A stretch of 39,028 nucleotides of DNA, taken from contig JAVCDJ010000030.1 of assembly GCA_030765845.1 (NCBI GenBank), forward strand, positions 1 to 39,028. Direction: 5' to 3'. Positions 1 to 39,028 of this stretch are shown here, piece after piece; the first letter of the stretch is position 1; each line of letters opens with the position of its first letter. The DNA comes from Candidatus Stygibacter australis. GTDB lineage: Bacteria; Cloacimonadota; Cloacimonadia; Cloacimonadales; TCS61. The notes under the pieces are model-generated. The model ran no database searches. It was not told the origin of the DNA and saw nothing but the letters and a program-made list of their open reading frames with translations. A program made the translations under genes and the position numbers.

Positions 1-1
1 C

Positions 2-1609
2 CGTGATGTCCTTTATGGAGAGATAGATTCTCAGCCGGATAACCAGCTTTCCTGTATTTATACAAATTTTACTATTACCCTTGATCCAGATTTGGATCCT
101 TCGACCAATGCCTTTAATCAGGGAATCAACTGCGAGCATACCTGGCCCCAGAGTTATGGAGCTGATCAGGAACCCCAACGCAGTGATATGCATCACCTCT
201 ATCCCTGCAAAGACAATGTAAATTCCTCCCGGTCAAATGCACCCTATGCCGAGATCCCTGATAATGAGACCGATATCTGGTATCGTTATGCTGAAGTTCT
301 AACTACCATCCCCACCAGCAATATTGATGAATATTCCGAGAAAGATAATTATGGTGAAGATCAATGGGAGCCGCGGGAAGCTTCAAAAGGCAATATTGCT
401 CGTTCAATGTTTTATTTTTATACCATGTATTATGATGATATTGATGATACTTTTATTAATGACCAGATGAATGATCTATATAGCTGGCATCTGGAAGACC
501 CAGCTGATGATGACGAAATTGCACGTACCTGGGCGATATCTGCCTATCAGGAAAATAAGCCTAATCCTTTTGTTATTGATGATACCCTTATTGAGCGGAT
601 CTGGTATTATCAGGGAGGACAGGCAGAGATCACTCTGATTGCACCTAATGGTAGTGAAATCTGGTTTATTGGCAATCAATACGAGATCAGCTGGTCTTCT
701 TTGGCATACTATGAATCCGTTACTTTGGAAATAGTGCTGGCAGGTCAGGAACTTACCATTGCGGAAGATGAAGCTAATGACGGCTCTTATTTATGGACAA
801 TAAGTGAAAATATTCCCGTTGGCGAGCAATACAGGATCCGGGTAGGTACACCAGACGGTACTGTAACCGATGAGAGTGATGCAGATTTCAGTATTATGAA
901 TCAAAATTCTGGTGAAGATTTTGTGCTTATTTCTGAATATGTGGAAGGTAGTTATTATCACAAAGCTCTGGAAATCTTTAATGGCTCTCCAGAAATCCTG
1001 GATCTGGCTGGCTGGACTTTGCGTAAACAAACCAATGGCGGGGGAGATTTTGGCAATGAACTGGTATTGAGTGGCACAGTTGCGCCCTGGGATGTATATG
1101 TGATAATTTATGAAAATAATGGCATTAATGATCTCACTGGTGAAGACTTTGTTGATATGGAAACGAGCAGTTTTAGCATGACGTTTAATGGCAATGATGC
1201 CGTTGCCCTTTTTAATAATGGTGTAATGGTGGATTTGGTGGGAATTCCAGACTCTTCTGAAGACTGGGGAAAAAATATGACTCTGGTGCGTAACAGCAAT
1301 ATCGCTTATGCCAGTACTGCCTTTGATACAACTGCCTGGACTCAATACCCGGAAGATACATTCAGTTATCTGGGGTATCATGATTTTGAACAGCCGATAA
1401 ATTATGGTGATGTCGATGGCAATGGCGAGGTGGAAGCGTATGATGCATCTCTTGTATTACAATATATTGTGGTACTTATCAGCGGTTGGGATATTGAGCA
1501 GATCACAGTTGCAAATGTAGATGGCAATGAAATTATCGATGCTTATGATGCATCTTTGATCCTGCGCTATGTGAATAATGTAATTAATATATTCCCTGTT
1601 CAACAATAA
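2..1609 (+). CDS. Secreted endonuclease I with lamin-tail and dockerin domains (5' truncated by window edge)
   Basis: The reading frame is open from the first bases, so the true start lies upstream and the TTG at 92 is not the start. The N-terminal part carries the endonuclease I (EndA/NucM, PF04231) signature: NCEHTWPQS with the catalytic His, then SDMHHLYP and an Asn/Arg block (NVNSSRSNAPY) that binds the metal and phosphate. This family cuts DNA and RNA non-specifically outside the cytoplasm. An Ig-like module follows (PNGSEIWFIGNQYEISWSS, about 645-890). Next is a lamin-tail domain (about 925-1385, KALEIFNGS...LDLAGWTLR). Last come two dockerin-type calcium loops (about 1408-1590, GDVDGNGEVEAYDASLVLQY and a second copy). 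Unlike most secreted neighbours, it ends in the dockerin and has no T9SS sorting tail. The domain calls are firm; the biological role (nutrient scavenging or biofilm DNA) is inference. Confidence 0.9.
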   Translation, partial: RDVLYGEIDSQPDNQLSCIYTNFTITLDPDLDPSTNAFNQGINCEHTWPQSYGADQEPQRSDMHHLYPCKDNVNSSRSNAPYAEIPDNETDIWYRYAEVLTTIPTSNIDEYSEKDNYGEDQWEPREASKGNIARSMFYFYTMYYDDIDDTFINDQMNDLYSWHLEDPADDDEIARTWAISAYQENKPNPFVIDDTLIERIWYYQGGQAEITLIAPNGSEIWFIGNQYEISWSSLAYYESVTLEIVLAGQELTIAEDEANDGSYLWTISENIPVGEQYRIRVGTPDGTVTDESDADFSIMNQNSGEDFVLISEYVEGSYYHKALEIFNGSPEILDLAGWTLRKQTNGGGDFGNELVLSGTVAPWDVYVIIYENNGINDLTGEDFVDMETSSFSMTFNGNDAVALFNNGVMVDLVGIPDSSEDWGKNMTLVRNSNIAYASTAFDTTAWTQYPEDTFSYLGYHDFEQPINYGDVDGNGEVEAYDASLVLQYIVVLISGWDIEQITVANVDGNEIIDAYDASLILRYVNNVINIFPVQQ

Positions 1610-1628
1610 AATTAATTAAATAAGTAAA

Positions 1629-1657
1629 ACGCCGGTCAATTGACCGGCGTTTTTTTT
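1629..1657. terminator. Bidirectional rho-independent terminator
   Basis: A perfect 22-bp palindrome (1629-1650, arms ACGCCGGTCA / TGACCGGCGT) is followed by a run of eight T on the plus strand. AAAA precedes it, giving U residues on the minus strand. It sits between the converging stop codons at 1609 and 1674, so it probably ends both transcripts. Confidence 0.9.
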
Positions 1658-1673
1658 ATCTCAAATTCTTATA

Positions 1674-4600
1674 TTACTTGATGATAACCATCTTGGCATG
1701 TGACATTTTTCCGCCTGCTTCTATCCTGCTGAAATATACTCCTGAGGCGATATCATGATCGCGGTTATCCTTAAGATCCCAGTTAACCGTATGCCTTCCC
1801 GGCTGATAATGATCATCCACCAGATCAATTACCTTTTGACCCTTGATATTGTATATAGACAATTTCACCTGATCTGCCTGTGGTACATTGAAGGAAACAT
1901 TCACTGTCTCAGAACGTGTATTGCCATAATAGAATGGATTAGGATAATTAACCACACTGAGAACAGGTATTATGCTATCCTCTGTCTCAGACATCCAGAC
2001 AGGTACAAAACTGATCATACCATTTACTATATTATCTCCAGGTTCATACTCAAAATCACCTTCACGGCTGAGATCATGCTCAATACCATCAATATTAATG
2101 ATAACTACAACATCCTCGGGTAAATCATTATCTGTAAGTGAAAACATTAGAGTTTCCAGCTGCTGCATCTCAATCCTGAAATCCCAGTCCACTCTTTCTT
2201 CCAGCAGATCATAGCCAGCAATTGTATTTTGATTGAAATTTGTTAATACAGAAGCAGCAGTATCTATGATCGTGAAGAAGCTCAGATTGTTATCAGCGGG
2301 AGTCATAAATGGTTCAGGAAGATCATACAGTTTATCATATCCTGAAGAACCTGCTGGATTAAGAGCCAGAATAAGTTCATCTTCTGCCCCATTCTCCTGG
2401 TTTGCCAGCAATCGCACCTTAAGATCATAATCCTCAGTAATCAGACTGTTTTCATTGTTATTATAAGGAATAAATTTCACATCAATATTATCTACCTTAC
2501 TATACATCAAAAAAGCTTCAGTAGGATACACATAATCGACTTCATGCCAGCTTCTATCATAGGAATAAATGGCGCTTTCTATCAGATCATACTGAACAGC
2601 ATCAGCAAAAGTCATTTCCAGATTAGGAGTTACAATACGAAGGTCATCACGACGGAATCCTGATAAATAAGGATTAGGTACTATATTCCAGCCAGCTTGA
2701 ATGGTAAACTGATCATTACCACCCTGGATATCTTCTGCGATTACGCTCATATTTCCAAACTCGCTTTCCAGAAAGTAACCCGTACCGTAAAAGAAAGCTA
2801 TATCCTGCTGATACTCGTTATTTTCCAGAGTATATATATCAGCATCTTCACCTAAAATATCATCAATACTATTAGCTCCCAGGAAGGGATTTGATATCAG
2901 ATGCAATCCGGATGGAACTACCATGGCATAAGTGGAAGGCACACAGCCAAATTTGAAGCTGGATGTATATTGACGCCTGTCACCATCGATCATTTCCAGA
3001 TCTACCATGATCCTTGCATCTTCCAGGATCATATTATCAGGTACCGTCCAGTTCGTCTGGTTAAAGAAAGGCAGCAGGGATTCCCCGATCTGAATTGTCT
3101 CTGTGGGGCTTACGATATATACATCAAAATTATCTATCAGATAATTTCGGTTGATATTCCAACTGAAAGAAGCAATATCCCCTGCCTGATAAATATGATT
3201 TGCCGGATTTATAAATTCCACGGAAGGCGTGATATTACCCCAGTATAAGGTGAATTGACGCCAGGCACCACCATTATTTACATAAATATAATCATTCTGA
3301 AGAAGATCGACTACTTGACCAGAGGATTGGTCAATCAGATATAGTTTGCGTCCATCTCTGATAAACTGACCAAGAGCTGCTACAGTGATATTATCATTAA
3401 GCTGATTACTTTTCACTCTAAAAACCCAGCTCTTCAATGATGTATCAAAATTATACCCCCCTTCAATCTGCCTGGTCATACTGCTGTGGTTATCCCAGTC
3501 TTCCTCATAAAATTCGGCAAATACATATTCTCCAGAAGATGTTTCATCCTGCTCAATATCATAATCAAGATCCCAGCCATTAGACGCCTGGGGACTGGCA
3601 CCAAACCAGATATCATCTATAAGCAAACTGTCTTCATGCATGAAATGAATTGTGTAAATATCAAAGGGAGTTACATAGGCAGGATAATTGTACCAGTATT
3701 CATTACCAAGGGAGTCTGTACTTGCTGCAATATAGGCATATTCTGTCCAGTTAGTCGTAAGTGAATCTGTCCAGTTGTAAGTATAATTATCGATTCCATT
3801 TAAAGCGACCAGGTACGGATTGGTCATCCAGCTGTCCACCATGGTATATTCATTTTCATAGTCAGCTTTACGGTAAATCAGAAAACCTGCATTATCTTCC
3901 TGACGATAGGCATTAAAGCTGAAATTCACATATCCATCTCTACCTACTGCCTTCTCATAACGCAACCTGGCAGGTGCTGTGAGACAATTTACTTCATTGC
4001 TCATCTCTGAATAATTGCCATTAGCATCCAGCACCCGCATCTGGAAAAAGTATTCAGAGTTCTGATCAAGACCGGTAACCACCGTAGAAGTTGGAGCGGC
4101 ATTATTGAAATTACTGTTATTGTTTTTATCCCAGATCTCATAATTACCATTAGCAATTGGTTCAGGGGAATAGAGGATTTCATAAGTTTCATAATCGTAG
4201 CAATTAGTTTTTTGCCAGGTAAGTTCCACTCTGTCATAATTCACACTCACAATTTCCAGCGGTTCTGTCGATGTAGGAATTTCTTCATCATCATATTCAA
4301 ACACTGCTGGAATTACTGCCGATAGTGATTCGACCCAGTGGTGATAATATGCCAGGGCATTATCATATAGATGGTCATAATCAAAACGCTGAGTAATGGG
4401 ATCATATCCCCAAAACCAGTAATAATTTGCCGTGGTCTGAGGATAAATATTGGGTAATTCATCCATTTCGATATGAAAGAACGGCTCGTAAGTAAGATGA
4501 TCATTTAATCCCGCAGCTGTATAGACCATCTGTCTGTTATAGCGATATCCTACTAAGTCCACAGATCTGTTCACAGCGAAAGTAGTATCTTCATTACTAT

Positions 4601-5597
4601 AATAAAAAGGATAATCACTACAATTAACTCCATAGTATGAATTCAATGGCACTTCTGGGTGAATACCCACTTCATTGGCTGCCAGCATGATCGGGTTACC
4701 CTGATTGATAATATCCAGACCATAAAGCGAATAATCCCTGATCGGGATGCCCGGATCACCTTTTCCCCAACCAGCAGAAATCTGGCAGTTCGGATACCAT
4801 AAATGACGATTCCAGTCATAAGAATGCACCTGAATACTTAGTTCTCTGTGACTAAATGTTTCACGCAGAAAATCGCAGCTTGCCTGATAAACCTTATTGA
4901 ACATGGTATCTTCCTGCCGAGAAGGATCGCAGAGACTAAAGCTGTTTGAATAATAGCCATTACTTTCATCATAAAGGGTTTCTCGTCCTACTCCACTCGC
5001 CATATAGGCATAGGCATCTGATTCTCTGTATAACTCCAATGATACAGGTAGAATGAAGAAATCATCAGCAATATGAGGATTAGTAATAACCACTGGAACA
5101 GATGCCAAAGGATTAAATATATATACACCCCAGCCATAATCAAAAGAGCCTCTCTCGTCATCACTATCCCAGTCCGGTGTTCCATTATCATCCACATAGA
5201 TCATATTCAGGTTTTCACGAATGATCCAGTAGGTATTTCCGCTTACTGTATCATTAAATTCCACCAGAGTAAAAGGAAGTCCTGTTTCAGAGATCAGCAA
5301 ATCTGCCTGTCCGTAATTAAGATGCGTGATGGCGATCGTGATGGCACTCCAGGCTTCAAGCTGGTTTGTGTTTGGAACTGTATAGCTGCCAAATCCGTTC
5401 AACTGTCTGTCAAATGGTGCATATAGATTATAACCAGGATCAGCTACATGTTCCACCACATGCGACATCCAGTTATCATATTCCAGGTTAGTATCGTCAC
5501 CATATAAAAAGTCTTCCAGTGTCCCAGTTTCAGTTACCCAGCCCATAAGACTCAGGGTAAATGTCATTGCAAATATTATCAGTATTATCTTTTTCAT
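1674..5597 (-). CDS. Large secreted protein of unknown function with FnIII and T9SS sorting domains
   Basis: This is a 1307-residue protein with a signal peptide (MKKIILIIFAMTFTLSLMG). Residues about 20-435 form a domain I cannot assign. It is rich in Tyr, Trp and His and includes SIQVHSYDWNRH, GKGDPGIPIRDYS and EPFFHIEMDELP, which could form a metal or hydrolase site. A fibronectin type III module follows (about 440-540, VELTWQ...YFFQMRVLDANGNYSEMS), then several beta-rich modules and the C-terminal sorting domain (about 1214-1307). The usual YPNPFNP motif is YPNPFYYGN here, but the rest (LSIYNIKGQKV, IASGVYFSRI, final Lys) is standard. The ATG has a good ribosome binding site (AGGGGG, 5 nt away). 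It starts 14 nt after the stop of the gene at 5612-7525 on the same strand, so the two are probably co-transcribed. The coding call is firm; the function is unknown. Confidence 0.85.
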   Translation of the reverse strand: MKKIILIIFAMTFTLSLMGWVTETGTLEDFLYGDDTNLEYDNWMSHVVEHVADPGYNLYAPFDRQLNGFGSYTVPNTNQLEAWSAITIAITHLNYGQADLLISETGLPFTLVEFNDTVSGNTYWIIRENLNMIYVDDNGTPDWDSDDERGSFDYGWGVYIFNPLASVPVVITNPHIADDFFILPVSLELYRESDAYAYMASGVGRETLYDESNGYYSNSFSLCDPSRQEDTMFNKVYQASCDFLRETFSHRELSIQVHSYDWNRHLWYPNCQISAGWGKGDPGIPIRDYSLYGLDIINQGNPIMLAANEVGIHPEVPLNSYYGVNCSDYPFYYSNEDTTFAVNRSVDLVGYRYNRQMVYTAAGLNDHLTYEPFFHIEMDELPNIYPQTTANYYWFWGYDPITQRFDYDHLYDNALAYYHHWVESLSAVIPAVFEYDDEEIPTSTEPLEIVSVNYDRVELTWQKTNCYDYETYEILYSPEPIANGNYEIWDKNNNSNFNNAAPTSTVVTGLDQNSEYFFQMRVLDANGNYSEMSNEVNCLTAPARLRYEKAVGRDGYVNFSFNAYRQEDNAGFLIYRKADYENEYTMVDSWMTNPYLVALNGIDNYTYNWTDSLTTNWTEYAYIAASTDSLGNEYWYNYPAYVTPFDIYTIHFMHEDSLLIDDIWFGASPQASNGWDLDYDIEQDETSSGEYVFAEFYEEDWDNHSSMTRQIEGGYNFDTSLKSWVFRVKSNQLNDNITVAALGQFIRDGRKLYLIDQSSGQVVDLLQNDYIYVNNGGAWRQFTLYWGNITPSVEFINPANHIYQAGDIASFSWNINRNYLIDNFDVYIVSPTETIQIGESLLPFFNQTNWTVPDNMILEDARIMVDLEMIDGDRRQYTSSFKFGCVPSTYAMVVPSGLHLISNPFLGANSIDDILGEDADIYTLENNEYQQDIAFFYGTGYFLESEFGNMSVIAEDIQGGNDQFTIQAGWNIVPNPYLSGFRRDDLRIVTPNLEMTFADAVQYDLIESAIYSYDRSWHEVDYVYPTEAFLMYSKVDNIDVKFIPYNNNENSLITEDYDLKVRLLANQENGAEDELILALNPAGSSGYDKLYDLPEPFMTPADNNLSFFTIIDTAASVLTNFNQNTIAGYDLLEERVDWDFRIEMQQLETLMFSLTDNDLPEDVVVIINIDGIEHDLSREGDFEYEPGDNIVNGMISFVPVWMSETEDSIIPVLSVVNYPNPFYYGNTRSETVNVSFNVPQADQVKLSIYNIKGQKVIDLVDDHYQPGRHTVNWDLKDNRDHDIASGVYFSRIEAGGKMSHAKMVIIK

Positions 5598-5611
5598 TTT
5601 TACCCCCTGCC

Positions 5612-7525
5612 CTATTTTATCAATAACAGACGGGCTGTATCCGACTGTCCTGAATTTGATATCAATTTAAATAAATACATCCCTGAAGCGGATATATCAT
5701 CTCCTGATCTGCCATCCCAGCTAACTTTGCCACTATGATAGATTATCCGGCTGGATACCTTTCTACCCCGGATATCATAAATATCCAGTCGGGCAGGTAA
5801 TTCTTCTGATGCTATATTCAGCTCTATCTTCACATCTCCCCTGTTCCCAGGATTAAAAGGATTGGGATATATTCTGTTGATAGATGCCTGTATCCCTGCT
5901 ATCTCAGCTACATCAATATCACTCTCAGGTAGAAGGTAAACTTCTACTTCCAGCAATTCACCGGAATTGATCTCTATTTCTTCTGAATAAGCATCGTAGC
6001 CATCCAATTCAACTGTAAATAAATGTGTCCCGTTATTAATTCTTTCAATCATAAAATAGCCGGATGAATCACTTTCTGTACTCCAGCTAAGTTCATCAAC
6101 GCTGACCATCGCTCCGCTTAACGCCATTCCCATTTCATCATATACATAACCACTCAAATGGCCATAAGGTACTGGAGAAATGGTAAATACTGTATTTGGC
6201 ACCCAGTCACACAGAATTCCATCCTGCATATTACAGGGGTCAAAAGAATATTGATCACTATAATTGAACCGTGTTCTGCCGGCTTCTATCCCCGGTACTT
6301 CACTGTAATAGAAATTTGACTGCCAGCTGTTAATATTTTCTTCATATTCCTTTTCGATCATCATTACCAGATTGGTTCCCTGATGTTCATACAAGCTGTC
6401 TAATTGGATATTCAAAATATTCTCTCCACCAGGAAAGTCAAAAATTTCATCATAGACAAGCTGCAAACTATCAGCACTTATCCATCCATCTAATAAACTA
6501 TTCTGCTCAGTTTCACCCAGCCAGATCCTGATGCTTATATCTGATACGTCACTTACGAAATTATTAAAAATATCTATACTACTCACCACACCAGTAGTAT
6601 CCATTTCATCGGCATAATACAGCATTTCACAGATACTGGTATTGCGCACTAAATTCACTGGTAATTGGCTTGTCAAATTCTCAGAATCACCTATCTGCGC
6701 AAAATGATTTTGGGCTCCGGTGATGTGTATATCGTGTTCTATACTGTAATTATTAGCTGGATTATCGTCAGTTCCTACGGTTACCTTTCCATATAGTCCT
6801 ATCAATGTATCAGCAGCATTTTCTTCCGGTGCTATCGTAAGTTCCACTAACCGTTCATCACCAGGAGGGAGCATCCAGTAAATAGTTTCCGAGGCAAATT
6901 CATTATCATCAGCATCCACCAGACTTACGGTATAGCCAGTGGCATTGAATTCTCCATTATTGCGAACAGTCACCTCATAAAGATATTCCTCACCACCAGT
7001 TAAATAATTTTCCCCGGTCATACTGACCAGTTCCATATCATAAGCAAACTGCTCTTCCTGGATAAAAAAGAAAACATCGTCTATCCAGCCAATATCTGAA
7101 CCTTCCGAAACACTGTAATCTTTATGATAATTCCAGCGAAGCGAGTGCACTCCAGCTTCCAGTTCATATCCCACTTGTGTCCAGGCAACTGTCCCTGAAA
7201 TCTGTGAAAGAAGTTCATTATCAAGATAAAACTGCAGAAAATCGTAATTGGCTTCACTACTGACTTTCCAGGCAAATGCCAGAATGCCGTCTTGAGCAAA
7301 TTCCAGTTCGATCTCAATTGCTGTTTCCTGATCGTCTGCCACATTACCACCCTGTGCACAATAATCACCTTCAAAGGGATAACTGCCTGTTACAAACCAT
7401 TCCGTATCACCACTCAATACCCAGTTATAAGCAGAGAAATCGCCACTCTCAAATCCTTCATCAATTACCTGGCAATGCAAAACTAACGGGATAAATATTA
7501 AAAAAAATAATAACTTAGTTCTCAA
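5612..7525 (-). CDS. Secreted multidomain protein (jelly-roll, carboxypeptidase-regulatory-like, T9SS tail), TTG start
   Basis: This protein has 637 residues. The signal peptide is followed by a beta-sandwich of MAM/concanavalin type (about 22-155, EGFESGDFSAYNW...GWIDDVFF). A closely similar module lies in the C25 peptidase at 29230-34323. Next come a CARDB-like module (about 162-268), a beta-rich module (about 275-450), a carboxypeptidase regulatory-like fold (455-531, GYVYDEMGMALSGAMVSV) and the sorting domain (550-637, IYPNPFNPGN). The start is TTG: there is no in-frame ATG upstream, GGAGG lies 4 nt before the TTG, and the signal peptide begins directly after it. No enzymatic domain is visible, so it is probably a binding or adhesin-like surface protein. 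It heads a likely two-gene transcript with 1674-5597 and has its own TTGACA box at 7588-7593. Confidence 0.85.
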   Translation of the reverse strand: MRTKLLFFLIFIPLVLHCQVIDEGFESGDFSAYNWVLSGDTEWFVTGSYPFEGDYCAQGGNVADDQETAIEIELEFAQDGILAFAWKVSSEANYDFLQFYLDNELLSQISGTVAWTQVGYELEAGVHSLRWNYHKDYSVSEGSDIGWIDDVFFFIQEEQFAYDMELVSMTGENYLTGGEEYLYEVTVRNNGEFNATGYTVSLVDADDNEFASETIYWMLPPGDERLVELTIAPEENAADTLIGLYGKVTVGTDDNPANNYSIEHDIHITGAQNHFAQIGDSENLTSQLPVNLVRNTSICEMLYYADEMDTTGVVSSIDIFNNFVSDVSDISIRIWLGETEQNSLLDGWISADSLQLVYDEIFDFPGGENILNIQLDSLYEHQGTNLVMMIEKEYEENINSWQSNFYYSEVPGIEAGRTRFNYSDQYSFDPCNMQDGILCDWVPNTVFTISPVPYGHLSGYVYDEMGMALSGAMVSVDELSWSTESDSSGYFMIERINNGTHLFTVELDGYDAYSEEIEINSGELLEVEVYLLPESDIDVAEIAGIQASINRIYPNPFNPGNRGDVKIELNIASEELPARLDIYDIRGRKVSSRIIYHSGKVSWDGRSGDDISASGMYLFKLISNSGQSDTARLLLIK

Positions 7526-7564
7526 ACTGCCTCCTATTTTTTTTTCTAATTATTTTCACTTCCT

Positions 7565-7593
7565 TTTTACAGTAATCCGCCCATATCTGTCAA
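7565..7593 (-). promoter_or_regulatory. Putative housekeeping promoter for the gene starting at 7525
   Basis: On the minus strand a consensus TTGACA (7588-7593) lies 68 nt before the TTG start at 7525. At 17-nt spacing the -10 position reads GTAAAA (7565-7570), a weak match. The call rests on the -35 box and on its similar placement before six other genes in this window. Confidence 0.45.
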
Positions 7594-7605
7594 TATATCT
7601 TCACC

Positions 7606-7725
7606 GTGAATTGTGAGTCGTGAATCGTGAATCGCAAACTTGACAGGTACTCAGCTTCTCTGCCCTTCCGCAAATTCTACAAATCAGTCAAGTTCTCGAC
7701 TCACTATTCACGATTCACATCTCAC
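7606..7725. repeat. Long imperfect inverted repeat built of GTGAATC heptamers
   Basis: Four tandem heptamers (GTGAATT, GTGAGTC, GTGAATC, GTGAATC) start at 7606. The same kind of array lies inverted at 7697-7725. Arm 7606-7644 pairs with arm 7687-7725 at 32 of 39 positions across a 42-nt loop. The far end overlaps the stop codon of the Ntn hydrolase gene. It could act as a terminator for that gene or as an upstream leader structure, or it could be a dispersed non-autonomous repeat; the heptamer make-up favours the last. Confidence 0.75.
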
Positions 7726-10256
7726 TATTTCATCAGCACCATTTTACCTATCCGACTGTCCAACGCTCCAGATAATTTATAGAAATAGACTCCTGAGCTA
7801 AAATCCTTAGCATCCCAATTGTATATTCCTTTGCCTTGCAATCCATCCACACGCTGCACTTCTTCACCCCGGATATTATAGATAATCAGATCACATTTAC
7901 CATAATCCCCAGTATTATATGCTATCTGCGTACTGGGATTAAATGGATTAGGATAATTATATATTTCACTAATAGCCGTACTCACTTCACCTTCATCATT
8001 ATCAGTCATGCGGCTAATGGTGAATGGTATATCAAATCCATACAGCCCTTCTTCACTGTTGATTAATAAACAAAACTCCCAGTAAGTATCATATAATCCC
8101 GTAAATGAAGTCACCAGGTAAAGATATTCTCCAGGCAGAAGTGAAAACTCACCCACATCTTCTGCACTCATGGAGATTTCCTCCCCGTTTGCCCGTGTAA
8201 TCTCTGCGGTTACGTTCACATTTTCATCTAAACTCGATAGATCATATTCCAATTCACAAACGCTTTCCTCTTCAGAAGTATTAAATATCGTCAAAGTATC
8301 AAAAATGCAGTCTGACTCCCCAATATGTATCTCTTCATCACGAAGACCATTATAACTCACCTGCACAGGATTTATATATTCATCTGCTGTACTGGCTGAT
8401 TGGATTATCTGTCCTGATGCTTCGTTTACCAGGTAAATTCCCAATTCTCTGTCTTCCCAATCTCCTGCCGGCACATCCAATTCCAGTTCATAAAGTTCTG
8501 TCTCTCCCGCTTCAGGAAGCATCAGTTCTTCATCCTCCCATTGCCAGTTCAATGCCAGATTATCAATACCGGCTTCCTCACTATCTTCCCAAATAGTATA
8601 GGCAATATGATATTCACCAAAAGCTACTCCCACAATATTTTCTGTTGTGTAATGCAGCACATTATTTTCAGTATCCAGATCGATTATCTTCATCTTAACA
8701 GGAGATGACTCTAGAATCTTATTATACAATGCCCGTGAGTAATTATCTAATCCACCAGTCCAGGCATGATATCCTCTGATCAAGACTGTTGGCAATTCAT
8801 TAATATTATACATATCTGTAAGCTCAATATATTCATCAATAACAAATTGAGGATCAGCTAAAAACGTGATATCCCAACAGGTATTTGTTCCCAAGTCTGC
8901 TCTGTAGCCAGCAAATTCAGTTAAAATCTCAGGTTCTCCTTCGCTGATACCGTCTTCCAGGAATAAAAAGACGGGAGCTGTTCGTGGTGCATACCAAGGC
9001 TCATTGACCCAGCCTTGCAATTCTGCCTGAATATCTACTATAGTAGGATTTGTATTATATGCCGGCGTATTATTCTGCGTTGAAGTCCATTTACATTCTC
9101 CTTTTGCCGGACATATCTGGATCGTCATTCGCGTCCAGGTCCCTTGACCCGCCTCATCTGCCAGCACCTGCCATTGCCTTTCTGCTGTGAAATCACTGTC
9201 ACCCTCTATCTCTGCTGCCAGATTCGCATAGCGATTGCAATACTGCGGGGGATACAAAACTCTGAAATGATTAGTAGCCACCAGATTATCTCCAATTATT
9301 GCTGGGTTCAGACTATTATCAGCCTGAGTCCGCACTGCTGTCCCTACATTATTCTGCTCAATTATCACTGGTGGCTCACCATTTCCCTGCACGCATGTGA
9401 TGATAGCACCTGTGACACTATTTGAACCGCTCAAAGCATTTACCATATCCTGCTGATCACACACCCCGCTGCCATCATAATCAAGCATCTCAATTGCCTT
9501 ACGCATTGTGAGAAGCACTGGTTTATATGGTCCCGCATTAACGATAGTATTATCGCTGCCCACATCCATAAAACAGGTGAGTCCACTGGCATTTGTAGCA
9601 GAAAGCCCTGTTACAAAAAGCGGATAGGTAAAAGTAATATAGGGTTGCTCATCTTCCTCATCCGGCACGCACACCAGCAGCAGAGGATAGTTATCCAGTA
9701 TCCCAGCCCCATTCCAGTCCAGATGACGCGTCACGATCAAATCTCCCGATAGCAGCGGATCATCCTCAGTTGATTCTCCCCAACTTGATAAAGTTGCACA
9801 GCCAAAGGGCTCGCACATTTCTAGCCCCAATCCCCTTGACCTTGAGTATGCCAATACATCTACAACGGCATTCACCATGGCAATATCATATTCATCTATT
9901 TCCCTGCCCAAAGCAGTAATATAAATACTCTCACCGGCATCTGAAATCCCTTCCAGGGCAGCAGCAAATTCCTCCAGGTATTCAGCATCTATTTCCCAGT
10001 TTGCCAAAAACAATGTCCGGCTCATTTCATACATATAGTTGCTGCCATTATACATATACCCTATCACATAATCTTCAAATAATTGCACGCTCTCTTCTGC
10101 CAGCAGATAACCCTGAGCATAACCACGCTCAGCATGAGTACCCCAGCATCGCACCTTCATCCTGCCCTCTGCCAGATCCTCCCGTACACCATTAACCTGG
10201 CCCAATATACTATTGACCATCAGTAAAATTAGAAATAAAATCACAATTCTTTTCAT
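7725..10256 (-). CDS. Secreted C45-type Ntn hydrolase (acyltransferase/amidase-like) with T9SS tail
   Basis: This is an 843-residue protein with a signal peptide (MKRIVILFLILLMVNSILGQ). Residues about 30-400 resemble the C45 autoproteolytic acyltransferase / phospholipase B-like Ntn hydrolases. The domain opens with CWGTHAERGYAQGYLLAE, has a candidate nucleophile Cys153 in FGCATLSSWG, then GDLIVTRHLDW (175-181) in the place where the family carries its Arg/Asp-Trp strand, and later GLTCFMDVG. In this family, self-cleavage before the Cys exposes an N-terminal nucleophile that attacks amide bonds. Substrate classes vary (penicillins, bile acids, N-acyl amides), and nothing here tells which applies. 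C-terminal Ig-like modules and the sorting domain (about 760-843, NYPNPFNPSTQIAY) put it outside the cell or on the surface. The start codon follows GAGGCG at good spacing. Family confidence is moderate to good; the substrate is unknown. Confidence 0.8.
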   Translation of the reverse strand: MKRIVILFLILLMVNSILGQVNGVREDLAEGRMKVRCWGTHAERGYAQGYLLAEESVQLFEDYVIGYMYNGSNYMYEMSRTLFLANWEIDAEYLEEFAAALEGISDAGESIYITALGREIDEYDIAMVNAVVDVLAYSRSRGLGLEMCEPFGCATLSSWGESTEDDPLLSGDLIVTRHLDWNGAGILDNYPLLLVCVPDEEDEQPYITFTYPLFVTGLSATNASGLTCFMDVGSDNTIVNAGPYKPVLLTMRKAIEMLDYDGSGVCDQQDMVNALSGSNSVTGAIITCVQGNGEPPVIIEQNNVGTAVRTQADNSLNPAIIGDNLVATNHFRVLYPPQYCNRYANLAAEIEGDSDFTAERQWQVLADEAGQGTWTRMTIQICPAKGECKWTSTQNNTPAYNTNPTIVDIQAELQGWVNEPWYAPRTAPVFLFLEDGISEGEPEILTEFAGYRADLGTNTCWDITFLADPQFVIDEYIELTDMYNINELPTVLIRGYHAWTGGLDNYSRALYNKILESSPVKMKIIDLDTENNVLHYTTENIVGVAFGEYHIAYTIWEDSEEAGIDNLALNWQWEDEELMLPEAGETELYELELDVPAGDWEDRELGIYLVNEASGQIIQSASTADEYINPVQVSYNGLRDEEIHIGESDCIFDTLTIFNTSEEESVCELEYDLSSLDENVNVTAEITRANGEEISMSAEDVGEFSLLPGEYLYLVTSFTGLYDTYWEFCLLINSEEGLYGFDIPFTISRMTDNDEGEVSTAISEIYNYPNPFNPSTQIAYNTGDYGKCDLIIYNIRGEEVQRVDGLQGKGIYNWDAKDFSSGVYFYKLSGALDSRIGKMVLMK

Positions 10257-10283
10257 AATCGCCTCGTTCAGAAATATTTGATA

Positions 10284-10314
10284 TTATTACCCCAATCCCA
10301 ACCAAAAGAGTCAA
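10284..10314 (-). promoter_or_regulatory. Putative housekeeping promoter for the Ntn hydrolase gene
   Basis: The minus strand has TTGACT (10309-10314), 58 nt before the ATG at 10256. TAATAA follows at 19-nt spacing (10284-10289), or GGTAAT at 17 nt. Confidence 0.5.
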
Positions 10315-10320
10315 GCAATT

Positions 10321-10560
10321 TCTCCCGCTAAGTTAGATGTGCACCGCCAGGTATTTCCAGGTGGGGCACAGATAACGACCACTATCAACCAATCCCTGGA
10401 AAAAAATGCTGAGCTGAGGCGTGAAATATGGATTTCCACTGAAAACTGCACGTTGTTCTTGCCCCTCGCAGACCGTGCCGTAGCCTTGGCGAAGAATGGA
10501 CTTCCTGAGTACCGCCCGTGGTGCAAGTCCCACTTATCTTACTATTTGTCTGTTCAGATG
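10321..10560. repeat. Non-coding stretch resembling a dispersed intergenic repeat
   Basis: This stretch is more GC-rich than its surroundings. It contains CCGTAGCCTTGGCGAAG (about 10479-10495), whose reverse complement reads TTCGCCAAGGCTACGG. From memory, that string recurs in intergenic repeats of several uncultivated bacterial lineages and gives spurious FAKATAR peptides when translated. Short frames exist on both strands here, but none has a ribosome binding site or protein-like composition. I see only one copy in this window, so calling it a repeat is inference. Confidence 0.4.
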
Positions 10561-10571
10561 CTCTCCCAACC

Positions 10572-10605
10572 CTATTCCAAAATTGTATCGTTTATTTTGG
10601 AATAG
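10572..10605. repeat. Perfect 11-bp hairpin
   Basis: The arms CTATTCCAAAA (10572-10582) and TTTTGGAATAG (10595-10605) flank a 12-nt loop. No gene ends nearby and no T tract follows, so a terminator role is doubtful. Confidence 0.6.
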
Positions 10606-10751
10606 TACAAAAAATACTGTTTACTTAACACCGATCATTGATACCATTTGAACTGACAAAATCAGTTTTATCAGCATTAATTATAGGATTTTTGATGCCA
10701 AAACAGCCTTTATACACACTCATTTCTGACAATAACGTGTCTTCCAGGATT

Positions 10752-10801
10752 CACAACTCAACCCGGCATAACATAAAAATGTCATGCCGGGTTGAGTTGT
10801 G
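10752..10801. repeat. Perfect 18-bp inverted repeat (hairpin)
   Basis: CACAACTCAACCCGGCAT (10752-10769) is exactly complementary to 10784-10801. The 14-nt loop can itself pair (ACAT/ATGT around AAAA). It lies about 450 bp from the nearest gene end and lacks a T tract, so it looks like a palindromic repeat unit or a structured RNA rather than a simple terminator. The remaining spacer (10802-11175) shows no gene that I can support. Confidence 0.7.
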
Positions 10802-11175
10802 GCAGATTAATGCCAATGCTTTCCTAATTTCTCCGTTTCAAAGAGATCGTTCCATCTGATTATTTCTTTTTTCTATCTCGTAAGTACGGTTCCTCATCTA
10901 CCTGCAGGTTATATTTACATATTTTCACGTTACTTATTATTATATAAGAAGATAGATAGTAAATTCCCCATCTGTCCTACTCCCAGGGGCTTCCCTGTGG
11001 GTTCCCAGTGGGTTGGTGTAACTTGAAATTCAGTTAGGAAATATTTTTATTACAATAGTTGTACTTCAGGTATCAGGTTTTCAGTACTGGTTTCATTAAA
11101 TTAACATCCTGCAGGTCAACTGATATTTTTGTAAAACAAATCTTCGTAAGCTTTTAATTAAGTGTAATATTTTAT

Positions 11176-11204
11176 TTGACAGCAATAATATAAATTTAGA
11201 GAAT
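11176..11204 (+). promoter_or_regulatory. Putative housekeeping promoter for the beta-helix protein
   Basis: TTGACA at 11176-11181 lies 61 nt before the ATG at 11237. The -10 position at 17-nt spacing reads GAGAAT (11199-11204), a weak match. Confidence 0.45.
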
Positions 11205-11236
11205 TGGTTTGGAACAAAATAAGCAGAGGAGACAAT

Positions 11237-14128
11237 ATGCGATTAAGGATTTTTTTTATACTGATAATTATAATCTTTTCCCATATCGCACGTTCAGATA
11301 TCATTGATGCCGAAGGTGATCAAAGCGGAATCTGGCAGAGTGGCAATACTTATCAGGTAGTGGGTCATATTTACGTAAATACAGGCAACACTCTTCTGAT
11401 CGAACCGGGAACAACAGTGATGTTCATGGCACATTATACATTTACAGTAACAGGTATCCTTATTGCTGCCGGAACGAATGCAGATTCCATACTCTTTACT
11501 TATGACAGGTCTAATACTCAATCCGATAACTGGAACCGGATATCCTTCGAGGAATCACAGTCTTCAGCTAGTATAATTTCATATTGTATTCTTGAATACG
11601 CTTCTGTACCCATTAGCTGCCGGGAAAATGCAAATATCCTGATTTCCAATAATACTTTTCGTATAGGCTTAGTTGCTATTGAAGTTGTAAGGTCTTCACC
11701 TTTGATCCAGTATAATCACATGGATGACTACCATAAAGGTGTTTATGCTGAGGAAGCATCAGCACTATTAGTCATACGCAGAAATGTGTTCACCAATATG
11801 TCATTTGCTGGTGTATGGTGTAGCAGCGCTGATAGCTGCCTGGTCGAAGATAACACTGTTCTAGCATCAGAAAGTTGGGGAATATACTGTTGCAGCACTG
11901 ATGCAATAATCAGAAATAATGTTATTCATGGTGCCGGAGGCTATGGTATTATCTGCAGATATCAGATGGAATCCATAATTAGCAGAAATCTGATCACAGA
12001 CAGTTATGGAGGTGTAGCTTATGATTCTGCTCAACAAACTGAATTGATCAATAACACCATCGTAAATTGCAAAACAGGATTATATTTGGATGATGAAACT
12101 GAGCCTATTGATATAATAAATAATATTTTCTATGATAATTACACAGCAATGAATCTGCATTTGCCGGAAGATTACTGCTTCAGCAATAATCTATTCTGGG
12201 AAAACAGCATCAATTTAACCGGGAGCGAAATGGTTGATCTGGGGATCATCTGCATGTATAATAATAATGGTACTCCATGTGATATATATCAAAATTTATT
12301 TACAAATCCATTATTTGAAGATCCTGAGCTTGATTATTACACACTGACTATTAATTCACCAGCTATCGACGCCGGTCTAAACAGTTATGAATACTATGAT
12401 CCCGATGGCACGATTGCTGATTTAGGAGCTTATTACCTGCCGCAAGCTCCAGCAATCCCTGTCGCTGCTTTCACCTCAGACATATACTTCGGTCAAGCAG
12501 ACCTGTGTGTTAGTTTCCGCTCAGAATCCACTGGCTATATTGATACCTATCTCTGGAATTTTGGGGATGGAAATACCAGTAATGCAGAAAATCCTGTTCA
12601 CATATATGAAGAAAATGGCGAGTATAATGTATCTCTTACCGTATCAGGACCTTCTGGTTCTGATACTTGTCAGGAAGAAAACTACATCATAGTAATGCCC
12701 CAAATACAAGTTAGCGGTGATCTTTCTGGTCTTTGGACATCTGAATATTGCTACTGCCTGGTGGAAGATGCCTCCATCAATCATAATACTACTCTCACGA
12801 TAGAACCAGGAACCCTGATCAGGTTTATGGGGCAATATACTTTGACAGTAATTGGAACTTTGATTGCTGAAGGTACAGAAACAGACAGTATCAGGTTCAC
12901 ATCAGGCAACCGGCGACCTTTTGAAGGAGACTGGGCATCAATAAACTTTATAACCAGCGAAGCAGACAACAGCGTATTTAATCATGTAATAGTGGAATAT
13001 GCAGAAATAGGGATTTATTTGCATTATACTGCTTTACATATCACGAATTCGAGGATTTCTGATAATTTTTGCGGAATTGAAATCATGGAAGCAGCACCTG
13101 TGATTGAAGGGAATTATATTACAAGTAACTATGATCTTGGTATGGATATCCATGATAATTCCCCCTGTACAGTTAGTAATAATTACTTTTATGATAACCA
13201 GGAAGATATTTTTCTTAGAACTTATGGCCCTCCTCTTATCACTGGAAATACTTTCAGAAAAGCACAAAGAAAAGCAATCAGGTGTTATGGCACAACTGCC
13301 GATATATCGGGTAATTTATTTATCGACAATCCTGTAAGTATCATACTTGATGCAAGTTATCCGCTCATACATCATAACGTGTTTTGCGGAGGCGGCACTA
13401 CCGGAGTCTGGGGTTTTGGCGATAATAATACTCCCGAGATTTATAATAATACCTTTATCAATCTAATTTATGGAATTCGTATCTTCACTTCAACCCAATT
13501 TTTGGTCACGAACAATGCTTTTTATGGTAATGAATATGCCCTTTATTCCTATCCCCTAACTTCTAATTTAGATCATAACCTATTTTACAATAATGTGATA
13601 AACTACGGTGGTAATGTTCCCGACTGGTTTGAAGTAATAGAATATGAGAACGAAAATAGTGATCCCTGTGATCTCAATTATAATCTGTTTATATCACCTG
13701 AATTTGTTGATCCGCAGTTATTAGATTTTCATCTAACCAGAGAATCGCCCTGCATAGATGCTGGAAATCCTGATCCCATCTATAATGATCCTGATGATAC
13801 AATCTCCGATATTGGGGCATTTTACCTTCATCATCTGGTCGATAATGATGAAAATGGAATCATGCCTTCTGAAATTTCTTTTGCCAGTTACCCTAATCCT
13901 TTTAATCCCGAAACTAATATTGAATTTGAACTTGAGGATGCTGGAAAAGTAAAATTGACGGTTTATAATATTAAGGGACAAAAAGTGGCAGAACTGATTG
14001 ATGAAGAAATGGAAGCCGGCAAACATAGTCTTGTCTGGAATGCTAAAGGGTGCGGTAGTAGCTGCTATTTTATACACTTGTCCACAGGATCGTATTCACT
14101 ATTTCAAAAAGTGGTCTTACTTAAATAA
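11237..14128 (+). CDS. Secreted right-handed beta-helix protein, internally duplicated, with PKD and T9SS domains
   Basis: This is a 963-residue protein. I chose ATG 11237 over the upstream TTG at 11204 because AGAGGAG lies just before it and the signal peptide starts there (MRLRIFFILIIIIFSHIARS). Residues about 20-405 and 487-870 are two copies of one unit. Each opens with a GIW/GLW strand and an IEPGT...F.....TV..G.LIA.GT..DSI.FT block. Each continues with parallel beta-helix rungs (repeated NN.F, N.I, GI strands) and closes with SPAIDAG/SPCIDAG followed by DLGAYYL/DIGAFYL. A PKD domain (about 409-485, YLWNFGDGNTSNAENPVHIY) separates the copies. The sorting domain occupies about 874-963 (SYPNPFNPETNIEFEL). 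Such helices often bind or cleave polysaccharides, but no lyase motif is evident, so surface binding is as likely. It is monocistronic. Confidence 0.88.
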   Translation: MRLRIFFILIIIIFSHIARSDIIDAEGDQSGIWQSGNTYQVVGHIYVNTGNTLLIEPGTTVMFMAHYTFTVTGILIAAGTNADSILFTYDRSNTQSDNWNRISFEESQSSASIISYCILEYASVPISCRENANILISNNTFRIGLVAIEVVRSSPLIQYNHMDDYHKGVYAEEASALLVIRRNVFTNMSFAGVWCSSADSCLVEDNTVLASESWGIYCCSTDAIIRNNVIHGAGGYGIICRYQMESIISRNLITDSYGGVAYDSAQQTELINNTIVNCKTGLYLDDETEPIDIINNIFYDNYTAMNLHLPEDYCFSNNLFWENSINLTGSEMVDLGIICMYNNNGTPCDIYQNLFTNPLFEDPELDYYTLTINSPAIDAGLNSYEYYDPDGTIADLGAYYLPQAPAIPVAAFTSDIYFGQADLCVSFRSESTGYIDTYLWNFGDGNTSNAENPVHIYEENGEYNVSLTVSGPSGSDTCQEENYIIVMPQIQVSGDLSGLWTSEYCYCLVEDASINHNTTLTIEPGTLIRFMGQYTLTVIGTLIAEGTETDSIRFTSGNRRPFEGDWASINFITSEADNSVFNHVIVEYAEIGIYLHYTALHITNSRISDNFCGIEIMEAAPVIEGNYITSNYDLGMDIHDNSPCTVSNNYFYDNQEDIFLRTYGPPLITGNTFRKAQRKAIRCYGTTADISGNLFIDNPVSIILDASYPLIHHNVFCGGGTTGVWGFGDNNTPEIYNNTFINLIYGIRIFTSTQFLVTNNAFYGNEYALYSYPLTSNLDHNLFYNNVINYGGNVPDWFEVIEYENENSDPCDLNYNLFISPEFVDPQLLDFHLTRESPCIDAGNPDPIYNDPDDTISDIGAFYLHHLVDNDENGIMPSEISFASYPNPFNPETNIEFELEDAGKVKLTVYNIKGQKVAELIDEEMEAGKHSLVWNAKGCGSSCYFIHLSTGSYSLFQKVVLLK

Positions 14129-14163
14129 ACTTCTTTAAATGATGCCAACCCGGCGGAATTACA

Positions 14164-14187
14164 TTAGCATCCCTGGCTAACTTTTAT
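14164..14187 (+). terminator. Weak candidate terminator
   Basis: A short stem TTAGC / GCTAA (14164-14180, 7-nt loop) is followed by CTTTTATT. It lies between converging genes ending at 14128 and 14221. The stem is only 5 bp, so confidence is low. Confidence 0.35.
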
Positions 14188-14220
14188 TATATTCAATGGA
14201 TATAAATATTTATGATCAGC

Positions 14221-14718
14221 TCAAATTGGCAAATTGGTTTTCTTGATCAATTCTGCTGCCCAGAGCCGGGCATTTGAAAGAGAGCGGGATTCTTTACCTT
14301 TTTCATTCAAGAAATCACGTTCACCCACTATAGATGCTTCAGGCATTTCAGCTATCATATTTTTGAGGGTTTTGCCCGGTCCTCCCTGATGAGTGGCATA
14401 GACAGCAACCTTTTTACCAGCAAGGTCATGTTCACCAAAAAAAGTTCGTAAGGCTGGGACAAATGACCATGCCCAGACGGGTGTACCAATGATCACCAGA
14501 TCATAATCCGCTGGATTGAAATTATATTCTATCAGTTTAGGTTTCTTTTTGCCCATAACCTGTGAACCACCCTTCAAAATAGAGATAAATTTAGAATCTT
14601 TGCTCTGTGCATCCTCTGTTAACAGAGGGATAAGATCAGCATCAAGCACTTTCGCCATGGTTTCAGCAATAGATTTCGTGAAACCAGTTAAAGAAAAATA
14701 AATAATTGCAGTTTTCAT
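14221..14718 (-). CDS. Flavodoxin-family protein
   Basis: This 165-residue protein has no signal peptide, so it is cytoplasmic. The N-terminus MKTAIIYFSLTGFTKSIAE holds the FMN phosphate loop of flavodoxins (S-x-T-G-x-T, residues 9-14). The later GTPVWAWSFVPALRTFF (about 78-94) matches the second flavin-contacting loop of the family, and AVYATHQGGPGKT the third. Flavodoxins carry electrons between redox enzymes using FMN. A strong ribosome binding site (AAGGGGAG) precedes the ATG. It stands alone between unrelated plus-strand genes, so no redox partner is suggested by context. Confidence 0.9.
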   Translation of the reverse strand: MKTAIIYFSLTGFTKSIAETMAKVLDADLIPLLTEDAQSKDSKFISILKGGSQVMGKKKPKLIEYNFNPADYDLVIIGTPVWAWSFVPALRTFFGEHDLAGKKVAVYATHQGGPGKTLKNMIAEMPEASIVGERDFLNEKGKESRSLSNARLWAAELIKKTNLPI

Positions 14719-14799
14719 AATACTCCCCTTATTGTATCCAATAGATTAATAATTTTGAGGTGCAGCTTTTTGTAAAGGAAAATCCTTATAGCAGGAAAC

Positions 14800-14828
14800 T
14801 TGACATATCTTAATGAGAATATAAAAAT
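14800..14828 (+). promoter_or_regulatory. Putative housekeeping promoter for the 14857-18524 gene pair
   Basis: TTGACA at 14800-14805 lies 57 nt before the ATG at 14857. An A/T-rich -10 region follows, with no clear TATAAT at 17 nt; TATAAA occurs at a 14-nt spacing. Confidence 0.45.
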
Positions 14829-14856
14829 TGCAGAGTTAAATTCTAAGAGGTAAATT

Positions 14857-16407
14857 ATGAAGTATATTTTAGTTAGTTTTGTATTAGTATTGTTTTTTTC
14901 CCCATTATCTGCAGTACATAATTTCACAATAAATGGTCAGGAATCCTTAACAGTAGCTGTTTCAGATAGTTTATATCTGGAATTTGAATTTGAGAATGAA
15001 GGTAATTCAGCAGACTTTGATCTGTCTATAGAAATTTTAGGACAGCAAATCCCCCTGTTTTCAGGAAACTATGCGCTTTTTGAAGATGGAGGGCTTTTAG
15101 ACAGTACCGGTTTAGATGGCACTTTTGCGGGAGGGTTTAATAATTTTATTCAGCTTCCTGAAGGAACTACTTTGGTGGTTACACTCACAGACGAAGATGT
15201 GTCTGATGCCGTAGAAATCCAGTTTGAACAGCTTGATACTGATTTCAGTATAGCAGGTACAGTAACTCAGGAAAGCGGATGGATAGACCTGCCGGTGATG
15301 GGGGGAGTGGTCTTTACTATTTATAATGGCAGTGCAGAATACCTGATAGATTTATTTGAGAATTTCAGTCTGGAAGCATTACTGGAATTTATTTCTTCTG
15401 ATCATTACCTGCTCAGCGATCTTACAGGACTTCTGGGAAACTATCAGATATTCGTACCAGAGGATATTCCAGATGTACCCTGCACAGTGGGAGTGTATAG
15501 TGCATTGGATCTTAACGGTGAATTTCTGGCACCAGAGATGCAGGAAGTAACTGTGAATGGAAATGTCAGTGGTATTGATTTCTATTATGGGTATCCTGAT
15601 GGAGATTTTTCTGGTTTAGTACTTAATACTGAGGGAGAACCTGTTGCTAATGCAGCTTTTATCGTGGAAAATCCCAATTCCACAATTCCCTGGTTCTTTA
15701 CTACTGATGAAAGTGGAGCTTTTTTATTCGCCCTGGCAAATGGAACTTATAGCTATACCGTTACAGCTTTAGGTTATGAAATATATTCCGATGAAGTTAC
15801 TATTAATGATGATAATGTCTATTTGGAGATAGTTCTGCAGGGAGGTGGTGGCGAACCGGGCGGTGTTTTTTATGGTTTTGTGCTCAATGAACAGAGTGAA
15901 CCGGTTGTCAATGCTGAGATAGTGCTCATGCCAGTATCTGGCGGAGACACGCAATATGTTTACACAATGGGAGATGGCAGTTTCAGCATAGAGTTAATGA
16001 ATGGCATTTATAATTATATGGTCAGTCACGCCTGGTATATGGGAGATACTGGTGAATTTGAAATAGCAGATGCAGATGTATATCTGGAGATCATTATGCA
16101 GCCAGTGGATTCTAATGATGAAGATGTGCTCAGTCTTAGGAATTTAAGAGCCTGGCCCAATCCCTTTAATCCCCAGATAAATTTCAGCTTTCAATTGACT
16201 GAGCAAGCCGAAGTTGCTCTACACATATATAATATCCGGGGAGAATTAGTGAATACGCTGATAAATCAGAATTTAGCAGCAGGAGATCATAATTTCTCAT
16301 GGACAGGGATATCAGTCGATAATACTCTGGCAAGCAGCGGAGTATATTATTATCGCCTTCAAAGCAGTGATATTGACTACAAGGGAAAGATTTTATTATT
16401 GAAATAG
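14857..16407 (+). CDS. Secreted protein with two carboxypeptidase-regulatory-like repeats and T9SS tail
   Basis: This is a 516-residue protein with a signal peptide (MKYILVSFVLVLFFSPLSA). The N-terminal half (about 20-240) is beta-rich and I do not recognise it. Two carboxypeptidase regulatory-like domains follow (about 247-330, FSGLVLNTEGEPVANAAFIV; about 337-415, YGFVLNEQSEPVVNAEIVL). These Ig-like folds are common in surface proteins and form no active site. The sorting domain runs from 431 to the end (AWPNPFNPQINFSFQLTE). The ATG follows AAGAGG. The sigma-54 activator starts only 17 nt after the stop, so the two are probably co-transcribed. Similar fragments recur in the decayed region 22853-24502, which suggests that this secreted-protein + regulator pair was once duplicated. 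Confidence 0.87.
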   Translation: MKYILVSFVLVLFFSPLSAVHNFTINGQESLTVAVSDSLYLEFEFENEGNSADFDLSIEILGQQIPLFSGNYALFEDGGLLDSTGLDGTFAGGFNNFIQLPEGTTLVVTLTDEDVSDAVEIQFEQLDTDFSIAGTVTQESGWIDLPVMGGVVFTIYNGSAEYLIDLFENFSLEALLEFISSDHYLLSDLTGLLGNYQIFVPEDIPDVPCTVGVYSALDLNGEFLAPEMQEVTVNGNVSGIDFYYGYPDGDFSGLVLNTEGEPVANAAFIVENPNSTIPWFFTTDESGAFLFALANGTYSYTVTALGYEIYSDEVTINDDNVYLEIVLQGGGGEPGGVFYGFVLNEQSEPVVNAEIVLMPVSGGDTQYVYTMGDGSFSIELMNGIYNYMVSHAWYMGDTGEFEIADADVYLEIIMQPVDSNDEDVLSLRNLRAWPNPFNPQINFSFQLTEQAEVALHIYNIRGELVNTLINQNLAAGDHNFSWTGISVDNTLASSGVYYYRLQSSDIDYKGKILLLK

Positions 16408-16424
16408 TCTGATTGGGGGAGAAA

Positions 16425-18524
16425 ATGGCGTCACAAGAGGATCTGATTCGTCTAATAGATGAATTGCACATAGTCAGAGAAAACGGTGATAAAAATCAAT
16501 TGATCACCGCACTAAGAAATCTAATTAATGCTTACAGTAAATCAAAAACAGTCTTTGAATCTATACCTTATGCGGAGGAATTAAATAAATTACTTACCGG
16601 TGACGAAAATATGCTGGCTGCTGCCCGAAATCACGATTATCTGGGCCGCATATACACCTTTCTACCAAACTTTGTAAAATCAGAATATCATTCTTCAAAA
16701 GCACTTGAACTTTATACCAGACTTGATGACAGTGAGGGGAAATTTTATGCTTATCACAACCTGGGAATGATCTATCGACATTTAGGGAAATATGATCGGA
16801 GTCTTGAGTATCTCTTTAATGCTAAAAAATATATGGAACAGCATCTCAAGGAAAATGATGATCAGGTAACCCCTTTTTTTCTTAAGCGAACTCCCAGCTT
16901 GCTGGAACAGATTGGGATTATTTATGCTTCGCTGAATCAAGTGGATAAATCAAGAGAATATTTAAAACTCTCCCTCCAGAAAGCGCGTGAAATAAATGGT
17001 CCCGAATCAATCAGTAGAGAACTTATTAATCTGGGAGTATCATATAGTAATGAAGATCCGGATATAGCTTTGGAATATTATCAAGAAGCCTTGCCACTGG
17101 TAAAAGAGCAAGGTGGAATTAATGTACTGGCAGTAGTAAAAAATAATATTGGTGGTGTATATGAAGATAAGGGAGAATATGAAAAGGCACTCGTAAATTA
17201 TCAGGAAGCTCTTCAGCTCCTTGAAAAGGCAAAGATATATAAAAATCATTGTGTGATACTTAAACATATCGGCACAGTGAATTTTAAAATGAAGAAATAT
17301 GATGAAGCATTGAACTTTGTTATTAAAAGCCTTAAGGAAGCTGAGAAAAATCACCAGAATCTGGAAGTAGAGGAGAACTATCAGCTATTAGGCAATATCT
17401 ATAAAACTCAAGGCAAATTCCAGGAATCACTGGAAAATTTTGAGAAATATTCTCAATTAAAAGACACAAGATTGAATTCCGAAGTGATTGAAAAGATCTC
17501 AAATCTGCAAAAGAAGTATGATGCCACGATCAGCAAACTTGTGAAAACAGAGCGAAAAAGCTCATTGATATCAGAATCACTGAAGAATCAGATAAATATG
17601 AATTTCATTGGTAATAGTCATGCGATCAAGGAGGTTCACAAGCTGGCACTGATGGCAGCAGAACATTGTGACACTAATGTGCTGATCACTGGAGAAAGCG
17701 GGACAGGAAAGGAGATCATAGCCCATATAATTCATTTTGCCTCCCGTCGTAATGATAATATCTTTATCCCGGTAAATTGTAGTTCCATTCCGGAAAATCT
17801 AAGTGAAAGTGAATTCTTTGGTCATAAAAAAGGAGCATTTACAGGTGCTTCTTCAGATAAAGTCGGTTATCTGGAAGACGCCAGCAGCGGAACTTTATTT
17901 TTAGATGAAATTGGGGATATGCCTTTACCTTTGCAGGCTAAACTGCTGAGGGTATTGGAAACCAAAATAGTGAAGCCAATAGGGACAAATAAATCAATAA
18001 AAGTAAATTTCAGGCTGATTGCAGCAACTAATAAAGATATCAGTAAATTAATCGGAGAAAATGTGTTCCGGGTAGATCTGTTTTACAGAATAAATACCAT
18101 TCAGATCCATATCCCTCCTTTGCGGGAACGTCGGGCGGATATTGAGCCCTTAACTCATTTTTTTGTTTCAAATTTTGCTGAAATCCTGAAAAAAACTGTT
18201 CCCCGGATAACTAAGGAATTGATAGAAAGGCTACGGGAATACCATTTTCCCGGGAATGTGCGGGAATTGAGGAATATGGTTGAGAGAGCTATGATCATGA
18301 TAAAAACGGATACACTCGGTATCGAATCCTTTAATCTCACCCAAACACCAGCGATATGCAATGATCAATTATGCTATTCTGAAAGTACCATAGAAGAAAT
18401 GGAAAAGCAAATGATCATAAACACACTTGATCAAACAGGAAATAATCTCACTCACACAGCCAAAAAATTAGGAATTTCATATTCAACCTTAAATCGCAAA
18501 ATCAAAACTTATCAGCTAAGATGA
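16425..18524 (+). CDS. Sigma-54-dependent transcriptional activator with N-terminal TPR sensor region
   Basis: This is a 699-residue cytoplasmic protein. I chose ATG 16425 over TTG 16413 because GGGGGAG precedes it. Residues about 40-375 hold at least seven tetratricopeptide repeats (for example YAYHNLGMIYRHLGKYDRSLEYLFNA), which are protein-binding modules. Residues about 390-620 are the AAA+ domain of bacterial enhancer-binding proteins: Walker A GESGTGKE (423-430), GAFTGA loop (470-475) that contacts sigma-54, Walker B GTLFLDEIGD (489-498), and an arginine-finger region FRVDLFYRIN. A Fis-type helix-turn-helix ends the protein (about 655-699, NNLTHTAKKLGISYSTLNRKI). All motifs are intact, so it should be active. 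There is no receiver, GAF or PAS domain, so control probably works through a TPR ligand or partner. Sigma-54-type promoters at 23545 and 34359 are possible targets. Confidence 0.93.
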   Translation: MASQEDLIRLIDELHIVRENGDKNQLITALRNLINAYSKSKTVFESIPYAEELNKLLTGDENMLAAARNHDYLGRIYTFLPNFVKSEYHSSKALELYTRLDDSEGKFYAYHNLGMIYRHLGKYDRSLEYLFNAKKYMEQHLKENDDQVTPFFLKRTPSLLEQIGIIYASLNQVDKSREYLKLSLQKAREINGPESISRELINLGVSYSNEDPDIALEYYQEALPLVKEQGGINVLAVVKNNIGGVYEDKGEYEKALVNYQEALQLLEKAKIYKNHCVILKHIGTVNFKMKKYDEALNFVIKSLKEAEKNHQNLEVEENYQLLGNIYKTQGKFQESLENFEKYSQLKDTRLNSEVIEKISNLQKKYDATISKLVKTERKSSLISESLKNQINMNFIGNSHAIKEVHKLALMAAEHCDTNVLITGESGTGKEIIAHIIHFASRRNDNIFIPVNCSSIPENLSESEFFGHKKGAFTGASSDKVGYLEDASSGTLFLDEIGDMPLPLQAKLLRVLETKIVKPIGTNKSIKVNFRLIAATNKDISKLIGENVFRVDLFYRINTIQIHIPPLRERRADIEPLTHFFVSNFAEILKKTVPRITKELIERLREYHFPGNVRELRNMVERAMIMIKTDTLGIESFNLTQTPAICNDQLCYSESTIEEMEKQMIINTLDQTGNNLTHTAKKLGISYSTLNRKIKTYQLR

Positions 18525-18772
18525 TCCCTTTATCCGATATTTAGAAAGTCCCTTTTCCAGTTCCATAACCTGATCGCGTAATTCCTTCACCCGTTTTTCT
18601 CTGCCAATGAATAACTCATGAAAATGCTCAAGTTCTTCATTTCGTTTTTGCAGTTCACTGGTTCGCAGGATACATTCCCTTCTATTTCCATTTAATAAAT
18701 TACTGGTATAAACCTGATAAAGATCATATTTGAATTATCAGCCAAATATCCACCAGAATCTTTACTCAGTCC
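18516..18772 (-). pseudogene. Relic of a sensor/histidine-kinase-type protein (C-terminal coiled coil)
   Basis: Reading the minus strand gives, up to a TAG at 18516-18518, a coiled-coil tail containing LQKRNEELEHFHELFIGREK and then RVKELRDQVMELEKG. This matches the linker that follows PAS/GAF modules in many sensor kinases (NEELE.FN.L.VGRE.R..EL). Further upstream the frame meets stops, and the similar-looking continuation (GLSKDSGGYLADN) is in another frame, so the gene is frameshifted and truncated. Its last bases overlap the 3' end of the sigma-54 activator. It may be what is left of a signalling partner, but that is inference. Confidence 0.6.
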
Positions 18773-18959
18773 TCAAAATAACCTTCAGCCAGTTTATTGA
18801 GCTAACGATTGTTAACTGAAAATGGAGTAATCTTGAATTTAAATGGGTCGAAGGAGGGATACAAAAGATGAATGTTTATGTAATTACTGGGTGGGATAAA
18901 TACTGGTTCAAGAGTATTCAGTTGATCAGTTTTTATGTAATCTACTTAAATTATTTTAC

Positions 18960-18989
18960 TTGACGCTAATATGTTGCATATCATATTAA
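18960..18989 (+). promoter_or_regulatory. Putative housekeeping promoter for the DUF3857 gene pair
   Basis: TTGACG (18960-18965) and TATTAA (18984-18989), with 18-nt spacing, lie 59 nt before the ATG at 19019. This is the best-formed -35/-10 pair in the window. The rest of the spacer (18773-18959) shows nothing I can name. Confidence 0.55.
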
Positions 18990-19018
18990 GAATGTGATCA
19001 TTTAAAAAAGGAGAAACA

Positions 19019-20956
19019 ATGAAAAGAGCAATAATAATGATTTTAATAATTGTAGTTTCTTGTATTTTAACAGGCGAAGAAATCGGTTTTGAAAAAGCAG
19101 TTGATCTATTGAGTGCTGTTTCTACGGAAGACTATCCAAATTCAGGTCAAATTGGGATAAATAATAAAAAGATTGAATTGGATGAAAAATGCAGGGGAAC
19201 ATATCTCGATGAGACTTTCACAAAAGTTCTTAATGAAAAGGGGAGACAAAACTTCAGCTTGTGGTTTTTTTATAACACTATGTATGATACTGTATATGTG
19301 AAAACGATGCAGGTAATTAAACAAGACGGGACAATCATTGAATTTGAGCCTTATGAGATATTGAACGAAACCGGTAATGCTTTTTCCAAATTTTCAAATA
19401 TATATTCTGAAACAGGTAGAATTCTAAAGGGTGATCTACCAGATATTGAAGTTGGTGATATAATCAGGTATGAATCAATTACAACTGTGCATAATACAAG
19501 AATAGAGGATAACTTCTCAGACCAAATATCAGTAGAGAATTATTATCCAGTACTGAAAAGATATTACAAATTGAGCATTCCCGAAAGTATTAAGTTAAAT
19601 ATTCACCATATAAACAGTAAGGAAGGCTATGTTGATTTTTCAGAAAGCTTAGAAGCTGGCAAAAATATTTATGAATTTAATGTTTCCGTAGCCCCGGAAG
19701 TTCTCTATGAGCCTTCTATGGAAAACATTAATGAATTTGGTTATTATATAATGCTGACCACGATGAATAGTTGGGAAAGTATCTCGAAATGGTATTACAG
19801 TCTCGTTGCACCTCATCTTGATATAAATGATGCAATGGAAAATAAAGTAAACGAATTGATCGAAGGTTGTACTTCAAGGCAGGAGAAGGCGGAAAAAATA
19901 TTTTACTGGGTTGCTCGAAAAGTTCGATATCTTGGTGTTGATAAAGAAACTTACAAGCCTGGTTATGAGCCGCATGATGTATCATACACATTTTCAACTC
20001 TGGGAGGAGTTTGCAGGGATAAAGCTGCCTTACTGGTGGCAATGTTACGAATCGCAGGAATTAGCTCTGATCCGATATTGATTTCAAGTGGATATAAATT
20101 AAATGCTGCTGCCCCAGTAATGTGGTTTAATCATGCAGTTGCAGTGAGCTATGATGAAAGTGGAGAACCGGAATTATTTTATGACCCCACCAATGAAAAT
20201 ACTAAAGAGCTTTTTCCCAAGTATCTTGAGGATTATACTTACATTATTGCTTCAGAACATGGAGCAGAGCTTAGGATCGTTCCGGTTTCTCCGGCAGAGG
20301 ATAATAACATTGAGGTAATGATAGACATTGTTGTAGATGAGAACAATGATGCTGACTGCTCAGTGATAATGAATTATACTGGTCTGCCAGATGGATATAT
20401 CCGCAGCAGTTTAATGAATATGAATCCTCAGAAGAAACAGGAAATTATTGAAGCAATAATTTCCAGAATACATCCATTCTCAAATCTAATTGACTATACG
20501 ATTTCCGATCCAAATAATAAAGATGAATATATAAGTTTATCTTTTGAGTTCAAGGTAGATAATTACATTTCTGAAAGTGATGATTTAAAATTCATCAGGC
20601 TTGAAGCTTCCAGGTTAGCGTTGTTTCCCTTTTATGATTATCATTTGTATGCTTTCAATATATCAGAGAGAAAATATCCTTTTAAGCTGGATAATACCTA
20701 CAGCTTAGACATTATAGAAACAATCAAATTCCCTGATGAGATTTCTGAAGTATCCATTCCGGAAATAAATGATTTAGATAAAAAAGGGTTTAACTTTACC
20801 TTTAAACATGAGAAACCTGACAGTCGGTCTTTGTCTTTTAAAACTAATTTTTCAATAAATGAAATTCATTTTGAGAAGGAAGATTTTCCTGATCTTAAAA
20901 ATGAAATTGCCAATCTGGCTACATACGAAAAGCTCTATATAATTATAGAAAATTAG
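19019..20956 (+). CDS. Exported DUF3857 / transglutaminase-like protein with intact catalytic triad
   Basis: This is a 645-residue protein with a signal peptide (MKRAIIMILIIVVSCILTGE). Residues about 45-240 form a DUF3857 beta-sandwich (KTMQVIKQDGTIIEFEP, LPDIEVGDIIRYES). Residues about 275-400 are a transglutaminase-like core with the expected Cys-His-Asp triad: Cys332 in GGVCRDKAALLVAMLR, His372 in MWFNHAVAV, Asp389 in LFYDPTNE. In bacteria this architecture is usually a periplasmic or secreted protease-like or cross-linking enzyme of unknown substrate, frequent in Bacteroidetes-type genomes. A C-terminal beta region (about 415-645) follows. There is no sorting tail, so it is probably periplasmic. 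A paralogue follows after 9 nt, so the two form an operon. AAAAGGAG precedes the ATG. Confidence 0.88.
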   Translation: MKRAIIMILIIVVSCILTGEEIGFEKAVDLLSAVSTEDYPNSGQIGINNKKIELDEKCRGTYLDETFTKVLNEKGRQNFSLWFFYNTMYDTVYVKTMQVIKQDGTIIEFEPYEILNETGNAFSKFSNIYSETGRILKGDLPDIEVGDIIRYESITTVHNTRIEDNFSDQISVENYYPVLKRYYKLSIPESIKLNIHHINSKEGYVDFSESLEAGKNIYEFNVSVAPEVLYEPSMENINEFGYYIMLTTMNSWESISKWYYSLVAPHLDINDAMENKVNELIEGCTSRQEKAEKIFYWVARKVRYLGVDKETYKPGYEPHDVSYTFSTLGGVCRDKAALLVAMLRIAGISSDPILISSGYKLNAAAPVMWFNHAVAVSYDESGEPELFYDPTNENTKELFPKYLEDYTYIIASEHGAELRIVPVSPAEDNNIEVMIDIVVDENNDADCSVIMNYTGLPDGYIRSSLMNMNPQKKQEIIEAIISRIHPFSNLIDYTISDPNNKDEYISLSFEFKVDNYISESDDLKFIRLEASRLALFPFYDYHLYAFNISERKYPFKLDNTYSLDIIETIKFPDEISEVSIPEINDLDKKGFNFTFKHEKPDSRSLSFKTNFSINEIHFEKEDFPDLKNEIANLATYEKLYIIIEN

Positions 20957-20965
20957 GAGAATAAG

Positions 20966-22852
20966 ATGAAGAAATTAATAATAATTCTTGCTTTGTTTAT
21001 CCACATTACTCTGATTTTTGCGGTTTCAGATTATAGTGCATATCTTGATAATGAAATTGGAATTGATGATTACCCCAATGCTTCGGCAATAAATATTTAT
21101 ACTGAAATAAACCTGTCTGTGAATGAAGATTATTCTTATGATTACAGTGTTTTTTACATTAAAAAAATCCTCACTTATATGGGTAAAAAACGGTACTCAG
21201 ACGTGAAGTTTGAGTATTGTGCAGATTATGAGGAAATCGAGTTTGGGGATTGTTGTACAATCAATTCAGAAGGAGTTAGAATAGAAATTCCGGAGGAAGC
21301 ATTACATGATTCAGAAGTGTATTGGACATTGTTATCACCCGAATATGTAAACCAATGGGAAAAGATCATCAACTATCCGGAAATTGAACCCGGCAGTTAC
21401 ATTATTGTGAATTATACTGAAAAGAACAACAGAAAAGATTACGTGTCCGGTATTGAGCATTTGATGGAAGAAAATCCATATCTGGAAAAGAAATTTACTG
21501 TGACATATCCAGAAACAATAAATATGTATATTGATCCTTTGAGAGTAGTGGATAATCTCGAGATTGAAAAGGCTAATGAGATGGGATTCATAAAAGAAAC
21601 ATTTACGATCAAAAATGCTGAGTTGATACCTTCCGAAATGGACAGCCCTGATTATGTTTATACAGGCTGTCCGATAGCCTACAGTAGCGAGAAAGACTGG
21701 GTTGATCTTAGCAGTAAGATTTTTGAGGAATTTAATTCCGGCATTGAGATTACTGACCAGATAACAGAAATATCCCGGGAAATTACAATGGGCATTAATG
21801 ACGAAAGAGGGAAAGTTTTTGCGATTTATGATTACCTGGCGAGAAATTATACTACAAAGATGTCTTTTTTATATACCCAGGAATTTAAGCCAGAACCTCA
21901 GAAAAAAGTGCTGGAAAGAAAGTATGGGTCTCAGAGAGATATTGTAGCATTATTTCTGGGTTTAGCAAAAGCTGCCGGAATAGATGATTGCTATCCAGTA
22001 TTGCAATTGGACTCGAATTTGAGATATCATAATATTCAGGATAAAACTGTTCTCAGGGATTTTATCAGCCAAATCAATGTCTGGTGGGACAATACTTTGT
22101 TGTTACCAGGAAATGATTCGTTGCCGTTTGGCTATGCTGGAATAGAATCCTGTAATATTATCATTGGAAAAAAGAAGCCTGTGTTTACAGAATATGCTTA
22201 TGATTCCTCTAAACTGATAAGTAAGAAGACTATCTGTAAGGCAATATCAGACAATGAATATGCTATTGACTACTTAATTACTTATTCTGGCTCACAAGAT
22301 TCCCAATACAGATCTCAATTCAGAAATGAGAGTGAAGAAAATACAAAAATATGGTTTAGTAATCAGTTAGGTGATAAGTCTTCAATTTTATCTGCTGGAC
22401 CCGAATTTATTAATCTGGAAGATTTAAATACTAATGTCGAGCTGAAATATACTACAAAAGTAAAAGGATTTCTTATTAGACAAGGGACTTATGCCTATTT
22501 CACATTACCTTTAGAGAAAATCGAACTCAGCGTGGGAGCTCAAAAGAGGGTGTTACCATATCAAATCGAAAGAACATTTTCCTGCGAAGAAGAATTTGTT
22601 ATTGAAAATATTCCTACTGATCTGAAAGTGATAAAACCTGAGAAGGGAACAAAAGATGTATTTAAGTTTGGGAAACAGAAAATCAGCTATTCAATAGATA
22701 TTAAACATAATAATGATACAATTATCTTCAGAAGAATTATTGAGATACCAGAAGGGATAATACCTGTTGATGATTACGGGGAATTCAGAGATTTTGTTAA
22801 TGATATGAACAATCCGACTAATAGCGTGATCTTCATGGAAATGGGTGATTGA
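20966..22852 (+). CDS. Exported DUF3857 / transglutaminase-fold paralogue lacking the catalytic triad
   Basis: This is a 628-residue protein with a signal peptide (MKKLIIILALFIHITLIFA). It has the same order of domains as the gene just upstream: DUF3857-like about 40-235, transglutaminase-like core about 275-400, C-terminal beta region. At the catalytic positions the sequence differs. GGVCRDKA becomes YGSQRDIV, with Gln323 in place of Cys. The His-bearing strand becomes DFISQINVWW, and the Asp motif is lost (LLPGNDSLPFGY). The fold appears kept (LFLGLAKAAGIDDCYPVLQL matches the partner) while the chemistry is gone, so it is probably a pseudoenzyme that binds the substrate or pairs with the active protein. 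Its ribosome binding site is TTAGGAG. Beyond its TGA the frame stays open for 32 codons (see 22853-22951). Confidence 0.85.
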   Translation: MKKLIIILALFIHITLIFAVSDYSAYLDNEIGIDDYPNASAINIYTEINLSVNEDYSYDYSVFYIKKILTYMGKKRYSDVKFEYCADYEEIEFGDCCTINSEGVRIEIPEEALHDSEVYWTLLSPEYVNQWEKIINYPEIEPGSYIIVNYTEKNNRKDYVSGIEHLMEENPYLEKKFTVTYPETINMYIDPLRVVDNLEIEKANEMGFIKETFTIKNAELIPSEMDSPDYVYTGCPIAYSSEKDWVDLSSKIFEEFNSGIEITDQITEISREITMGINDERGKVFAIYDYLARNYTTKMSFLYTQEFKPEPQKKVLERKYGSQRDIVALFLGLAKAAGIDDCYPVLQLDSNLRYHNIQDKTVLRDFISQINVWWDNTLLLPGNDSLPFGYAGIESCNIIIGKKKPVFTEYAYDSSKLISKKTICKAISDNEYAIDYLITYSGSQDSQYRSQFRNESEENTKIWFSNQLGDKSSILSAGPEFINLEDLNTNVELKYTTKVKGFLIRQGTYAYFTLPLEKIELSVGAQKRVLPYQIERTFSCEEEFVIENIPTDLKVIKPEKGTKDVFKFGKQKISYSIDIKHNNDTIIFRRIIEIPEGIIPVDDYGEFRDFVNDMNNPTNSVIFMEMGD

Positions 22853-22951
22853 TTCAAGTCTGCCCATCTTTATAGTAATCTCAATGAGACTGTAACAAGT
22901 GGTGATCCTCTGATGCTATCTTTTGATTTAAAAGAGGATTGTAAGTGCTAA
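22853..22951 (+). pseudogene. Short in-frame coding relic after the TGA of the preceding gene
   Basis: The 32 codons after the TGA at 22850-22852 are open in the same frame and read ...NLNETVTSGDPLMLSFDLKE... before TAA. This resembles the N-terminal part of the secreted protein at 14857 (ESLTVAVSDSLYLEFEFENE), so it may be a scrap of a decayed copy of that gene. Readthrough of the TGA is the less likely alternative. The match is short, so confidence is low. Confidence 0.35.
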
Positions 22952-22957
22952 TTAGAA

Positions 22958-23094
22958 ACTGTTCAATCTTAGATTGATTTATCCCTGAAGGGGATTTGTC
23001 AATTTCACAAAAATTGACAAATATGATGGATATTCGCACTTCTTTCTGCAATAATTACTATTCTTATAATTTTCAATTACTTATATTGAACAGT
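22958..23094. repeat. Inverted-repeat element with internal hairpins
   Basis: ACTGTTCAAT (22958-22967) and its exact complement ATTGAACAGT (23085-23094) bound a 137-bp segment. Inside it lies a perfect 12-bp hairpin (22994-23005 with 23011-23022, 5-nt loop) and a small ATCCC/GGGAT stem at 22981. It could be a MITE-like element or a structured RNA. No open frame of note is present. Confidence 0.6.
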
Positions 23095-23116
23095 CTATCA
23101 AGATGATTTGCCTTAG

Positions 23117-23166
23117 AACAACAAAGCACATAGTGACATTATAATGTCACTATGTGCTTTGTTGTT
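23117..23166. repeat. Perfect 50-bp palindrome
   Basis: Two 25-bp arms meet without a spacer (AACAACAAAGCACATAGTGA... on the left, exact complement on the right, centre between 23141 and 23142). No T tract follows, so it is not a standard terminator. It may be a cruciform-forming repeat or the tip of a mobile element. Confidence 0.85.
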
Positions 23167-23294
23167 GCTCCTTAAGGGCGGTATATGACTATGATGATAG
23201 TTAATTATTTGCAGGATATGGGAATAGGTGGGATTTACTTCATAGGACATATTGAGCATATAGGATCTATAGACCCTAAAATTATGCTGACATT

Positions 23295-23411
23295 GTGATA
23301 CACCTTAGAAAGCAGTGGTACATTAAATGTACCATACTACAAATATTGTACCACAAGGATAAATATGTATCACCAGACCTGAAATTGAACTATGTCATTT
23401 TGACATAGTTC
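23295..23411. repeat. Cluster of perfect hairpins
   Basis: TGGTACATT / AATGTACCA (23316-23334, 1-nt centre) is enclosed by GTGATACA near 23296 and TGTATCAC near 23367. GAACTATGTCA / TGACATAGTTC follows (23387-23411, 3-nt loop, 11 bp). Together with the elements at 22958 and 23117 this makes about 450 bp of palindrome-rich DNA with no gene. The rest, 23412-23544, shows nothing I can name. Confidence 0.65.
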
Positions 23412-23544
23412 TCCAATATGCTATAGCAAAATGGAAGGTCAGAGTTTTTTATCAGCATCACAAAATAGTTATTAGCACCAATAAATATTTATATTTAGAT
23501 ATAATATTGATAAATAGCAGACTTAACATAAAATTCCTTCCGGA

Positions 23545-23561
23545 TTGGAACTGGGATTGCA
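23545..23561 (+). promoter_or_regulatory. Sigma-54 (-24/-12) promoter
   Basis: TTGGAACTGGGATTGCA fits the consensus YTGGCACGRNNNTTGCW at all positions but two, with GG and GC at the exact 10-nt separation. The predicted start of transcription is near 23573, 22 nt before the ATG at 23595. An intact sigma-54 activator is encoded at 16425-18524, and a truncated relative of it lies just downstream at 23939-24502. Confidence 0.75.
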
Positions 23562-23594
23562 TTATAATAAAGAAAACCTAAACCTGGTGGGAGT

Positions 23595-23831
23595 ATGACT
23601 GAAGTAATAAAAATAACAGAAAATGAAAGTGTAATGCCCGAAATGATCTCAGAGATCAGCGAAGTAATAGAGTTCTGCAGTACGGGCAAGCGATATTTTT
23701 GCTTCACCATTGTTTTAAATGATAACCGGATCATTAATATTCTGCGAGAATATGGTAATGCCAATCGAAACCTTAAGGAACTTGAAATAAAAGCCCTGCA
23801 TAAGGGATTAATAGATGCACAGCCACAATGA
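23595..23831 (+). CDS. Small hypothetical protein behind a sigma-54 promoter
   Basis: This is a 78-residue protein that I do not recognise. It has an acidic, Ile/Glu-rich first half (MTEVIKITENESVMPEMISE) and a more basic second half (LREYGNANRNLKELEIKALH). There is no signal peptide or membrane segment. GGTGGGAG lies very close to the ATG, so the ribosome binding site is imperfect. The main support is the sigma-54 promoter at 23545-23561, which fires directly into it, and a protein-like composition. The next small frame overlaps its end by 17 nt, which suggests translational coupling. It could instead be part of a decayed locus. Confidence 0.5.
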   Translation: MTEVIKITENESVMPEMISEISEVIEFCSTGKRYFCFTIVLNDNRIINILREYGNANRNLKELEIKALHKGLIDAQPQ

Positions 23832-23997
23832 GCTGCTAAAAATCATAATTAATGGAAATCATTATATAATGACATTTACAGCAGAAGTTGTCTTAGAAAG
23901 ATACCCCACTGAGGGAGTCATTCATCATCTGGCAGAATTTGCACATGATGAATGCAGGGGTATCTCTGAGACAATTTTTGCTTATGATAACTTCTGA
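23815..23997 (+). CDS. Small hypothetical protein overlapping the preceding gene
   Basis: This is a 60-residue frame starting with ATG inside the last codons of the 78-residue protein (17-nt overlap). I do not recognise it. Its composition is protein-like (ELLKIIINGNHYIMTFTAEV, then a His/Asp/Glu-rich stretch HHLAEFAHDE). No clear ribosome binding site is seen, so translation would depend on coupling. A two-small-gene unit of this kind could be a toxin-antitoxin pair or a regulatory pair, but nothing in either sequence shows that. Confidence 0.35.
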   Translation: MHSHNELLKIIINGNHYIMTFTAEVVLERYPTEGVIHHLAEFAHDECRGISETIFAYDNF

Positions 23998-24502
23998 CCC
24001 GGGTAATAATATCTCTGGACTGGTTATGAATTTTGAGATTGATAAAACCCTGCCTGCAAACAGGTTGGTGAATATATATCCAAACCCGATCAATCCCAGT
24101 ACAATGATAAGTTTTTATCTAACGGAGGAGTCATTGGTAGATAATGATCAGATTGGGCAACTGAAAAATAATTTAGAAGTCACCAGACTTAGCGGCAGCG
24201 AAGAAGAGCTGGTCACAGTTCTGGAATCAATTCTAATGTCACATCTCCAGGCGAGAGAAATCCTAAAGACCATTCCTTATGATGAGGAGCTGGTGACAAT
24301 ATTCCGAAAGAGCAGCAAGAGGAATAAACTGGCTCAAATCTTAGATTTTCTGGGAAGAGTATATATGATCAAGCCAGATTATAATAAATCCCTGGAATAT
24401 ATCCAAACAGCGCTGGAACTATCCCGGGAACTGGATGATAATAAAGAAGAATCATATTGTCTGATGAATCTGGCAACAGCAAAGGGAAAAATGCGGAAAT
24501 AA
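23939..24502 (+). pseudogene. Chimeric relic: T9SS sorting-domain start fused to the TPR N-terminus of a sigma-54 activator
   Basis: The frame reads, around 24060-24125, LVNIYPNPINPSTMISFYLT, the beginning of a T9SS sorting domain. It then runs without a stop into a sequence (about 24130-24500) that aligns with residues about 1-115 of the activator at 16425: ILKTIPYDEELVTIF against VFESIPYAEELNKLL, LDFLGRVYMIKPDYNKSLEY against HDYLGRIYTFLPNFVKSEYH, and ALELSRELDD against ALELYTRLDD. It stops after one and a half repeats, with no AAA+ or HTH domain. This is what a deletion between the end of a secreted-protein gene and the start of an adjacent regulator gene would leave, the same order as 14857-18524. 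Possible starts (TTG 23939, ATG 23945 or 23948) lack ribosome binding sites. Confidence 0.65.
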
Positions 24503-24572
24503 GAGCCTTACATTCAGTGATAAGAAATAAATTTGATCAATATATAAATCAAGAGATAAAAAAGGAGTTATG

Positions 24573-26228
24573 ATGAAAAAATGGGCAGTCGTTTTGTTGT
24601 TTGTGAGCATGTTAATTATGCTGGGTGCTTTTGTTGATGAAAATGTGGAAAAGAGTTCCAGTGAGGAGATATCTTCAATTAATAATGCAATTGGAGGTGG
24701 ACGTCCGATAACATTTAGTGGAGGAGATGGTTCGGAAGGGAATCCCTGGCAGATAACTGACCTGGATGATCTGCAATATCTCAGTGAAACTTCGGGTTAT
24801 TGGGGAGATTTTTTTATTCAAACAGATGATATTGATGCATCCACTACGAGTACATGGGATGATGGGAATGGTGGAGATCCGGAAGGATTTATACCGATTG
24901 GAAATTCAAGTGACTTCTTTACGGGATTTTATAATGGACAGGGTCACGTAATCGATGGATTGTTTATTAACCGAGTAAATAATAATATTGGTTTATTTGG
25001 TAGAACTTCTGGGGCAGAAATCGAAAATATTGGGATAATCAATTCCAATATAACAGGTTGGCAGTATGTTGGTGTTCTTGCTGGATATACCTTAGGAACT
25101 TCATTCAATAATTGTTATACCAGCGGTTCTGTTGAGGGAGGATATCAGACAGGCGGGTTAATAGGAATGCCTTTTACATCAAGCTCCATAACTAACTGTT
25201 ATGCGATGAGTTCAGTGATTGGCACCAGTGAAACAGGTGGTCTGGTTGGGCATAGTCTTGGCTCTGTTATCAGCAATTGTTATGCTAATGGTTCAGTGAG
25301 TGTCACTGAATATTCTGGAGGCTTGATTGGATTTTCAGAGACTTCTACTGTGCAAAACTGTTTCTGGAATTCGCAAACCTCAGGTCAAACAAGTAGTGCT
25401 GGTGGAACAGGTAAAACGACTGCTGACATGCAGAATGTTGCAACCTTTACAGAAACAGATACAGAAGGACTTACAACTCCCTGGGATTTCGTAACTAATC
25501 CTAATGATGACAGTGCTGATGATGATTACTGGGATATGGATCAATTGGGAACAGTAAATAATGGTTATCCTTATCTTAACTGGGATTATTTGATAGACCC
25601 TCCTCTTCCCGTCACTCTTTCGTCATTTACGGCAATTTATAATGGAGATAACCCCGTTATTCAATGGATCACCTGCAGTGAGATGCAGAATTCCGGCTGG
25701 AATGTTTACAGAAATTGTGAAGAAGATTATAGCTCCTCTTTGAAATTGAATATAGATCTTATTCCCGGAGCCGGTTCTTCCACAGAAATGCACAATTATT
25801 CTTATCAGGATGAATATGAAGTGGAACATGGCACCTGCTACTACTACTGGCTGGAAAGTATAAGCAATAGTGGTGGAACAGAAAATTTTGGACCTCTTTC
25901 TCTCAATATTCCACACCAGGAAGATGAAGAAGAAGCACCTCCGGTACCTGATCAGTTTAATTTACTGCCTAACTATCCAAATCCTTTCAATCCTGAGACT
26001 TGCATTAGCTACAATCTGCCCTTTGAATGCCAGACCGAGTTATCTATCTACAACATTAAAGGTAAAAAGATCATAACTCTGGTCAATGGTATCCAGGAAG
26101 CAGGATTTCATTCCCATATCTGGAATGGCAAAGATGAGAACGGTCTGGAAATAAGCAGTGGCGTTTATATTTATAGATTAGAAACTGAGTATTATAAGAT
26201 GGCAAAGACAATGGTTCTGGTTAAGTAA
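24573..26228 (+). CDS. GLUG-repeat surface protein with T9SS tail
   Basis: This is a 551-residue protein. Two ATGs are adjacent (24570, 24573). I prefer the second because AAAGGAG then lies at a normal distance (5 nt), and it gives a signal peptide MKKWAVVLLFVSMLIMLGAF. After GSEGNPWQITDLDDLQYLSE come several GLUG-type beta-helix repeats (about 125-265: NNIGLFGRTSGAEIENIGI, TGGLIG, TGGLVGHSLGSVISNCYANG, SGGLIG). GLUG repeats occur in adhesins and secreted proteases. A region starting LPVTLSSFTAIYNGD (about 350), typical of T9SS cargo, and the sorting domain (about 467-551, NYPNPFNPETCISYNL) finish the protein. It is probably a surface adhesin. It begins 70 nt after the chimeric relic, so it may share the sigma-54 transcript from 23545, though that is not shown. 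Confidence 0.88.
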   Translation: MKKWAVVLLFVSMLIMLGAFVDENVEKSSSEEISSINNAIGGGRPITFSGGDGSEGNPWQITDLDDLQYLSETSGYWGDFFIQTDDIDASTTSTWDDGNGGDPEGFIPIGNSSDFFTGFYNGQGHVIDGLFINRVNNNIGLFGRTSGAEIENIGIINSNITGWQYVGVLAGYTLGTSFNNCYTSGSVEGGYQTGGLIGMPFTSSSITNCYAMSSVIGTSETGGLVGHSLGSVISNCYANGSVSVTEYSGGLIGFSETSTVQNCFWNSQTSGQTSSAGGTGKTTADMQNVATFTETDTEGLTTPWDFVTNPNDDSADDDYWDMDQLGTVNNGYPYLNWDYLIDPPLPVTLSSFTAIYNGDNPVIQWITCSEMQNSGWNVYRNCEEDYSSSLKLNIDLIPGAGSSTEMHNYSYQDEYEVEHGTCYYYWLESISNSGGTENFGPLSLNIPHQEDEEEAPPVPDQFNLLPNYPNPFNPETCISYNLPFECQTELSIYNIKGKKIITLVNGIQEAGFHSHIWNGKDENGLEISSGVYIYRLETEYYKMAKTMVLVK

Positions 26229-26249
26229 ACCTAACGTTGATAAAATATA

Positions 26250-26278
26250 ATAGAAGCTCCCCTTACGGGAGCTTCTAT
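26250..26278. terminator. Terminator between converging genes
   Basis: A perfect 12-bp stem ATAGAAGCTCCC / GGGAGCTTCTAT with a 5-nt loop lies between the stops at 26228 (+) and 26302 (-). The minus-strand side continues into a T-rich stretch (TATTATATTTTA); the plus side has only a poor T tract. Confidence 0.75.
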
Positions 26279-26301
26279 CATTATAAAATCTTTTAAAAGA
26301 A

Positions 26302-27129
26302 TTATTTAGGAATTAACTCATTTAATCTATTATCTGTCATCACTTTATCTATGATAGTTTTTACTATAATATGCAGTTTACTATCTTGCTGATAATCGGC
26401 TTCAGCGATGAAATTTACCCGGTTCTCATCATAGAGTCTTCGGGCTTCCTGCTCTCCCCTGCCGGGTTTATATACAGAAATGGAATGACCTCCCTGATCC
26501 TTGATCAGCTTCATGCAGGGGACATCTGTTATCCCATCACCAAAATATATCATATTGGTAAATGGCACTGGTCTTTTATCCTTAGGGACGTAGTCATTGA
26601 TCAGACTGTTATCCCAAACGTTGTATACGCCTTTATTGATCCGGAACAGAAACTGAGTTTTACCAGTATAATTAATGGCAACTCCTGGTGAAATTGCCAC
26701 ACCCTGATCGTTGTAAATAAATGAACAGGCAAAGATCTCTTTGAAATATTTTGCTATCCGGGAGCCAGCGATCATTTCCTTGATGCCAGAAGATAGTACG
26801 TAGTGTTCTGCCAACATGTTTTTGCTTTGAACATATTCATTCACTCTGTCAAACCAGCTTTCCACTCCTGCAAAAAATTCGATACTCCTGCCATAACCAG
26901 CTAATTTATCTTTGGTGAGTTTCACGCAACTGGTTCCGGCACATTTTTCCAGCATCAGCATCATATAAGCCAGGATAGTATCAGCATTATTTTCTACAGC
27001 CCGTTTATTGGCAGTTTCCCAGAATTCCTGAGGTTCTATACCTAATTGCGGCAGGAAGTCATATTCCTGCATATTCCGCGGTGACAAAGTACCATCAAAA
27101 TCATAAATAAAAGCGATCACAGGTTTCAT
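26302..27129 (-). CDS. HAD-superfamily phosphatase
   Basis: This 275-residue protein has no signal peptide. It has the haloacid dehalogenase motifs in order: motif I DFDGTLS (Asp10 nucleophile, Asp12 acid), motif II in HYVLSSG (Ser/Thr position), a Lys in YTGKTQFLFRINKG (motif III region), and motif IV YFGDGITDVPCM with the metal-binding acids. The helical insert between motifs I and II suggests subclass I, of phosphoserine-phosphatase style. The reaction is probably phosphomonoester hydrolysis; the substrate cannot be told. It is transcribed away from the BtpA/Ldh2 pair from a shared 150-bp region holding a TTGACC box (27180-27185), 56 nt from its ATG. The ATG is preceded by CTGGAG. Confidence 0.88.
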   Translation of the reverse strand: MKPVIAFIYDFDGTLSPRNMQEYDFLPQLGIEPQEFWETANKRAVENNADTILAYMMLMLEKCAGTSCVKLTKDKLAGYGRSIEFFAGVESWFDRVNEYVQSKNMLAEHYVLSSGIKEMIAGSRIAKYFKEIFACSFIYNDQGVAISPGVAINYTGKTQFLFRINKGVYNVWDNSLINDYVPKDKRPVPFTNMIYFGDGITDVPCMKLIKDQGGHSISVYKPGRGEQEARRLYDENRVNFIAEADYQQDSKLHIIVKTIIDKVMTDNRLNELIPK

Positions 27130-27179
27130 ATTTACTCCAGTTAATTAATCAGTTACCAGAAAATATAATTTTTTTTATT

Positions 27180-27237
27180 GGTCAATTCTTTTGGGATTAT
27201 CCAATAATTCTTGACATGAGAGATTTGATTGAGAAAA
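27180..27237. promoter_or_regulatory. Divergent promoter region
   Basis: TTGACC on the minus strand (27180-27185) lies 56 nt from the HAD gene start at 27129. TTGACA on the plus strand (27211-27216) lies 69 nt from the BtpA-like gene start at 27280, with GAAAAT 15 nt or AAAATT 17 nt further on. The -10 elements are weak on both sides. Confidence 0.45.
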
Positions 27238-27279
27238 TTATTAATGTATTTAAAAAAGTGTAAATATAATGGATTAAAC

Positions 27280-28107
27280 ATGAAAACAAGAACTTTTAAA
27301 AAGGTATATGGGATGGTGCATGTGGGGGCTTTGCCGGGAACACCACACTTTCGCGGAAGCATGACTGATATCATCAGAAAAGCAGTGAAAGAGGCTGAAT
27401 TATTACTTGAGTATGGATTTGATGGTATTATCCTGGAAAATATGCACGATCTGCCGTATCTTAACAGACAGGTGGGAGCAGAGATCATCTCCGGAATGAC
27501 CGCAGTAAGTACTGCAGTGCGTTCAATCACTGATAGTGAAATTGGTATCCAGGTACTGGCTGGAGCGAATAAAGCAGCCTTGGCAATTGCTTCAATCTGC
27601 GAACTGGATTTTATCCGGGCGGAAGGCTATATATTTTCTCAGATATCAGACGAAGGGATGATGAATGGAGATGCGGGAGAATTGCAACGCTACCGTCGTC
27701 AGATAGGAGCAGAAGAGGTTAAAATATATTGTGACATCAAAAAGAAGCATTCTGCTCATGCTATCACGGCTGATATTGATATTGCAGAAACAGCAAAAGC
27801 TGCAGAATTCTTCCTGGCAGATGGTGCGATCGTGACGGGTATTAGTACAGGCAGTCCGGCAGATAAAGCGGAACTGGAAAGAGTGGGAAAAGCAGTTGAT
27901 TGCCAGGTTCTGATCGGTTCTGGACTAACGAATGATAATTTAGCAGAATATTGGGATTTAGCTGACGGTTTTATCATCGGCAGTTACCTGAAAATAGATG
28001 GTTTATGGAGTAATGATCTGGACGTAGAGCGCTGCAGATTGTTGATGGAATTAGTAACAAAATTAAAAAATAAAGGAAAAGATTATGATCAGGAAAATCA
28101 AGATTGA
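27280..28107 (+). CDS. BtpA/SgcQ-family protein
   Basis: This is a 275-residue TIM-barrel-type protein. The family start is clear: MKTRTFKKVYGMVHVGALPG, followed by YGFDGIILENMHDLPYL, GIQVLAGANKAALAIA, LDFIRAEGYIF, KIYCDIKKKHSAHA, GAIVTGISTG and VLIGSGLTNDNL, all typical BtpA blocks. BtpA was described as affecting photosystem I stability in cyanobacteria, and SgcQ is a putative nucleoside triphosphatase; the true reaction of most members is unknown. I chose ATG 27280 over TTG 27229 and ATG 27244. The family N-terminus begins there, and the predicted transcript from TTGACA (27211) would start near 27247. It overlaps the following dehydrogenase gene by 23 nt, so the two are translated together. 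Confidence 0.88.
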   Translation: MKTRTFKKVYGMVHVGALPGTPHFRGSMTDIIRKAVKEAELLLEYGFDGIILENMHDLPYLNRQVGAEIISGMTAVSTAVRSITDSEIGIQVLAGANKAALAIASICELDFIRAEGYIFSQISDEGMMNGDAGELQRYRRQIGAEEVKIYCDIKKKHSAHAITADIDIAETAKAAEFFLADGAIVTGISTGSPADKAELERVGKAVDCQVLIGSGLTNDNLAEYWDLADGFIIGSYLKIDGLWSNDLDVERCRLLMELVTKLKNKGKDYDQENQD

Positions 28108-29173
28108 GAAGATTTACAGTTTAATGCAGGCAGTATTCACTGGTTGCGGTGTACCTGAAGATGATGCGAAGATATGTGCAGATGTGCTGATAACGAGTGA
28201 TTTACGGGGAATAAAGTCTCACGGATCAGGCAGACTTAAGATGTATTATGACAGGTTTAAGGATGGGATATTATTTCCTGAAACCAAAATCGATGTGATT
28301 AGAGATATGGCAGCAATCAGCGTGTGGGATGGTAATCATGGCATGGGTCATGTGGTAGGCCATAAAGCAATGAAAACAGCTATAGAAAAAGCGAAGAAGT
28401 ATGGTATTGGTGCTGTGGCTGTGCGTAATTCCACTCATTATGGAATAGCCGGATATTATGCCTTGATGGCAGCTAAGGAAAATATGATCGGTTTATCATA
28501 TACCAATGCGCGACCTTCTATCTGCCCATTATTTGGGATAACGCCTATGCTGGGAACAAATCCGATAGCCTTTGGCGCACCCAGTGATCTGGAATATCCT
28601 TTTGTGTATGATGCAGCAACATCTATCACCCAGCGGGGGAAGATAGAGGTGCTTGATCGAGCAAATAAACCTACACCTGAAGGATGGGTGATGAATTATA
28701 AAGGTGAAACCAGTACTGACACCAAGCAAATATTGAAAGACCTGATCGCTAAGAAAGCAGCCCTATTGGCTTTGGGTGGAAAAGAGGAAGAAACGGGTGG
28801 TCACAAGGGTTATGGACTGGCAATGATGGTTGAGATCATGTCAGCAGCTTTGCAGAATGGTAAATATCTGGGTGACCTATCAGGATTTGATGAAGAAGGC
28901 AAGCCGGTAACGCATAATCTGGGACATTATTTCCAGGCGATTAATATCGAAGCATTCACTGACGTGGAAGATTTCAAAAAAATAACCGGAGATATTATGC
29001 GCCAAATGCAGAATTCTGCCTTGAGACCGGATAAGAATAGGATCTGGGTGGCAGGTGAAAAAGAATTTGAAATCGAAAAAGAAGTTAGAGCAAATGGCGT
29101 GGAAGTGAATGATGCACTATACCGGAATATGCAGATAATGATCGAGGAACTGGGATTGGATTTTGAGATCTAA
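28085..29173 (+). CDS. Ldh2-family malate/L-lactate/ureidoglycolate-type dehydrogenase
   Basis: This is a 362-residue NAD(P)-dependent dehydrogenase of the MDH_2 family, the usual length. The hallmark RGIKSHGSGRL (41-51) contains the catalytic His46. Other family blocks are NGNHGMGHVVGHKAMKTAIE, the nucleotide-binding region with NSTHYGIAGYYALMA, GTNPIAFGAPS and GGHKGYGLAMMVEIM. Members reduce 2-oxoacids such as oxaloacetate, pyruvate, sulfopyruvate or 2,3-diketogulonate; the substrate cannot be fixed from sequence alone. It starts inside the 3' end of the BtpA-like gene, with its own AAAGGAAAA site 7 nt before the ATG. The stop is followed by a clear terminator. Confidence 0.92.
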   Translation: MIRKIKIEKIYSLMQAVFTGCGVPEDDAKICADVLITSDLRGIKSHGSGRLKMYYDRFKDGILFPETKIDVIRDMAAISVWDGNHGMGHVVGHKAMKTAIEKAKKYGIGAVAVRNSTHYGIAGYYALMAAKENMIGLSYTNARPSICPLFGITPMLGTNPIAFGAPSDLEYPFVYDAATSITQRGKIEVLDRANKPTPEGWVMNYKGETSTDTKQILKDLIAKKAALLALGGKEEETGGHKGYGLAMMVEIMSAALQNGKYLGDLSGFDEEGKPVTHNLGHYFQAINIEAFTDVEDFKKITGDIMRQMQNSALRPDKNRIWVAGEKEFEIEKEVRANGVEVNDALYRNMQIMIEELGLDFEI

Positions 29174-29190
29174 GCTCAGTTGATAATATA

Positions 29191-29227
29191 AAGTCCTGAC
29201 TGATTTTTTACCAGCCAGGACTTTTTT
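29191..29227 (+). terminator. Rho-independent terminator of the BtpA/Ldh2 operon
   Basis: The stem AAGTCCTGACTG / CAGCCAGGACTT (11 pairs plus one G-T) with a 9-nt loop is followed by a T-rich tail. It ends just before the converging stop of the C25 peptidase gene at 29230. Confidence 0.85.
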
Positions 29228-29229
29228 CT

Positions 29230-32200
29230 TTATTTCAAAAGTAATAATTTAGAATATTTACTTATCTGAGGACTTCGGAAAGAAGAGAAATATATACCAG
29301 AAGCCAGTTTTCGATTATTATCATCCTTGCCGTTCCAGGTAATAGTATAATATCCGGGAGCAAATTCTTCAGATGCCAGGGATTTTACCTTTTGTCCTTT
29401 AATATTATAAATATCCAGATTTACAAATTGAGTTTGGGCAAGTTGAAAAGCAAAAGTAGTTTCAGGATTGAATGGGTTGGGATAATTACCATTGAATGAG
29501 GTTACTTCAGGGATATCAGTATCTGAATTGGGTGTGCTTGTATATGAAAGATAAACCGGAAGAGTAGATTCATTTCCAAAATTATCACTTACATATATCG
29601 AAGCACTGTAATCTCCGCTTTCAAGACCCTGGGGCTCACAATTAATCTCAACATAAACCGTTTCATTGGGAGTAACAAACCCCTCATCTGGAGTAAGAGA
29701 AAGCCAGGAAGTCTCATATGGTTCGATCCTGAGCTCAAATTGTCCTAGAAAAGAAGAAATATTCCATAATCCTAGTTGAGCTGAGTCAGTTGCATTATCA
29801 GCCAGTTCAAAAGAGAATTCCGCCGTATCTATCAGTAATACTTCGGGAGCATTTCCGCTTGCTGCAGGAAATTGTATATCATCAAGCCAGAAGCAATCAG
29901 AGCCTCCTTCAACTCCGATATCCTTTTCATATTCCCACTTCAAAGTATATTGCCCCACTGGCAGATCATATTCCAAAAACATCCAGCCAGTTTGACCACT
30001 CCAGTCATCCTGAATAATTTCATCAATATAGAAGCTTACCACATCCCAATAAGATTCAGTGGATACATACATCCAGTACGCTATCTCGCCAGGCTGAGAA
30101 GTAATGATATCAACTTCCAGCCAGGTGATTTGATTATCTCCGATATCACCACTTACGGCTGCATAATTACCATTATGAGATGTAGTAGAGATTGTGAAAT
30201 CTGCATCTCCACCAGTTTCCCAGGGGAAGCGGGAAAAATCTCCGCTTTCAAAATCCTCTAGGGATACACCAACAGTGACTGCATAATCAAATCCAGTATT
30301 AAAATCAAAATCACCATCAACATTCAGCAGAAATTCCAGATTATCACCTTCTTCAACCGAATTATCCACAGAGGCAGGAAAAATAAGATATGATTGATTA
30401 CTGCCAGGTATCTCACTTAGTTGATTAGATGGCTGTCCAAGACTAAGAGCAGGATCCATAGGATAGGCAGAAAATATCGGAGAAAACACTGCTGCACCAC
30501 CAGTATTATTGATCACAATTCCCAGATCAAATGATTCTCCCGGGTCAATCATCTGATTATTATTATCATCATTCATAATAAATGTATATCCCGGTTCCAG
30601 ATCAGGTGCATTTATGGTATAAGTTCTGTTCCCCGTAAAGGAAATTCCATTGTAGTAAACAGTGATCTCAAGATCAATCAGATGACCATCAGGGCAATCA
30701 TTACTTACTTCTATTTCAAATCCTGTTTCGGGATATAGAAATTCACCTCCAGGAATGTCTGGATAAGTTATTGAATCCTGAGTGAGAATAACATAATCAT
30801 CTTCCAGAGCAGCTATAGCACTAACATTTTCTGCTGCCCCTTGACCAATATTATTCAGCGAGATCAAGATCTCAGCGTTTTCTCCATAATCAATCTGACC
30901 ATCCCCTCCGCTATCGATCACATTGTCTCCATAGAGCACCAGATAGGCTTCTTCATAAGGTATCGGCTCGCTTGTAAAAAAGATAGCAGAGCCATCCTGC
31001 AATTGATCTGCCTGAACAGGATAAACATTATTATAGGTATATTCAAGCCCGTGTGTACTGGTGTGATCTTCTATTCCTATCGTGGCAAATTGGCCATGAA
31101 GGACATAATATCCACCATAAGAACCCTGATCATCATTATTGAATTCTTCATATTGAAAAAGCAGATTACTGTTTCCACCAGTTGATGGATAATGATCTGA
31201 GTCATAAATTATCGCTTGAAATGTAACTTCCGAATAGCTGTAATCTATCCGCAAACGCGACCATTCGACAATAAAAGTATGATTCACCTGGTCATGATAA
31301 TAGCACACATTTCCAGTAGATGTTATCAGATCATCCCAAAATGGTGCGATCATTGGTGAAGGTCCCCCTGGACCTGGAATTGACCAGTTCATAAAATCCC
31401 GAATTCCTGTGTCACCTGGTGATATCCAGCCATTGGAACAGATAGATATTTCATCATAATCTATACCATAAAATTTGAAACTGATCGGGATATCAACCAC
31501 TTCTGTATCTCCTGTATTGCCATTATCATATAAATTTAATACTGTCCCCTGTCCCCCGTAAACCGGATCAATCTCTATCCAGTTATATTCAGGGCAATCT
31601 ATATAGCCAATATCTGACTGATCATAGCAGTAATATCCTCCTCCATCAGGACCCAGAGGGTCCCCGATTCCCGCTTCACCTACAGTAATTAAAAAAGTAA
31701 CTGAGGGATGATCAAGTTCAGGTGTCGTGATATGTAAGGTTAATTCTATTTGAGTACCTGGAATTATATCTGATTGGGCAATTATATGAAATGGGTCAGC
31801 AAAATTATTTCCTATGCTCGCACTGGGAATTTGTCCACAATAACCAGAAATATCAGAAACCACCAGTTTTGGGTTATTACTCGCTAATTCTAAATTCACA
31901 TTAGAAGCTAATTGCTGACCGGCATTAAGCAGATATACTATAAGATCAGTTTCTTCTCCAGGATCAAAATGTCCTGATATACTCAGTTCATAATCTTCCA
32001 GAAGTAGACTGGGTGCAAATACAGTATCAGAATAACGGAACGTCCAGATCTCACCCGAGCCAGCGAGAGTGAAATCAATGATCAGGTCATCTATTCCTGT
32101 AATATTATCCGGTAAAATTAAACTGATATTGGGATCCGTTGTATATGTCCCGTTAGCTTCAATTTCAGATATATCAAGACTATTATTAGTGAACTCAATC

Positions 32201-34323
32201 CCGGGGGTTGATGATTGGGCAGTCAAAGTGAGATCGCTGATATTTTCACTGAAATAACTCGTTAAACTAAGCTGCAGTTCAATTTCTTCTCCCGGACTGG
32301 CCAATCCATCACCATTACCAGTCACATTATCTATCACCTGAAAATCCGCTGAAAAATATTCAATATCATCAGCCAGTTCAAGTTCACTTTGCCAGGGAAC
32401 AAAATTATGTTTACTTACTGTAAGCATCAGTTCACCAGCAGTAAGATCTTCTAAAGAAATCCAGGCAGAACCTGATGCTTCAGAATATACAGATATTGAA
32501 TTCTCCTCTTCATCTAAAAGTGTTACCAGGGCATTTTCAACCGGATATCCACCTGATAATATCTGAACCTCTATTTGAGACATCCCCGGATTTAATTGCT
32601 CAGGACAGACCACACTAAGCTGCTCTGGTACGTCACTCCAAATTTCCATTGCCGGATCTCCCATAAGATTATTCCAGGAAATAAACTGATGCTGAGCGTT
32701 TGCTGGATTAGTGGGGAAATTTATGTACATATTAAGTTTTCCCCGCATCAAACCCATTCCCATGTCCCAATTCTCATCAACGAATAATCCCGTCCAGATT
32801 CCCTGATCAATACAATTATTATACGTGGTATGCGTAAGACTTGTTGCTGTACTGATTGCTGCCACTGCTCCCATAGGATTTGTTGTAGAACCCACCTTCA
32901 GAAAACGTTCACTCATGCAGTCACCATAACTGGCATAAGACCCCGTCGCGCAGGTGAGGAATACAACTACTGGTAACATACTTCCATTAGTAAGGTTATT
33001 TATTGCATTAACACTCCAACCGCTGAAATCACCATGACCGCGATAATTGAAATAAACACAACCCTGATTTAAATTGATGTTTATACTCGAAGAGTAATTG
33101 CCGCTGAACACATTTATAGGATCTATATTGGGAGCTGTGATTGCCATCATATCGTCCACATATAGCTTGGTATCAATACAGGAAGTACCGGACGTGGATG
33201 GATCTCCCACCATTAATGCCCGGTTAAACCAGTTAGTATTTCCCATATATGGTTCTTTCTCATAATTTATTATCTTAGAAATTATACTTGCCAGTTGGGT
33301 TGTTGTATCAAAAGGGATCCTCCCGATAGCTGCATCCGGTAAGATATCATTACCTTCCAGCATCACAAAATCATTATCCGTTTCACCTGTATCTATCCAG
33401 AAACAGGGGATAGTAAAACTGCCATTGGCATCTCCCACCAGGCATACATATTCTGGTGGATTCTCCCAGTCATCATAAGCATCCTGAATATAATTCTGAA
33501 TATTATTTGCTGAATTACCGGCTTGAGAAAGAGAGGCAGTGTGAACTTCAAAACCCTTTTGCTGACGCCAGTCCACCAGGTACTGCAGATAATCTTCCAC
33601 TGTGTTATTATTATAATAGATATATAGGATACAGGGTTTCTGAAATTCTTCTGTTCTTTTGACACTTTCATAATTCACTACAGTTTTACTGTACAACTTA
33701 TCAAAAGCCCGTGAAGGTTTTTTCACCTTTGTAATTTCATTAATTCCCGGTTGATCTTCTGCAAATATCCGCACTGTTATCTGCTGATTGATGATCAGAT
33801 TTCTGCTTAATGCATCATATTGAAAAGGATTGAAGGTTACACGCACCAAACGGTAATCACGCATGATCACAGGCTCTCCTGTCATGGCAGCGGATTCAGG
33901 ATATATGGAATAACTGCCGTAAACATCTTCATTGATCACAAAGCTACGGTCAGGTGGCTGACTTTCAGATTGCAGGTTTTGACGCGGATATAACCTGATT
34001 TCTTCTTCGATTGTCTGCTGAACAGAGATAATTTCAAATCCTATCCTTCCCTGATCCGGTACTGCCACCAAGGTGCTGAAACATGGCACTTCAGGATATC
34101 CAGGTAAGGCATATTCTCCCCCACCAGTAGTGATGATCCGCTGATAACTGTTACCTTCGGCTTCTATTTCCTCTATCTGATAATCAGGAATACTAAACTG
34201 TAATTCAGTTGCTTCCTCATTTTTTACGCATTCAATATTATCAGCCATGAAATTGTTAACACTGTTTGCATTCAGGACAATTATCAGGCTAAATAGTAAA
34301 CATAACATTATCTTTATTTTCAT
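29230..34323 (-). CDS. Giant secreted gingipain-type cysteine peptidase (C25) with T9SS tail
   Basis: This is a 1697-residue protein starting at the third of three clustered codons (TTG 34329, ATG 34326, ATG 34323). I prefer 34323 for its 6-nt spacing from AAGGA and its clean signal peptide (MKIKIMLCLLFSLIIVLNA). Residues about 25-200 look like the C25 propeptide. Residues about 225-570 are the peptidase, with catalytic His430 in NYRGHGDFSGW and Cys458 in VFLTCATGSY, as in gingipains. Ig-like and CARDB-like modules follow. Next is a module with SNGWIS and APFWDDL (about 890-1120), then a jelly-roll module near 1354-1484 (DFESGDFSRFPWETGG) that matches the one in the protein at 5612-7525. The sorting domain is at about 1610-1697 (NYPNPFNPETTFAF). 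The catalytic residues are intact, so it should cleave proteins outside the cell. A sigma-54-like promoter lies just upstream. It is monocistronic. Confidence 0.93.
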   Translation of the reverse strand: MKIKIMLCLLFSLIIVLNANSVNNFMADNIECVKNEEATELQFSIPDYQIEEIEAEGNSYQRIITTGGGEYALPGYPEVPCFSTLVAVPDQGRIGFEIISVQQTIEEEIRLYPRQNLQSESQPPDRSFVINEDVYGSYSIYPESAAMTGEPVIMRDYRLVRVTFNPFQYDALSRNLIINQQITVRIFAEDQPGINEITKVKKPSRAFDKLYSKTVVNYESVKRTEEFQKPCILYIYYNNNTVEDYLQYLVDWRQQKGFEVHTASLSQAGNSANNIQNYIQDAYDDWENPPEYVCLVGDANGSFTIPCFWIDTGETDNDFVMLEGNDILPDAAIGRIPFDTTTQLASIISKIINYEKEPYMGNTNWFNRALMVGDPSTSGTSCIDTKLYVDDMMAITAPNIDPINVFSGNYSSSININLNQGCVYFNYRGHGDFSGWSVNAINNLTNGSMLPVVVFLTCATGSYASYGDCMSERFLKVGSTTNPMGAVAAISTATSLTHTTYNNCIDQGIWTGLFVDENWDMGMGLMRGKLNMYINFPTNPANAQHQFISWNNLMGDPAMEIWSDVPEQLSVVCPEQLNPGMSQIEVQILSGGYPVENALVTLLDEEENSISVYSEASGSAWISLEDLTAGELMLTVSKHNFVPWQSELELADDIEYFSADFQVIDNVTGNGDGLASPGEEIELQLSLTSYFSENISDLTLTAQSSTPGIEFTNNSLDISEIEANGTYTTDPNISLILPDNITGIDDLIIDFTLAGSGEIWTFRYSDTVFAPSLLLEDYELSISGHFDPGEETDLIVYLLNAGQQLASNVNLELASNNPKLVVSDISGYCGQIPSASIGNNFADPFHIIAQSDIIPGTQIELTLHITTPELDHPSVTFLITVGEAGIGDPLGPDGGGYYCYDQSDIGYIDCPEYNWIEIDPVYGGQGTVLNLYDNGNTGDTEVVDIPISFKFYGIDYDEISICSNGWISPGDTGIRDFMNWSIPGPGGPSPMIAPFWDDLITSTGNVCYYHDQVNHTFIVEWSRLRIDYSYSEVTFQAIIYDSDHYPSTGGNSNLLFQYEEFNNDDQGSYGGYYVLHGQFATIGIEDHTSTHGLEYTYNNVYPVQADQLQDGSAIFFTSEPIPYEEAYLVLYGDNVIDSGGDGQIDYGENAEILISLNNIGQGAAENVSAIAALEDDYVILTQDSITYPDIPGGEFLYPETGFEIEVSNDCPDGHLIDLEITVYYNGISFTGNRTYTINAPDLEPGYTFIMNDDNNNQMIDPGESFDLGIVINNTGGAAVFSPIFSAYPMDPALSLGQPSNQLSEIPGSNQSYLIFPASVDNSVEEGDNLEFLLNVDGDFDFNTGFDYAVTVGVSLEDFESGDFSRFPWETGGDADFTISTTSHNGNYAAVSGDIGDNQITWLEVDIITSQPGEIAYWMYVSTESYWDVVSFYIDEIIQDDWSGQTGWMFLEYDLPVGQYTLKWEYEKDIGVEGGSDCFWLDDIQFPAASGNAPEVLLIDTAEFSFELADNATDSAQLGLWNISSFLGQFELRIEPYETSWLSLTPDEGFVTPNETVYVEINCEPQGLESGDYSASIYVSDNFGNESTLPVYLSYTSTPNSDTDIPEVTSFNGNYPNPFNPETTFAFQLAQTQFVNLDIYNIKGQKVKSLASEEFAPGYYTITWNGKDDNNRKLASGIYFSSFRSPQISKYSKLLLLK

Positions 34324-34358
34324 CATCAATCCTTAACTACATTATTTATATAGTTTGT

Positions 34359-34375
34359 AGCAACTTTTATTCCAG
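34359..34375 (-). promoter_or_regulatory. Sigma-54-like (-24/-12) promoter of the C25 peptidase gene
   Basis: On the minus strand CTGGAATAAAAGTTGCT fits YTGGCACGRNNNTTGCW in the essential GG and GC at the exact 10-nt separation, and in TTGCT. It differs at three less critical positions (C, C and G of GCACG). The predicted transcript would start near 34347 and give a 24-nt leader that contains the AAGGA site. Confidence 0.6.
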
Positions 34376-34498
34376 ATAACGAGTTACATAAGATTATATC
34401 GCAAAATACACCATTTTCACTCAATCCAACCCACTTAGCAGGAGTTTTGAACGGTACTCCGGGCAAGACTCCTGGCGACCTGTTATCACTCGTTGTAT

Positions 34499-34552
34499 CA
34501 AGACCATCCCTGGTCTTGTTCTCCTCCCCCACCCAGAGCAAGGATGCTCTGG
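34499..34552. repeat. Two tandem 8-bp hairpins with 4-nt loops
   Basis: CAAGACCA-TCCC-TGGTCTTG (34499-34518) is followed by CCAGAGCA-AGGA-TGCTCTGG (34533-34552). Both have the same stem and loop sizes, 14 nt apart. Neither has a T tract. They lie in a 400-bp spacer upstream of the C25 gene and downstream of the LPP20-like gene, and they look like units of an intergenic repeat. Confidence 0.65.
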
Positions 34553-34598
34553 TTACGCAGAATATATCGGTAGCTTAGCTGGTCTATTCTCCCGCGTA

Positions 34599-34720
34599 TT
34601 CAGTGTGTTCAGTGGTTGATAATTCTTACATTACATTATCTGTAAATCCTACCATTGCGAAGGTTTAGTAATCATTCGCAAGGTATTCTTATCCGTGCTC
34701 ATCCGTGCAATTCGTGGCTA
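34599..34720. repeat. Intergenic short-word direct repeats
   Basis: A decamer-like pair TTCAGTGTG / TTCAGTGGT (about 34599-34617) is followed, at 34691-34720, by three decamers in tandem: ATCCGTGCTC, ATCCGTGCAA, TTCGTGGCTA. No reading frame of substance crosses this part. Confidence 0.55.
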
Positions 34721-34735
34721 CGCTGTTCCATATTC

Positions 34736-36583
34736 CTAATTAGTCACTCTGAAATTGGACAATTTTATTAACTGATTTTCACTCCATTCTGATGGTTGCC
34801 AGCTGCGCACATAGATCATTGGCTCGTCTCCCTTAAAATCCACCAGCAGAAAAAGATAACCTTCATCTGAATAACCCGTGGAAGAATACTGCTGTCGCAT
34901 GGATATGCCATACACATCTTTCTCAGTATTCTTCTGATTAAATTCACAACTGCTGAAACCCAGAAGAATATCCTGCTGCTGCTCAAATATCTGCTCCTGA
35001 CGTAGCATAAAGTCTTGCTTCGTCATTTCCAGATAATCTATTTCCGGTTGTAATTCCGTTTTCCCATACTCATAATTATGCTCTGGTTCACCTTCTTTTA
35101 GCACTCTACCCACTATAATTATAGCTTCTTCAGCAAATATCTGGTTCAAGGTAGCAATATCTCTGTCCAAATATGCGGTTCGGTATTTCTCCAAAAACTT
35201 CACCAGCACCTGCCGATGACGATATGCCTCATCATTATCATGCTGATCATCTTTAAACTTTCCTACGTGATTTTCATATAATCCTGAAAATACACTGAAA
35301 TTTACATCCTGCAAAATACCCTCTTTGTTAAAATCAAGCACCAGGTATTCCATGCCCCGCTGATTTAAACTGGGATAATTGCAATACACCGGTATTGTCC
35401 TGGCTTCCCAGCCTTCATAAGTCTTATTAATGGCATAATTATATTCATTATCTATCACTTCGATCTGATTATATTTACATATTTCAGTCAGCTTATGCTG
35501 CAGAAATTCATCATTTGCATACTTTGTGGCAAAATCACTGTTTTGAAAGCTCTCTATCAAGTCAATTACCGAGCTTGCTATTTCTTTGGTTACCGGACAA
35601 TTATCCTTATCCGTACAACTCAGTTTCAGCTCTGCCTTTTCGTATTGAGGTTTTTGCTCGATAGCATATTTCTCTAACTGCTTTTCTGTTTTTTGGGTTT
35701 TTTCCAGGCTTATTTTACGCTTATTGGTAAAATCCGGTTTGACAATTGCCTCCCAAAGCTGCTCTACTTCTGTCATTTGCCTGCGGTTTCTGGCAAAACG
35801 ATATTGAATTTCCACTTCCAGTTCGTCATAAGTGATGCTGGCACCCGTCAACCGGCAGCACACTCTACCATCCCTTACCTTCTCTCCCACTGGCGAGCCT
35901 TTCACAACATAACTGAATTCCAGCAGCTTCACCGGCTTACCTTCATATTCCACCCGCAGATACACATTCCGGATATTATCCTGTACCATTTTATCCTGCT
36001 CATAAATAAATTTCACATTTTCTATGATCTGCTCAATACGCTCAGCAGCTTCCAACCGCAAATCTTTGCCCTGGTATTCTATCCGCTCCATAGGTATGGA
36101 TTTCATCAATATCAAACTATAATAATACCACTGCAAAGCATTAGAAAGGTTTTGTTTCTCTTCATTTTCCACTGCCTTCTCATACATGGAAAATATTGTC
36201 CGCTTCCGCTCATTATAAATGCTGGCAAGCGAATCCTGATGCAGATAATAAAGCACCTGCCATCCCCCATCTTCCCAGGATTGCAAAGGCTTCAAATTCT
36301 TCAATGTAATCCCCGAATAAGTTCGCATGATCTTTTCCACGCTCTCAGATAATTTACCATTCACTTCCACCTTGGAAGATTCAAAGTCACCTGACACCAT
36401 CACACTGATATTCTGCGACAGCCTTAGAAGCGCCTTATCCTTAGCATCGCCAAGCTCCTTAATACCCTCACTACCCAGCACCTCGCCATAATAATAATCA
36501 CCGCTGCCCTTAATCTCCGCCGGACTTATACAATAACCATAAACAATAATAACTAATACCAAAACTATTAAATACTTCTTCAT
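34736..36583 (-). CDS. Exported LPP20-like protein with C-terminal NTF2/SnoaL-like domain
   Basis: This is a 615-residue protein with an N-terminal export signal (MKKYLIVLVLVIIVYGYC). A Cys at position 18 follows it, but the box (VYGYC) is a poor lipobox, so lipidation is uncertain. Residues about 24-180 resemble the LPP20 / FCB envelope-protein type: KGSGDYYYGEVLGSEG, DAKDKALLRLSQNISVMVS, SLASIYNERKRTIFSMYEKA, SNALQWYYYSLILM. A charged, coiled-coil-prone part follows (about 290-340). Residues about 455-600 look like an NTF2/SnoaL-type fold (VLVKFLEKYRTAYLDRDIAT...FAEEAIIIVGRVL). No catalytic function is evident. It lies 223 bp downstream of the PEGA/SUMF1 gene on the same strand, a pairing that suggests an envelope or surface complex. 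GAGAGAGGTAGG precedes the ATG. Confidence 0.78.
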   Translation of the reverse strand: MKKYLIVLVLVIIVYGYCISPAEIKGSGDYYYGEVLGSEGIKELGDAKDKALLRLSQNISVMVSGDFESSKVEVNGKLSESVEKIMRTYSGITLKNLKPLQSWEDGGWQVLYYLHQDSLASIYNERKRTIFSMYEKAVENEEKQNLSNALQWYYYSLILMKSIPMERIEYQGKDLRLEAAERIEQIIENVKFIYEQDKMVQDNIRNVYLRVEYEGKPVKLLEFSYVVKGSPVGEKVRDGRVCCRLTGASITYDELEVEIQYRFARNRRQMTEVEQLWEAIVKPDFTNKRKISLEKTQKTEKQLEKYAIEQKPQYEKAELKLSCTDKDNCPVTKEIASSVIDLIESFQNSDFATKYANDEFLQHKLTEICKYNQIEVIDNEYNYAINKTYEGWEARTIPVYCNYPSLNQRGMEYLVLDFNKEGILQDVNFSVFSGLYENHVGKFKDDQHDNDEAYRHRQVLVKFLEKYRTAYLDRDIATLNQIFAEEAIIIVGRVLKEGEPEHNYEYGKTELQPEIDYLEMTKQDFMLRQEQIFEQQQDILLGFSSCEFNQKNTEKDVYGISMRQQYSSTGYSDEGYLFLLVDFKGDEPMIYVRSWQPSEWSENQLIKLSNFRVTN

Positions 36584-36624
36584 CCTACCTCTCTCTTATA
36601 TTATTGTCTTATTCCTTCCATTTG

Positions 36625-36649
36625 AACTTGTGCAATTTTTGCACAAGTT
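36625..36649. repeat. Perfect 11-bp hairpin in the spacer between two minus-strand genes
   Basis: AACTTGTGCAA (36625-36635) and TTGCACAAGTT (36639-36649) flank TTT. It lies about 40 nt upstream of the LPP20-like gene start, so it could be an operator or leader hairpin. A terminator of the upstream gene is less likely since no T tract follows. Confidence 0.55.
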
Positions 36650-36730
36650 GACTCTTTTTCCAACTCACCTTCTTCTGGTAACCTGTATTACTCGCTATTT
36701 GCGACCATCCCTGCTCTTGCCTTACATTTA

Positions 36731-36761
36731 ATTTTCAATTTTTCATTTTCCATTTTCAATT
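36731..36761. repeat. Low-complexity word repeat
   Basis: On the minus strand the stretch is made of near-identical words (AATTGAAAATGGAAAATG then AAAAATTGAAAAT). It is another spacer built of short repeated words, as at 7606 and 34691. Confidence 0.5.
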
Positions 36762-36806
36762 ATTCTTCCGTAAATCCTGATTCAGACAATTTCCTTAATC
36801 CTGATC

Positions 36807-38996
36807 CTATTTAGAATTGCAGGCAAGGCGGAAGCCGAGGTGGTCGGGGCTGTAGCCAGGGGAGTAGCAAATGCGATTAGCTATGCGGCAGAAACTGGCA
36901 TTGACGCGCCAGCTACCACCCCGATACTCACGGTCAGAGCCAGAACCTGGACCATGTGGATCATTCTGCGTACCGCTGCTGTAAGCTCCATCCCAATCCC
37001 AGCACCATTCATATACATTGCCACTCATATCATAAATACCCAGCTCATTAGCTTTCTTACGGCCAACACTATGTATTTTATTTCTAGAGTTATTATCATA
37101 CCAGGCTACACTACCAATATCATTACTGCCAGAATACTTATAACCTTTGCTTTTATTACCACCACGTGCTGCATACTCCCATTCAGCCTCTGTTGGCAAT
37201 CGGTAACCATTAGCATTGAAAACACACTTGATATTTTTACCTGAACCAGTATAACAACGATCAAGTCCTTCCTGATCACTCAACTTGTTGCAGAACTCCA
37301 CTGCATCATACCAGCTTACATTTTCTACTGGTGCATCTTTTCCAGTTTGTTTAAACTTAGCAGGATTCTTACCCATCACAGATTCATATTCACTCTGAGT
37401 TACTTCATATTTACCTATATAAAAATCACTCACTGTCACACTATGCACTGGTTTTCCATTATCATCACTACTTGTGCCACCCATCTGGAAAGTGCCACCT
37501 TCCACAAATACCATCCATTCTGGAACATCACTACCTTCTTCCAATGTAACTTGCTTTTGTATAGTTTCATCTGCAGTCAGACGGAATTCCTCTTTATGAG
37601 TTTTATAGCCATCAGCACTAACAATCAGTTCATATTCCCCTACTGGCACATCAGTAAAAGTCTTCCTGCCAATTGAAGCATAATGCTCCCCTGCATCTCC
37701 TGTAAGTTCTATCTTTGCATCTGCGGGAATGCACATCACCTGGATCACACCTGTCTGCACTTCCGGATACATCTCTATTGTCTCTTCTGCTTTAGGTTTA
37801 AGGGTAATTACACGCTTTAATGGCTCAACTTTGGGCATTGTTACCTCAATTTCTAATACTTGAGGTGCTACTTTCTTATTAGAAACTCCACCCTTGTAAC
37901 TCTCTCCCTTAAATTTAACTGTCGCGTTGTCATGGGTTTTCACCGTCAATATTGCTGCAATATCTTCTGGATATAGTTCAAATACTTTCACCTCTTCCTT
38001 CTTCAATGTATAAGTTTCTTCAATGGTTTCGCAAAATTCCTGTTCGATCTTAAAATTTATGGTTTGAGGAAGCAACAAAAGTTTATCAATTCCTCCTTTA
38101 TAATCATTTCCATTAAGTTTCACAGTCGCATTGGGATTGGTATTCACCGTCAGCGTAGCTCTAATATCAGTCAGTTTATAATGCTTCTTAGTTTCAGGCT
38201 CAATGATCGTGATCTGCTCATTAATAGTTTCATAGTTTTCTTTTTCGATCCGAATAGTATAAGTGCCGGCATCATAGAAACTTTCCAGCGGAGTTACGCC
38301 CATTTTCATATTACCGTCAATAGTAACTGACGCTCCCTCAGGTTCAGATGTTATTTTCACAACAGCCGGCATCGCTGGCACTAACTCAAAATGGAAGGAA
38401 TTATTAATTACTGACACCTCTTCCGTAATTGATTGAGTTGCAAAGCCATCCTTAGTAATTCTAATTACCCGTTCTCCCTGATTCACACTTATAGTCAGCA
38501 TTTTATTTTGTGTAGTTCCCAGTAATTCGTCATCAATAAATATATCTGCACCAGATTGATTACTGGTAATAACAACCGGTATCTGCTCAGCTTTCTTCTC
38601 ACCTGTAAGTTTCAGATGATAAACATCCCCAGATTTTACACTGTTTATCCCAAAGGATGAAAGCACTACTTTCAAAGGCTCAAAACCTTCGGCATGCACA
38701 TCAATAGCCCGTTCACCGGGTGATACATACACATTCCATCTGCCCATTGCCGGATTAGTGATCTTGCCCACTGCCCCGTTCCAGGGACGAAAATCCATAT
38801 CAACATCCAGATCAGTGATAAATGAAACCAGAGCTGCCTGATTTTTATTAGCATCCAGTTTATCACCAGGCACGATCTCGCCCGTTGCCCGGATTGCCTT
38901 ACCCACAATAGAAAGCTGATTTAATTCCTGACCTGACAAAATACTGATTGAAAGCCCTATTAACAAAATAAAAACTAAATATTTATTACTTATCAT
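36807..38996 (-). CDS. PEGA-repeat protein with C-terminal SUMF1/FGE-fold domain and DGR-like variable end
   Basis: This is a 729-residue protein with a signal peptide (MISNKYLVFILLIGLSISILSG). Several PEGA/PEGA-like modules follow (about 140-210, 212-275, 285-345, 348-410, 413-482; for example ITSEPEGASVTIDGNMKMGV). Residues about 488-729 are a formylglycine-generating-enzyme-like (SUMF1, C-type-lectin) domain: FVEGGTFQMGG, YEVTQSEYESVMGKNPAKF, PVENVSWYDAVEFCNKLS, GYRLPTEAEWEYAARGG, DMSGNVYEWCWDW, RGGSW, GFRLA. Of the two active-site cysteines of true FGE only the second is kept (Cys703); the first position is Val698, so the oxidase reaction is unlikely and a binding role fits better. The last 35 codons show a DGR-like pattern (see the entry at 36810). 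GGGGGAT precedes the ATG. It ends 223 nt before the LPP20-like gene. Confidence 0.9.
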   Translation of the reverse strand: MISNKYLVFILLIGLSISILSGQELNQLSIVGKAIRATGEIVPGDKLDANKNQAALVSFITDLDVDMDFRPWNGAVGKITNPAMGRWNVYVSPGERAIDVHAEGFEPLKVVLSSFGINSVKSGDVYHLKLTGEKKAEQIPVVITSNQSGADIFIDDELLGTTQNKMLTISVNQGERVIRITKDGFATQSITEEVSVINNSFHFELVPAMPAVVKITSEPEGASVTIDGNMKMGVTPLESFYDAGTYTIRIEKENYETINEQITIIEPETKKHYKLTDIRATLTVNTNPNATVKLNGNDYKGGIDKLLLLPQTINFKIEQEFCETIEETYTLKKEEVKVFELYPEDIAAILTVKTHDNATVKFKGESYKGGVSNKKVAPQVLEIEVTMPKVEPLKRVITLKPKAEETIEMYPEVQTGVIQVMCIPADAKIELTGDAGEHYASIGRKTFTDVPVGEYELIVSADGYKTHKEEFRLTADETIQKQVTLEEGSDVPEWMVFVEGGTFQMGGTSSDDNGKPVHSVTVSDFYIGKYEVTQSEYESVMGKNPAKFKQTGKDAPVENVSWYDAVEFCNKLSDQEGLDRCYTGSGKNIKCVFNANGYRLPTEAEWEYAARGGNKSKGYKYSGSNDIGSVAWYDNNSRNKIHSVGRKKANELGIYDMSGNVYEWCWDWDGAYSSGTQNDPHGPGSGSDREYRGGSWRVNASFCRIANRICYSPGYSPDHLGFRLACNSK
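36810..36925 (-). other. Candidate DGR variable region (3' end of the SUMF1-fold gene)
   Basis: Between fixed residues (RGGSW, NA, CR, A-NR, SP, GFRLA) lie short blocks of seemingly free residues: RV (697-698), SF (701-702), I705, ICY (709-711), GYS (714-716), DHL (718-720). In minus-strand codons these are cgc gtc, agt ttc, ata, att tgc tac, ggc tac agc, gac cac ctc. Eleven of 14 end in C. That is what adenine-specific mutagenesis of AAC codons in a template repeat gives (AAC to NNC). The stretch is also clearly richer in GC than the rest of the gene. No template repeat or reverse transcriptase is in this window, so the system, if present, would act from elsewhere. Confidence 0.5.
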
Positions 38997-39028
38997 CCAT
39001 CCCCCATAAAAAAACGCATTCTCAATGT

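Follow-up and report, generated by a model that had tools for sequence, protein, structure and literature searches.

A C-terminal variable repeat in a PEGA-FGE gene of Candidatus Stygibacter australis fits the template of a diversity-generating retroelement in a sister species

The C-terminus of a PEGA-repeat protein encoded in a 39,028-nucleotide stretch of Candidatus Stygibacter australis (contig JAVCDJ010000030.1; hereafter the window) raises two questions: is it a target of a diversity-generating retroelement (DGR), and, if so, which DGR wrote its present sequence? The gene and its parts are as follows.

36807–38996, minus strand: target gene of 729 codons, with a putative signal peptide, PEGA repeats and an FGE domain, and the variable repeat (VR) at the C-terminus.
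38184–38363, minus strand: the strongest of three PEGA stretches (PF08308; the protein as a whole scores 107 bits).
36822–37514, minus strand: FGE-sulfatase/C-type-lectin domain, TvpA-like (PF03781, 179 bits; 2Y3C, E = 3.9e-52).
36807–36941, minus strand: DGR VR, from GGCTCTGACCGTG to the stop codon; its 5′ edge is the start of similarity to the template repeat (TR) of a sister species.
36837–36908, minus strand: variable codons R697 to L720 (RVN.SF....N.ICYS.GY.PDHL), NNC or NNT at the AAC or AAT positions of the template, between constant residues.

Judged by inspection, the N-terminus is probably a signal peptide that directs secretion. Pfam places PEGA repeats ahead of the C-terminal FGE-sulfatase domain, and the closest match among solved structures is Treponema denticola TvpA (2Y3C), followed by a bacterial FGE (E = 8.6e-21). 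The TvpA alignment runs without gaps across the VR, which sits at the ligand-binding C-terminus of the C-type-lectin-like domain. PF03781 is shared with the formylglycine-generating enzymes (FGE/SUMF1), in which a C-terminal cysteine pair is catalytic. Unlike those enzymes, the window protein has an incomplete pair: aligned to the bacterial FGE 6s07, it carries the variable residue V698 at the position of the first cysteine, which argues for a binder more than an enzyme. A binding role is likely and an enzymatic one unlikely, and we infer that the product is a surface binder. Elsewhere in the window (1674–5597, 7725–10256, 11204–14128 and 29230–34329), many large, secreted-looking proteins have sorting-like C-terminal domains of the YPNPFNP... 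type, which we take to be associated with FCB-group bacteria.

The C-terminus encoded at 36807–36923 (minus strand) reads RGGSWRVNASFCRIANRICYSPGYSPDHLGFRLACNSK. Among the 14 codons that the first-pass annotation had named as variable, 11 are NNC (CGC, GTC, TTC, TGC, TAC, GGC, TAC, AGC, GAC, CAC and CTC), a form that accounts for 9.8% of codons in the gene outside the VR and 10.9% within the remaining FGE domain. At the former frequency, 11 or more NNC codons in 14 would be expected with P = 2.3e-9, and the reported excess is real; GC content outside the VR is 39.7%. Codons ending in C make up 23 of the 38 across the flagged stretch, and the bias extends to constant codons, which copying of the entire segment from a template would predict. 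The list of variable codons was sound as far as it went, but it left out the variable S712 (TCC) and P717 (CCC). Similarly, the variable region had been placed at 36810–36925, where one does lie, but its footprint is longer, with similarity to the sister-species TR beginning at 36941.

We searched the window's own assembly (G000; 3.82 Mb, 278 contigs, 95.4% complete) for RVT_1 and obtained a match on contig C147, within the following locus.

C147, 4301–8297: complete DGR locus with FGE target, HRDC gene, avd, reverse transcriptase (RT) and TR.

The genes lie in the order of a 577-amino-acid FGE target (a putative lipoprotein with Ig/fn3-like repeats), an HRDC-domain open reading frame, a 119-amino-acid Avd (NF033474, 86.4 bits against a cut-off of 80; Pfam bAvd also matched) and a 332-amino-acid RT bearing IGNLTSQ, a motif that we take to be typical of DGR RTs, followed by an AAC-rich repeat, the TR (RGGNWNNNANNCRVANRNNNNPDNSNNNIGFRI). 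This TR differs from its own cis target at 22 of 38 adenines and at none of 64 other bases (p = 2e-12), and the lack of non-A mismatches indicates a recent footprint. On sequence criteria C147 is a complete DGR whose footprint is unblemished. An RT, an avd gene and a template, for which the first-pass annotation had suggested a search of the genome, are all present here, together with the HRDC gene. Viral contigs and GTDB contigs scanned with the C147 RT yielded only distant relatives (23–37% identical) and no evidence of a phage origin.

That the C147 DGR serves the window gene in trans and wrote its present VR is nonetheless improbable. It is the sole DGR in the assembly, and its TR aligns to the window VR without gaps and with mismatches concentrated at adenines (24 of 38 A, 9 of 64 non-A; p = 6e-7). 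The nine non-A mismatches, against zero in the C147 cis target, nevertheless imply that this TR was not the last writer. Most of these nine bases are common to other FGE genes of the genome and to the sister TR, and they therefore mark a different template and not random decay. In addition, the 3′ ends of the window VR and the C147 TR diverge after GGCTTCCGC. The earlier proposal of a DGR target, possibly served in trans, is thus supported by the A-biased mismatches to templates, but not with the resident TR as last writer.

A fitting template was found in G001, a sister species of the same genus, in which contig C295 holds a second DGR: it has an FGE target, its HRDC gene overlaps the RT, and its TR ends after 56 bases at the contig end. 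Over these 56 bases, which cover only the 5′ half of the VR and, as regards an IMH comparison, stop before the 3′ end of the TR, the window VR mismatches at 8 of 14 adenines and 2 of 42 other bases (p = 7.5e-5). Other VRs of G000 differ from this TR at similarly few non-A positions (C48b and C208, 1/42; C183, 2/42; C48a and C205, 3/42), and a VR on contig C118 of a third species, G002, differs at 10 of 14 adenines and at no non-A position (0/42). One of the two non-A deviations in the window, TGC where the TR has TGT, is found in five of the six G000 VRs, which suggests that a G000 version of this second template acted in the G000 lineage, a point that turns on a single site. A former state of the C147 TR, since drifted, keeps a small residual probability as the writer; the RT of C147, however, shares only 41% identity with the one adjoining the fitting TR. 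With substitutions restricted to adenines of a TR and a TvpA-like fold, the first-pass claim that the C-terminus of this PEGA-SUMF1 protein is a DGR target holds, and the evidence supports a DGR footprint at 36807–36941 (minus strand), the last approximately 45 codons of the gene.

An origin without any DGR would invoke ordinary diversifying selection, or gene conversion between FGE paralogues: RGG.W, C, R, P and GFR, the residues that stay constant, are usual for the FGE family, and about 18 FGE genes in the genome could exchange DNA. Upstream of the VR, however, with the G001 gene as reference, the FGE domain mismatches at a rate of 0.23 at A and 0.25 at non-A; a general A bias is therefore absent, and clustering at template adenines is confined to the VR. 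Mismatches between the window gene and its C48a paralogue fall on first, second and third codon positions as 39/35/76 upstream and as 8/10/3 in the VR, and those between the window gene and the G001 target as 39/27/83 and 8/10/3. The third base is kept in all ten VR codons at which the window and the G001 target differ in amino acid, and the codon-position controls on the window VR give p = 0.0019 and 0.00035. Third bases thus change least where amino acids differ and most upstream, which is not how ordinary divergence or paralogue gene conversion would act. We regard an origin without a DGR as effectively refuted, and read the inversion of codon positions as the product of copying an AAC/AAT template with errors at A.

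We therefore favour, with considerable confidence, a reading in which a second DGR, of the TvpA/HRDC type, targeted the window VR in trans and has a core that is either unassembled or recently lost. Mutagenic retrohoming would start from an AAC- and AAT-rich template RNA; its reverse transcription would introduce errors at adenines, and the resulting cDNA would replace the segment at 36807–36941, randomizing about 14–16 codons and keeping the structural residues. The writer would be a DGR of the Treponema TvpA/HRDC type and not that of C147, and we infer that it acted in the G000 lineage, where its trans targets would comprise at least six FGE genes, spread over five contigs.

These second-type VRs lie on C30 (the window), C48 (twice), C183, C208 and C205. 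The C48 genes form part of a tandem array (C48, 1–7300) of at least three FGE genes, with a fourth cut by the contig end, and an unassembled DGR core could well lie in this array. In the C205 gene (18674–19384) the FGE domain with its second-type VR is followed by an extension that by inspection is thioredoxin-like, so this VR is internal and not C-terminal. A further locus on C205 (23966–24649) carries a VR of a third template type, which mismatches the TR on contig C130 of genome G022 at 25 of 36 adenines and 8 of 72 other bases (p = 1e-9); because the C147 RT is the sole DGR RT in the assembly, the writer of this VR is missing too.

Searches of the 95%-complete G000 by RT family, template pattern, sister TR DNA and sister RT found no second-type RT or TR. 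The template pattern recovered only the C147 TR and a C48 VR, a 60-base search with the sister TR recovered only VRs and the C147 TR, and the sister HRDC protein found no free-standing second HRDC gene. Three candidates were set aside: a second RT match, on C119, is a group-II-intron-like fragment with stops at a contig end; a second HRDC match, on C244, resembles the C-terminus of a RecQ helicase and not a DGR remnant; and on contig C147 of G002, an RT adjoining an FGE gene is group-II-like and has no AAC-rich repeat there. G002, also about 95% complete, has near-perfect VRs yet no DGR RT and no second-type RT or TR.

The second core may have been dropped from the assembly, as metagenome assemblies tend to lose loci that contain a TR and many near-copies, or recently lost in two species, and we judge the two about equally probable. 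Loss would make the window VR a dead relic that had the same writer and now evolves as an ordinary gene end, a sub-case of the favoured reading that we consider plausible but lean slightly against. That the core was found in neither of two approximately 95%-complete genomes, G000 and G002, speaks for a relic, as do precedents in T. denticola strain SP32 and in core-less strains of that species (PMC4891356). Against it, the G001 contig is broken inside the TR, so such loci assemble badly, and non-A changes in the G000 VRs are few (1–3 of 42), from which any loss must have been recent.

Whether or not the core persists, the case documents a multi-target, lectin-type receptor repertoire in a lineage of which our literature search found no description. 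A broader scheme, which we put forward only tentatively and consider rather doubtful, is that FGE/lectin receptors form a common pool within the genus, alongside at least two or three DGR cores that are interchangeable (template types 1, 2 and 3), the receptors outliving the cores. Were this so, species would carry VRs whose writer exists only in a relative, and these VRs might be reactivated once a matching core is regained.

The system appears by analogy to be of a known kind, a remote DGR target, of which T. denticola is the closest published case. There, TvpA is a DGR target, and the DGR has FGE targets, an accessory HRDC gene that overlaps the RT, and remote targets that also occur in core-less strains (PMC4891356). 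The likeness extends to the C-terminal VR in FGE/C-type-lectin targets, to the several remote targets and to the HRDC-RT overlap seen in G001. It also covers a remote VR that is better matched by the TR of another genome: in strain SP32 the TR of another strain suits such a VR better than the resident one does, with 19 of 21 mutations at adenines (PMC4891356). The present case differs in its bacterial lineage, in the PEGA repeats of the window target, in the additional avd gene of the C147 DGR and in that the fitting template lies in another species of the genus and not another strain. In Thiohalocapsa PB-PSB1, which has several DGR loci in its genome and likewise FGE-type CLec targets, some of them with no local RT or TR, trans service was deduced from perfect non-A matches and population variation (PMC10907252). 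At every non-A site those targets agree with a TR from their own genome, and they vary in populations, whereas the TR that fits the window VR lies in a sister species and the VR is known from one assembly. A survey covering over 30,000 DGRs, keyed on repeats beside the RT, acknowledges that remote targets escape it (PMC8144416). The window shows how remote targets may be recognized without a template, by codon-position inversion relative to the remaining gene, and then tied to the template of a relative; what it adds to the known systems is a PEGA-lectin target, at least six second-type targets within a single genome and a template seen only in a different species of the genus.
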